Source: Fibrobacterota bacterium (GTDB lineage Bacteria; Fibrobacterota; Fibrobacteria; UBA11236). Taken from it: DNA of 48,419 nt. Each line of letters begins with the position of its first letter. Positions within the stretch are counted from its first letter, which is position 1. The stretch is taken from positions 1-48,419 of the forward strand of contig JAHFCH010000022.1 in NCBI GenBank assembly GCA_023249635.1, written 5' to 3'. The position numbers were made by a program, and so were the translations under genes. The notes under the pieces were generated by a model that saw only the letters and a program-made list of their open reading frames with translations, was not told the DNA's origin and did no database searches. Of this stretch, positions 1 through 48,419 are shown piece by piece.

Positions 1-623
1 CCGAGCTGGACAAATTCCGCGCCCGCAAATCCCAGGAAAAGGAATCCTTTTCGCGCGCCCGCCGGGAACAGGAAAAGCACCTGGCCGCGATCCAGACCGA
101 CGAGAAGATCAAGCAAAGGGCGCTCGAGGAATTGGAAGAGAACGCGCGCCTGGTGAACGAGATCATCACCGCCCTGGAAAAACGGCGCAAGGAAGAGCAG
201 GCACGCACCAAGAAAGCCGCCGCCGTGCTGGAGTCCGGGACCAAGTATTGCCTTCCGGTGGAAGGCGAAGTCGTGTCCAAGTACGGATTGCAATACCATG
301 CCACGCTGAAGACGACCACCAAGAACCTGGGCATCGAGATCAAGGGCGCGGCCGGTACTCCGGTGCGGGCGGCGGTCAGCGGCGAGGTCGCGCTCATCAC
401 CCGCATCCCGGGATATGGACTGGGTGTAATCCTGGACAACGGTTCCGACATCTACACCATCTACGCCAACCTGGCGGGGGTCAAGGTACGGCAGGGGGAC
501 AAGATCAAGACCTGCCAGGAACTCGGCGCCGTCTCGGTGGAAAAGGGGCGCGTCTATTTCGAAGTCCGCAAAGGGACACGCACCGTGGACCCGGGAGAAT
601 GGTTGAAATCGGGCGGGAAGTGA
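1..623 (+). CDS. EnvC-like murein hydrolase activator, 5' end cut by window edge
   Basis: The reading frame is open from base 3, so the gene enters from the left; 206 residues are visible. Residues 1 to about 75 are highly charged (Lys/Glu/Arg), as in the coiled coil of EnvC-type proteins. They are followed by an M23/LytM fold with the usual spacing (GxxV.A..G.V, YG..V.L, V..GD, VYFEVR.G). The zinc ligands of active M23 peptidases are missing: the HxGxD site reads NLGIE, the HYAHL site reads IYANL and HLHFEV reads VYFEV. EnvC proteins are similarly degenerate and act by activating periplasmic amidases during septum splitting. A periplasmic, non-catalytic activator role is therefore inferred. 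The visible TTG at 132 is internal to the frame, not a start. Confidence 0.8.
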   Translation, partial: ELDKFRARKSQEKESFSRARREQEKHLAAIQTDEKIKQRALEELEENARLVNEIITALEKRRKEEQARTKKAAAVLESGTKYCLPVEGEVVSKYGLQYHATLKTTTKNLGIEIKGAAGTPVRAAVSGEVALITRIPGYGLGVILDNGSDIYTIYANLAGVKVRQGDKIKTCQELGAVSVEKGRVYFEVRKGTRTVDPGEWLKSGGK

Positions 624-636
624 CGCCGTTGGCGCG

Positions 637-652
637 GCCCGCGTGAGCGGGC
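637..652 (+). terminator. GC-rich hairpin after the EnvC-like gene
   Basis: A perfect 6-bp stem GCCCGC/GCGGGC with a GTGA loop lies 13 bases after the stop codon. No T-tract follows, so it could be a weak terminator or an mRNA 3' end structure. Confidence 0.35.
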
Positions 653-713
653 GCAGTCCCCTACCCAGGCCCCGCGGGACCGGGTCGGGCCGATTACTAC
701 TTTTCCGGAACCC

Positions 714-1886
714 ATGGAAATCCGCTTCAACCGTACGCAGGGATTGGACGAGGCCAAGGCCTTCCTATCGCAGGCCCTCGCCTCCGGCAAATTCCCCCAC
801 GCCCTTTTAGTCCACGGTCCCGCCGGCATGGGCCAGAACGCCCTGGTCCTCGACCTCGCGGAAATCCTGTTGTGCGAAGACGCCTCGGTCAAGCCCTGCG
901 GACGCTGCGCGGGATGTCAGGGGAAGCGGAACGAAAACCTGCACTTCGTGTTCCCGGTGGTGGAGAAATCCGAATCCGGGGACGCCCGCAAGATGACCTC
1001 GCAGCAGGTCGACGAACTGGTAGCCGACATCGCCTCGTTCCGATCGGATCCCTACGGATTCACCGTGCCGGAAAAGGCGCAAACCCGTATCGCCCAGATG
1101 ATGGAACTGCAAGGCAAGATCGCCTTCAGCATCGCTTCAGGGCATACCAAGATCGCCATCCTGCATCGGGTGGAGACCATGGACGCGCCGGTCGCCAACG
1201 CCTTCCTCAAGACCCTGGAAGAGCCGCCCCCCGAGACCCACTTCCTGCTCGTCAGCGAGGACCGTAGCGCGCTTTTGCCTACCATCCTCTCGCGCTGCAC
1301 CCAGCTTCCCCTCTTCCCCATGGCCCCGCCGGAATTGCGCGCGGTGCTGACGGCCAAGGCCGCCGATTGGGATCTGCCCGCGGTACCCGAGCGCCTGTTG
1401 CCCTTCGCGGAGGGCTCCCCGGGGGCGCTGCTCGATCTGCACCGTAACGGGGGTGATACCCTGGTCGCCGATGCCGGCGATTTCTTCGCGGCCGCGCTGG
1501 CCGGCTTCAAGTCGGGCAATGGCTGGCTCGCCTTCGCCGACTACGCCGAAACCGCCAAGCCCTTCGAGGACATGCAGGGGGCGGCCCCGCTGTTGCTGTT
1601 CCTGTTGCGTGCCATCCGCCTCTTCCATAGCCTGCGGGCGCTGGAACCGGCCCCTGCGTCGGGCGCTCCCGGCGCCTGGACCCGCTCCGCCCTCGTGCGC
1701 CAAGGACTCGATCCCGGTCTTGCCGAAACCCTGGCCCCGCTGGAAGCCTTCCCGGATCTGCGGGCCTTGTCCCAGTGGATCGAAGAGTTGCTCACCGCGG
1801 TGCGAGATTACGCCAAACCCAAGAACGCGGCCCTGGGTCTCTACCTCGAGTACCTGCAGAAGCAGACTGCGGTGGCGGCGACCTGA
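714..1886 (+). CDS. holB: DNA polymerase III subunit delta'
   Basis: The 390-residue protein is a clamp-loader AAA+ subunit. A P-loop-like GPAGMGQN lies at residues 35-42, with the catalytic Lys replaced by Gln41; E. coli delta' also lacks a functional P-loop, so this is expected. Four zinc-ligand cysteines are at 54, 62, 65 and 68. The conserved stretch NAFLKTLEEPP and the SRC motif follow. Delta' is the stator of the clamp loader that opens the beta clamp in replication. The ATG at 714 follows a candidate -7 box (698-705). The stop overlaps the recJ start by one base (TGATG), so the two genes are probably translationally coupled. Confidence 0.92.
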   Translation: MEIRFNRTQGLDEAKAFLSQALASGKFPHALLVHGPAGMGQNALVLDLAEILLCEDASVKPCGRCAGCQGKRNENLHFVFPVVEKSESGDARKMTSQQVDELVADIASFRSDPYGFTVPEKAQTRIAQMMELQGKIAFSIASGHTKIAILHRVETMDAPVANAFLKTLEEPPPETHFLLVSEDRSALLPTILSRCTQLPLFPMAPPELRAVLTAKAADWDLPAVPERLLPFAEGSPGALLDLHRNGGDTLVADAGDFFAAALAGFKSGNGWLAFADYAETAKPFEDMQGAAPLLLFLLRAIRLFHSLRALEPAPASGAPGAWTRSALVRQGLDPGLAETLAPLEAFPDLRALSQWIEELLTAVRDYAKPKNAALGLYLEYLQKQTAVAAT

Positions 1887-3607
1887 TGCTCAAGCGCCCT
1901 GTCGTTCCCGCCGTCATCGTCAAGCCCGATTCCGCGGGGCATCCCTTGCGGGAAAAACTCTCCCAGGAAATCAACGGGCCCGCCTTCGTGGCCGATCTGC
2001 TGCTGCAACGCGGCATCGAAGCGAAGGAACAGGCGCGGGATTTCTTCCTCGCCACCCTGGCCGCGCAATCGGATCCGGAACCGACGCTGATGCGCGGAAT
2101 GGAACGGGCGGTGGAAATCCTGCGCGCGGTGCATGCCGCGGGGGAATCCGTCTTCGTCCACGGCGACTACGACGTCGACGGCGTCACCGCCACCGCGCTC
2201 TTGTACCAGGGCCTGCAATCGCTCGGATTCAATGCCGGATGGTTCCTGCCCAACCGCTTCCAGGAAGGCTACGGCATCAGCTTCGCGAGCGTGGAGAAGC
2301 TCCGCGCCCAAGGCGCGCGCTGGATCATCTCCGTGGACACGGGCATCTCGGCCAACGCCGAGGTGGCCAAGGCCAAGGAGCTGGGCATCGGCGTCATCAT
2401 CACCGATCACCACCAGGCTTCGGGAGACCTGCCTCCTGCCGACGCCATCCTCAATCCCAATCAGCCCGGCTGCCCTTATCCCAACAAGGGGCTTTCGGGA
2501 GTGGGGGTAGCCTACAAGCTGCTCAACGCGCTGTCCATGTCCCTCAAGGGCGAGACCGCCGAGCGTTTTCTGGATCTATTGGCCCTGGGAAGCCTGGCCG
2601 ACAATGTGCCGCTTACCGGGGAGAACCGGCGCCTGGTCAAGGCCGGGCTGCGCCGCCTGGCCGTCACGGAGAACCTGGGGCTGCGCGGGCTGCTGGAACG
2701 CGCGGGCGTGGAACGCAACCGCCTCAGCTCCGGCGAAATCCTTTTCAAGGTCACTCCCATGCTCAACGCCATGGGACGCATGGGCAGCCCCGAGATCAGC
2801 GCCCGTCTGTTGCTCTCCGCCACCGTTCAAGAGGCAACGGATTACCTGGATCTGATGGTAACCGAGAACGGGAAGCGCCGCAAGCTCGATCAAGGCATCA
2901 CCGAACAGGCCGTGCGCCTTATCGACGGGGATCCGGCCTTGCTCGAATCGGGATGCCTGGTGGTGGCTTCGCCGGAATGGCATGAGGGTGTGATCGGCAT
3001 CGTAGCGGCCCGCCTGGTGGAGCGTTACCGGCGGCCTTGCTTCGTGCTCGCCATCGACGCGGAGAAGGGCCTGGCCAAAGGCAGCGGCCGCACGCTCACG
3101 GGTTTCAACCTGCATAAAGCCCTGGGGGGCGCGGCCCATCTGCTGGAAAAATGGGGCGGCCATTACCACGCTTGCGGCCTGACCATAAAGGCAGGGAACA
3201 TCGTCGCTTTCCGCGGGCTCATGAATGCCGCCGCGGCCGAGCATCTGGCGGGCAATGATTTCATCCCCCGCATCACGCCCTCGGTAGAAGTCACCCTCGA
3301 CCGGCTCAACGAAGAGAACATGCAATGGCTGCAGCGTTTCGAGCCTTTCGGGCCGCTCAATGAAAGCCCCATGTTCTATTCCGAGGACGTGGCCCTGCTT
3401 TCCCAGCCCAAGGTGGTGGGCGATAAGCATCTCAAATTCACCGTGGGCGCGCCCGGCGCCGGCTTCGACGCCATCGGCTTCAATCTGGGGTACCTACGGG
3501 AATACGTGATGGAACGCGGCCGCCTGGCCCGGCTCGCCTATTACCCGGAATGGAACACCTTCCGCGGGGAGCGGAAGATCCAATTGCGCGTCATCGCGCT
3601 CGAGTGA
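1886..3607 (+). CDS. recJ: Single-stranded-DNA-specific exonuclease RecJ
   Basis: A 573-residue 5'-3' single-strand DNA exonuclease of the DHH superfamily, used in recombination and mismatch repair. Motif I HGDYDVDG is at residues 92-99 and the DHH motif (TDHH) at 173-176. Further on are the conserved TPMLNAMGRMG, the EWHEGVIGIVAARL segment and the DHHA1-type KGSGR...GFNL and GGHYHACGL motifs. The ATG at 1886 was chosen because it starts inside the holB stop codon and matches the usual RecJ N-terminus. Length is normal for the family. Confidence 0.95.
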   Translation: MLKRPVVPAVIVKPDSAGHPLREKLSQEINGPAFVADLLLQRGIEAKEQARDFFLATLAAQSDPEPTLMRGMERAVEILRAVHAAGESVFVHGDYDVDGVTATALLYQGLQSLGFNAGWFLPNRFQEGYGISFASVEKLRAQGARWIISVDTGISANAEVAKAKELGIGVIITDHHQASGDLPPADAILNPNQPGCPYPNKGLSGVGVAYKLLNALSMSLKGETAERFLDLLALGSLADNVPLTGENRRLVKAGLRRLAVTENLGLRGLLERAGVERNRLSSGEILFKVTPMLNAMGRMGSPEISARLLLSATVQEATDYLDLMVTENGKRRKLDQGITEQAVRLIDGDPALLESGCLVVASPEWHEGVIGIVAARLVERYRRPCFVLAIDAEKGLAKGSGRTLTGFNLHKALGGAAHLLEKWGGHYHACGLTIKAGNIVAFRGLMNAAAAEHLAGNDFIPRITPSVEVTLDRLNEENMQWLQRFEPFGPLNESPMFYSEDVALLSQPKVVGDKHLKFTVGAPGAGFDAIGFNLGYLREYVMERGRLARLAYYPEWNTFRGERKIQLRVIALE

Positions 3608-3628
3608 TTTTCCCGGCAGGAAATGAAA

Positions 3629-3653
3629 AGGCGCCTCCTTTGGGGAAGCGCCT
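3629..3653 (-). terminator. Terminator of the HxlR-type gene
   Basis: Stem AGGCGC/GCGCCT (3629-3634 with 3648-3653). Read on the minus strand it is followed by CTTTTCATTT. It is the last of three hairpins lying between the convergent stops of recJ and the HxlR-type gene. Confidence 0.5.
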
Positions 3654-3656
3654 GCT

Positions 3657-3672
3657 GTAACCGACAGGTTAC
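3657..3672. repeat. Inverted repeat GTAACC-GACA-GGTTAC
   Basis: A perfect 6-bp inverted repeat with a 4-base loop in the recJ/HxlR convergent gap. Similar GTAAC/GTTAC-type hairpins occur next to other stop codons in the window (18068, 34711, 45604). Confidence 0.5.
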
Positions 3673-3683
3673 GGACCGATATC

Positions 3684-3699
3684 AAGCCCCGGAGGGCTT
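3684..3699 (-). terminator. Hairpin just after the HxlR-type stop codon
   Basis: A perfect 6-bp stem AAGCCC/GGGCTT with a 4-base loop, 3 bases beyond the stop on the minus strand. There is no T-tract; it may work together with the hairpin at 3629. Confidence 0.4.
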
Positions 3700-3702
3700 C
3701 CT

Positions 3703-4098
3703 TCAGTCCTGAACGGTTTCGAGTTCCCGGGTCGGGGTCATGGAGCTTTCCACGCCGACCATTTCTTCCACGGACTCGCCGCGGCCCTTACGGTATTCCT
3801 TGCCCCAATCGCTCAATTGCTCGAGCACGGGCTTCAGGGACCAGCCGGTTTCGGTGAGGCTGTATTCCACCTTGGGGGGAACTACGGGGTAGACCTTGCG
3901 GCTCACCAATCCGGAATCCTCAAGATCCCGCAATTCCTGGGTCAGCATTTTCTGGCTGATGCCGCGCACCAAGCGCTGCAACTCGCCGAAGCGCTTTACG
4001 CCGCCTTCTTTGAGGTGCCAGAGGATGATGACCTTCCATTTTCCGCCGATGACGGATAGGGCAATGGTGACCGGGCATTGTAGAGTGGAATTTTGCAT
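3703..4098 (-). CDS. HxlR-family winged-helix transcriptional regulator
   Basis: A 131-residue protein matching HxlR along its whole core: CPVTIALSVIGGKWKVIILWHL at the start, the wing-helix segment RFGELQRLVRGISQKMLTQELRDLE, then GLVSRKVYPVVPPKVEYSLTETG. These regulators bind DNA as dimers and often sense electrophiles or disulfide stress through an N-terminal cysteine; Cys8 sits at that position. About 25 extra acidic or polar residues follow the usual C-terminus. A dyad TTACT-N6-AGTAA at 4159-4174 in the divergent upstream region is a plausible autoregulatory operator, and the DUF92 gene across it is a possible target. Confidence 0.9.
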   Translation of the reverse strand: MQNSTLQCPVTIALSVIGGKWKVIILWHLKEGGVKRFGELQRLVRGISQKMLTQELRDLEDSGLVSRKVYPVVPPKVEYSLTETGWSLKPVLEQLSDWGKEYRKGRGESVEEMVGVESSMTPTRELETVQD

Positions 4099-4153
4099 GC
4101 TTCAGGTTTCCGATTCGCGCATATGCGAGGGTTTCAATTGATACGGTGGAAAA

Positions 4154-4174
4154 TATAGTTACTGGATGGAGTAA
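4154..4174. promoter_or_regulatory. Candidate HxlR operator in the divergent promoter region
   Basis: A perfect TTACT-GGATGG-AGTAA dyad (4159-4163 and 4170-4174) abuts TATAGT on the plus strand and TATATT on the minus strand. Its placement between a weak -35 and a -10 for the HxlR-type gene fits autoregulation. Inferred from symmetry and position only. Confidence 0.45.
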
Positions 4175-4272
4175 ACCTGAACAGGATTTATGGTTGCCCA
4201 ACCGGCATGAAAGTGCCTTGAATTTGCGGGAATCCCCGGTTTTTCCCCGCACATCACCTAACTTTTCAGGAA

Positions 4273-5700
4273 ATGGAGCGATTACCGGGCTTGAGTTGGG
4301 GGGAAGCGGGTCGGAAGGCGGCCCATATGGCGGCATTCTGGCCAGCGCTATTCCTGCCCTGGCTTTCGCCGCTCCAGGCCCTGGGCGTAACTCTCCTTCT
4401 CCTCCTCATGAATCTCTTCCTGCTCCCGAAAATCCTCCCTGGAGTCTACCGCGCCGAAGCCGAGGGGATGGGGGCATTGGAAGTGATCCTATATCCCGTC
4501 GCCTTGATGGCATGTGTAGTGGCCTACGGTTCGACCGAGGCCAACCGCGCGGGACTGGCTTGGTATATGCCGGTGATGGCCGCCTGGTTCGCCCTCGCCG
4601 GCATCGACGCGTGCATCGGTCTGGGTTGCCGGCTACTGGCCCGCGGCCCTTTGCTGCCGTGGAACGCCCGCAAGCCCGTAGCAGGCGTGTTACTGGGGGC
4701 GGCTTTGGCCGCCGTGCCCGCCTATTTCCTGGCCCGCTGGGCGTTGGCCAATGCCTTCATTCCCGATGGCGACGCCTGGCAGTACCGCACGCCGGCCCTC
4801 GCCGGTGTCGGCATCCTATTCCTGTTCGCCGTTTTGGCCGAAACCGTCTGGTTCGGGGTGGCGGACAACCTCATCGTCCCCTTCACGGTATGCGCGGCGA
4901 TTCCCCTCTTCCCGAATTTCCTTTGGCCCGCTCCCGGCGGCGCCATCCTGCTCGGTTCCGAAGTCTGGCTGCATGGCCACGGATTTTTCATCTTGGGAAT
5001 CGCGCTGGGATTCGGTTGCCTCGCCTGGCTCGCCCGGCTCCTCACCTTGGGAGGCGCGGCGCTGGGCGCGCTCCTGGCTTTCCTGCTCATGGCAGTCGAA
5101 CCCCGCCTGTTCCATTTCCTCATCGGGTTCTTCGTGCTGGGCAATTTGGCAACCCGCTTCGGCTTGGCGCGTAAACAAGCCAAGGGCATCGCCGAAGCGC
5201 GCAATGGCCGCCGGGGCGCCGCCGAGGTGTTCGGCGCCATGGGCGCAGCGGCATGGATGACCCCTTTGACCCATCTGGCCGGCCTCGGAATCGGGCCCCG
5301 GGGCGGTCTGCATCCCGCGCTACTGGTCGTGATCGCTCCTCTCATCGCCAAAACCATGGACACGGTCTCTTCGGAAATCGGCAAGGCGGTGGGGGGAGTA
5401 ACCATCTCGTTACGGTCGCTCCGGCCCGTGCCCGCGGGCTCAAAAGGCGGCGTCTCCCTGGCCGGTACGCTGGCGGGACTTCTCGCCTCGGCACTCATCA
5501 CCGCATACGCCGTCTATCTCGGGTGGGGAGGTTGGAGCGCGGGCGCCGGTCTGCTGGCCATCGCCATCGCCGCCAATGTCTTCGAATCGTACTGGGGCGA
5601 ATACGCGTCCAAGCGCGGACTCGATCAAGGCCCGCACACAAATATCCTCATGACCGTGTTCGCCGCCGTGCTTGCCTGGCTGCTCTTCGTCAATCTGTAG
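4273..5700 (+). CDS. DUF92/VTE6-type membrane protein with polyprenol-kinase-like N-terminal half
   Basis: A 475-residue polytopic membrane protein. The C-terminal half (about 285-475) is a DUF92 (TIGR00297) domain: RNGRRGAAEVFG, AKTMDTVSSEIGKAVGG, PVPAGSKGGVSLAGTLAG and a closing hydrophobic helix. Plant VTE6, of this family, is a phytyl-phosphate kinase. The N-terminal half has an RKAAHM motif near residue 14 and a glycine-bearing hydrophobic segment (EGMGALEVILYPVAL), recalling the CTP-dependent dolichol/phytol kinase family (VTE5/SEC59). If both halves are active, one polypeptide could phosphorylate a prenol twice; this is inference. The gene starts 174 bp from the divergent HxlR-type gene, with a candidate -7 box at 4259-4266. 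Confidence 0.75.
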   Translation: MERLPGLSWGEAGRKAAHMAAFWPALFLPWLSPLQALGVTLLLLLMNLFLLPKILPGVYRAEAEGMGALEVILYPVALMACVVAYGSTEANRAGLAWYMPVMAAWFALAGIDACIGLGCRLLARGPLLPWNARKPVAGVLLGAALAAVPAYFLARWALANAFIPDGDAWQYRTPALAGVGILFLFAVLAETVWFGVADNLIVPFTVCAAIPLFPNFLWPAPGGAILLGSEVWLHGHGFFILGIALGFGCLAWLARLLTLGGAALGALLAFLLMAVEPRLFHFLIGFFVLGNLATRFGLARKQAKGIAEARNGRRGAAEVFGAMGAAAWMTPLTHLAGLGIGPRGGLHPALLVVIAPLIAKTMDTVSSEIGKAVGGVTISLRSLRPVPAGSKGGVSLAGTLAGLLASALITAYAVYLGWGGWSAGAGLLAIAIAANVFESYWGEYASKRGLDQGPHTNILMTVFAAVLAWLLFVNL

Positions 5701-5903
5701 CCTGATAGAATACGATCCCGCGCCGAAAATCCCCGCTTTCATGCCGATTTCCGCATAGTTCGTTGGCTGCCGGACAACCGCGACCGTTTTTTCCCGGGAT
5801 CCTTTCAAGCCGCTCCCGGGGATCCGGATTAAATTAGGCCACGGGAAGAGGGTTAACGCAGCCGGTAGCGGAGGCGTTGGTCATATTTTATTCGGGGGTG
5901 GGG

Positions 5904-7214
5904 ATGGTTACCATAGGCAAAGGCGCCTTTTGCGCCGGACTGTTTATCCTTTGCGCGGCCTTGGGAGAGAGCCGCGCGGTCAATAACGTATTGACCGCGG
6001 CCGAAAAGAAGGCGGGCTATATCCTGCTCTTCGACGGGGCCGACAAGAACACCCACTGGCGCAATAACGAGACGGGGAATACAGCCAACCCCTGGACCAT
6101 CGAAGACTCGGCCATGCGCACGGTCAATAGCTACAGCTTCTTGTGCACAAAGGCCACCGATCAGTTCTCCAACTTTGAATGGCGCATCGATTGGAAACTG
6201 GCCAAGGGCGGCAATAGCGGCCTTTTCATCCGCGTGCTCACCAGCACCTACAATGACGGTTACGAGTACGGCATCCTCGACGACGTCAACGGCGGCGACA
6301 GGGGCGAGGTCAGCAAGAATCCCATCGACAAGCTGCCCAGCGGCAAATTCCCGTACATCAAGCGCAACGGATCTATTTACGATCTCTACCCCACCACCAA
6401 GAATGGGCAAATCGGCGGGCAATATTACGACAGCACGGTTTCCGTGCCCAACGGGCAGTGGGACAAAGGCGTGCTCTTCGCCAACGGCAATTTCATCGAG
6501 CATTGGCTGAACGGCAAGAAGGTCGTCGACGCCGAGATCGGCAGCGCCGAGTGGGTGGCCCGATTCAAGAACAGCAAGTGGAACGTGGCCAGCCTCTCGG
6601 TGGACAAGTGGTCCCGGCAGCCCACGGGATCGCTGTGCATGCAAGCCCACGGCGACAATGCCGACGCCTGGTTCCGCAACATCAAGGTCCGTCCCTTTAC
6701 CCCCGGCGATACCCTGGTGAGCCCGAGCTTCACCCCCGTGGGAGGCGATTTCTCCGGCACGGTCAAGGTGGGCCTGGAAGTCGCCATCACCGGAGCCGCC
6801 ATCCATTACACCCTGGACGGCAGCGACCCCACGGAGACCTCGCCCCTGTATACCGATTCCATCACGGTCAATGCGACTACGACCATCAAGGCCAAGACCT
6901 TCCGCGCCCGATTCAAGAACAGCAGCACGGCCTCGGCCGTGTTTTCCAAAGGCGGTTCCGGCATCGCGACGCAGGATCTGTCGCCTGCCCCGGAAGCCTT
7001 CCTGGAACCGATCGGGAACGGTTTCGCCGTCGTGAATACCAAGGCCGATGCCTTCCACGCGACTGTTCTCAACGTGGCCGGTTCCGTGGTGGCCGAATTC
7101 GATATGCGGGAAGCGACCCGGGAACACCGGGTCACGGGAATCAAGAATGGAGTTTATCTGATCAAATTGCAAAGGGCGGGCGCCATCAGCGTGCGGAAAA
7201 TCGGCTTACAATAA
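5904..7214 (+). CDS. Secreted DUF1080 (3-keto-disaccharide hydrolase-like) protein with chitobiase-C domain and sorting tail
   Basis: A 436-residue exported protein. A signal peptide (about 1-25, ending ESRA) is followed by a DUF1080/PF06439 concanavalin-like domain (LLFDG, FSNFEWRIDWKLAKGGNSGLF, then EHWLNGKKV). A chitobiase C-terminal-type domain follows (HYTLDGSDPTETSPLY), and last a tail resembling T9SS type A sorting domains (KNGVYLIKLQ...VRKIGL). DUF1080 proteins act on or bind sugars; the substrate is unknown. ATG 5904 was chosen over an upstream in-frame TTG (5877) because it begins a clean signal peptide after a G-rich ribosome site. The downstream neighbour is a paralogue with the same architecture. 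Confidence 0.85.
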   Translation: MVTIGKGAFCAGLFILCAALGESRAVNNVLTAAEKKAGYILLFDGADKNTHWRNNETGNTANPWTIEDSAMRTVNSYSFLCTKATDQFSNFEWRIDWKLAKGGNSGLFIRVLTSTYNDGYEYGILDDVNGGDRGEVSKNPIDKLPSGKFPYIKRNGSIYDLYPTTKNGQIGGQYYDSTVSVPNGQWDKGVLFANGNFIEHWLNGKKVVDAEIGSAEWVARFKNSKWNVASLSVDKWSRQPTGSLCMQAHGDNADAWFRNIKVRPFTPGDTLVSPSFTPVGGDFSGTVKVGLEVAITGAAIHYTLDGSDPTETSPLYTDSITVNATTTIKAKTFRARFKNSSTASAVFSKGGSGIATQDLSPAPEAFLEPIGNGFAVVNTKADAFHATVLNVAGSVVAEFDMREATREHRVTGIKNGVYLIKLQRAGAISVRKIGLQ

Positions 7215-7319
7215 TCGATATCTGGATTTGATCTTTGCGGAATAGCCTAACGGGGAAGTGGGTTATCGCGCCGGAGACGGATGCGGTGGAACACGGACTT
7301 TTTTAGGATGGGAGCGGGG

Positions 7320-8651
7320 ATGTTAAAGTATGGGTTCGGCGCGAAATGCGCCTTGGGAATGCTGGTTGCGGCCATGGCCTTGGGGCAAGCGCAAGCGGCC
7401 AACAAACTGACGGCCGCTGAGCAGAAGGCGGGCTTCAAGCTCCTCTTCGACGGCGCCAGTACCTCGCAATGGACCATCAACTGGGCCGTTGACGACAGCG
7501 CCATGAAATCGCCCAACACGGGCGCCATGATCTACTCCAAAGAGGAATTCACCAATTTCGAGTGGAAGATCGACTTCAAGGTGAACGACGGGGGCAACAG
7601 CGGCTTCTTCATCCGCACCAAAACCGATTGGTATTGCGACGGCTTCGAAGTGGCCGTACTGGATAGCAAGAACGGCGGCGACGCGAGCGCGCTTTCCGAC
7701 GGGGCCAACGGGGACAAACTCTCCGCCGGAATCTTGGATGTCCGCACCGGCAAGAATTTCACCGCCGGTAGCGACGCCCCCATCAAACGCTCGGGCGCCA
7801 TCTACGATATCTACCCAACGACCAAGGACGGCATCCTAATTCCCAAGGGCGGCGTCTACGTCGACGTAATGAAACCGGCCATGGCCTGGAACTCAATGGT
7901 AGTCTGGGCCGATGGCAAACACGTTGAGACCTGGCTGAACGGGATGAAGGTGACCGATTTCGTGGTTGGCTCGGCGGATTGGCTGGCCCGCTACCATCGC
8001 AGCAAGTTCGGCAATAATAACAACCAATGCGGCGACGATTTCGCCACCCTTCCCACGGGGACCCTGGTGGTTCAGGATCATGGCGCCGGCTTGGTGATCT
8101 GGATGCGCGACAACAAAATCCGCACCTTCACGCCTGGATCGAAACTGACCAGCCCTCTTGCCGACCCCGCCGGAGCCACTTTCAGCGCTGCCACCAAGGT
8201 CAAACTGGACGCCGGCATTACCGGGGCGGCCATCCACTATACCCTGGACGGATCCGATCCGACCGAGGCCTCGCCCTTGTATAACGATTCCACCGGAGTG
8301 ATGGTTTCCAAGTCCGTCACCTTGAAGTCCCGCGCTTACCGCGCAACCTTCACGGCCAGCGACGCAGCTTCGGAGACCTATGTCATTACGGGCACGGGAA
8401 TACACGGCGAACGTCTGGGCGAAATTCCGGAAGTGTCCCTTTCCCAACAAGCGGGCCGCCTGATCGTTTCCGATCGCAACGGCCTGCCTTTCAGCCTCGA
8501 TCTGGTCACTCCGACGGGTAAGCTCGCGCGCAGCCAGGCCATCGGCAAAGGCGGAGCCAACATATCCTTGCGGGGATTGAAATCCGGCGTGTACCTGGTA
8601 TCCCTGCATGCGGGCGCCTGGCAGAATGTAAGGCGCATCGCAATTCCTTGA
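7320..8651 (+). CDS. Second secreted DUF1080 protein with chitobiase-C domain and sorting tail
   Basis: A 443-residue paralogue of the preceding gene: a signal peptide ending GQAQA, a DUF1080 domain (LLFDGAS, FTNFEWKIDFKVNDGGNSGFFIR), the same HYTLDGSDPTEASPLY module, and a C-terminal tail (LKSGVYLVSL...VRRIAI) like T9SS sorting domains. The ATG at 7320 has GGAG five bases upstream and is preferred over ATG 7281, which would put charged residues before the signal peptide. Only 105 bp separate the two copies, so they may be co-transcribed. The sequences have clearly diverged, so the duplication is not recent. Confidence 0.85.
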   Translation: MLKYGFGAKCALGMLVAAMALGQAQAANKLTAAEQKAGFKLLFDGASTSQWTINWAVDDSAMKSPNTGAMIYSKEEFTNFEWKIDFKVNDGGNSGFFIRTKTDWYCDGFEVAVLDSKNGGDASALSDGANGDKLSAGILDVRTGKNFTAGSDAPIKRSGAIYDIYPTTKDGILIPKGGVYVDVMKPAMAWNSMVVWADGKHVETWLNGMKVTDFVVGSADWLARYHRSKFGNNNNQCGDDFATLPTGTLVVQDHGAGLVIWMRDNKIRTFTPGSKLTSPLADPAGATFSAATKVKLDAGITGAAIHYTLDGSDPTEASPLYNDSTGVMVSKSVTLKSRAYRATFTASDAASETYVITGTGIHGERLGEIPEVSLSQQAGRLIVSDRNGLPFSLDLVTPTGKLARSQAIGKGGANISLRGLKSGVYLVSLHAGAWQNVRRIAIP

Positions 8652-8699
8652 TCAGGCGTCTGCCAACCACCGCCATAGCCACAGCCCGGTAATACATTT

Positions 8700-8725
8700 C
8701 CCGTCCCCCTGGCAAGGGGGTCGGG
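8700..8725 (+). terminator. Hairpin downstream of the second DUF1080 gene
   Basis: Stem CCCGTCCCCCT with AGGGGGTCGGG around a GGCA centre, about 10 bp with one T:T mismatch, 48 bases after the stop. A C/T-rich run follows rather than pure T. Confidence 0.45.
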
Positions 8726-8812
8726 ACCCTTCCCCCTTCCGCGCTGTGAGCCCCATCACAAACCCCGTTCCCAACCCCAGCGGATCCGCCCCGGCCTGGC
8801 GTTAACCCGGAT

Positions 8813-8829
8813 GCGAATTTTAAATTCGC
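8813..8829. promoter_or_regulatory. 17-bp near-perfect palindrome before the Ycf48-like gene
   Basis: GCGAATTT-T-AAATTCGC is an 8-bp perfect inverted repeat around one central base, 41 bp before the ATG at 8871. It is AT-rich in a GC-rich background, as expected of an operator or a melting region. Confidence 0.45.
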
Positions 8830-8870
8830 TTTGCAATGAAAGTTCACGTCACACGCATGAGGTGGTATCC

Positions 8871-10049
8871 ATGAACAAAACGACTCTCGCAGCCTGCTTC
8901 GGCCTCCTGGTCATCGCGGCCCAGGCCCAGACCTCTTATAATGCGGTCTATTTCAAGGGGACCAAGGGATTCCTGCTTTCCGATTCGGGTAAGGTGTACC
9001 GCAGCGCCGATGCCGGCGCCAGCTGGACCGGCAAAACGGCCAAGGACTCGGCCTATTGCACCGGGGTCAATTTCCCCAGCGAGAAGGTGGGGTACATCGT
9101 GGGACTGGGGACCATCCTCAAGACCACGGACGGGGGCGATACCTGGACCTCGCCCAAGAAGACGGGGACCTGGCTGAGCCAAGTGCATTTCATCTCCGAC
9201 GATATCGGCGTGGCCGTGGGCATCGGCGTGATCATGCGGACCACGGATGGGGGCGCCACCTGGTCCACCGAAGTACCGCACAGCTCGCAGGGCGGCCTAC
9301 AAACCTATAACGACGTATTCTTCACGGGCAGCGACGCGGGATACCTGGTGGGCCTGGACGGCTGGATCCGGAAATCTTCCGACCAGGGGGACAATTGGGA
9401 TTCCCTCACGAGCCCGACCGCGCATGATCTTCAGGCGGTGCACTTCCCCACCGCTTCGGTGGGCTACGCGGTAGGCGACTCCGGCACCATCATCAAGACT
9501 TCCAACGCGGGCGCCTCGTGGGCGGTGCAGGCCAGCGGCAGCACCAAGGAATTGCACGACGTGTTCTTCGTCGATGCCAATACCGGCTGGGCCGTGGGCG
9601 GATTCACGTCATCGGTCATCCTTAAAACCAGTAATGGCGGAGCCACCTGGGCCCCCCAGGCCAACCCCGGAAACTTCGGACTCAGCTCGGTTAGCTTCCT
9701 CGATGCGAATAAGGGATGGGCCGTGGGCGGCTTCGGGACCTTACTGATGACGGTAGATGGCGGCCTGCATTGGGGGTTGATCACCCCCTCGGCGGTGCGC
9801 GGTGTCGCGCGTTCGTCCCGGGGCTTGCGCCAGGCTGAGGGACAGGTGGAATACGCTTTGGCCCGTGATGCCCGCGTAGAGGCCCGTCTGTTGGATGCGC
9901 GCGGCCGGACCGTCTCGGAATTGTTCTCGGGATCCCAGTCCGCCGGCAGCCATACCTTGGCCTTGCCTGCCCGCGGCCCGTCCGCAGGCGCCTATCTGCT
10001 CGACTTCCGCGCCGACGGCGAGCGCCGGACCCTGACGCTGAGACCCTAG
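8871..10049 (+). CDS. Secreted Ycf48/BNR-repeat beta-propeller with sorting tail
   Basis: A 392-residue exported protein. The signal peptide (MNKTTLAACFGLLVIAAQAQ) is followed by at least six Ycf48-type blades, each with a core such as GYIVGLGTILKTTDGGDTW or GYAVGDSGTIIKTSNAGASW, giving a likely six- or seven-bladed propeller. The last 80 residues (ARLLDARGRTVSEL...GAYLLDFRADGERRTLTL) resemble a T9SS type A sorting domain. In photosynthetic organisms Ycf48 helps photosystem II assembly, but outside them these repeats occur widely in secreted proteins, so no such role is implied. GAGGTGG lies five bases before ATG 8871. It ends only 2 bp from the stop of the convergent lipoprotein gene. Confidence 0.85.
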   Translation: MNKTTLAACFGLLVIAAQAQTSYNAVYFKGTKGFLLSDSGKVYRSADAGASWTGKTAKDSAYCTGVNFPSEKVGYIVGLGTILKTTDGGDTWTSPKKTGTWLSQVHFISDDIGVAVGIGVIMRTTDGGATWSTEVPHSSQGGLQTYNDVFFTGSDAGYLVGLDGWIRKSSDQGDNWDSLTSPTAHDLQAVHFPTASVGYAVGDSGTIIKTSNAGASWAVQASGSTKELHDVFFVDANTGWAVGGFTSSVILKTSNGGATWAPQANPGNFGLSSVSFLDANKGWAVGGFGTLLMTVDGGLHWGLITPSAVRGVARSSRGLRQAEGQVEYALARDARVEARLLDARGRTVSELFSGSQSAGSHTLALPARGPSAGAYLLDFRADGERRTLTLRP

Positions 10050-10051
10050 CC

Positions 10052-13000
10052 TCAGGGCACGTCCACACCGTTCAGTTTCGCTTTGCCGCCGGGAGCCAAT
10101 TCGATCCCGGCGGCACCGCCGTCCACGGTTCCCTCGATCACGGCATTGCCCTTGTCTTCCACGCGCACCTGCAGGGCGCGGGTCCCGGCGCTGTCCGGCA
10201 CGGAGTTCCCCGTTAGCGTCAAGGCCGTTGCGGTCAGTGTCGCCTGCTTATCCAACCAGATGCCGCCCCCTGAGGCCGCTCCCGTCGCCGTGTTGCCTAT
10301 GATGGCGCAATCCAGCAAGTTCAGCTTCGCTTTGGCCCCCAGGGAAACCGCCGCCTTCTCGGCCTTGGTCGCGCCCTCGATGCGGGAATGTTCCAGGCGG
10401 AAGGCGATGCCATGGTCGGCGGCCACGATATGCAACGGATAGGCCCCGCCCGCGCCCAGGATGCGAAGATTACGGGCGATGTTATCGCTGTCGCCTTGCA
10501 AACCGCCTCCGGTGGCGGTGATGCCAAAACCGTCCAGCACGGAGGTTTGCCCCAACATGCGCACGGCGTATCCCGCTACGGGTCCATCGCAGCGGATGAC
10601 CGACTTGGGGTCGGCCATGGCGCGATCGGCCGGCGTAAGGCCGGTCCCATCGGGGGCGAAGCCGCCATACACGGTCAAGGTGGAGGGGATGTCCAGGGCG
10701 GTAGCGCCATCGGCGGCGGAGGGATACTCGCCTTCGGCCACCCAGAGTTCGGAGGCGGATCCGCGGGCGGCCACCGCTTGCCACAGTTCACCGTAAGCAT
10801 CCCGCCACGAGGCGCCTTTTCCCGTACCGCCTTTGCGCACGAAGAGCACGCCGGCCCGCTTGTGGATGGTGACCGCCACGGGAACGCCCGCGTTGCCCGC
10901 GGCATCCACCGGTGTTAACGTTACGGTGACGTCACCGGCAGGATACGCTATGGACGCGACCGACCAGGTGGATCCAGTAATGACCGCCTTTCCCGCGGGG
11001 ATGCCCGTCCCGGTCCATCCCAGGGTGACGGGTCCCACGGCTTCGCTTAAGGTGCCCGTGATGGCGGGGTCAGCGGAGGTGATGGCCGCGTCGGCAACTG
11101 GGCCCGTAATGTTCACTGCCGGCGGCGTGCGATCGATCGTGATCGCGAAACTGCCGGCCGCGCTCCAGTTACCGGCCGAATCGGCCTCGGAAACGAACAG
11201 GGTTTGCGCGCCTTCGGGGATATCGGCGGGTGCGGCGAAGCGCTTTTCCGTCAGCCTATCCATCCAGACGCCCGCGGCGTACCCGATGCGATAGTCCCCG
11301 GCGCCGCCGGGACCACCGGAGGACCAGGTCCATTCCGCCGCCCGCGTCGGTGAAGGCGTGCCGGCGACTATGGGCGCGGCCCCGGCCTGGCTGCGGCGCA
11401 GGATGAGGACGGAATCGGCGCCGCGATTACCCGCCGAGTCTAAGGCTTCGCGGCGGATGCGCAGAACGCCATCGGCGGCCAGGTTTTCCGTGGCTTGGGC
11501 GGTTTGCGGAACGCCGTCCAGGGTCCATTGCACGTCCACGGTCGCCGCGTTGGTCCAGCTCCCCGCGATGGGACTGAGGATATGTACCACGGGAGCGGTC
11601 ATGTCGATGAGCACGGCTCCGCTGTCTACCGGAGACCAATTCCCGGCCTCGTCGCCCTCCTGCGCGTACAGGACATGGTGGCCTTCGGCAAGCGGCGCGG
11701 AAGGAACGTATACCGTATCGTTCCACTCCGCCATGGCCGCGGCGGGATCGGCATTGTCGAGGCGCACGCGGAAATGGCCGCTGCCACCGCCTCCGCCGCG
11801 CAGCAGCCAATGCGGCACGGCCACGTTCAGCAGGCCCGGGACGAGTACCTTGGGCGCCAACGGCCCCTGCGAGTCGCGCATGATGGTCACGGAATCGGAG
11901 CCATTGTTGCCGAGGGAATCGCGGAAGGAGCGGCGGATGACATTGGGGCCTTCCACGGCCAGGCGCTCCTCGGTTTCCGTTGTCTGCTTCATATCGCCCA
12001 CCATCCACTCCACCGCCACTACGCTGTCATGGGTCAGGAATCCGGAAACCGGGGACAGGATGGCCACGTCGACCAGGCGCACGGAGTCCGCGATGGCCAG
12101 GATCACTTTCAGCGTCGATGTCGCGGGCGGCTTATGGGAATCGGAGGCGGTGATCAGGCATTCGCGCGGCCCCGCATCGCGGAAGCCGGGCGTGAAGGCC
12201 CAGCGCTGGGCTTCGTCTACGGCGCCGCAAGTGGCGGCGAAGCTAACCGCATCCTTCTCCTCGTCGCCCAGATACAGGCCAGCGAGATCAAGCGCGATTT
12301 CGCGTCCTTCCATGCCATTGAGGGAAACATCCGCGCTTTTCCAAATCGGGGCGCTGTTGGAATCCACTGCCGTAATGCGCGCGGCGATCTGTCCGGCCTC
12401 GGCCGGGCTGCCTTTGTCCACCGCCTTGAAAACCAGATCCGAGAAGGTGGTCTCTCCCGCCGCCACGCATTGGAAGGACGGCGTAAAGGTGAGCACCCCG
12501 GTCTTGGTATCATAGCTGCCCTTGCCGAAGCGGGGCCACGGCGGGTTCGCCAGGCCCTGGAAGCTGACCGCGTCGCCGTCCGGATCGGTCGCGGTGATCT
12601 TGAGGCTCAGGGTGCGGCCTTCGGAAATGCGGAAGGCCGTGCCCGTCGCCGGGGCCGCGAAGGATACCGTAGGTGGATGGTTCACCTTGCCTACGGAAAT
12701 GGTCAGGAGTTGCTCCTCCACGCCCCCTGCGGTGTCCGAGACAACGATACGGAAGCGGTAATTGCCTTTGGCCGATCCCGGCTGGAAAAAGATGCGCAGG
12801 CTGTCGCCACCGGTGACGATATCGATAGCCTTCTTCCCATCCGGGAACAACGCGCGCAGGCTGTCCAGGTTGGGGATGGCGAAGCGCACGGCATCGCCGT
12901 CCTCGTCCCGCGCCCTAAGCAGAATCACCTTGGACTCGCCTTCCAGCATGCTGACATTATGCACGCCCAGGCCCAAGGTAGGCGCATGATTGACATGCGG

Positions 13001-13168
13001 TCCTTTGGTCTGGGGATTGCCGGTGGTATCGGAATCCCCGGGGAGAACGTCCAGTCCGGCGCGGGTATCGGACAGGTCGCATCCCCCTACGCAGATCAGG
13101 GCCACGGCGGTAAGGACGACAGGCAGGCACGCCAGCAATGGCGCGGAGGGCAGGTGAAATCGGGACAT
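10052..13168 (-). CDS. Large multidomain lipoprotein: cadherin-like/Ig-like modules and C-terminal beta-helix
   Basis: A 1038-residue lipoprotein; the signal peptide ends VGGC with the lipidated Cys at 30. Two to three cadherin-like modules follow (NHAPTL...DEDGDAVRF; NHPPTVSF...ATDPDGDAVSF). Then come three bacterial Ig-like modules of the form PVVHILSP.AGSW...VQW, ending with one in the range 690-780. From about 795 on (VRKGGTGKGASWRDAYGELWQAV) the sequence is a parallel beta-helix of the DUF1565/pectate-lyase type. Such proteins are usually surface-exposed adhesins or polysaccharide-binding scaffolds; the ligand is unknown. No catalytic motif was seen. It follows hrpA on the same strand after 187 bp. 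Confidence 0.8.
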   Translation of the reverse strand: MSRFHLPSAPLLACLPVVLTAVALICVGGCDLSDTRAGLDVLPGDSDTTGNPQTKGPHVNHAPTLGLGVHNVSMLEGESKVILLRARDEDGDAVRFAIPNLDSLRALFPDGKKAIDIVTGGDSLRIFFQPGSAKGNYRFRIVVSDTAGGVEEQLLTISVGKVNHPPTVSFAAPATGTAFRISEGRTLSLKITATDPDGDAVSFQGLANPPWPRFGKGSYDTKTGVLTFTPSFQCVAAGETTFSDLVFKAVDKGSPAEAGQIAARITAVDSNSAPIWKSADVSLNGMEGREIALDLAGLYLGDEEKDAVSFAATCGAVDEAQRWAFTPGFRDAGPRECLITASDSHKPPATSTLKVILAIADSVRLVDVAILSPVSGFLTHDSVVAVEWMVGDMKQTTETEERLAVEGPNVIRRSFRDSLGNNGSDSVTIMRDSQGPLAPKVLVPGLLNVAVPHWLLRGGGGGSGHFRVRLDNADPAAAMAEWNDTVYVPSAPLAEGHHVLYAQEGDEAGNWSPVDSGAVLIDMTAPVVHILSPIAGSWTNAATVDVQWTLDGVPQTAQATENLAADGVLRIRREALDSAGNRGADSVLILRRSQAGAAPIVAGTPSPTRAAEWTWSSGGPGGAGDYRIGYAAGVWMDRLTEKRFAAPADIPEGAQTLFVSEADSAGNWSAAGSFAITIDRTPPAVNITGPVADAAITSADPAITGTLSEAVGPVTLGWTGTGIPAGKAVITGSTWSVASIAYPAGDVTVTLTPVDAAGNAGVPVAVTIHKRAGVLFVRKGGTGKGASWRDAYGELWQAVAARGSASELWVAEGEYPSAADGATALDIPSTLTVYGGFAPDGTGLTPADRAMADPKSVIRCDGPVAGYAVRMLGQTSVLDGFGITATGGGLQGDSDNIARNLRILGAGGAYPLHIVAADHGIAFRLEHSRIEGATKAEKAAVSLGAKAKLNLLDCAIIGNTATGAASGGGIWLDKQATLTATALTLTGNSVPDSAGTRALQVRVEDKGNAVIEGTVDGGAAGIELAPGGKAKLNGVDVP

Positions 13169-13355
13169 ATCGGCCTCGCGGGTGAAGGCAAGTGAATGCT
13201 TTTAAACGCCGGACCCAAGAGCGGTCGCTGTACCGAAAAAAGATTCGTAAGGGGAACTTTACAATCGCGGAGAGGGGGTGGATAGCGGGCGCGCGCCGGC
13301 ATTGCGACGCGGCCTCAAGGAATGGTTATTGAGAGGGTTAAGGTTGCTGCGTCGC

Positions 13356-16300
13356 TTACAGCTTCTTGAAACGGCCCGAAAGATCCTTAATCTGCTGATC
13401 CTTGCGTTGCTTTTCCTCCGGGGCCGCCTTTGCCTCGGAGGCCTTGCGTTGGGGCCCGGCCTTGGCGGCCGTGCGGGAGAGGAAGATTTCCAATTCCAGC
13501 CCGGCTTCCAGCTTCCTTTGCCAAGGCATGTTCTGATCCAACGCGTCCAGATGGCCCCGGGCTTCTTTGGGCAGCCCCGCCACGCTTTGCCCCAAGCCGT
13601 TAAGCCGCCCGCATAGGCTATCGCGCAGGGCCTTGGCCCCCTTACGGATTCCTTCGCGCCTAGCCCTGGCTTCGGTGGCATCGGCCAACACGTTCTCCGC
13701 CGACGCCGCCGAGACCGCCGAATTCACCGGGTTAGGGGAAACCAAGCCAACGGGCATAGTAACTTTCAGGTTACCCTGGCCACCGGGGATATCGCGCGCC
13801 CACGCCAGCGCCAATCGCGCGGCGAAAGCCGGGGAGCGGAATAGCTCTTCCCAATCCGGCAGGCCCGCCGCCCGCGCCAGCAGCGCGGTCACCTCGCCCT
13901 TGGCCTCCAGGGCAGGCTGCGCAAAACCCCGGAACCAGGCGGTGAAGATCTCCCGGCCCGCGAACCCCGAACCCAGCACCAAGGCCACCCCGGCCCAGGC
14001 GCTGCTCCCGCCTTTGGAAACCGCTTGCCCCAACGAGGCCAGGGATTTTACCTGGGTGCCCGGCTTGGCCAGCACCGGCGGCCGCGGAGGCGGCAATTCT
14101 TTTTCCGCCCGCGCGAAAGCGTCCTCGCCATAGGCGGCGAGAAAGCTTTGCGGCAGCAAGGTCCCGACGAGCAGCTCCCGCGCGGGCTGCCAAGCACGGC
14201 GCGCGTCTTCGGGCATGGACCAGGCATCCGCCAGCGCCTGCAGGCGTTTGGAGAAAAAGGTTTGCAGGGCCGCGATGGCCTTACCGGCTCGCGTCGCGGC
14301 CGGGCCGCTTGCCATGGCCGCGGCCAGGGCATGGTGGAACTCCGCCTCCGCGGCGGAGGCGAACCACCCCGAGGCCGGGGCTTTGGCGTCGCCCTCGGAT
14401 GCCGTTCCCAGGGGATCGGCGCCGTAGGCGAACCCCTTCCAAGGTAACGGCGGCGGTACCCCACCCCAATCGGCTTTGGCTCCCGGCAGCCATTCGGCCC
14501 AGGTTTTCCCACCTCCGAACAATAGGCGGCGCGACGCCGCGAAAAGATCGGCTTGGCTCCAGGAAGGATCGACATGGATGAGGAAGCGGCGGCCGGTAGG
14601 GCCGGAAACGAAAACGTGGATTTGCAGGTAAGAGGGCCAGGTGACCGGGAAGGATGGGGCTCCCACGGCGGGATCGGCCGCCAGCAGGCCCGCCAAATCG
14701 GCGGCGGGGGAAGCGTCGGCATCGGCAGGGGCGCCCCAGGCGCGCGCCGTTTCCACCACGCGGGGACGGGCCGACTCCGCGGCTTTGGCCCCCATACGCT
14801 CCAGGGCGTAATCCCAGATCAGCTTGCGCCATCCGGGAATGCCGCGGGCCAGGCCTGCAACGGTCAGGGAAGCCAGCCCGGCGGGATCGGTTTCCAGGGA
14901 GATGCCGTCGAGGGGATCGCCGTAATCGAAACGGTAACCTGTACGGTACGTCACCTCCGCAATACGCAGGCGGTCCGGGAACAGCCGGTGCAGAACGTGC
15001 AAGACCGGGGCTCCGGAAGCCTTTCCCGGGGCGACTCCTGCGGAGGCGTCGAAAGCACCGGAATCCCAGGCTTCCCAGTCCCCGCCTTCCAGGGCCCCGG
15101 CCCAATCGCGATGCGCGAATTCCAGGGCCCCCGGTCCCGCTGCCTTCAGGAACCTCTCCAGGCCCACGCGCGAGGCTACCCCGGGCGCGCGTTGCCGGTA
15201 CCAAATGCCTTGGGCTTCTTCGTCCGGCACCAGGCCGCGCGCGCGCGCCTTGGATTCCAGGGCCGCCAGGGACACCAGGGTCCCGCGGTTGGCCGCCCGG
15301 AAAAGGAATGGACCACCCGGCATTTCCGCCTCGGCGCGGATAATCGCCTCGCGCCAGAATACATCCGCGCATTCCTCAGGCGCCACCGACTCGTAGTTCA
15401 CGCGCCGATCCTGGCGGATGGCGAACCCCTTGAAGCTGACGCGTTCCACCGCTTCCACGAACCCGCGCTCCGGGTTCCAGGCCACGTTGCCGTAGCTGCG
15501 CTTGCACATCTCCGGCGCGATTTCTTCCACCCAGGCGGGCTTGATCTCGGCGGCGCGGTAGATGAACACCCGCGAAGTCTGGCGTATCTCGCCGGCCACG
15601 ATCCATTCCGGCCGCCGCTTGGCCAGCGCCGAACCCGGATGGATATGCGCTTCCTTGTCCCCGGCCAACCGGTACGCGGTATCCTCCGGCTTGCGGCGGG
15701 CCAGGAAGGGCAGGAATCCCGCCAAGATGGCTTTGTGCAACGGATCGGCCACGGCTTCGTCGAACTTGAGCTTGGAAGGATCCAAGGTCAGTTTCAACAG
15801 TCGGGAAAACTGGTCGACCAGATCCATCCATTCGCGCACGCGGTTGTAGGAAAGGAAGCTCTCCGCGCACAGGTTGCGCAGCTTCCGTTGGGTGAAACGG
15901 TCGCCCCAATTGCGGTGGATCCAAACCCACAGCGCCAATACGCCCAGGAAATCGGAGCGGGGATCCTCGAAGCGCCTGTGCAAACCCACCGCCTTGCCGC
16001 GCTCCGGCTCTTCCCGCGGCAGAAAGCGCGGGTCCTGCACCGTAATGCCCGCGGCAATGACGACGGCCGGATCAAGCACAGCATAGTCGGCGGCCTTGAG
16101 CAGGATCTTGCCCAGGGCCACGTCCACGGGCAGCTTGCTCATGCGGCGGCCTTCGGGGGTGAGGCTCGCATTGAGGCCGGGACCATCCACCGCCCCCAAC
16201 TCATGCAATTGGCGGAAGGCGCCCTTGAGGGCCGCGGGAGCGGGAGGATCGGGGAACGGGAACGACTCTACGTCCAGGCCCAGCGCCAACAAGTGCAAGG

Positions 16301-17522
16301 CCACGTTGGCCAGGTTGCTGCGCAATACCTCGGGCTCGGTGAACTCGATGCGCTCGTTGAAGTCGGCCTCGGAATATAGGCGCACGCAGGTACCGGGCTT
16401 GACGCGGCCCGCGCGGCCGGCGCGTTGCCGTGCGCTGGCCTGGGAAATGCGTTCGATGGGCAGGCCCTGGATCTTGGTCTGGGCATGGTAGCGGGAGATG
16501 CGCGCCAGCCCGGTATCAACCACGTACCCGATACCGGGAATGGTCAGCGAAGTCTCGGCGATGTTGGTGGCCAGGATGATCTTGGGTCTGTCGCTTTCGG
16601 CGAAAACCTTTTTCTGATCGCCTTGCGGCAGACGACTGTAGAGCGGAAGGATGGCGAAGTCGCGGCCCATGTCCTTTTCCAATTCGCGCTGCAGCTCGTT
16701 GATCTCCTTCTCCGTGGGCAGAAAGGCCAGCAGGTTGTCGCGCTTGCGCCCCTGCAGCTCGCGGATGGCGATGGCGGCCGCTTCCACGGGGGCGAAGGCG
16801 CGCGCCGGAGCATCGCCTTCGTCCACGTCCTCTTCCGCCTCCTTGCCCGAGATATCCCAGTACTCCAGGCTCACCGGGAATTGCCGCCCTTCGACTTCGA
16901 TGACGGGAACCTTGGGAAGGGGAGTTTGGGCGGGCGCGGGCGCGCCCAGCGCGTTCCCCTCGCCCGCGGCTTCCATGGGTTCCCCCGCCAGGTAGGCCGC
17001 GAAACGGTTAGCGTCCAAGGTGGCCGAAGTTACGATAAGCCGGAAGTCGGGACGCCGCGGCAGAAGGCCCCGGAAGATGCCCAGCAGGATGTCGACGTTC
17101 AGGGAGCGCTCATGGGCCTCGTCCAATACCACGCAGGCGTACTGGCGCAGCAAGGGATCGCGGCGGAACTCCTGCAGCAGGATTCCGTCGGTCATGACCT
17201 TGATGCGCGCCCCCGGAGGCACGTCCTCGTGGAACCGGATCTTGGCGCCGATCAGTTCCGGGGCGCCGGTCTCCTGGCGCAAACGATCGGCGATGGTCAG
17301 GGCCGCGATGCGCCGCGGCTGGGTCACCCCAATCAGAGTGTTGCGGCCACCGGGCGCGGCTTCACCGATCCCGGCTTCCAGCAGGAACTTGGGCAACTGG
17401 GTGGTCTTTCCCGAACCGGTGCCGCCCTGGACCACTACCGCCGAGCTCTCCCGCACGGCCGTGAGGATATCCTCCTTGCGCGCAAGGATGGGAAGATCGG
17501 GATAGGTGAAGCTGTACGGCAC
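13356..17522 (-). CDS. hrpA: ATP-dependent RNA helicase HrpA-type (DEAH box)
   Basis: A 1388-residue DEAH-box helicase. Walker A GGTGSGKTTQ is at 33-42, the Ia motif TQPRRIAA follows, DEAH is at 134-137, then motif III VTSATLDA, and motif VI ASARQRAGRAGRVKPG with the helicase-associated and OB regions after it. The long C-terminal extension corresponds to DUF3418, which separates HrpA from the shorter HrpB. HrpA acts on structured mRNA and stalled ribosomes. The start is GTG at 17522: an in-frame TAA lies 12 bases upstream and no ATG occurs between. A Lys/Ala-rich tail closes the protein. It is divergent from the XRE-like gene. Confidence 0.93.
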   Translation of the reverse strand: MPYSFTYPDLPILARKEDILTAVRESSAVVVQGGTGSGKTTQLPKFLLEAGIGEAAPGGRNTLIGVTQPRRIAALTIADRLRQETGAPELIGAKIRFHEDVPPGARIKVMTDGILLQEFRRDPLLRQYACVVLDEAHERSLNVDILLGIFRGLLPRRPDFRLIVTSATLDANRFAAYLAGEPMEAAGEGNALGAPAPAQTPLPKVPVIEVEGRQFPVSLEYWDISGKEAEEDVDEGDAPARAFAPVEAAAIAIRELQGRKRDNLLAFLPTEKEINELQRELEKDMGRDFAILPLYSRLPQGDQKKVFAESDRPKIILATNIAETSLTIPGIGYVVDTGLARISRYHAQTKIQGLPIERISQASARQRAGRAGRVKPGTCVRLYSEADFNERIEFTEPEVLRSNLANVALHLLALGLDVESFPFPDPPAPAALKGAFRQLHELGAVDGPGLNASLTPEGRRMSKLPVDVALGKILLKAADYAVLDPAVVIAAGITVQDPRFLPREEPERGKAVGLHRRFEDPRSDFLGVLALWVWIHRNWGDRFTQRKLRNLCAESFLSYNRVREWMDLVDQFSRLLKLTLDPSKLKFDEAVADPLHKAILAGFLPFLARRKPEDTAYRLAGDKEAHIHPGSALAKRRPEWIVAGEIRQTSRVFIYRAAEIKPAWVEEIAPEMCKRSYGNVAWNPERGFVEAVERVSFKGFAIRQDRRVNYESVAPEECADVFWREAIIRAEAEMPGGPFLFRAANRGTLVSLAALESKARARGLVPDEEAQGIWYRQRAPGVASRVGLERFLKAAGPGALEFAHRDWAGALEGGDWEAWDSGAFDASAGVAPGKASGAPVLHVLHRLFPDRLRIAEVTYRTGYRFDYGDPLDGISLETDPAGLASLTVAGLARGIPGWRKLIWDYALERMGAKAAESARPRVVETARAWGAPADADASPAADLAGLLAADPAVGAPSFPVTWPSYLQIHVFVSGPTGRRFLIHVDPSWSQADLFAASRRLLFGGGKTWAEWLPGAKADWGGVPPPLPWKGFAYGADPLGTASEGDAKAPASGWFASAAEAEFHHALAAAMASGPAATRAGKAIAALQTFFSKRLQALADAWSMPEDARRAWQPARELLVGTLLPQSFLAAYGEDAFARAEKELPPPRPPVLAKPGTQVKSLASLGQAVSKGGSSAWAGVALVLGSGFAGREIFTAWFRGFAQPALEAKGEVTALLARAAGLPDWEELFRSPAFAARLALAWARDIPGGQGNLKVTMPVGLVSPNPVNSAVSAASAENVLADATEARARREGIRKGAKALRDSLCGRLNGLGQSVAGLPKEARGHLDALDQNMPWQRKLEAGLELEIFLSRTAAKAGPQRKASEAKAAPEEKQRKDQQIKDLSGRFKKL

Positions 17523-17609
17523 TCCGGCAAATTAGCAATGGGATTACCTTTATGCCCCAGCAACGGAGAAACGGCGCATGGCGGGACATATCTGGCGGAA
17601 GGTATCGAT

Positions 17610-18071
17610 GTGAAAGCGCAGGCGGAACGGCTGAAAGCCCTACGGATCAAGGCGGGCTTGGACGCCGAAGGCATCGCCGACCAAATCGGCATTTCCGCGG
17701 AATGGTACGTCGACTTGGAAAACGAGCCCGGCGAACTTGAGGCGAGCCTGGACCTGGCCCAATTGCGCAAGCTCGCCATCCTGCTCCACGTGGGCCTGGG
17801 GTTTCTGCTTACCGGGGCCATTGTCCCGGACGAAGTGCCGGCGCTTTCCTTCCTGGAAATCGCCCGCCGGCTGCGCATGCGCCTGGAACATTCCCCGGAC
17901 GTAGAAGCCCTGGACGAGAAGATCGGATGGGATCTGGGAAGCTTCCTCAAGCGGCCGGGCGAAGAAGGCTGGGATCAGCGCGCGCCCTTCTTCCGGGCGG
18001 TGTGCGGCGAGCTGGGTGCCGATTGGCGCGGCGTCCTCAAGTTCTGCGAGTCAATCCGCGAGGCAGAGTAA
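17610..18071 (+). CDS. Small XRE-like helix-turn-helix protein
   Basis: A 153-residue protein. Residues 3-70 form a Cro/C1-type helix-turn-helix (AERLKALRIKAGLDAEGIADQIGISAEWYVDLENEPGE...LRKLAILLHVG); the remaining 80 residues are a helical domain not recognised. The GTG at 17610 is preferred because GGAAGG lies seven bases upstream; an in-frame ATG at 17538 has no ribosome site. The gene is divergent from hrpA and convergent with the msrA-like gene (8 bp apart, with both stop codons inside one inverted repeat). Targets are unknown. Confidence 0.75.
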   Translation: MKAQAERLKALRIKAGLDAEGIADQIGISAEWYVDLENEPGELEASLDLAQLRKLAILLHVGLGFLLTGAIVPDEVPALSFLEIARRLRMRLEHSPDVEALDEKIGWDLGSFLKRPGEEGWDQRAPFFRAVCGELGADWRGVLKFCESIREAE

Positions 18072-18083
18072 CCGGTAAGTTAC
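18068..18083. repeat. Inverted repeat enclosing two convergent stop codons
   Basis: GTAAC-CGGTAA-GTTAC. The stop codon of the XRE-like gene lies in the left arm and that of the MsrA-like gene in the right arm. It may end or protect both transcripts. Confidence 0.4.
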
Positions 18084-18736
18084 GGTGCCCGAGCAGGAGC
18101 GGGCCCGTGACCCCGTTCCAGGGCCGCCGGCTTCGCGCCCGTGGATTTCGTTTTTCCTCCCCAGGCTTTCCCCAGGAATTCCTTCCGGCCCGAGAATTCG
18201 TAGTAGGCATGATAGCGCCCGGCGCTTTTCCGGTAATAATCCTGATGCTCGGCTTCGGCGGGAAAGAAGGAAGGGGCCGGTTGGATCTCCGTTACGATGG
18301 GCTTGGCGAAGCGTTTGGATTTGGACAAGCGCTTGCGCGAGGCTTCGGCCGACTTGAGTTCGGCGGGCGGGCCATAATAGATAATGGCGCGATAAGCCGA
18401 TCCCACGTCCGTGAACTGGCCGTCGACGCGGGTCGGGTCGATATTCCGCCAATAGGCATCCAGCAAGGCGGCATAACCGATGCGCTTGGGGTGGTACCAC
18501 ACCTTGACCGCCTCCACGTAGGCGGAGGTCCCCGCAGTGGCCTGATCGAAGCCGGGGGCGGCACCCGCCGGGCCGGCATATCCGGTCTGGACCGAATCGA
18601 CGCCGGGCAAGCCCTCGAAAACCGGTTCCAGGCACCAGAAGGAGCCGCCCGCGAAAAGGGCCGTAGCGGTATCGATAGGAGTCGGAAGGGCGGCGCCGAG
18701 AAGCGCGGACGCCAACAGGGAGACGGCGAACGGCAT
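18080..18736 (-). CDS. Exported MsrA-family protein lacking the catalytic cysteine
   Basis: A 218-residue protein with the full MsrA fold (peptide methionine-S-sulfoxide reductase): a signal peptide at about 1-24, the FAGGSFWCLEPVFEGLPGV motif, GYAGP, YVEAVKVWYHPKRI and the conserved HQDYY near the C-terminal third. In active MsrA the motif is GCFW, with Cys as the nucleophile. Here codon 32 (18641-18643) is TCC, Ser. The only cysteine in the mature protein is Cys35, three residues later. It is therefore either inactive, altered in chemistry (Ser32 or Cys35), or a binding protein. It starts 18 bp after the ankyrin lipoprotein on the same strand, so the two probably form an operon with a periplasmic role. 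Confidence 0.85.
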   Translation of the reverse strand: MPFAVSLLASALLGAALPTPIDTATALFAGGSFWCLEPVFEGLPGVDSVQTGYAGPAGAAPGFDQATAGTSAYVEAVKVWYHPKRIGYAALLDAYWRNIDPTRVDGQFTDVGSAYRAIIYYGPPAELKSAEASRKRLSKSKRFAKPIVTEIQPAPSFFPAEAEHQDYYRKSAGRYHAYYEFSGRKEFLGKAWGGKTKSTGAKPAALERGHGPAPARAP

Positions 18737-18754
18737 GGTCCGCTGGAAGATAGT

Positions 18755-19030
18755 TCAGAATCCGGGGTCGGTCTTGCATCCCCGGGATTGCAGGAGTTTC
18801 ATTACCCCCCAATTTCCCTCGGCGGAGGCCGCCAGATAGGGCGTCCAGCCCTCGGCGTCGACGGCGTTGATGTCGGCGCCCCTGTTGATGAGCGTGGATA
18901 CCTTGGCTTCGTCGCCGGTGCGCGAGGCCTGGATCAATTCCTGGTCCATCATCAGGCGGTCGGGGGCCGATGCGCAACCCGCGACAAGCAGGCCGAGTCC
19001 AAAAGCGCAGGCGGAAATCAGCTTAGTCAT
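18755..19030 (-). CDS. Small ankyrin-repeat lipoprotein
   Basis: A 91-residue lipoprotein. The signal peptide ends LLVAGC with the lipidated Cys near residue 19. About two ankyrin repeats follow (ELIQASRTGDEAKVSTLINRGADINAVDAEGWTPYLAASAEGNWGVMKLLQSRG). Ankyrin repeats mediate protein-protein contacts; the partner is unknown, and the downstream MsrA-like gene is a candidate. The ATG at 19030, after GGGGATGGGAT, is preferred over one 45 bases upstream because it begins the signal peptide. An AT-rich TATAAA lies about 16 bases before the start. Confidence 0.8.
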   Translation of the reverse strand: MTKLISACAFGLGLLVAGCASAPDRLMMDQELIQASRTGDEAKVSTLINRGADINAVDAEGWTPYLAASAEGNWGVMKLLQSRGCKTDPGF

Positions 19031-19517
19031 ATCCCATCCCCGTTTTATATTCGTTCCGGCCAATGGCCTTCCCATCCCGGATAGGCACCGGTTCGGGTCG
19101 GTCTGGTTTCGATTCGGTTAAGGCGCGCAGCCCCAGCTCAGTCAGTTATCCCGGCAAGCTCCCCAGCTGCATGTCGATAATATAAACGGGTCTTTTGGCC
19201 TATGCTTGCGGTCTTTTCGGGATTTTGGAACCGGAATTCCCGCAACCGTCCCGAAGGGAACGGTGGATTTCGCGGCGGCGTCTTTGTCATACTACGCGGG
19301 CGTCCGTTCCGTCATGAAGGATGCCTTGCGCATACCGCCGCGTGTACCGGTGCCGGCGCCTTTCCGTTGCGGACACCGTAGCATGCATGTTACCTAGGGC
19401 AAACCCTTCAACCGATGGGGAACGTCGCAGGGACTTCGCCCGTGGGGGACGGTTCCGCTTGCCATACCCCCCCAAAATATCGTACCTATAGGGTACGGGA
19501 TTGGAAGGGATCGACGC
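19031..19517. other. 487-bp gene-free interval between divergent genes
   Basis: This holds the promoter regions of the ankyrin lipoprotein (minus strand) and the GH31 gene (plus strand). Seen are a TATAAA-like box at 19181-19186 and the palindrome at 19481-19497. Short open frames here have no convincing start or protein-like composition. A small RNA cannot be excluded. Confidence 0.5.
19481..19497 (+). promoter_or_regulatory. Palindrome overlapping the putative GH31 promoter
   Basis: CGTACC-TATAG-GGTACG, a perfect 6-bp dyad, 20 bp before the ATG at 19518. The AT-rich centre could be part of a -10 or -7 box; TTGCCA lies upstream at 19459-19464. This is a candidate operator for a sugar-responsive repressor. 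Confidence 0.45.
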
Positions 19518-21890
19518 ATGTACCTTTTCTCCAAGTATTTCAATCCCCATAATTTCCGCTTCGCCGACGGCCAAGCGCAAGCCGGACTGCGTATCGGCGA
19601 GAAAGCGTTTTCCCTCGATGCCCGCATGGTGGGCGAAGACGTGTACCGCATCCGCATCGGCAACGATGCCCTGTGGCCCCAGGATCATAATCGCACGCCC
19701 CTGTTCGCGGACGAAAGCGGCGGCGAAGGTTTGCAGGGGAAGGCCACCCGGCTCGAGTCCGGTCGCGATGGTTCGCTTGCCCTCAAGGCGGGTGCCCTGG
19801 GACGCACTTTCCTGGCCTCCCTGCCCGGCGCGGCCTTCGGGGTTTGCGGGCGCGCCTGGATGTTCCAGTTCCGCCAGCGGCCCGACATGCAATTCTACGG
19901 GATGGGAGAAAAGAGCACGCCGTTCGAGAAATCCGATCGGGCCCATCGCTTCTGGAACACCGACGTTTGGGCCGATCACGGCACGTCCAAGGCCAAGGAC
20001 AAGACCTACGATCCCGACTATATCTCCGTCCCCTACGTGATCATCAAACGGGGGAATACCTACGCGGGATTGTTGCTGGACAATCCGCATGCCTCCGTCA
20101 TCAGCATCTCGCCCCGGCTCAACGTGGCCAACCAGATGATGGCCATGTCCCATGACGCCCCGTACTTCTTCGCCGGGTCCGAGGACGGCCCGCCCTGCCT
20201 ATACCTGCTTTTCGGCCCCAGCCTGGCCCAGCTCACCCGCAAGCTGCAGAAGCTGGTCGGCGTTTCGCCCCTGCCTCCCTTGTGGTCCCTGGGGCATCAG
20301 CAATGCCGCTGGGGCTACCGCGGCACCGAGGATATGGAATACCTGGCCGACAACTTCGAGAAGCACGAGTTCCCGAACGACGGTTTGTGGCTGGACATCG
20401 ACTACATGGAGGGCTACCGCGTCTTCACCTGGGCCAAGGAGCATTTCCGGGATCCCGCCGCGGAACTCGCCAAGCTGCAGGCCCGCGGCTTCAAGATCGT
20501 TCCCATCCTCGATCCGGGCGTGAAGAAGGAAAAGGGGTTCCCGGTCTACGATAGCGGGCACGCGGCGGACGTATTCTGCAAGAACGCGGCGGGAAGCGAA
20601 TTCACCGGCGTGGTCTGGCCGGGCTATACCGTGTTTCCCGATTTCTCCCTGGAGCGTACGCGCGCATGGTGGGCCGATCAGGTCTCGCGCTTCCTGGCCA
20701 TCGGCGCCGACGGGGCCTGGCTGGACATGAACGATCCATCCACCGGCCCGGTGGATTGCAACGCCATGCTGTTCCAGGAAGGCAAAGCGGCGCATGATGC
20801 CTACCACAATCAGTACGCTTCCCTGATGGCCCAAGCCACGCGCACCGGATTCCTGCAGGCCAGACCGGACAAACGCCCCTTCCTCATTTCCCGATCCGGT
20901 TTTACCGGGGGACAGCGCTTTTCGGCCCATTGGACCGGGGATAATTGGTCCAATTACCATCACCTGCACATGACCATCGGCAAGTCCCTGAACCTGGCGC
21001 TTTCCGGCATGCCGTTCAACGGCGGGGACGTGCCCGGCTTCGGCGGCAACTGCAAGGAGAACCTGTTCATCGATTGGTACAAGGCGGGTTTTCTTTTTCC
21101 GTTCTTCCGCAATCATTGTATGCGCACTTCGCGCCGCCAGGAACCCTGGGTCTTTTCCAAGGAGGCCATGGGCATCGCGCGCCGCTACATTCGCCTGCGC
21201 TATAAGCTCATCCCCTACCTTTACAACCTTTTCATCCGGCAAGAGGAAGAGGGCGAGGCCATCCTGCGCCCGCTGTTCTACGATTTCGAGGATACCCTCC
21301 GGCTGCCCCTGGCGCGCGTGAATGATCAGTTCATGATCGGCCCGTGGATAATGCAGGCGCCCTTTACCGTCGAAGAGGCCGAAGAGCGGGAGATCGCTCT
21401 GCCCGCGGCCCGTTGGTGGCGCGCCGACAAGCCCGGTTGGATCAAAGGTCCGCAAAGCCTGCGCTCCCGCAAGCACTCCGCGCACACGCCGTTGTTCCTG
21501 CGGGAAGGGGCCCTGTTGCCCATGCTGGAAGGCGTGGCCCGGGACAACCGCAAAAACCTGCTTTCCCTGGAATTGCTGGTTTGCCTTTCGCGCGCATTCC
21601 GCGGCCGCGCCGAGGCGCGCTACGCCTGCGATGACGGCGAGAGCTACGCCTACCGCACCGATGGCCGTAGCGAGTACGATCTGTCGGCGGAGATCCATAA
21701 GGGCGTACCGCACCTATTCGCGGTCCCGCGCAAAGAAGGCTTCGGTCGCCTACGTATCACGCCGGTTACCCTGGAGAAGTTCGACGCCCTGGATTATACC
21801 GGGCCGGACGGCCAAACGTCGCGTTTACGGCCGGAAGCCTTCACGAGCGATGCCTGGGGAGTGCCCGCGACGTTCTACGCTTGGCGCTGA
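19518..21890 (+). CDS. Glycoside hydrolase family 31 (alpha-glucosidase/alpha-xylosidase type)
   Basis: A 790-residue GH31 enzyme. The N-terminal beta domain includes MQFYGMGEKSTPFEK. The TIM barrel carries GLWLDIDYMEGYRVFTW, the nucleophile region DGAWLDMNDPS (Asp403) and the acid/base region HWTGDNWSNYHHL (Asp475). C-terminal beta domains follow (LFLREGALLPM). The family removes terminal alpha-linked sugars by retaining hydrolysis; alpha-glucosidase is likeliest, but substrate cannot be read from sequence alone. No signal peptide is seen, so it is probably cytoplasmic. GGAAGG lies upstream of ATG 19518. The gene stands alone, with no transporter beside it. Confidence 0.92.
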   Translation: MYLFSKYFNPHNFRFADGQAQAGLRIGEKAFSLDARMVGEDVYRIRIGNDALWPQDHNRTPLFADESGGEGLQGKATRLESGRDGSLALKAGALGRTFLASLPGAAFGVCGRAWMFQFRQRPDMQFYGMGEKSTPFEKSDRAHRFWNTDVWADHGTSKAKDKTYDPDYISVPYVIIKRGNTYAGLLLDNPHASVISISPRLNVANQMMAMSHDAPYFFAGSEDGPPCLYLLFGPSLAQLTRKLQKLVGVSPLPPLWSLGHQQCRWGYRGTEDMEYLADNFEKHEFPNDGLWLDIDYMEGYRVFTWAKEHFRDPAAELAKLQARGFKIVPILDPGVKKEKGFPVYDSGHAADVFCKNAAGSEFTGVVWPGYTVFPDFSLERTRAWWADQVSRFLAIGADGAWLDMNDPSTGPVDCNAMLFQEGKAAHDAYHNQYASLMAQATRTGFLQARPDKRPFLISRSGFTGGQRFSAHWTGDNWSNYHHLHMTIGKSLNLALSGMPFNGGDVPGFGGNCKENLFIDWYKAGFLFPFFRNHCMRTSRRQEPWVFSKEAMGIARRYIRLRYKLIPYLYNLFIRQEEEGEAILRPLFYDFEDTLRLPLARVNDQFMIGPWIMQAPFTVEEAEEREIALPAARWWRADKPGWIKGPQSLRSRKHSAHTPLFLREGALLPMLEGVARDNRKNLLSLELLVCLSRAFRGRAEARYACDDGESYAYRTDGRSEYDLSAEIHKGVPHLFAVPRKEGFGRLRITPVTLEKFDALDYTGPDGQTSRLRPEAFTSDAWGVPATFYAWR

Positions 21891-21921
21891 GGCGGAGTCT
21901 GAAAGGGCAGGGAGCGGGAGA

Positions 21922-22242
21922 TTATTCCGCGGAGCCGGAAGCGGCGTCGGCGGGTTGCTCTTCGGGAGCGGCTTCGGCCGATTCGCCCGGGCCCAGATAG
22001 CGCATCCAGCTTCCGTCGAGCGTATTCAGGGCATGGGCCGGGCTGGGGAACTCGGAGATGCGGCTGGCATGCTTCACCTTCAGGCGGGGCTCTTCGCCTT
22101 CGTCCCGATCCATGAACGCCAAGGTATACAGGATCTTCATCCCGTCGAAGCGGCGGAATTCGTAAATGCCCGGTTGGGTCGGCATCCCGCGGTGATCGAA
22201 ATAGGAGGACTCGGCGTCCTCGAAAAAGGGCTTAACGACCAT
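21922..22242 (-). CDS. Hypothetical protein, 106 residues
   Basis: Not recognised. The start (MVVKPFFEDAESSYFDHRGMPTQPGIYEF) and middle (RRFDGMKILYTLAFMDRD) read like a small compact alpha/beta protein, and the last 20 residues are acidic and Ala-rich. AAGGGT precedes the ATG at 22242. Codon use matches its neighbours. It lies convergent to the GH31 gene with a 31-bp gap. No signal peptide, so probably cytoplasmic. Confidence 0.65.
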   Translation of the reverse strand: MVVKPFFEDAESSYFDHRGMPTQPGIYEFRRFDGMKILYTLAFMDRDEGEEPRLKVKHASRISEFPSPAHALNTLDGSWMRYLGPGESAEAAPEEQPADAASGSAE

Positions 22243-22266
22243 ACCCTTAAAATAACATCCGAACGG

Positions 22267-22316
22267 AAACCTCCCGAGCCCGAATCCGGTCATGGGGGAC
22301 CGGAATGGAGGTTTTT
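22267..22316. terminator. Long two-tier hairpin between two minus-strand genes
   Basis: Outer stem AAACCTCC/GGAGGTTT (22267-22274 with 22307-22314) encloses an inner stem CCGGTC/GACCGG (22286-22291 with 22298-22303). TTTTT follows on the plus strand; the minus strand has a shorter T run. It is placed to end the Kelch-protein transcript. Confidence 0.6.
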
Positions 22317-22340
22317 GATGCCTTCCCGGCCCTGCCGGCC

Positions 22341-25211
22341 TTAATTCTTCTCCGCCAGGTATACGGTGCGCGGCAGAATGTACTCCTCGGTGGTGTTCAG
22401 GGGGCCGCCGCCCGAACCCTGGCTGGCGTAGATCCGGCCGTTGATCAAACCCACCGCATGCTGCTCCCGTGCCTGGATCATCTGATTGAGGGGCAGCCAG
22501 GTATTGTTGGCGGCGTCGAATTGCATGCAACCGGCCACCGATCCGCCGTTATTCCCGCCCAGGAGATAGACGCGGCCATTATCCACAACCGATCCGTAAT
22601 GGGAACGCCCGACCGGCAATGCCGCCGCCGTGCTCCAGGAGTTGGCGACCGGATCGTAAATCTCGTGGGCCGTGCTGGGCGACCCGCCCAGGGTACCGCC
22701 GGCCAGGTAGATCTTGCCGTTGAGAACCGCGCCTTCCAGATAGGCCCGCCAGGTGGGCATGGGATTCCCAGCTGCCCAGGTGTTGCTCGCGATATCGTAG
22801 ACGGCAGTGGTATTGTTGTGCGCCTGGGCCACGTTGGCATAGCCGCCGAACACGTAGATTTTCCCGTTCACGGTCGCCGAAGCGTGCCCCCAGCGCAGCG
22901 GCATGGGCGCCATGACCGTCCAGGAATTCCCGGCCGGATCGTAACGCCAGCAAACGCCAATCACGTTACCGCTGCCGTCGATGCCGCCCATGCTGTAGAG
23001 CTTTCCGCCGGCTTCGACCATGGAATGTTCGCGCGCGATGCTCGGCATGGACGCCACCGCGCTCCAGGTGTTCGCGGCGGGATCGTAGGCGTGCATGGCG
23101 TTGGTATTGGTGGCGCCGGTACTGCCTCCGCTCACGTACAGCTTACCGTTGGCTACGGCATGGGCCACGGCCGTGCGCGGTAACAGACTGTTGGCCTTGC
23201 TGATCCACGGCGTTTCGAAATTCACGCGGATGCCGGTGGAAATGAAGCCGAGGGGCGCGATGGGCGTGGCCAGCATAAGGGTGGTGCCGACCGGGAAGCC
23301 CGCGCCGTTGGCGATGGCGGTTACCGATGCCGCCGCCGAATTCGCGGCTACCTGTGCCGAGGTTGCGGATTGCGAAGCCTCGGTCGACGAAGTGGCGGCG
23401 GAAGCGGAAGCCGCGGTGGCGGTTCCGGAAGCGGTGGTGGCGGTGGTGGATGCGTTGACGGCCGCGCTGGATGCCGAAACCGCCGAGGTGGAAGCCGTGG
23501 TAGCCGAAGACGCGGCGGCCTGGGCGTTGTTCGCCGCGGTGCTCGCAGCGGCGGCCAGCGCCACTGCTTCGTCCACCTTGACCAGGATGGTGGCCAGGCT
23601 GGTGGCGACGGTGCCCGAAGCGTTGGTCAATTCCGAAGCCGAGGCGGCGGCGTTCTGGGCCGACTGCTGCGCGGCGGTGGCGCTGTTCCCCGCGGCGCCG
23701 GCCGCTCCCGTAGCCGTGGCGGCATGGCTGGCGGCCGAAGCGGCCGAACCGGCGGCCGAAGCGGCCGAACCGGCGGCGGCAAGGGCTGAGTTGTTGGAGG
23801 CGACGGCGGAATTGTTGGCGGCACCGGCGGAAGCCGCCGAGGCGGAAGCGGAGGTGGCGGCATCGGCGGCGGAATGTCCCGCGGTGGCGGCATAGGTCTG
23901 GGCCTCGCCGGCCGAGGCGGCGGCTGCGGCCACGGTGGCTTGGGCCTGGGCCGCCGAATTGCCAGATGCGGCAGCGGCGGCGGAGGCTTCGTTGGCCGAA
24001 GCGGCGGCGGCCGAAGCGCTGTTACCCGCGATGCCTACCGCAGCAGAAGTGGCCGCTTCGCTGGCCGCGGCGGCCGAGGCGCCAGCGGCCGCGGAGCCCG
24101 CGCTGGCGGCCGAGGCGGAGGCCGAAGTCTGCGAAGCCGAAGCGGAGTTTTGGGACGCCGTTGCCGAGGTGGCCGAGGCCGTGGCGGAACCGGCAGCGGT
24201 CATCGCCGAGCCTTGCGCGGCCGTCGCGGAACCGGCGGCGGTGGTAGCCGAGCCCGCGGAAGCGGTGGCGGATGTTTCCGAAGCGGTAGCCGAGGTTTGC
24301 GAGGCGCCGGCGGAAGCCGCCGAGGCGGTGGCCGATGCTTGCGCGGCGATAGCGGAGGTGCCCGCGGCGGTGGCCGAACCTTGCGCGGCGGTGGCGGAGG
24401 TACCCGCAGCCGTGGCAGAAGTGGCGGAAGCCGTCGCGCTGACGGCGGCGGCGGCGGCCGAAGCCGCGGCATCGGTGGCGCTGCCGGTGGCCGCGGTCGC
24501 GGAAGAGGCGGCGGAGCTTGCGCCCGAACCCGCGGCGCCGGCCTTGCTGCTGGCCAGGGCCGCGCTGCCGGCTGAAGCGGTAGCGCTGTTCGCGGCGGCG
24601 GCGGCGGCGGCATGGGCGGCGGCGGCGGCGGCCAGGGCCTGGGTGATATCGATGGAACTGGCAAAGGCATAACGCATTTCCAACAGCGGAGGCAAATCGC
24701 TGTCCTTGGAATCGAAGAAGGCATGCAGGCCGTCGGTGGTGACGAGCGCCAAGCCATGGAAAGTCCCAGCGGCCAAGGCCTGCCCCAGGTTGATGCGGAT
24801 CATCTTCTCGCAATCCGCGGTTCCGATGGCCAAGGTCGCGATGGGCGCATTGGCGTTGAACTTCACGTCATTGCCGTCGACCTTGGATTCCGGATCGGTA
24901 ATGGCCGCGGTCAGCGCGTAAATCTTGAGCGTGCCGGGTTTCTGGACCTGTGCCACGTGCATGGTCAAGGAGGTACCTGTGGTTTGCGCCAGATCGGCAC
25001 CGCCGGTATGGAAGGTGATCCAGGACAAGGCCTGCTTCTGCTTGCCTACCTCCAGGTATTGGTTCCCGTTCCCGCAATTCCAATTGATGGTCAGGTCGCC
25101 ATCCTTGTAAGGGAACATGTGCGTGGCAAGCTCGGACGCCGCGGCATAACGCGCGGCAACCAGCGCCAGGCAAAAGCAAAAAGCGATCGGGAATGGTTTG
25201 GGCACGTGCAT
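22341..25211 (-). CDS. Secreted protein: beta-sandwich head, ~440-residue Ala/Ser/Thr heptad stalk, C-terminal Kelch propeller
   Basis: A 956-residue exported protein. A signal peptide (about 1-25) is followed by a beta-sandwich resembling DNRLRE-type domains (30-185). Residues 193-635 are almost only Ala, Ser, Thr, Gly, Gln and Asn. At 258-376 they form 17 uninterrupted heptads of the type SATAxxx, the pattern of tail-fibre stalks in phages such as lambda Stf. From about 680 there are six Kelch blades (NGKLYVSGG, GGKLYSMGG, NGKIYVFGG, NGKIYLAGG, NGRVYLLGG, NGRIYASQG), each with a YDP.ANTW-type turn. A trimeric fibre carrying propellers on the cell surface is inferred. GGAG lies six bases before the ATG and a clear promoter lies at 25285-25313. 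Propeller folding cannot be confirmed by reading. Confidence 0.85.
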   Translation of the reverse strand: MHVPKPFPIAFCFCLALVAARYAAASELATHMFPYKDGDLTINWNCGNGNQYLEVGKQKQALSWITFHTGGADLAQTTGTSLTMHVAQVQKPGTLKIYALTAAITDPESKVDGNDVKFNANAPIATLAIGTADCEKMIRINLGQALAAGTFHGLALVTTDGLHAFFDSKDSDLPPLLEMRYAFASSIDITQALAAAAAAHAAAAAAANSATASAGSAALASSKAGAAGSGASSAASSATAATGSATDAAASAAAAAVSATASATSATAAGTSATAAQGSATAAGTSAIAAQASATASAASAGASQTSATASETSATASAGSATTAAGSATAAQGSAMTAAGSATASATSATASQNSASASQTSASASAASAGSAAAGASAAAASEAATSAAVGIAGNSASAAAASANEASAAAAASGNSAAQAQATVAAAAASAGEAQTYAATAGHSAADAATSASASAASAGAANNSAVASNNSALAAAGSAASAAGSAASAASHAATATGAAGAAGNSATAAQQSAQNAAASASELTNASGTVATSLATILVKVDEAVALAAAASTAANNAQAAASSATTASTSAVSASSAAVNASTTATTASGTATAASASAATSSTEASQSATSAQVAANSAAASVTAIANGAGFPVGTTLMLATPIAPLGFISTGIRVNFETPWISKANSLLPRTAVAHAVANGKLYVSGGSTGATNTNAMHAYDPAANTWSAVASMPSIAREHSMVEAGGKLYSMGGIDGSGNVIGVCWRYDPAGNSWTVMAPMPLRWGHASATVNGKIYVFGGYANVAQAHNNTTAVYDIASNTWAAGNPMPTWRAYLEGAVLNGKIYLAGGTLGGSPSTAHEIYDPVANSWSTAAALPVGRSHYGSVVDNGRVYLLGGNNGGSVAGCMQFDAANNTWLPLNQMIQAREQHAVGLINGRIYASQGSGGGPLNTTEEYILPRTVYLAEKN
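23307..24635 (-). repeat. Low-complexity heptad-repeat DNA (period 21 bp)
   Basis: The segment coding for the Ala/Ser/Thr stalk. The 21-bp period is clearest at 24084-24440 (17 heptads). Codons vary between copies, so the repeat is kept at protein level rather than being a recent DNA expansion. Confidence 0.8.
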
Positions 25212-25284
25212 TGACAGCTCCTTTTAAGCTGCTGCGCCTCTCAGCGCAACCGGGACAAAAATGCGGAAGACGAAACCCGATGCT

Positions 25285-25313
25285 AGCGTATCAGAGAAGG
25301 CGGACCGAGTCAA
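25285..25313 (-). promoter_or_regulatory. Sigma70-like promoter of the stalk/Kelch gene
   Basis: On the minus strand: TTGACT (25313-25308), a 17-bp spacer and TACGCT (25290-25285). Predicted transcription starts near 25278, giving a leader of about 67 bases. Confidence 0.65.
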
Positions 25314-25434
25314 GAAATGTCGGGTGCAAAAGTTCCGATCTCCGCAAGCCGGGGAAGCTTCTTGGGGGGCTGTGGGAACTGGCTATGGAAGCGTTGTTAG
25401 CGGCGGAATCCGCGCAGGCTCGAGCCCGGGCGTT

Positions 25435-26331
25435 TCATATCAGCGAACGCGGGAGCGATTTGCCGTTCTCGTCTTCGCGGCAAGCCCAATGCATGAGGGC
25501 TTCTTGCGGAGCGAGGTTGCAATTGCTCTGCATCACGCGCTTGTCGGCGAAGAAGTGGAACGTGCCTCCGGTGACGGCCAATATTTCCATCACCGCTTCG
25601 AAGCCTTCATTCAGACGCGTCTGCGCGAACGTGATTGTTCCCTGCTCGAAACTGATGATGCCCGCCGGCTTCCCGTCCTCGAGGCTGAGCAGACCGGTAC
25701 GGCGTCCCACTTCCAGGAACTGCAGGATTTCCGGCAAGGCGTTGCCCACGTTCTTGCCTTCCAGGGAGGAGCCTTCGCGTACGGCCGCTTCGGGCCGCGG
25801 CGAATGGGCGGCTACCGAAATGGCGTAGGAGATGATCTCCAATACCTGCAGGCTGGCGAAGTCTTCCCCCAGAAAGGTGGCTTGGGGAAGGCTGGTGGGA
25901 GGCTTCAGGGATTCCGGCTTGGCGGCATTATAGAAGAAGACCACCGAGGCGCGCACTCCGAAGCAAGCATGGCACAACGCATCCACCTTGCGCATGGCCT
26001 TTGGTCCTAGACCCCAATCTATACCCATGATTACCGGAGCGCCCTGTTCCAGGATCCGATCGAAGCGGCGTAAATCCTCGGTCACCAGTACCGAAAAGCC
26101 GATATCGCGGAAGAATTTCTCCAAGGAGATGAAGACCCCGGGGATCCCGCTCTCGATGATTTTTTCCCCATGCCCCAGGAGTACGACCAGCTTGTCGTGG
26201 CTTACGGTTTCTTCCAGTCCGGGCGCATCCCTTCGCAAGCTGCGCTTGAGGACCAAGGCGAGCACGATGAGCGAAGTTCCCAGCGCCAGGCACACGTAGA
26301 ATGTGAGGCGCGCATCCCAACCGAAAGGCAT
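25435..26331 (-). CDS. Membrane-anchored protein with receiver-like region and DUF4388 domain
   Basis: A 298-residue protein. One N-terminal transmembrane helix (about 10-29, TFYVCLALGTSLIVLALVL) is followed by a basic stop-transfer segment. Residues 45-170 alternate strands and helices like a CheY-type receiver (KLVVLLGHGE...FSVLVTED...APVIMGIDWG), but without a clear phospho-acceptor set. Residues 190-280 match DUF4388 (LPEILQFLEVGRRTGLLSLED...GIISFEQGTITFAQT...FEAVMEILAVTGGTFHFF), a domain found with PatA-type regulators. A signalling role is inferred. The ATG at 26331 was chosen; a GTG 60 bases further upstream would add a non-coding-like AT-rich stretch. Confidence 0.75.
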   Translation of the reverse strand: MPFGWDARLTFYVCLALGTSLIVLALVLKRSLRRDAPGLEETVSHDKLVVLLGHGEKIIESGIPGVFISLEKFFRDIGFSVLVTEDLRRFDRILEQGAPVIMGIDWGLGPKAMRKVDALCHACFGVRASVVFFYNAAKPESLKPPTSLPQATFLGEDFASLQVLEIISYAISVAAHSPRPEAAVREGSSLEGKNVGNALPEILQFLEVGRRTGLLSLEDGKPAGIISFEQGTITFAQTRLNEGFEAVMEILAVTGGTFHFFADKRVMQSNCNLAPQEALMHWACREDENGKSLPRSLI

Positions 26332-26512
26332 GATGTAAAAAGAGATAACCTCGAACCCGATGGAAAGGGCACGGAATGAGAATGCGTGCACGGGAAGTAG
26401 ATAACTTGGGAAGCGATTGTTGGAAAATTTTACAAGTCAACCCGGCGAAAAGTCAAAAACGGAAATTGCTCCGGGCGTAAGGCTGCAACGGTTCTGAAAC
26501 GGAAAGGACGAT

Positions 26513-26544
26513 CCGGAGGCGTAACCTGGAAGGGACGCCTCCGG
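26513..26544 (-). terminator. 10-bp perfect hairpin after the dehydrogenase gene
   Basis: CCGGAGGCGT/ACGCCTCCGG with a 12-base loop, 14 bases beyond the stop on the minus strand. The T run downstream is weak. Confidence 0.6.
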
Positions 26545-26558
26545 ACCGATACCGGACT

Positions 26559-28919
26559 TCAATGCACTTCGAGACGATCCACGTTGGGCCCGCTGCTGCC
26601 GATGGCGGTGGCGCGGACTTTATTGGCGCCGGCGTTAAGGGATGCGGTCACGCTTGCCAGATTCCAGGTATCCCAATTCGCGGTAACCGGAAAGGCCAGG
26701 CTCGCGTTGACCACCGCGCCGTTCACGCTGATTTGCATGGGGCGTCCGGATGTGGCCCCTAATGCGTACCGGAAAGCCAGCGTCCGGTTTCCCGCCGCGG
26801 CCGCGTTCACGGTCCATTCCACGTAATCGGTACTGGCGTTGACGTAATCGGCGAATCCTGTCCCGCTATATCCCGCATGGTTGTTCGCTGAAACGGCGCC
26901 GGACAAGACGGCCGCTTCGGCTTCCAATATCTGCACCGATTGAAAAGTCGCGGTGTAGGTGGCCGAGGCGGAAGGGGTCACCAGGGTATGTGAGGCCGCG
27001 CCGCCGTCGGACCAGGAGGCGAAGGTCCAATTGCTTCCCTGGAAAACCTGCGGGCTTACCGCTTCGAGCATCCGCTTCATGCCGACCACGCCGGTAAAGG
27101 TATAGGGTGCGGTAACGGGGATTCCGTCCAACTTCAATTGCAATCCGGAGGGATTGCTGGCCAAGGTAATCGTCGACTTCATCGGCTGGATGTCCGCCGA
27201 ATCGGTCCCCACCATGCCCTGGGCATCCTTCACGGTCAGGTAGACCCGGTACCAGATATTGGGGGAAGTCTCACCCTGGTCCGGAATGGTGAAGGATCCG
27301 GATTGGATGCCGGTGACCGGTCCGTAGGCGGGATGGGAATGCGCGCTACCGTCGTTATGCCAAAGCCGCGCTTCCCAGGTGAAGGCCGAGGCCGGCAGGG
27401 TGCCCTGCTCCTGATCATTGCCCGTGCCCGCGAAGTTGATCACCTGGCCGCCTTTGAAGGTTGCGCCCGCGGCGGGAGCGGTGATGTCCGCGATGGGGGC
27501 ATGGTTGGTGGTCACGGTAAGCACCGCCTCATTGCTGGTGGCGGTTCCTGCAGAGTTGGAAACGCGACAGCGGAAGCGCGCCGCGTTATCCGCCGGCTGG
27601 ACGTTGTTCAACGTATAGGTAGTACCCGTGGCGCCGCCGATGTCCGCCTGGTTGCGTTGCCATTGGTAGGCCAGGGGCGCCGCTCCCGATGCGACTACCG
27701 TGAACGAGGCGTTGCCTCCTTGGGTCACCGTCGCGCTCGCAGGCTGCTGCGAAATGACGGGCGCCTGGTTGTTGGTGTAGGTGATCTTGCGGATGGCTCC
27801 GGAACCCCGCGCGACATAATAGAGCGACCCATCGCTGCCGGTCTTGAGATCGGTGGGGCTGCTGATGCCGCTGGCGAAATCCGTCACCGCCTTGGAGGCG
27901 ATATCCAGTCGCTTGATCCAGCCCGCGCAATAATCCGCGAAGAAATAATCCCCGGTATAGTCGGAAGGGAAACCCGGGGTGGCGGGATTGTAGAAGGTTC
28001 CGCCCGTGATGGCGCAGCCTCCGCCGCCATGGTTATAAGCGTAGAAGGGGGACTTGAAATTCGGATCCGTGGTATTGCCTTCCGTGTTAGGCCATCCGTA
28101 ATTGGCCCCTTTGCTGCCATCGTCGATTTCCTCCCAGGTGCTCTGCCCCACATCGTTGATGAAGAGGCGGCCGGTGCCCGGCTGCACGGCGAAGGTAAAG
28201 GGATTGCGCAGTCCCAAGGCCCAGATGGCGCGGTTGTTGCCGCTGGTCGATCCGAAGAAAGGGTTGTCGGAGGGAATGCTGCCATCGGAGTTGATGCGGA
28301 GCATTTTCCCCAAGGGGGTATTCAGGCTTTGGGCATTGCCGCCGTTCGCGTTTTCCCCCACCGAGATATACAGTTTGCCGTCGGAACCGAAATGGATGGC
28401 GCCGCCGTTGTGGTTGGTGGCGCTGCTCAAGGTGGGCAGATCCAAGAGCACCTGCTCGCCCGAGGATACGTCGCCATTGGCCGTGAACCGGCTGACGCGG
28501 TTATGCGGACCGCTCGCGGCCGTATAATAGATGTAGACGAAATGATTGGAGGCGAAACCCGGATCGAAAGCGATCCCAAGCGCGCCCCGCTCCCCGCTGG
28601 AATTCACGTTCAGGGTCACGAAGGGAGTCGCCAATAAGGTCCCGTTCTTGATCACGCGCACCTGCCCCGTCTGCTGGCTCACGAAGATGCGACCGTCCGG
28701 CGCGAATTCCATTTGGGTGGGATTGCTCAGGCCTCCCGCCACTTGCACATCGGTAAACGAAGCGGGGACCGTCGCCAGCGCCGTGGCCAATTCATTGCCA
28801 TCGCCGCCCGCGCGCGTGGGCGCAGCGCTTTCCATACATCCGTAGAACGCCGCGGCGCAAACCGCCGTTCCCGCGAAAATCCGCGCGAACGCGATCCGCC
28901 GGCCAGAAATCCTGTTCAT
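26559..28919 (-). CDS. Glucose/sorbosone dehydrogenase-type lipoprotein with Ig and CBM6-like modules
   Basis: A 786-residue protein. The signal peptide ends FYGC, a plausible lipobox. Residues about 45-375 form the GSDH six-bladed propeller (LSNPTQMEFAPDGRIFVSQQTG; NHNGGAIHFGSDGKLYISVGE; WALGLRNPFTF; NDVGQSTWEEIDD; GANYGWPNTEG). NHNGG carries the catalytic His of PQQ-dependent sugar dehydrogenases. An immunoglobulin I-set-like domain follows (PVISQQPASATVTQGGNASF), then a PKD-like/Big region and a C-terminal CBM6/35-like domain (ILEAEAAVLSG...VDRLEVH). The likely role is periplasmic or surface oxidation of sugars or polymers bound by the CBM. GGAG precedes ATG 28919; an upstream in-frame start would spoil the signal peptide. 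Confidence 0.85.
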   Translation of the reverse strand: MNRISGRRIAFARIFAGTAVCAAAFYGCMESAAPTRAGGDGNELATALATVPASFTDVQVAGGLSNPTQMEFAPDGRIFVSQQTGQVRVIKNGTLLATPFVTLNVNSSGERGALGIAFDPGFASNHFVYIYYTAASGPHNRVSRFTANGDVSSGEQVLLDLPTLSSATNHNGGAIHFGSDGKLYISVGENANGGNAQSLNTPLGKMLRINSDGSIPSDNPFFGSTSGNNRAIWALGLRNPFTFAVQPGTGRLFINDVGQSTWEEIDDGSKGANYGWPNTEGNTTDPNFKSPFYAYNHGGGGCAITGGTFYNPATPGFPSDYTGDYFFADYCAGWIKRLDIASKAVTDFASGISSPTDLKTGSDGSLYYVARGSGAIRKITYTNNQAPVISQQPASATVTQGGNASFTVVASGAAPLAYQWQRNQADIGGATGTTYTLNNVQPADNAARFRCRVSNSAGTATSNEAVLTVTTNHAPIADITAPAAGATFKGGQVINFAGTGNDQEQGTLPASAFTWEARLWHNDGSAHSHPAYGPVTGIQSGSFTIPDQGETSPNIWYRVYLTVKDAQGMVGTDSADIQPMKSTITLASNPSGLQLKLDGIPVTAPYTFTGVVGMKRMLEAVSPQVFQGSNWTFASWSDGGAASHTLVTPSASATYTATFQSVQILEAEAAVLSGAVSANNHAGYSGTGFADYVNASTDYVEWTVNAAAAGNRTLAFRYALGATSGRPMQISVNGAVVNASLAFPVTANWDTWNLASVTASLNAGANKVRATAIGSSGPNVDRLEVH

Positions 28920-29255
28920 GACCTTGTCTCCTGCTGTGGTTGGATAAAGGGGCGCCCCAACGCCCCGGAACGACGGGAAGGTAACCGGGAAACTTCCATC
29001 CCGCCGTACTTTTCCCTGCCCGATCAATGAAAAATTCTTTGGCGCCCCGGGGAAATATTTTTTGCTCCGGCTGACGCATGATTGTGGTGATTGCGAAAGT
29101 TAAAATGCATCGTGCGCCGGTGGAATGCGGAATTGGGAAGCAAGCCACGGGGAATCCCAACCTGAACCACCCGCCCAAATAAAAAGGCGCGGCCACTTGC
29201 GAGTGCGCCGCGCCCCGGGGAATGGGAATCCCATCCCCGCTATCAGCTCGGAAGA
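28920..29255. other. 336-bp gene-free interval with promoter and terminator
   Basis: It contains the leader of the dehydrogenase gene (minus strand, AT-rich between 29020 and 29100) and, at 29179-29214, the terminator of the upstream lipoprotein gene. No coding frame with a convincing start was seen. Confidence 0.5.
29179..29214 (-). terminator. Rho-independent terminator
   Basis: GGCGCGGC/GCCGCGCC (29186-29193 with 29207-29214) continues into CACT/AGTG with one bulge and a TGCG loop. On the minus strand TTTTTATTT follows directly. It ends the 229-residue lipoprotein gene. Confidence 0.88.
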
Positions 29256-29945
29256 TTAGTGGTGGCGGCCGCCGCGGCCTCTTCCATGCCTGCCCTCGTG
29301 CCTGCCCTCGTGCCCGCCCATCGGCTTATCCGAGCAGGCTTCATGGGTCTCATGCACCAGCCAGGGATAATCCGCCGCACTGCTGTCGGCGGCGGCCAGG
29401 GAGGTCTTCAGGGAATCGCACAGGGCCGCGCGGGCGGCCGAGTCGAGCAGCACGTGATGGGGCGGCTCGAAGCAGGCGCGGGCGGCATGCAGCTTGGCTT
29501 CGCCGTAGCCCGAGTCCGTCGAATCCATGCCCGTCACCACCGCGGTCAGGGAATCGCACAGGGCGGCGCGGGCGGCCGAATCCAGGCGCGGTCCATGGAA
29601 GTCATCGCCGTCGAAGTCGTCGCCAGGCCCGCGGCCGTGATGGCCTTCTCCGCCTTCCATCAGTCGATGGGCCTTGGCCGTGTCGATGATGCAGGTATTG
29701 ATCAGGGTATCGATGAGCACCGCGGAATCATTCCCTGCGCCATGGGCGCGGGCGCAACGGGCGCGAAGGCCGGCGCAGTCTCCGGAATCCTTCACGTCCA
29801 GCGCGAGCAGCGCCGACTGGGTATCTTGCGTGTTACTGGCGCCGGCGGAGTCGTCTCCCCCTATGCCTTGACAGCCCAAAAGCAGCGCGGCGGCGAAGCC
29901 CGCTCCGGCCAGGGTCCATTTCGTCTTAGTCGACAAGTTATCCAT
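29256..29945 (-). CDS. Lipoprotein with three Cys-bracketed modules and His/Gly-rich tail
   Basis: Family not recognised. 229 residues; the signal peptide ends LLLGC with the lipidated Cys at 25. Three modules each begin and end with Cys exactly 28 apart: 57/85, 130/158 and 176/204. Two of them open with the same LDSAARAALCDSL. Between modules 1 and 2 and at the C-terminus lie His/Gly/Arg/Asp-rich stretches that could bind metal. The first pair (57/85) has the same numbering as in the neighbouring 442-residue lipoprotein, and the signal peptides are alike, so the two are paralogues. GGAGGACGA precedes the ATG. Periplasmic or surface location and disulfide formation are inferred. Confidence 0.8.
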   Translation of the reverse strand: MDNLSTKTKWTLAGAGFAAALLLGCQGIGGDDSAGASNTQDTQSALLALDVKDSGDCAGLRARCARAHGAGNDSAVLIDTLINTCIIDTAKAHRLMEGGEGHHGRGPGDDFDGDDFHGPRLDSAARAALCDSLTAVVTGMDSTDSGYGEAKLHAARACFEPPHHVLLDSAARAALCDSLKTSLAAADSSAADYPWLVHETHEACSDKPMGGHEGRHEGRHGRGRGGRHH

Positions 29946-30031
29946 TCGTCCTCCTCGGGGGTGTTGAAAGGGTGGTATGCAATAGGATACGCGCCTGCCT
30001 GTGCTTCAGAGTATACGCGGGGACAAGAAAT

Positions 30032-30048
30032 GCGGGGATGGTTTGTCC
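30032..30048 (+). promoter_or_regulatory. Shared upstream motif, copy 1
   Basis: GCGGGGATGGTTTGTCC, 87 bp before the start of the 229-residue lipoprotein gene (motif antisense to that gene). It overlaps a dyad: GCGGGGACAA at 30018-30027 is the near-complement of TTGTCCGCGC at 30043-30052. Confidence 0.5.
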
Positions 30049-30120
30049 GCGCAATCGCGTACCATTTGGGACGCGTCAAGAATGGGTAAATCATGGATTG
30101 GTAAAATCACCGCGGGAAGG

Positions 30121-30151
30121 AAAAAAAAGGGGGAGGCAACCAGCCTCCCCC
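30121..30151 (-). terminator. Strong rho-independent terminator
   Basis: GGGGGAGGC/GCCTCCCCC, a perfect 9-bp stem with a 5-base loop, followed on the minus strand by eight T. It ends the 442-residue Cys-repeat lipoprotein gene, so that gene is not co-transcribed with the downstream 229-residue paralogue. Confidence 0.93.
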
Positions 30152-30210
30152 TTCCCCACCGAATGCCCTGGGCCCCCGCCGGGACGGGGCTTGAGGGCTT
30201 CCGTTGCGCG

Positions 30211-31539
30211 TTACTTCACTACGGGAGCGTCCGGGCAATGCTCCTTGATCGAACCCGCGATGCGGATGGCGTCGGCCGAAGCGGGATCCAGGCCCGCCAG
30301 CTTCTTACGCAGCTCATCGCAGTTCACCGTGGTTACCGGGGGAACCGGGACCGGCACCGGGTCCATGCACTTGGCCTTGAAGGCGGCTTCCAGCTCGGCG
30401 CGCTGGGCATCGGTGGTGGCCTTGGAAAGGCGCAGTTTGAGATCCGCGCAGATGGAATCATGCGCCGTCATGGGCGGCTTCGGGTCGGTAATCACCGGAG
30501 GCTTCTCCGGGCAATGTTCCTTGAGCGTCACCATCAGGCGCTGAGCGCTGTCCGAGGCAGGATCGAGCCCGGCCAGCTTCTTGCGCAGTTCGTCGCAGTT
30601 CACCAGCGGGGGCTTGATCACCACGGTGTCCTTGGGGGGAACCACGACCATGCACTTGGCCTTGAAGGCGGCTTCCAATTCGGCACGCTGCGCGTCGCTG
30701 GTGGCCGCGGACAGGCGCAGTTTCAGATCCATGCAGATGGAATCATGGTCGGTCATTGGGGGGTGCACGATTACGGTATCCTTGGGCAGGTCGCCGCATT
30801 TACGGGCGGCGAACATATGCTCCAGGTCCGCGCGGCCGGCATCGCCCGGATGGGTCGCGGCCAACTTTTCCCGCAACATGCGGCAGGTGTCGTCGGGAAG
30901 GGGCTTGGGCGGTACCACGATAGTGTCGTGGGGCAGGTCACCGCATTTGCGGGCGAGGAAATTGTGCTCCAGCTCGGCGCGGCCGGGTTCACCGGGCTTC
31001 GTCAGCCTCAGTTTCTCGGCGAGCATACGGCAGGTGTCATCGGGAAGCGGCTTGGGCGGAATAGGCGGAATCGGATCGTGGCACAGCCGCTCATGAGCCA
31101 CGGTATCGTGGATCTCCAGCTTGCGGCAATCCTCGGGACAATACTTCTTGTACGAGACGGTGAGCGAATCGCGGCCGCCTTCGATCTGGGACACGATCCA
31201 CCTGCAACGGGTGCCCGAGTCGGGCAACAGGGCGGGAGGGATGGTCGGCTTCGGCATATCCTTGGTTACTACGACTTCCTTGACGCAAGTCGAGAGGAAG
31301 ACCATCTCGGCGGCACTGTCGGCACGGCCGGCGGTGCGGGCATCCAGGATGGAGCGCCATTGTTCCCGGCACGAGCTGTCATCCTTGATGGAGAGGCTCA
31401 GCGATCCGGTGGCTCCGTCATCGGTCGTGGTCACGACTTCGCTTTTCTTATCCGAGTTGTTCAGGAAATCCTGGCAACCCAGCAGCAGACCGGCTGCGAG
31501 GCCAAGTCCTGCCAGGTAACGAAGGGTTGGATGCGACAT
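30211..31539 (-). CDS. Lipoprotein with eight tandem Cys-bracketed helical modules
   Basis: Family not recognised. 442 residues; signal peptide ends LLLGC (Cys22). Eight Cys pairs follow at 57/85, 112/134, 170/199, 219/248, 269/296, 315/343, 364/391 and 407/435. The modules are predicted amphipathic helices (for example CDELRKKLAGLDPAS...KEHC and CADLKLRLSKAT...KAKC) joined by Pro-rich linkers (PPIPPKPLPDDT, VVPPKDTVVIKPP). The last four modules alternate in two types (A-B-A-B), showing a duplication of a pair. Each module could be a helical hairpin closed by a disulfide, giving a rigid string outside the cell; this is inference. AGGAGG precedes ATG 31539. It is a paralogue of the 229-residue neighbour. 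Confidence 0.82.
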   Translation of the reverse strand: MSHPTLRYLAGLGLAAGLLLGCQDFLNNSDKKSEVVTTTDDGATGSLSLSIKDDSSCREQWRSILDARTAGRADSAAEMVFLSTCVKEVVVTKDMPKPTIPPALLPDSGTRCRWIVSQIEGGRDSLTVSYKKYCPEDCRKLEIHDTVAHERLCHDPIPPIPPKPLPDDTCRMLAEKLRLTKPGEPGRAELEHNFLARKCGDLPHDTIVVPPKPLPDDTCRMLREKLAATHPGDAGRADLEHMFAARKCGDLPKDTVIVHPPMTDHDSICMDLKLRLSAATSDAQRAELEAAFKAKCMVVVPPKDTVVIKPPLVNCDELRKKLAGLDPASDSAQRLMVTLKEHCPEKPPVITDPKPPMTAHDSICADLKLRLSKATTDAQRAELEAAFKAKCMDPVPVPVPPVTTVNCDELRKKLAGLDPASADAIRIAGSIKEHCPDAPVVK

Positions 31540-31625
31540 TAGGTATTCCTCCTGGTGCACGTTGCGGCACCTGGGATAAGGATACACGGTGCCAAGGGGG
31601 GATGCGGATAAAAAAATGCCCGGAA

Positions 31626-31646
31626 GCGGGGATTATTTGTCCTCAC
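31626..31646 (+). promoter_or_regulatory. Shared upstream motif, copy 2
   Basis: GGGGATTATTTGTCCTCAC (31628-31646), 87-107 bp before the start of the 442-residue lipoprotein gene. It differs from copy 3 at one base in 19. Confidence 0.55.
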
Positions 31647-31780
31647 CTTTACCCCCTGCGGAGATGTGTTTGACCGGCCATGGAACCATGGAAAAGACCG
31701 TGGATAATGGTTGAAAAGCCTCCCGCACCCCAAGCACCGCAAAAACAGGGATGTGACCCCGCCCCAAAAACACCGTTTTG

Positions 31781-31801
31781 GCAGGGGATTGTTTGTCCTC
31801 A
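31781..31801 (+). promoter_or_regulatory. Shared upstream motif, copy 3
   Basis: GGGGATTGTTTGTCCTCAC (31784-31802) lies 55 bp before the ATG of the TIGR02147 regulator. It could serve as an autoregulatory site. Confidence 0.55.
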
Positions 31802-31844
31802 CTTTGGAGGCCTTTTCCAGGCCATTCTCCGGGGTCCGGGGTAG

Positions 31845-31850
31845 TATACT
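31845..31850 (+). promoter_or_regulatory. TATACT -10 box directly before the TIGR02147 gene
   Basis: TATACT ends six bases before the ATG at 31857, with no ribosome-binding site between. Transcription would start at or next to the start codon, suggesting a leaderless mRNA. No good -35 was seen. Confidence 0.4.
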
Positions 31851-31856
31851 TTGCAC

Positions 31857-32789
31857 ATGGACCCCAAGGGCCGAAACGAAGAGGATAAGGAACCTGTCCG
31901 CGGATCCGCGGATGCGGAATCCGCCGGCGAGGTCGCGCCTTCCACTACGCAGTGGAGCGGACCCGCTCCGCAAATCCTCCAGTACCTCGACTACCGCGAT
32001 TTCCTGCGCGACTTCTACGCCCATCGCAAAAGCGTGGACGGGGATTTTTCCCAACGCACTTTCGCCCGCGAAGCCGGTTTGCCCGCCTCGTGCTCCAGCC
32101 TATTGCCCGCCATCATCAAGGGCCGCCGTCAGCTGAGCCAGAACCTGCGCATCAAGTTCGGCAAGGCCATGCGCCTTTCCGAACGGGACTACCGCTACTT
32201 CGATCTGTTGGTGCAATTCAACCAGGCCAAGGGCATGACGGAGAAGAATTTCTTCTTCGCCCAGTTGGCCAAGTTCCGCAGCTCGCGCGCGCAAATCGTG
32301 GGCGAGACGCAATACCGGTTCTTCTCGAAGTGGTATTACTCGGCGGTGTGGAACTACTTCGGCATCGACCAGAAGACGCGGCATCCCGGCGCCATCGCCG
32401 CCAATATCCTTCCGCCCATCACGCCCACCCAGGCCGAGGAGGCCATCAAGCTGTTGCTCGAGCTGGGCCTAATCAAGAAGACCGCCAGCGGGTATGCCGT
32501 GGCCGAGCGGCATATCTATACCGAGAAGAACGTGCAAGCCATGGCGGCGCGCCAGCACGTGCAGGAACTGATGGGCATGGCCGCCGAGGTCTTCCCCACC
32601 CTCCCGGCCGAGCAACGCCAATACAACGCGCTGATGTTTTCCATCTCCAAGGACGGCTTCCAGGCCATCAAGGATCGCATCCGCTCCTTCCAGGAAGAGC
32701 TGCGGGAAATCATCGATCATGACAACAAGGAAGACCGCGTCTATACGCTGACCATGCAACTCTTCCCCAACAGCAAGGTCCCGGAGTGA
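31857..32789 (+). CDS. TIGR02147/DUF4423 family putative regulator
   Basis: A 310-residue protein of the TIGR02147 family, known mainly from Fibrobacter and related phyla. After about 40 disordered residues come ILQYLDYRDFLRDFYAHRK and FSQRTFAREAGLPASCSSLLPAIIKGRRQLSQNLRIKFGKAMRLSERDYRYFDLLVQFNQAK. The latter contains a helix-turn-helix (about 70-100). The C-terminal DUF4423 region (FSKWYYSAVWNYFG...EAIKLLLELGLIKKTASGYAV) follows. DNA binding is inferred; no target has been proved for the family to my knowledge. It is divergent from the Cys-repeat lipoprotein and 93 bp upstream of another lipoprotein, with a shared motif at its own promoter. Confidence 0.9.
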   Translation: MDPKGRNEEDKEPVRGSADAESAGEVAPSTTQWSGPAPQILQYLDYRDFLRDFYAHRKSVDGDFSQRTFAREAGLPASCSSLLPAIIKGRRQLSQNLRIKFGKAMRLSERDYRYFDLLVQFNQAKGMTEKNFFFAQLAKFRSSRAQIVGETQYRFFSKWYYSAVWNYFGIDQKTRHPGAIAANILPPITPTQAEEAIKLLLELGLIKKTASGYAVAERHIYTEKNVQAMAARQHVQELMGMAAEVFPTLPAEQRQYNALMFSISKDGFQAIKDRIRSFQEELREIIDHDNKEDRVYTLTMQLFPNSKVPE

Positions 32790-32797
32790 AGTCCGCA

Positions 32798-32813
32798 GAC
32801 GCTTCGGGGCGTC
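32798..32813 (+). terminator. TTCG-loop hairpin after the TIGR02147 gene
   Basis: GACGC-TTCGGG-GCGTC, eight bases after the stop. Not followed by T, so termination is uncertain. Confidence 0.35.
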
Positions 32814-32838
32814 GCGGTTCCGTAAAAGGAATTATTCC

Positions 32839-32846
32839 TACTTTTG
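32839..32846 (+). promoter_or_regulatory. Candidate -7 box TACTTTTG
   Basis: An exact match to the Bacteroidetes-type -7 element TAnnTTTG, 36 bp before the ATG at 32883. The expected -33 TTTG is not clear (GGTTC instead). Confidence 0.4.
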
Positions 32847-32882
32847 TTCCGGGAAGGGATTGTCCCCCCGGCCTTTGAGATT

Positions 32883-34316
32883 ATGCCGCAAATCCGCCCC
32901 ATCGCTTCCGCGTCCCGCCGCGCCGGTCCCCTTACGGGTCCGCTCTGCGCTGCCGTCGCCCTGCTCGCCGGTCTGCTCTCCGATTGCGGTAAGAACCAGG
33001 ACACCCTGGCGGGCACCAGCTCCGGCGTCGACAATCCCGCCATTACCGTAAGCTTCCGCGACGGCGCCACCGCCGCCAGCGTCACGGGCACGCTGGACGT
33101 GTATTCCTCTGAGCAGAATCCCGCCGTGGATCCGGTGCCCCTGGCGACCATTCCCATCGACAACCAGGTTTCCACCGTCCTGCGCGGTTCCGATTTCAGC
33201 CGCGAGATAACCGCCGCCACCAAACTGGGCAACACGGGACTTTCCAAATCCTCGGCGGCGCATTCCACCGTCACCGTATTCAACCTGGTGCTGCGTACCC
33301 ACAACAAGACCGGCAACCTGGTATTGGGCCTTACCTTCGATTCCGCCGGCCATGCCTTCCTGGGCCCGGGCGGCGGCAAACTCAAGGGCGTTTCCCTGCA
33401 GCCCAAGCCTCTGGTACGTTACGAAGCGCGCATCGCCCGGGAAGCCGTGCATGGCGATGCCGGCCGCGTATTCGTGCCGGGATCCCCGTTCCTGGGCACC
33501 CTTGTCGATAGCCTCTTCATCCTCGAGGACGTTCCCGAGGGCATGTTCCCCATGCGCTTCATCGCCGCCGACGGCAAAGTTTATCCCATCGCCGATTCGT
33601 TGAACACCAAGGACTCGGCCCGTGTCTACCGGCCTGCCATCGTTCCGGTGGGCAGCATCGACACTACGGGCAAGCACGATACCATCCCGCAGTTCGAAAT
33701 CAGCGCCGGCATCGATCGCAAAGTGTTGCTGGGCCAGCAGGCGGTCTTGGAAGCCAAGCTCATCGGCGTGCAGCCCACCGATCCGCGCCTCTCGGTACTG
33801 TGGACCTGGATGCGGGATCCCGCCGATTCGGTCCCGCACGATACCCTCCCGCCGATCAAGCCCGGGCTTCCGCCCCGCCGCGCGGAAATCCTCACCCCCA
33901 CCGCCCTCCGCTCCGAAGTCCGCTTCGACGCGGACGGCATTTATCGTTTCCTGGTCACGGCAACCGTGGGTGTGCGTTCGCATTCCGACACGGTAACGGT
34001 GCAAGTGCAACGCCCCGAGCCCCCCAAGCCGGCCATACTTCACCCCGTACCCGCGGAATCGCTGGTGGTGCTCAAGTCCTACGATATCCAATGGGCCATG
34101 CCCGGCAAAGGACCGTACACGATCGAATTCTCCCCCAACAACGGGGAGAAATGGATGCCGATAGCCACGCATTACCAGGGCCGCGAAAGCCTGCAAACCT
34201 TCCCATGGACCGTTCCCGAGGCAGGGGTTTCAGCGCGTTGCCTCCTCCGCGTGTCCGACGAAGTGGATACCTTGGCGCATGCGGTGATGGCCGGGAACTT
34301 CAGCATCATCCATTAG
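32883..34316 (+). CDS. Lipoprotein with Ig-like C-terminal region
   Basis: A 477-residue protein, family not recognised. Signal peptide with Cys35 as the probable lipidation site (LLSDC, an unusual Asp at -1), then a linker DTLAGTSSGVDNPA and a beta-rich N-terminal domain with SVTGTLDVYS. Residues about 270-380 resemble a PKD/Ig-like domain (VLLGQQAVLEAKLIG...LWTW...DGIYRFLVTATVG). A fibronectin/Ser-Thr-rich-anchor-like domain ends it (SYDIQWAMPGKGPYTIEFSPNNGEKW). It follows the TIGR02147 gene in the same direction; genomic pairing with that regulator suggests a shared role. The ATG at 32883 was chosen as the only start giving a normal signal peptide length. Confidence 0.75.
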   Translation: MPQIRPIASASRRAGPLTGPLCAAVALLAGLLSDCGKNQDTLAGTSSGVDNPAITVSFRDGATAASVTGTLDVYSSEQNPAVDPVPLATIPIDNQVSTVLRGSDFSREITAATKLGNTGLSKSSAAHSTVTVFNLVLRTHNKTGNLVLGLTFDSAGHAFLGPGGGKLKGVSLQPKPLVRYEARIAREAVHGDAGRVFVPGSPFLGTLVDSLFILEDVPEGMFPMRFIAADGKVYPIADSLNTKDSARVYRPAIVPVGSIDTTGKHDTIPQFEISAGIDRKVLLGQQAVLEAKLIGVQPTDPRLSVLWTWMRDPADSVPHDTLPPIKPGLPPRRAEILTPTALRSEVRFDADGIYRFLVTATVGVRSHSDTVTVQVQRPEPPKPAILHPVPAESLVVLKSYDIQWAMPGKGPYTIEFSPNNGEKWMPIATHYQGRESLQTFPWTVPEAGVSARCLLRVSDEVDTLAHAVMAGNFSIIH

Positions 34317-34386
34317 CCGCCTCCAACTCCCCTCGAGATCCCCCGTAAATAGCCCTAATTTCCAACGATTTCCGGGCCTACGGCGC

Positions 34387-34417
34387 TTGACGGGGGTCCC
34401 GATCCAGCCAGTATGAT
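34387..34417 (+). promoter_or_regulatory. Promoter before the 91-residue gene
   Basis: TTGACG (34387-34392) and TATGAT (34412-34417) with a long 19-bp spacer. The -10 ends five bases before the ATG at 34423, which again suggests a leaderless transcript. Confidence 0.45.
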
Positions 34418-34422
34418 TTGGC

Positions 34423-34698
34423 ATGGATACTTCTACCCAACACAAGGGCCAGACCGGCAATTTCGGCAACTACCAATTAGATGAACGGCGGACGGATAAT
34501 TACACCTTCACCAACATGAAGGGGCTTATCCGCTATTTTTCGAGTTGGTTGGATGATGAAGACATCGACGAGGTCATCGAGAACTCGAAGGTCGGCTTCA
34601 CCGTCCGCATCGGCTGCAGCAACGAGGAAACCAAGCTGCAGATGATCAAGAAGTGCGAATACGCCCTGGTCCGCATTCTCCGTAAAGGCCCGCGGTAA
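34423..34698 (+). CDS. Hypothetical protein, 91 residues
   Basis: Not recognised. The N-terminal 30 residues are polar and rich in Gln, Asn and Thr. The rest reads as a small alpha/beta fold (GLIRYFSSWLDDEDIDEVIENSKVGFTVRIGCSNEETKLQMIKKCEYALVRIL). There are two cysteines and no signal peptide. No Shine-Dalgarno sequence precedes the ATG, but a -10 box ends five bases before it. A 6-bp hairpin follows the stop at 34711. The gene stands alone between the lipoprotein and argH. Confidence 0.7.
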   Translation: MDTSTQHKGQTGNFGNYQLDERRTDNYTFTNMKGLIRYFSSWLDDEDIDEVIENSKVGFTVRIGCSNEETKLQMIKKCEYALVRILRKGPR

Positions 34699-34710
34699 GC
34701 CCCACCGCCC

Positions 34711-34728
34711 CTTACCCAGCCCGGTAAG
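34711..34728 (+). terminator. Hairpin CTTACC-CAGCCC-GGTAAG
   Basis: A perfect 6-bp stem, 12 bases after the stop of the 91-residue gene; no T-tract. It resembles the TTACC/GGTAA-type hairpins elsewhere in the window. Confidence 0.4.
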
Positions 34729-34904
34729 GTCCGGCGCCATGCGCGCCGCGAACCCCCAGGGCCAAGCCGGCGAGACGCCGGTAAGCCGGCGCTTCGCCGG
34801 TTCCCACGCAGAGAGACAGGCACGCCCCTACCACGCACAAAGCGTACGTCGCTCGGTGGGCAAAATTCCTACTCTTCCTATTGGCATTACCCGGGAGAGC
34901 TGCG

Positions 34905-36323
34905 ATGGCCGGCAAGGTCGCGAAGAACAAAGGCACAGGCAAGGGCAAACCGAAAGCGGACAAGCTATGGCAGGGCCGATTCGAAGGCGGCATGGCATCG
35001 TCCATGGAACGCCTGTCCATCAGCCTGGCTTTCGATCGCAAACTCTTCCGCGAGGATATCGAAGGCAGCATGGCCCATGCCCATGGCCTCAAGGCCGCGG
35101 GCGTGCTTACCGCTCCCGAATTGAAAAAGATGCTCGCGGGCCTGGAAAAGGTGAAGGCCGATCTCGAGGCCGGCAAGGATCTGTTCCTCCCGTCGGACGA
35201 GGACATCCACATGGCCGTGGAGCGCATCCTCACCGAGCGCATCGGCGCCCTGGGGAAAAAACTGCACACGGGCCGCAGCCGTAACGATCAGGTCGCCACC
35301 GATCTCAAGCTCTACGTGCGCCGCCGCGCCGCGGACCTGGAAACCGCCATCACCGGACTGCAGCAGGCCATCTACCGTAAGGCCCTCGCTTACCGCAACG
35401 AGTTGATGCCCGGCTATACCCATGTGCAGCAGGCCCAGCCCATCTATATCGCCCACTACCTGCTCAGTTTTTTCTGGGCCCTGGAACGCGACAAGACCCG
35501 TATGCGCAATGCCGCCGCCTCGGCCGGGCAGATGCCCCTCGGTTCCGGCGCCCTGGCAGGCTCGGCCTTCCCTTACCAGCGGGAATTGGTCGCGGCGCGC
35601 CTGGGTTTCCCGGAGCTTTCCCCCAACAGCATCGATGCCACCGCCCATCGCGACTTCGCCCTGGAATTCCTCGGGGCCTGCGCCGTACTGGGAGCCCTGC
35701 TCAGCGGCTACGCCGAGGATTTCGTACTCTGGTCCACCCAGGAATTCATGTACATCGAGTTGGGCGAGGCCTATACCTCCGGCTCCAGCATGATGCCGCA
35801 GAAGAAGAATCCCGATTCCATGGAACTCATCCGCGGGAAATCGGGAAGGCTGCTCGGCAACTTCACCCGCTTGTTTACGGTCATGAAGGGCCTGCCCCAT
35901 GCGTACGATCGCGATCTCCAGGAGGACAAGGAACCGGTTTTCGATTCCGTGGAAACCCTCGATCTGTGCCTCACGGTCATGAGCGAGGCCATGGACTCGC
36001 TCAGGTTCCGCATGGATTCCATCTCGAAGAAAATGCATCCAGGCATGCTCGCCACTGATCTGGCCGACTACCTGGTGGAAAAAGGCATCGCCTTCCGCGA
36101 CGCCCACCATATCGTGGGCCGCATGGTAGGCCAGGCCGAGGCCGCGGGCGTTTCCTTCCTGGAGCTGCCCGAATCGGCATGGGCCACCATCCCGGACGGC
36201 AAGGCCTTCCGCAAGCGCCTCACCTTCGCCTACTCGGCCGAACGCAGGAACATCGCCGGCGGCACTGGCAGCAAGTCGGTGACGAGCCAATTGGCGCAAG
36301 CCAAGCGGTTGCTGAAAATCTAG
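34905..36323 (+). CDS. argH: Argininosuccinate lyase
   Basis: A 472-residue enzyme of the fumarase/aspartase superfamily; it splits argininosuccinate into arginine and fumarate, the last step of arginine synthesis. A basic extension of about 25 residues precedes the usual start (KLWQGRFEGG). The family signature GSSMMPQKKNP is at 293-303, with the catalytic Ser in its flexible loop. Other conserved segments are TGRSRNDQVATDLKLY, GYTHVQQAQP and the AHHIVGR region near the C-terminus. GGGAGAG precedes ATG 34905, and a TACTCTTC element lies 28 bp upstream. An MFS transporter follows after 19 bp, likely in the same operon. No other arg gene is in the window. Confidence 0.95.
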   Translation: MAGKVAKNKGTGKGKPKADKLWQGRFEGGMASSMERLSISLAFDRKLFREDIEGSMAHAHGLKAAGVLTAPELKKMLAGLEKVKADLEAGKDLFLPSDEDIHMAVERILTERIGALGKKLHTGRSRNDQVATDLKLYVRRRAADLETAITGLQQAIYRKALAYRNELMPGYTHVQQAQPIYIAHYLLSFFWALERDKTRMRNAAASAGQMPLGSGALAGSAFPYQRELVAARLGFPELSPNSIDATAHRDFALEFLGACAVLGALLSGYAEDFVLWSTQEFMYIELGEAYTSGSSMMPQKKNPDSMELIRGKSGRLLGNFTRLFTVMKGLPHAYDRDLQEDKEPVFDSVETLDLCLTVMSEAMDSLRFRMDSISKKMHPGMLATDLADYLVEKGIAFRDAHHIVGRMVGQAEAAGVSFLELPESAWATIPDGKAFRKRLTFAYSAERRNIAGGTGSKSVTSQLAQAKRLLKI

Positions 36324-36342
36324 ACCGGATCGCCTGCCGGCC

Positions 36343-37761
36343 ATGCCCGACGAGACCCCTTCCGAATTACGCGCCGATAGCGTGCAAGCTCCGCCGCAAG
36401 CGACGCCTATAGCCACCGGCGAAACGCATCTCGGCGGCATCTACGTCGGCCCCCCTATCATCCGCAACGCGTTGCTGAACAGTTTCCGCGACGGTATCGC
36501 CGCCAACGGGATGATGGCGTTGAACGAAACCTTCGCCGTGGCCGCGGCGGTATCCCTACGCGCGTCGTCCATGGCCATCGCCATGATGAGCTCCATGCCC
36601 ATGCTGGTGGGCTCCGTCGGCCAGTACCTGTTGCCAGCCCTGGCCGACCCCAACCGCGGGCGCAAGCGCTACGTGACCCAAGGCGTGGCCGGGCAGGTGA
36701 TCGGCTTGGCCCTGGCAGCCTGCGCCGGTTGGCTTTCGCCGCACTGGGCCCCTTGGGTCTTCGTCATCCTCTACGCGTGCTCTTCCATCAGCGTCAGCCT
36801 CAGCGGGCAATACTGGGTCGCGTGGATGGGCGATCTCATGCCCGGCTCGGCGCGCGGCCGCCACTTCGCTTGGCGCAGCCGTTACTTCTCGTTGATGTAC
36901 CTCTCCTGCTCGCTGACCGCGGGCATGATTTCGCGCCGTTTCGATTCCCATCACGCGCCCTGGATCCTGTTCTTCTGCGTCTTCGCCACCTCGGCGTTGT
37001 TGCGCTCGGTATCCTTCAGCTTCCTCGTCCGCCAGCATGAACCGGTATCCGGGGCCGCCTTGGAGGCGTTCTCACCTTTGCGCTTCCGCCCCGGCCGCGA
37101 ATTCCTGCAATACTGCCTGGCCACCGGATTGTTCCAGGGCGCGGCCTCCATGTCAGGGCCTTTCTTCGCGGTATGGTACCTGCGCGATCTGCATTTCAAC
37201 TACCTCTTCATCGCCATCAGCCTCTCGCTCACCGTGCTGGGTTCCATCGCCAGCTCCGGTTTCTGGGGACGCATGGCCGATCATCACGGCACGGGACCCG
37301 TACTCTTCGCCAGCGCCATGCTGGTCGCGTTCATTCCGTTCCCGTACGTATTCTCCGAGAACCGCTACGTGCTTTGGGCCGCCTGCGTTTTCAGCGGCGC
37401 CAGCTGGGGCGGCTACAACCTTTCCAATTTCAACCACATGCTCACCGTCACCGATCAGCGCCATCGCAGCCATTACCTGGCCTTCTCCACCCTGATCATC
37501 GGCCTGCTGGGTTGCGGCTCCTCCATGCTGGGAGGATTCCTGGCCACGCGCATCCCCGTAATCATGGGCTGGAGGCTGCAAAGCCTGTTCCTGGTCTCGG
37601 GCCTGATGCGCATTGCTTTCGTGCTGATCCTGTTCCGGGGCATCCGCCGCTCCAAAGCGCATGCCCCCGCCAATCCCCTGGTGATTTATATGGAACTCCC
37701 TGGGTTCCGCACCGGAGCCCAGCTTATCCGCACCGTGTTCCGCGGTTTCCGGCCCGGTTGA
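36343..37761 (+). CDS. MFS transporter
   Basis: A 472-residue membrane protein with about 12 transmembrane helices after a 45-residue hydrophilic N-terminus. The motif after helix 4 (WVAWMGDLMPGSARGRHFAWR) is typical of a group of MFS proteins with unknown substrates. A charged cytoplasmic loop (about 228-250) divides the two halves, and the helix 8-9 loop carries GRMADHHGTGPV. The gene begins 19 bp after argH without a clear ribosome site, suggesting coupling and perhaps export or uptake of an amino acid or related compound (inference). It ends before a hairpin at 37777-37802. Confidence 0.85.
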   Translation: MPDETPSELRADSVQAPPQATPIATGETHLGGIYVGPPIIRNALLNSFRDGIAANGMMALNETFAVAAAVSLRASSMAIAMMSSMPMLVGSVGQYLLPALADPNRGRKRYVTQGVAGQVIGLALAACAGWLSPHWAPWVFVILYACSSISVSLSGQYWVAWMGDLMPGSARGRHFAWRSRYFSLMYLSCSLTAGMISRRFDSHHAPWILFFCVFATSALLRSVSFSFLVRQHEPVSGAALEAFSPLRFRPGREFLQYCLATGLFQGAASMSGPFFAVWYLRDLHFNYLFIAISLSLTVLGSIASSGFWGRMADHHGTGPVLFASAMLVAFIPFPYVFSENRYVLWAACVFSGASWGGYNLSNFNHMLTVTDQRHRSHYLAFSTLIIGLLGCGSSMLGGFLATRIPVIMGWRLQSLFLVSGLMRIAFVLILFRGIRRSKAHAPANPLVIYMELPGFRTGAQLIRTVFRGFRPG

Positions 37762-37776
37762 AGGCCCCGCGGGGTG

Positions 37777-37802
37777 GGCCGGAAAGCCCGTCGGGCTTGG
37801 CC
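37777..37802 (+). terminator. Hairpin after the MFS gene
   Basis: GGCC-(GGA bulge)-AAGCCC-GTC-GGGCTT-GGCC, 15 bases after the stop. No T-tract; the AAGCCC/GGGCTT core is the same as at 3684. Confidence 0.45.
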
Positions 37803-37863
37803 TGGAACCGTTTAACTACCTTTTCCCCTTGGCCTTCTACGAGGATTAAACGAGGAATCGATC

Positions 37864-39168
37864 ATGGAACTTGACTCCCAGGCGGTAAGCCTGAACAACG
37901 CCATCAAAGCCGCCAACCCCGCCGTGCTGGACCTGCTGTCCGCCAAAGGCAAGGCCATCTTCTTCCCCAAGCTCGGCATCCTGGCGCAATCCGCCGAAGC
38001 CGGCGGCAAGGAAATCAACGCCACCATCGGCATCGCCCTGGAGGATGACGGTTCTCCTGTCGCGCTTCCCAGCATCAGCAAGAACCTGAACCTGCCCGCC
38101 GGCGACGCCTATCCCTACGCGCCCAGCCCCGGCCGCGCGGACATCCGCAAAATCTGGAAGGGCATGATCGAGAAGAAGAACCCGGGATTGGCCGGCAAGG
38201 TCTTCAGCAATCCCGTGGTCACCGCCGCCCTCACCCACGGCCTCTCCATGGCCGGCTACCTTTTCTGCGACGAAGGCGATACCGTCATCCTGCCCGATCT
38301 GTTCTGGGAAAATTACGGCCTCATCTTCACCAACGCCTTCGGCGCCGGGCTGGATACGTTCCCCACCTACACCGAAGCCGGCGCCTTCAACTCGGCCGGC
38401 CTTAAGGCCAAGCTGGAAGCCCCCTCCAAGAACGGCAAGAAGATCGTCCTGCTGAACTTCCCCAACAATCCCTCCGGCTACACGCCCTATCCCGCCGAAG
38501 TGAAGGAAATCGTGGCTGCCGTGAACGCGGCCGCCCAGCGCGGCGACAAGGTGGTCGTGCTCATCGACGATGCCTACTTCGGCCTCGTGTTCGAAGAAGG
38601 CGTGTACAAGCAATCCATCTTCTGCGATCTCGGGGACCTGCATCCCAACGTCCTGGCCGTGAAGATCGACGGCGCCACCAAGGAAGACTACGTCTGGGGC
38701 TTCCGCGTCGGCTTCCTCACCTACGCGGTCAAGGGCGGCACCGCCCCGCTGTACGAGGCCCTCGAGGCCAAGACCGGCGGCGCCATCCGCGGCAACATTT
38801 CCAACTCGTCCAATCCGGCCCAGTCGCTCCTGGTACGCTCCTGGTCGGCGGGCGAATACGAAGCGGAGAAGCGGCAGAAGTTCGATCTGCTCAAGAAGAG
38901 ATACGACGAAGTGAAGCGCATCCTGGCCGCGCACCCCGAATACAAATCCCAGTTCACGGCCCTGCCCTTCAACTCCGGCTATTTCATGTGCATCAAGCCC
39001 AAGGCCGATCCCGAGGCCCTGCGTCAGAAGCTGTTGAAGGATTATTCCACGGGCACGATTAATTTCGGCAGCATCCTGCGCTTGGCCTTTTCGGCCACGC
39101 CTACGGCCAAGCTGGAGAAGTTGTTCGAGAATGTGTTCAAGGCCTCAAGCGAATTGACATCCGCGTAA
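37864..39168 (+). CDS. Class I/II pyridoxal-phosphate aminotransferase
   Basis: A 434-residue fold-type I enzyme. The substrate region shows YPYAPSPGRADIRKIW, then NPVVTAALTHGLSMAGYLF, FWENYGLIF, LLNFPNNPSGYTP and IDDAYFGL. The PLP-binding lysine is Lys273 in DGATKEDYVWGFRVGF, with the phosphate-binding Arg just after. It most resembles aromatic/aspartate-type aminotransferases; the amino acid used cannot be assigned. A candidate -7 box TACCTTTT lies at 37817-37824, and the ATG is reached after an A/G-rich stretch. It is convergent with the STAS gene with an 8-bp gap. Confidence 0.88.
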   Translation: MELDSQAVSLNNAIKAANPAVLDLLSAKGKAIFFPKLGILAQSAEAGGKEINATIGIALEDDGSPVALPSISKNLNLPAGDAYPYAPSPGRADIRKIWKGMIEKKNPGLAGKVFSNPVVTAALTHGLSMAGYLFCDEGDTVILPDLFWENYGLIFTNAFGAGLDTFPTYTEAGAFNSAGLKAKLEAPSKNGKKIVLLNFPNNPSGYTPYPAEVKEIVAAVNAAAQRGDKVVVLIDDAYFGLVFEEGVYKQSIFCDLGDLHPNVLAVKIDGATKEDYVWGFRVGFLTYAVKGGTAPLYEALEAKTGGAIRGNISNSSNPAQSLLVRSWSAGEYEAEKRQKFDLLKKRYDEVKRILAAHPEYKSQFTALPFNSGYFMCIKPKADPEALRQKLLKDYSTGTINFGSILRLAFSATPTAKLEKLFENVFKASSELTSA

Positions 39169-39176
39169 GGACCCGG

Positions 39177-39488
39177 CTAGTAGGCTTCCGGGAACGCCTT
39201 CTTCAGGTGGATGGTCTCGAACAGGTTGCGGACATGATCCGGAACGTTGATCATCTTCACCTTGCGGTGCAAACCCCCCGCCTTCAATAGCACGCCGGTA
39301 AGCAGGCCGATGGCCAGGCTGTCCGTGTAGGAAACGGCCTTCAGATCCATTTCGATGGGTGAATCGATGCCGTCCAGATCCTGGCTCACGGATCCGAACA
39401 TTTGCACGGCCTCCTCGTTGAGGCCCGCCAATGATCCGCGGATGGTATAGGTGATTTTTCCGCAATCCTCGTCACGATCCATTTCCAT
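39177..39488 (-). CDS. STAS-domain protein (anti-anti-sigma type)
   Basis: A 103-residue single STAS domain. The core segment PIEMDLKAVSYTDSLAIGLLTGVLLKAGG carries a Ser in the place phosphorylated in SpoIIAA-like proteins (YTDS). It is followed by VKMINVPDHVRNLFETIHLKKAFP. Such proteins release sigma factors or other partners in a phosphorylation switch, but no kinase or phosphatase gene is nearby. GGAGG lies six bases before ATG 39488. Confidence 0.8.
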   Translation of the reverse strand: MEMDRDEDCGKITYTIRGSLAGLNEEAVQMFGSVSQDLDGIDSPIEMDLKAVSYTDSLAIGLLTGVLLKAGGLHRKVKMINVPDHVRNLFETIHLKKAFPEAY

Positions 39489-39678
39489 GGCGAACCTCCG
39501 GCTCCCTTGATAATGGCATTAGCGGCGGGAAGGCGCAAGCCGGGATTGGGTTTATCGCCTCCACAGGATCGGAATTTTAGCTCCCAACCGCCTTTGGCTT
39601 GGCGGATCCGGGTCCCTCTTGCGTTTATGGAGAGCGTCGGCACGGACGGGTTGCGCCCGACCGACGGGAGTTACCGAT

Positions 39679-40770
39679 ATGAACGCTTCGTCCGCTTCGG
39701 CCTTCGCTCTCGCGCTTACCACTTCGGTCGTCCTCTCGGCCTGCGCCGGCGGCGCCTCCGACGACCCCACCGGCGAACCGATAAAGAACGATCCCCAAGC
39801 GCATGCGACCGGAACCGTATGGGTCGCCAGCCAGAATACCTTCGGTACCAGCCGCAAACCGGCCGTGACCCTCTATAATATGGAGACGGGAGACAAAACC
39901 CGCTCGGCCGACTTGAGCCGCAATCCCAAGTCCATGATCCTTACCGCCAAATACGCATGGGTACTCTGCGACAAAGGGCTGTTGGCGCGGGTGACCCGCG
40001 CGGACATGCGCGTGGATTCGATGCAACTGACCCAGAAAACCACCCAGGGCAGTCACGCCTACCAGCTCGCCGCCGACGAAAACTCCGTCTGGATAGGCGA
40101 TGCCTACGAAGGCTTTATCCACATCGATCCGGAGTCCCTGGCCGAAATCGGCCGCATGACCTTCACCAACCCCACTCTCAACAGCGTGGACGCCCTCGCC
40201 TTGGTCGCAGGAAATCCTTGGGCCCTGATGGGCGGCTCGAGCTTCCGTCTTATCCGGCTCGACGCGGCCGGTCCCGCCATCGCCGCCACCCTTCCCCTGG
40301 GGGAGAATCCCTCCGATGCCCTGGGGCCAAGGGTCGCCGGCCGCACCGGCTACGGAACCATGGGCATCACCGGCAACCAGGCCCTGGTCTATGCCTACAC
40401 CGACAAGAAGCTGCTACGCGTGGACCTGGCCGGCGGGAAGATCGAATCCCTTTGGAACGCGGATTGGATCCGCTGGGAGGCCCTCCGCGTGAACGGCCGC
40501 CTGGATATCCGCGGCTATGCGCAAGGATTCATGGTCGCCAACACCGATTCCCTGTGGATCCGCCGCCTGGGCCTTTCCGGCCAGGAGCATAGCCAGGCGG
40601 CCGTAAAGCATTACGTTACCCTCAACGCCATGCGCTCCGATGGCCTGATGGCGGTAGGCTATGACACCAGCGACAAGATCGGGGAGGTGGGGCTTTTCCG
40701 GGCTGCGAGCCTCGACACGGTGAGAAGCGTGGAGTTCACTTGGGATCAAGCGGCGCTGGCGCTCGAGTGA
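39679..40770 (+). CDS. Lipoprotein with propeller-like repeats
   Basis: A 363-residue lipoprotein; the signal peptide ends VLSAC. Irregular repeats of about 45 residues, each with hydrophobic strands and a W or Y (GTVWVASQNTFG; YAWVLCDKGLLARV; NSVWIGDAYEGFIHID; GNPWALMGGSSFRLIRLD; QALVYAYTDKKLLRVDL), suggest a WD40/YVTN-like beta-propeller. The exact family was not recognised. GGGAG precedes ATG 39679; the longer in-frame start upstream would add a non-signal N-terminus. Confidence 0.75.
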   Translation: MNASSASAFALALTTSVVLSACAGGASDDPTGEPIKNDPQAHATGTVWVASQNTFGTSRKPAVTLYNMETGDKTRSADLSRNPKSMILTAKYAWVLCDKGLLARVTRADMRVDSMQLTQKTTQGSHAYQLAADENSVWIGDAYEGFIHIDPESLAEIGRMTFTNPTLNSVDALALVAGNPWALMGGSSFRLIRLDAAGPAIAATLPLGENPSDALGPRVAGRTGYGTMGITGNQALVYAYTDKKLLRVDLAGGKIESLWNADWIRWEALRVNGRLDIRGYAQGFMVANTDSLWIRRLGLSGQEHSQAAVKHYVTLNAMRSDGLMAVGYDTSDKIGEVGLFRAASLDTVRSVEFTWDQAALALE

Positions 40771-40887
40771 TCCGGTCCCGTCACGGCACCCGCCCCGGAT
40801 ACCACCGGTCGACCCCGCCTTGGCAATCCCACTATACGGCTAAATTACACGTTTTTAAGCACTTTTTAATACTAAACACAAGTAGAA

Positions 40888-40916
40888 TTGCATATAGTAA
40901 TACCATATGCTATTAT
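40888..40916 (+). promoter_or_regulatory. Promoter of the AAA_14/DUF4143 gene
   Basis: TTGCAT (40888-40893), a 17-bp spacer and TATTAT (40911-40916), in a 70-bp AT-rich patch that contrasts with the GC-rich surroundings. The start codon is eight bases after the -10, and there is no ribosome-binding site. Partial dyads around the central CATATG could bind a regulator. Confidence 0.55.
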
Positions 40917-40924
40917 GATTGCGC

Positions 40925-42067
40925 ATGGTAAAGCGAGAAATCTGGGCTTCCATCGTGGAAAGCCTATGGAAAAAGAAGCCGGTTATCTGGCTGGCGGGGA
41001 TTCGCCGGGCCGGCAAAACCAGCCTGTGCAAATCCCTGCCTAACATCGACTACTATGATTGCGAGCTTCCCAGCATCCGTCGCAGTCTCGCCGATCCCGA
41101 GCGGTTCCTCGCCGACCACGACGGCAAGCGCCTCGTTCTTGATGAAGTCCACAGGCTCGACAATCCTTCCGAGATCCTTAAAATCGCAGCCGACCACTTC
41201 CCGCGTACCCGAATCATCGCCACCGGCTCATCCATACTTGGAGCCTCGGCGAAATTCAAGGATACGCTCGCCGGCAGGAAGGCTGAACTATGGCTCACCC
41301 CCATGCTTATGGGTGAACTCGCCTCATTCGGAAATGCCAACCTGGATCATCGGATGCTACGGGGAGGATTACCGCCCTTCTTCCTGAACGCCGAAATCCC
41401 CGAAGGGGACTATCAAGAATGGATGGACGCATATTGGGCCAAGGACATCCAGGAGCTCTTCCGCCTGGAACGCCGTCACTCCTTCCAGAAATTCACCGAG
41501 CTACTCCTGACCCAGAGCGGAGGAATGTTCGAAGCCACCCGCTTCGCAAAACCCTGCGAAGTCAGTCGGCAAACGATTTCCAACTATCTCTCCGTTCTCG
41601 AGGCGACTTTCGTCATGCACGTGATTCGCCCCTTTAGCAAACATAAAGCGACGGAAATCGTTTCGGCGCCGAAAGTCTATGCCTTCGACACGGGCTTCAT
41701 GGCGTACTATCGCGGCTGGAAAGAGTTGCGCCCGGAAGACCGCGGTATTTTATGGGAACATATCGTACTGAACGAAATCCAAGGCCGCTTGCAAAGGCGG
41801 GACATCCAATACTGGCGCGACAAGGCGCACCACGAAGTGGATTTCGTGATCACGGGAAGAGGAAAGGATCCGATCGCCATTGAGTGCAAATGGGCGGCGG
41901 ATCGGTTCGAGGCGCAGGGGATTGGGGCGTTCCGGAAGCTGCATCCGAAGGGGAAGAACTTCCTCGTTGCGCAGGATGTTAAAGAGCCGTACGAGAGGGA
42001 AGCGGGCGGCAACCGGATCCGGTTCGTGGGATTGGATGATTTGATAAAGGAGCTGGGGACAAGTTAA
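40925..42067 (+). CDS. AAA_14 ATPase with DUF4143 domain
   Basis: A 380-residue protein. Walker A GIRRAGKTSL is at about 24-33, Walker B RLVLDEVHRL at about 70-79, then sensor-like ATGSSIL. A winged-helix region follows (about 200-225, EVSRQTISNYLSVLE). The DUF4143 C-terminal domain keeps the PD-(D/E)XK-like pattern YWRDKAHHEVDFVI...IAIECKWA. The role of this widespread family is not established; it is common in archaea and anaerobes and often moves between genomes. It sits after an AT-rich promoter and next to small hypothetical genes, in keeping with acquisition. The ATG at 40925 is chosen over TTG 40919. Confidence 0.9.
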   Translation: MVKREIWASIVESLWKKKPVIWLAGIRRAGKTSLCKSLPNIDYYDCELPSIRRSLADPERFLADHDGKRLVLDEVHRLDNPSEILKIAADHFPRTRIIATGSSILGASAKFKDTLAGRKAELWLTPMLMGELASFGNANLDHRMLRGGLPPFFLNAEIPEGDYQEWMDAYWAKDIQELFRLERRHSFQKFTELLLTQSGGMFEATRFAKPCEVSRQTISNYLSVLEATFVMHVIRPFSKHKATEIVSAPKVYAFDTGFMAYYRGWKELRPEDRGILWEHIVLNEIQGRLQRRDIQYWRDKAHHEVDFVITGRGKDPIAIECKWAADRFEAQGIGAFRKLHPKGKNFLVAQDVKEPYEREAGGNRIRFVGLDDLIKELGTS

Positions 42068-42084
42068 AAGACCCTGGGCGCGGC

Positions 42085-42285
42085 TTAATCCCCTAAGTGG
42101 CCGATAGCCCTGATCGTCCAAACCAGCGCGGTAACTAGCGCGATGACTGAGATTGCGTAAACGATCTTCGCCCTGGCTTCACTACTTCTTCGAATCGGTC
42201 CCGTGATTTTCATTCCGCGCCCCAGAATCATCAGCAGAACGAGAACTGCCGCTTCGGCGATGAGTGTCGCGACCAGCACGATCAT
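42085..42285 (-). CDS. Small two-helix membrane protein
   Basis: Not recognised; 66 residues. Two hydrophobic helices (about 2-22 and 41-60) flank a basic loop (KITGPIRRSSEARAK). The last gene of a minus-strand run that includes three other hypothetical genes, and 17 bp from the convergent DUF4143 gene. Confidence 0.55.
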   Translation of the reverse strand: MIVLVATLIAEAAVLVLLMILGRGMKITGPIRRSSEARAKIVYAISVIALVTALVWTIRAIGHLGD

Positions 42286-42310
42286 GTTTGCCCCCGAGCG
42301 GTTTTTTCCT

Positions 42311-42778
42311 TCACTTACAATTCGGTTCCAACAAATATTTGATCATTGTGTCCGGAGCCTTATTGTTATCCTCGTTAATCTTCAGAATCTTCGTGATGCT
42401 ACCGTGCTCTATCCTCAAGATGCAATCCCAGAAAAGCCCGCTCGAATCCGTTCTATAGGCCAGATAAATAATATCCCCAGCATTCGCTTTGCATGGTCCG
42501 TCTTTAATGCCCACCGCAACCGCGAAATTCTCCTGCCTGGGAATCCGGGTTATATGCACGGGTCCCGGACCGCGAAGCGAACGCTCCGCGAAGTCGGCGA
42601 TTTTAACGGAATCGACCTTGAAAAGCCTTTCAGAATCGGATGCGCCCTGAGGTCCGGCGCACCGAATTCCGGCGAGAAGGGTAATCGAGAGAAACATCAA
42701 GGAAATCACCGATGCCGGTCTCAAGGACGCAGTCCCCTTCGATTCCTCTTGGGATTTCCCGTAGCTAGAACTCTTCAT
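42311..42778 (-). CDS. Hypothetical lipoprotein or membrane-anchored protein
   Basis: Not recognised; 155 residues. A polar N-terminus of about 23 residues leads into a hydrophobic stretch (VISLMFLSITLLAGIRC); the lipobox is imperfect. The rest is a small alpha/beta domain (DIIYLAYRTDSSGLFWDCILRIEHGSITKILKI). Its start overlaps the end of the 86-residue gene by 14 bases, pointing to translational coupling. Confidence 0.65.
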   Translation of the reverse strand: MKSSSYGKSQEESKGTASLRPASVISLMFLSITLLAGIRCAGPQGASDSERLFKVDSVKIADFAERSLRGPGPVHITRIPRQENFAVAVGIKDGPCKANAGDIIYLAYRTDSSGLFWDCILRIEHGSITKILKINEDNNKAPDTMIKYLLEPNCK

Positions 42779-43025
42779 CGTTCGCTTTCCCTGGCGTATC
42801 GAAACTGAAAAGCCATCTTGCGATGCGCTTCGAGTTGACGAGCAAGGCCCAACCGATCAGCACTTGGGATACGAAGAACATGAAATAGTACGCGGAGGAA
42901 TAGCTCCGGTATTTCATATCCAGCCCGTTGGCGAGTATCTGCAGGGCGCTTCCGGAAGCGTTCAACACGAGATTCCATAGCCCGAACAGTTTAATCGCGC
43001 ACTCGACGAACTCTTCCTTGGTCAT
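42765..43025 (-). CDS. Small membrane protein, 86 residues
   Basis: Not recognised. Two hydrophobic helices (about 10-33 and 44-66, YYFMFFVSQVLIGWALLV) lie before a basic, then acidic tail. AAAGGAG lies seven bases before ATG 43025, which decides this start over the TTG six bases upstream. It overlaps the next gene. Confidence 0.65.
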   Translation of the reverse strand: MTKEEFVECAIKLFGLWNLVLNASGSALQILANGLDMKYRSYSSAYYFMFFVSQVLIGWALLVNSKRIARWLFSFDTPGKANDEEF

Positions 43026-43040
43026 TCCCAACTCCTTTCA

Positions 43041-43622
43041 TCATATCTTTTCCCCATTCCGCGGGCCCGTCTTCTGCAACTCCGGCTTGACCGCTTCCAG
43101 GCATTTGTAAATTGCCAACACCAGGGATTCCCGGAACATCCTCTTCAGCATTTTCTCGGAAGCCTTCTGCGATTTGCGTTGCAGTTCGGCGCTGCCGTTG
43201 CATTCGCTCAACTTACGGCCGGACTCGAATACTTCCATCTTCAGCTTGGCTTGGGCGGACTCCTCCCGTCGCATGAAACCAGCCTGGTAGCCCGCCTCCG
43301 CCTTCTGCAGATTGATGCGGAAGGTGAAGGTGCGCGCGCCTCCCTCCAGGTTGCGGGTCAGTTGCTCGCGGATGGCCGTGGTATCGGCGGAGTCCAAGGG
43401 GCTGGGGAAAATCGAGGGTTTGGAAGACTCGAAGAAAGCGATGTGAATGGCTTTTTGATCGGGACGCTCGTCCTGGATGGAAAACTCCCCGAGGGCGGCC
43501 TTGATTCCCAAAGGCGCGAACTTTTCCGGGGAATAGATAAGGTAACGCGGAGCGCAAGCGGAAAGAGCCCAAGCCGCCAGAAACCCCGCACCCATGCGGA
43601 TTCCCGTCGCCCATTTCGGCAT
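43041..43622 (-). CDS. Hypothetical lipoprotein, 193 residues
   Basis: Not recognised. The signal peptide ends ALSAC. The mature part is a beta-rich domain (EFSIQDERPDQKAIHIAFFESS...TFTFRINLQKAEAGYQAGF), then a basic helical tail. It lies 19 bp downstream of the LarA-type gene and 15 bp upstream of the 86-residue gene, so probably one transcript. Confidence 0.65.
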   Translation of the reverse strand: MPKWATGIRMGAGFLAAWALSACAPRYLIYSPEKFAPLGIKAALGEFSIQDERPDQKAIHIAFFESSKPSIFPSPLDSADTTAIREQLTRNLEGGARTFTFRINLQKAEAGYQAGFMRREESAQAKLKMEVFESGRKLSECNGSAELQRKSQKASEKMLKRMFRESLVLAIYKCLEAVKPELQKTGPRNGEKI

Positions 43623-43641
43623 GCCTAACGCGCAGCGGGGG

Positions 43642-44898
43642 TTAATTGAAGGGCTCCGGCCCCGTGCTCCCGATGTACCCCGGCAATTGCTGGGCGGCCT
43701 CTACGAGGTTTTCGGAAACGTGGAATTCCTGCAGGTCCAAGGTGCTCCCGATGCGCACCACGCGCGCCGCGGCCCTACCCTCCGGATGGTCGCGGAATAC
43801 GTGGTCGAGGGCGGCGCGCAGGGCTTCGGCCGTATCGCCCAGCACCAGCGGTACCCGGCCCCGTTCGATAAACCCGCTGGCCAATACGTTCTTGGCGGTC
43901 AGGCGGAAGTCGACCTTGGAGGCCAGCGCCTGGGTCGCGAAGTCGGCCAAGCCCATGCCCAACGCGTTACCGTGGGTCGCCTCCGTCAGATCGCAGACCA
44001 CGATGGCTTTGACCCGCGGCGATTCCGGCTCGGGCTTGCCGGCGATACGCAGTCGGCCGATGACATTGGTGTCCATACCCGTGCCGCTGATATCCTTGCC
44101 CATGCGATCGATCACGAGCACGTCGATGTCGGCGAAGGGCAGGCCCGGGGCCAAGCGGTAGGCGAGCTTGAGCAATTCCTGCTCGCCGGCCTCCGCTTCC
44201 GCCGCCGATAGGCCCTTCAAGGCCACGGGGCGATGGGTACCATCTTCGACCACGCCGAAGCCGGCGAGGAAATTGACCTTAGCCAAAAGCAGGCGGGCCA
44301 CCTTCGGCATATCGTCGCGCAGGCCGTCCGGCCCGCGGCTGTGCAGCAGGGTGGCGGCCTTTTCCTTTCCCATGCCGATGGCGAGCATCTTGTGGATGCC
44401 GCTTTCCAAAGGACCATGAAAACTGGTATGCATCTTGACGCGGTTGACGAGCATGACCCCATGCGCCTGGGCGGCGAGGGCATCGAAGTGGGCGGGCAGG
44501 CCTTCGGCGGTGCGGCCAAGCACGACCGTGACCATGGTGGCTTCGAGCTTGCAGCCCATGGCGGCTTCGCTGATGCCCAGGGATTGCAAAACTTCGAGCT
44601 GGCCTTCGGCGGTAGCGCCTCCGTGGCTGCCCATGGCGGGTACGATAAAGGGCTCGGCTCCGGCCCCGCGGATACGCTCGACGAGGCGCTTGACCATGAC
44701 GGGCAATCCGGTGATGCCGCGGCTTCCGACGCCCAGGGCGATGCGGGGAACCGCGCCTTGGGACGAGAGAGCGAGCAGGGTGGCGTCGAGACCCAGCCGG
44801 TCCCATTCCCGGTCGATGGCCGCTCCCGGTTCAATGGGGGGCATGCCTTGCAGGCTACGCTTTACGCGGTAGAAGAGGGGAAGTCCGGTAACATCCAT
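43642..44898 (-). CDS. LarA N-terminal-domain (DUF2088) protein
   Basis: A 418-residue protein of the lactate racemase-like family. Conserved features are VGSRGITGLPVMVKRLVER, AEPFIVPAMGSHGGATAEGQ, VNRVKMHTSFHGPLESGIHKMLAIGMGK and the C-terminal VKAIVVCDLTEATHGNA. LarA itself is a nickel-pincer enzyme that racemises lactate; other members epimerise different 2-hydroxyacids or polyols. The substrate here cannot be assigned and no larBCE cofactor genes are in view. Divergent from the beta-barrel gene at 44991. Confidence 0.8.
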   Translation of the reverse strand: MDVTGLPLFYRVKRSLQGMPPIEPGAAIDREWDRLGLDATLLALSSQGAVPRIALGVGSRGITGLPVMVKRLVERIRGAGAEPFIVPAMGSHGGATAEGQLEVLQSLGISEAAMGCKLEATMVTVVLGRTAEGLPAHFDALAAQAHGVMLVNRVKMHTSFHGPLESGIHKMLAIGMGKEKAATLLHSRGPDGLRDDMPKVARLLLAKVNFLAGFGVVEDGTHRPVALKGLSAAEAEAGEQELLKLAYRLAPGLPFADIDVLVIDRMGKDISGTGMDTNVIGRLRIAGKPEPESPRVKAIVVCDLTEATHGNALGMGLADFATQALASKVDFRLTAKNVLASGFIERGRVPLVLGDTAEALRAALDHVFRDHPEGRAAARVVRIGSTLDLQEFHVSENLVEAAQQLPGYIGSTGPEPFN

Positions 44899-44941
44899 GG
44901 GCCCTCGGCTCGTCTTTCAGGTTCGGCCCAAAAAGTACAAC

Positions 44942-44972
44942 TTGCGCGGCTTTTGCGCGGCTGCTACCTTTG
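44942..44972 (+). promoter_or_regulatory. FCB-type promoter of the beta-barrel gene
   Basis: TTG (44942-44944), a 20-bp spacer, then TACCTTTG (44965-44972), matching the Bacteroidetes consensus TTTG-N19-21-TAnnTTTG except for one base of the -33. The ATG is 18 bases downstream. Confidence 0.55.
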
Positions 44973-44990
44973 GCTGCGAAGGAACCCGCC

Positions 44991-45599
44991 ATGAAAAAAA
45001 CACTTTTCGCCTGCGCGGCCTTGGGGCTTTTCGCCTTGACCGCCGCGGCCCATGCCGTCGCTTTCGATCCCGCATTCCCGCTGACGGCCCCCGAGCGCTT
45101 CGGCGTCGGCCTCAAGTACACGGGCATCAGCTATCATCCGGACGGAGGCGAGAACGAAGGGTATCCCCGCCAGCTCGATGACCGCGCCTTTTGGGTCCTG
45201 CTCATAGGCGGACAGTTGGACGTCGACTGGAGGTTGCACCGCTTCTTATACGTGCGCGCTTCAACCTCCCTCTACAAGGATTGCGCGGATTTATGGGCCG
45301 GCTATTACCACCTGGGCTTCCGCGCCAATTACGATATCGGCGAAAAGGTGGGGTTGCGCATCGGCATCGGGCCTACCTACCTGTGGCGCCAGAACTGGTA
45401 TGGCCGCGTGGCCGGGTATAAGCATGACAGCTTTTTCGGCGACCCCACCGGGGGGGATTTCCAGGGAAGTTTCATCTGGTATGGCGGCGACGCCGAAGTC
45501 GAATGGAAATTCCACGACCGCTATTCATTCGTCTATAGCGTCATTCCCGGCTGGCCGGAAGTGATCCAGAGCAGCGCCGGCTTCCGCTTTACCTTTTGA
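44991..45599 (+). CDS. Probable outer-membrane beta-barrel protein
   Basis: A 202-residue exported protein; signal peptide (MKKTLFACAALGLFALTAAAHA). Amphipathic strands alternate through the rest (FGVGLKYTGISY; GYYHLGFRANYDIG; VGLRIGIGPTYLW), ending in a C-terminal Phe (GFRFTF) as in outer-membrane proteins. Eight strands are likely. Function unknown; a lipid-modifying enzyme or structural porin-like role are options. GAAGGA precedes the ATG. Confidence 0.75.
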   Translation: MKKTLFACAALGLFALTAAAHAVAFDPAFPLTAPERFGVGLKYTGISYHPDGGENEGYPRQLDDRAFWVLLIGGQLDVDWRLHRFLYVRASTSLYKDCADLWAGYYHLGFRANYDIGEKVGLRIGIGPTYLWRQNWYGRVAGYKHDSFFGDPTGGDFQGSFIWYGGDAEVEWKFHDRYSFVYSVIPGWPEVIQSSAGFRFTF

Positions 45600-45603
45600 T
45601 GAC

Positions 45604-45621
45604 GCTTACTTTACGGTAAGC
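45604..45621 (+). terminator. Hairpin GCTTAC-TTTACG-GTAAGC
   Basis: A perfect 6-bp stem four bases after the beta-barrel gene's stop; no T-tract. Confidence 0.35.
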
Positions 45622-45681
45622 CATGGATGTAGTCCGGAATCGGTGCTATGCTGGAAACGCATACCGGGTTCTGGAGGTCCA

Positions 45682-46080
45682 ATGTCCGTGGTAACGGGTT
45701 CGAATCGGAGGCGCTTCCAGCGGTTGGATACCGATTTTCCCGTGAACGTGGAATGCTCGGGCCGCCGCTTCGAGGCCCGGCTCCAGAACATCAGCCAGGA
45801 TGGTTGCCAGTTGGAAGGGGCCGCCAACGCTCGGGTCGGGGAATTGTTCTCGATTACCTTCGGCAAGCCGGGCGCCTCGGAAACCTTCCGGGCGAAAATC
45901 ACTTGGGCCAGACCCGCCGGCAACGCGTTCCAGTTCGGAGGCATCTTCTGGGCCATCGACGAGGATACCAAACGGGCCTTGGTGATGAAATTGATCCAGA
46001 CTTCGATCCTGTATCCCAAACCGAAGCCTGCCGAAACGTCGGATCCCGCTACGCCGGAAGCGGAAGCGCCGCCGGCCTGA
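45682..46080 (+). CDS. PilZ-domain protein (c-di-GMP receptor candidate)
   Basis: A 132-residue protein: a single PilZ domain with both c-di-GMP motifs intact, RxxxR at residues 10-14 (RRFQR) and NxSxxG at 36-41 (NISQDG). The beta-barrel continues to about residue 110 and a Pro/Ala-rich tail follows. It should sense c-di-GMP, and its output is unknown. GGAGG lies before ATG 45682. Convergent with the MORN_2 gene, 6 bp apart. Confidence 0.88.
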   Translation: MSVVTGSNRRRFQRLDTDFPVNVECSGRRFEARLQNISQDGCQLEGAANARVGELFSITFGKPGASETFRAKITWARPAGNAFQFGGIFWAIDEDTKRALVMKLIQTSILYPKPKPAETSDPATPEAEAPPA

Positions 46081-46086
46081 TCCGAT

Positions 46087-46653
46087 TCAGTCCAGGAATT
46101 CCTTGACGATTTCCCAGGACCGCCTCGCCTCGACCGAATCGGCGGCGGTCGCGTCTGGGGCAAGGATCGGGGCATCCAGCAAGGCGCATTCCCCGGATTG
46201 GCATGAGCCGTTCAGATATTGGCCCGCTTTGACATCGGACCCGTCCTTGCCCCAGTATTGCACCTCTCCGTTCAGTTGATCCTTGGCGTAGTTGGTTACG
46301 ATCCAGGGCTTACCGTCCAGGTAGGACAGACGCCAGGTGCCTTGCTTGGCCCCATTATCGTAGCTCTTCTGCCATTTAACGGCGCCGTTCTCGTACCAGG
46401 CCTGCGCCGATCCGTCCTTCTTGCCAAGCTTCCAGATGACGCTCTCGCTGGCGCTCCCGTTCCAGAAGAACTTTTTATGGACACCGTGTTCGAGGGTGTC
46501 GCCATTGGGCTTCCGAGTGAAGGTCCAGTCCTCGCGGACGCTTTTCCCGTTGGGGTAGGTTACGGTGCGGCGCTCCAGCCGCAACTCCTCACCGCAGCCG
46601 AATAGGCCGAACAGCAGGGCGGAACCGAGAGCAAGCGCGGGAAGACCCTTCAT
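46087..46653 (-). CDS. MORN_2-repeat lipoprotein
   Basis: A 188-residue lipoprotein; the signal peptide ends LFGC (Cys20). Several YwqK/MORN_2-type repeats follow, for example GSAQAWYENGAVKWQKSYDNG and GTWRLSYLDGKPW. These repeats are widespread in secreted proteins of FCB bacteria; the toxin-antitoxin label sometimes given to them is not supported here. AAGGAG precedes the ATG, and a TAATTTTG (-7-like) lies on the minus strand at 46679-46686. Confidence 0.8.
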   Translation of the reverse strand: MKGLPALALGSALLFGLFGCGEELRLERRTVTYPNGKSVREDWTFTRKPNGDTLEHGVHKKFFWNGSASESVIWKLGKKDGSAQAWYENGAVKWQKSYDNGAKQGTWRLSYLDGKPWIVTNYAKDQLNGEVQYWGKDGSDVKAGQYLNGSCQSGECALLDAPILAPDATAADSVEARRSWEIVKEFLD

Positions 46654-46738
46654 GTGGACTCCTTTTCGGGAATACGGTCAAAATTAACAACAAACCCGCT
46701 TCGCCGCCTGGGGCTTCGCGCCGGCGACCCACCCTGGG

Positions 46739-47746
46739 TTACGGGAGGGGTCCCGGCTTCTGGGGCAGAATCCGGGCGATCATTTCGTCAAAGACGGCCA
46801 ATTGCAAGGCCCTTTGCTGGGGGGAGGGGTTGCCGGTGAGGTTCCGTCCTTGCAGGCGGGTAAAATCGTGGAGGTGGGAATCCACCATCTCGACCTCGAT
46901 ATGGCTTCCATCGGATTGCCGCATGCCCTTATAGATAAGCAAAGCGCCGACGGGAGCGGCGAACTTGTCCTGCTTGCTTTTATAGACCTTGGCCAGGGTG
47001 CCCTTCGGCAACTTGAAGCCGTCTTCCAAACGGTTCTTGACCAGGTTCGCCAACTCGTACAGCTCTTGCAAGGTCTCTTGCGGGCGGCTGGTATACCAGT
47101 GTTTCACTTCGATGGAATTGCCTTGGTCAGGAGCGTTCCCCAGGACAGGCCCGACCAGATCGACCAGGGACAGCGCCTTGGAAGCCGGTACCACGAACGG
47201 ATCAATCATGAAGATATGCTTGGGGGCTTGCCTCGCCTTGAAGGCGCCATCGCTGATGTACTGCATCAATAAGGCGCATCCCGCCGAAGCGCAGGCGAAG
47301 CTGATGTTCTTGTACCCCTGCTTGGCAAGGCTATCGTATTCGCTAAGAATGGGTACGCCCCAGCTCTTCCAGGAGCTGCTGAGAAAAGCGTCGAGGCTGA
47401 GCCCATGCCCGCCGAGCAGCACCAGGGAGACGCGCACCTTTGCGTGGGCCTTGCCCGTATCCTCCGCGTAGTTGCGGAACTCCTCCCACTCATAGGTGCT
47501 GGCGGTGTACCCATGTACGGCCACCACTACCGGCAACGCCGCTTTTTCAGAATCACTGAGGGCGGGAACCCGGCGGGAGACCAGACAGGTCTTGTTGGAA
47601 TCGAATCCGCAACTGTCAGGGCTCAGACCGCTATCGAGCCAAGCGTCATCCTGGCATTCCTTGTCGCATTGGGTTTCCACGATCTGGCAGGCCGCGACCA
47701 ACAGGGAAAGCGCCATCAGCGCGCGCACGGGGCGGAACGGCACCAT
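46739..47746 (-). CDS. Alpha/beta-hydrolase-fold lipoprotein
   Basis: A 335-residue lipoprotein; signal peptide ends LLVAAC (Cys20). A Cys-rich linker (C27, C31 and others) leads into a hydrolase fold: VVVAVHGYTASTYEWEEF (oxyanion-hole strand), a nucleophile elbow FACASAGC in place of GxSxG, and a late Asp/His region (DSHLHDFTRL). It could be an esterase or peptidase of the cell envelope. The ATG at 47746 overlaps the stop of the upstream beta-barrel gene (TGATG). Confidence 0.75.
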   Translation of the reverse strand: MVPFRPVRALMALSLLVAACQIVETQCDKECQDDAWLDSGLSPDSCGFDSNKTCLVSRRVPALSDSEKAALPVVVAVHGYTASTYEWEEFRNYAEDTGKAHAKVRVSLVLLGGHGLSLDAFLSSSWKSWGVPILSEYDSLAKQGYKNISFACASAGCALLMQYISDGAFKARQAPKHIFMIDPFVVPASKALSLVDLVGPVLGNAPDQGNSIEVKHWYTSRPQETLQELYELANLVKNRLEDGFKLPKGTLAKVYKSKQDKFAAPVGALLIYKGMRQSDGSHIEVEMVDSHLHDFTRLQGRNLTGNPSPQQRALQLAVFDEMIARILPQKPGPLP

Positions 47747-48288
47747 CACAGCATCCCCCAAAATTCCACTCCGAACACCCCAGGCAAGATCATGGACGAT
47801 TCCGGAGTGATGAAGTTGTACCCGAAATGGTAATTGAGCCCGTACTCGCCTTGGAACAGGTTAAGGCTGAAACCGACCTGGACCGCGGCCAACCAACTGT
47901 CGTTCGCTACGGCGTCCCCGAGAATTTCCGTGTCGAAACGCCAGTAGCCCAGGTCGGTTTGCAAGGTGGGATCGAAGAAGTTGTTGCGGCGGAAATGCCA
48001 CATCGGCGAGAAGAGGAAATAATCCTGGCGCAGGATATTGGACCGGAAGGATTGTTCCAAGCGGCTGGTGAGGTAGGCGGCCTTAAGCTGCAATTTGTGG
48101 CTGGCCAGGTGATAATTGGAATAGCCGATTTCCGGACCCATGAAAAGGTCCTGGCCGGGCTCGAAATCGTAGAAGCCTTGGGTACGCAGCCCAACGCTCC
48201 ACAGGCCCTCCCCCGCCGAAGCCTGCCGGGATAACCCTATGACTGCCGTAAAGGCGATAATCCAAGCTCCCGTGCCGACTCTTCCCAA
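47746..48288 (-). CDS. Probable outer-membrane beta-barrel protein, TTG start
   Basis: A 180-residue exported protein: signal peptide (ending RQASA) and about eight amphipathic strands (LWSVGLRTQGFYDF; LQLKAAYLTSRLEQ; AAVQVGFSLNLF; YGLNYHFGYNF). It begins with TTG at 48288, fixed by GAGG five bases upstream; no ATG is available nearby. Coupled by TGATG overlap to the hydrolase lipoprotein. The 131 bases to its right up to the window end show no gene. Confidence 0.7.
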   Translation of the reverse strand: MGRVGTGAWIIAFTAVIGLSRQASAGEGLWSVGLRTQGFYDFEPGQDLFMGPEIGYSNYHLASHKLQLKAAYLTSRLEQSFRSNILRQDYFLFSPMWHFRRNNFFDPTLQTDLGYWRFDTEILGDAVANDSWLAAVQVGFSLNLFQGEYGLNYHFGYNFITPESSMILPGVFGVEFWGML

Positions 48289-48419
48289 TTCCGCCTCGCT
48301 TACTACTATTGGCCGCAGGTACCGACCGGGCTCCCAGAAAAAGGAACCGGATTACAGCGCGGAAAGGTAACAATCCCAAATGACCTTGAAAATGGAAGAA
48401 CAACCCTGGATTACCGCCA

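Follow-up and report, generated by a model that had tools for sequence, protein, structure and literature searches.

The stretch of Fibrobacterota DNA analysed here (the window, 48,419 nucleotides) raises the question of what two adjacent lipoproteins built from small Cys-bracketed modules might be, what they might do, and with which genes they are controlled. The two genes, A and B, lie beside a divergently transcribed gene that is a clear member of the TIGR02147 (Fsuc_second)/DUF4423 paralogous family of Fibrobacterota (Table 1). Both products carry an LLGC lipobox, the GC of which is kept in every orthologue by inspection; by their lipoboxes they qualify as bacterial lipoproteins and may be located at the outer-membrane surface. 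The earlier note had called B a paralogue of A, and their first ~88 residues are indeed related (33% identity, E 3.5e-4 and 4.3e-5).

Table 1. Features of the lipoprotein locus in window coordinates
Feature	Position	Strand	Remarks and evidence
Gene B, 229-aa paralogous lipoprotein, lipobox Cys25	29256..29945	-	three modules, basic His-containing tail; orthologues in 3 other species
B module 3 (C176-C204)	29334..29420	-	Cys map, orthologues
B module 2 (C130-C158)	29472..29558	-	Cys map, orthologues
B module 1 (C57-C85, extra conserved C64)	29691..29777	-	Cys map, orthologues
Putative -10 box TATCCT of gene B	29984..29989	-	offset analysis
Element as in gene A, 15-bp core, 2 mismatches, gene B	30034..30048	+	59 bp from -10 box
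Gene A, 442-aa lipoprotein, lipobox Cys22	30211..31539	-	eight Cys units with Pro-rich linkers between; ORF and Cys map, orthologues in 4 other species, AlphaFold2 hairpins
A module 8 (C407-C435)	30235..30321	-	72% identity to module 6; used for single-module prediction
A module 7 (C364-C391)	30367..30450	-	89% identity to module 5
A module 6 (C315-C343)	30511..30597	-	Cys map, AlphaFold2 model, module comparison
A module 5 (C269-C296)	30652..30735	-	Cys map, AlphaFold2 model, module comparison
A module 4 (C219-C248)	30796..30885	-	70% identity to module 3
A module 3 (C170-C199)	30943..31032	-	Cys map, AlphaFold2 model, module comparison
A unit 2, four Cys (C112, C134, C138, C153)	31081..31206	-	kept in all five species
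A module 1 (C57-C85), N type	31285..31371	-	Cys map, orthologues, AlphaFold2 model
Putative -10 box TATCCT of gene A	31579..31584	-	offset analysis
Promoter element GGGGATTATTTGTCCTCAC of gene A	31628..31646	+	58 bp from the -10 box of A
Same element, 1 mismatch, at TIGR02147 gene	31784..31802	+	61 bp from -10 box
Putative -10 box TATACT of TIGR02147 gene	31845..31850	+	in 11-bp block identical across five species
TIGR02147/DUF4423 gene, candidate regulator	31857..32789	+	TIGR02147 E 3.4e-68; DUF4423 E 4.2e-32; genus orthologues 82-88% identical
Lipoprotein gene directly 3' of TIGR02147 gene	32844..34316	+	same order in genus members and both sister-genus genomes

The eight Cys pairs that had been listed for the 442-residue protein were all recovered at their positions in the ORF and Cys map, with spacings, in order, of 28, 22, 29, 29, 27, 28, 27 and 28. 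Their description as modules of about 28 residues holds for seven of them (27-29 apart), whereas the pair 112/134 is part of a separate four-Cys unit, C112-x21-C134-x3-C138-x14-C153, the last two Cys of which were missing from the earlier list. Eight of the steps from one Cys to the next in A span 26-30 residues (the seven modules plus the C85-C112 linker), and 5000 random placements yield at most six; the same count for B alone is not significant (p 0.06). The three pairs of B, listed as each exactly 28 apart, are so placed, and the spacing is kept in three other species. A third Cys in the first module of B (C64, window 29752-29756) is conserved in four of four species, so that the number of Cys in B stays odd; it could serve to link B to a second B chain or to a different protein. 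The basic, His-bearing C-terminal tail of B is likewise present in all four species, most strongly in two.

With respect to fold, the modules had been proposed to be disulfide-closed helical hairpins joined by Pro-rich linkers. AlphaFold2 predicts a helix-loop-helix for a single module taken together with 24 aligned homologous modules (pLDDT 88, helices 4-13 and 19-31), and a helix-turn-helix in every module of full-length A modeled with three orthologues, mostly at pLDDT 70-84. The two Cys of the single-module model stand at 4 and 32, the open end of the predicted hairpin, and one disulfide probably closes each hairpin. DsbA-like proteins are encoded in all three genomes tested; VKOR was not found in any of five genomes. 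Across five species of the genus, the Cys spacing is exactly 28 in 27 of 31 modules and 27 or 29 in the remaining four, a conservation of the pair that is partly by construction because the modules were picked by their Cys pairs. Loop sequences are conserved within module type (DPASADY, KPGEPGRADLEH). The linkers are as rich in Pro as had been supposed (26%, versus 2.4% within the modules), but the further idea of a rigid string is unsupported: the linkers are predicted to be disordered (pLDDT <50) and the whole-chain pTM is 0.27, so that beads on an extended string are a more suitable picture.

No named domain had been recognized in A or B, and none was recovered by sequence searches of Pfam, NCBIfam, PHROGs or PDB; the best matches in the first three are isolated and below the curated cut-off (e.g. 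PF23646, E 0.005, 17.6 bits vs 27). A search with a profile of the modules returned no family match in the same four collections. A match of the module profile to SipB (E 0.0094) spans an 18-residue turn only and was taken as chance. Foldseek recovered nothing for full-length A at E 0.001, and for the single module Foldseek and VIA-align recovered generic hairpins only (best Z 4.4, not meaningful for a helical unit of this small size). The best Foldseek match in shape is the lumenal helical hairpin of PsaF from photosystem I, with ~27 residues aligned at rmsd 0.6-1.1 A and TM 0.63-0.70. The PsaF hairpin is also disulfide-closed; however, PsaF is a photosystem subunit, all E-values are above 1 and the hairpin is a common shape, and we claim no kinship. 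Searches of viral contigs, phages and plasmids found no relatives. In the same phylum, the Fibrobacter surface families TIGR02145 and fibro-slime are also lineage-expanded extracytoplasmic proteins (PMC4704652, PMC3079729), but they comprise larger domains with no match to A or B.

The suggestion of a lineage-specific repeat family agrees with the phyletic pattern: of 168 Fibrobacterota genomes searched, only five have A and only four have B, and these belong to a single genus, three of them being metagenome-assembled Fibrobacteres/Fibrobacteria. A profile of 27 modules recovers the same genomes plus one of the sister genus, G161 (E 3.7e-4; none of 300 shuffles reaches the score). Short, scattered module-like matches in more distant Fibrobacterota (E 0.03-1) were left out of the count. 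The G161 lipoprotein combines one C-x27-C module (Cys exactly 28 apart) with a long Pro-rich DSLRP string, and its gene occupies the place of gene A, being transcribed divergently from the gene that is orthologous (62% identity) to the TIGR02147 gene of the window. At the same place in G162, also of the sister genus, is a gene for a Pro-rich string without a module.

Within the genus the architecture of A is variable: the unit order is N-T-C-C-B-D-B-D in the window, N-T-C-C-D-B-D in G159, N-T-C-D-B-D in G156, N-T-C-C-D in G157 and N-T-(one-Cys remnant)-D in G158. The count thus goes from eight units down to three and, with one module in G161 and none in G162, spans 0-8 overall. The A-B-A-B duplication reported in the earlier note corresponds to modules 5-8 (the first units of each pair 89% identical, the second 72%) and is seen in the window's genome only, as judged by module comparison across species. 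By sequence, this B-D-B-D tail is a recent duplication, since identity between its two B units is 89%, versus no more than 59% with the B units of other species. Across the genus, A is conserved at 36-52% protein identity, B at 46-60% and the lipoprotein downstream of the TIGR02147 gene at 47-51%, whereas the TIGR02147 protein reaches 82-88% and argH 83-84%; the lipoproteins evolve much faster than the regulator and argH. In the family's ten genomes a close orthologue of the regulator and a lipoprotein of this kind are either both present or both absent. A further lipoprotein in G156 (L096, 4001-4609), with two C-x26/28-C units, fits in layout but its kinship to A is not significant (shuffles 32% and 4%), which makes it no more than a lead; its gene is divergent from a close TIGR02147 paralogue and has the same promoter element as described below.

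This element, which is absent from the earlier note, is new here: it is common to A, B and the divergent TIGR02147 gene and occurs almost nowhere else in the genomes searched. Two copies of GGGGATTRTTTGTCCTCAC lie at an interval of 156 bp between A and the TIGR02147 gene, and a third copy precedes B; in the window, matches to the core with at most two mismatches number 5, versus 0.15 expected. When as many as three mismatches are allowed, the entire genome of the window has two occurrences of the 19-mer, both at this locus; G157 and G158 likewise have it at this locus only, and G159 has one site elsewhere. In G156 it is found at this locus and in two copies before the close TIGR02147 paralogue (66% identity). 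G155, a genome without the locus, has no occurrence at the same threshold, and a reversed control yields 0-1 hits in each genome. The copies form islands when the five A-TIGR02147 spacers are aligned. In all 12 lipoprotein promoters a TANNNT box lies 57-59 bp downstream of the element, and in all 7 regulator promoters 59-61 bp downstream of it (chance ~3% each), counts that include both sister-genus lipoproteins and the G156 paralogue and are not independent because the compared sequences are related. The B site in G156 has 5 mismatches and is degenerate, and 3 mismatches are present in the site of the G161 lipoprotein. Thus, all 19 promoters show a class I-type spacing, with an offset of 57-61 bp to the putative -10 box; a site centered near -63 is the position of a class I activator.

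The candidate regulator scores 230 bits against the TIGR02147 model (cut-off 50; positions 3-271 of 272). Its promoter block GTAGTATACTT (window 31845-31857) is identical in five species, and ATG 31857 follows six bases after the end of the -10 box, so that a leaderless mRNA is probable; this ATG is probably the start of the gene, in which case the listed ORF start, TTG 31851, would be wrong. The lipoprotein gene that follows it is probably in one operon with it.

Gene order is no proof of the identity of the binding protein, which is most likely the TIGR02147 protein, probably acting as an activator rather than a repressor. We consider it unlikely that the element serves some other factor, or repression, with A and B merely in the small regulon of that factor. 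Such a reading could draw on the fact that no DNA-binding (HTH) domain was detected in the N-terminus of the TIGR02147 protein by Pfam or PDB sequence searches; against it, all seven promoters of the regulator itself carry the element, which, beyond this locus, recurs at the closest TIGR02147 paralogue in G156, and it stands at the distance from the -10 box expected of an activator bound upstream, whereas a repressor would overlie the box.

Taken as a whole, we favor, with moderate confidence, the explanation that the locus is a small regulon that includes envelope lipoproteins in the form of bead-strings of stapled hairpins. A and B would be secreted and held in the envelope by a lipid anchor, each consisting of small, independent beads strung together, in which every module of ~36 residues would form two antiparallel helices, with a disulfide from the start of helix 1 to the end of helix 2 stapling the open end, and the Pro-rich linkers would hold the beads apart. 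Gain or loss of beads would alter the length and display of the protein and leave the anchor untouched. A, B and the TIGR02147 gene along with its downstream lipoprotein would be transcribed from promoters with the shared element centered ~63 bp upstream of the start; binding by the TIGR02147 protein would make the regulator and the lipoproteins rise and fall together. The most economical inference appears to be that A and B act at the surface as spacers or display strings that can be extended, because the string is kept where the modules are lost.

The alternative that the modules serve as functional heads and not as spacers, with stapled hairpins that bind partners on the cell surface, for instance in a multi-headed protease inhibitor or as antimicrobial units, strikes us as rather improbable. 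A parallel is presented by the plant alpha-hairpinins and vicilin-buried peptides, which have the same disulfide-closed hairpin architecture in short units of variable sequence and number, arranged in tandem in vicilin leaders (PMC7191063, PMC12497738), and the helix-loop-helix fold of the alpha-hairpinins is shared by our single-module model. However, alpha-hairpinins are defined by the Cys motif XnCX3CXnCX3CXn with two disulfides (PMC7191063), a motif that the repeat modules lack, and whereas the plant peptides are secretory proteins with two disulfides between CX3C motifs, each repeat module is flanked by single Cys and belongs to a bacterial lipid-anchored protein; no sequence similarity between the two was found. 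Functional heads would also accord with the fast evolution of the lipoproteins, which suits a contest with something outside, and with another TIGR02147 locus of the window's genome, L071, where a divergent Pro-rich lipoprotein (4250-4714) has a weak match to Kazal-like protease inhibitors (E 2.2e-4, just below the curated cut-off). The conservation of the loops within module type argues against such a function, as does the sister-genus protein that keeps the string at the same place without a module. Still less probable is metal binding by the Cys pairs and the His tail of B, making A and B envelope metal buffers or sensors: the Cys are paired and conserved, with the odd C64 and the tail kept in B, but the repeat modules have one Cys per helix end and no CxxC/CxxH cluster, A lacks a His tail, and neither protein matches a metal-related family.

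The TIGR02147 family is heavily expanded in this lineage, and a literature search found no paper naming it and no described target, DUF4423 being named in just one paper searched, which lists a Bdellovibrio protein. At E 1e-20 the family is matched 77 times in the window's genome, and of 20 TIGR02147 loci read, many have a same-strand lipoprotein gene directly downstream, like the locus described here. Divergent lipoproteins occur at a few: the Kazal-like one at L071, Pro-rich ones at L060 and L097 (G159), and that at L096 (G156). We put forward, only tentatively, that TIGR02147 proteins, of which there are dozens per genome in this lineage, may be local activators of private, fast-evolving sets of surface lipoproteins, each with its own element ~60 bp upstream. 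If true, the stapled-hairpin strings would be the cargo of one such cassette and the family a combinatorial switch of the cell surface. The 19-bp element with its fixed promoter spacing at one member, which suggests control of neighboring surface lipoproteins by the family, offers a testable handle on family function. The module, in turn, is a compact and genetically simple building block of 36 residues with one probable disulfide, freely added or removed, as in the natural variants with 0-8 units.

Elsewhere in the window, 22341-25211 encodes a 956-aa protein with a long Ala/Ser-rich stretch followed by a Kelch propeller. A related-looking palindromic site, ATTGGACCGGGGATAATTGGTCCAAT, is present at 20937-20951 with a near-identical counterpart in G156 (L022, 17439), and is possibly the site of another regulator. 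Upstream of the TIGR02147 genes at L069, L071 and L074 there are TTTGTYC boxes, paired in L069 and L071 (ATTTTTGTTCNC); they number 5 in 23 promoters versus 0.6 in shuffles, for a pattern chosen after looking, and could represent the elements that belong to further members of the TIGR02147 family.
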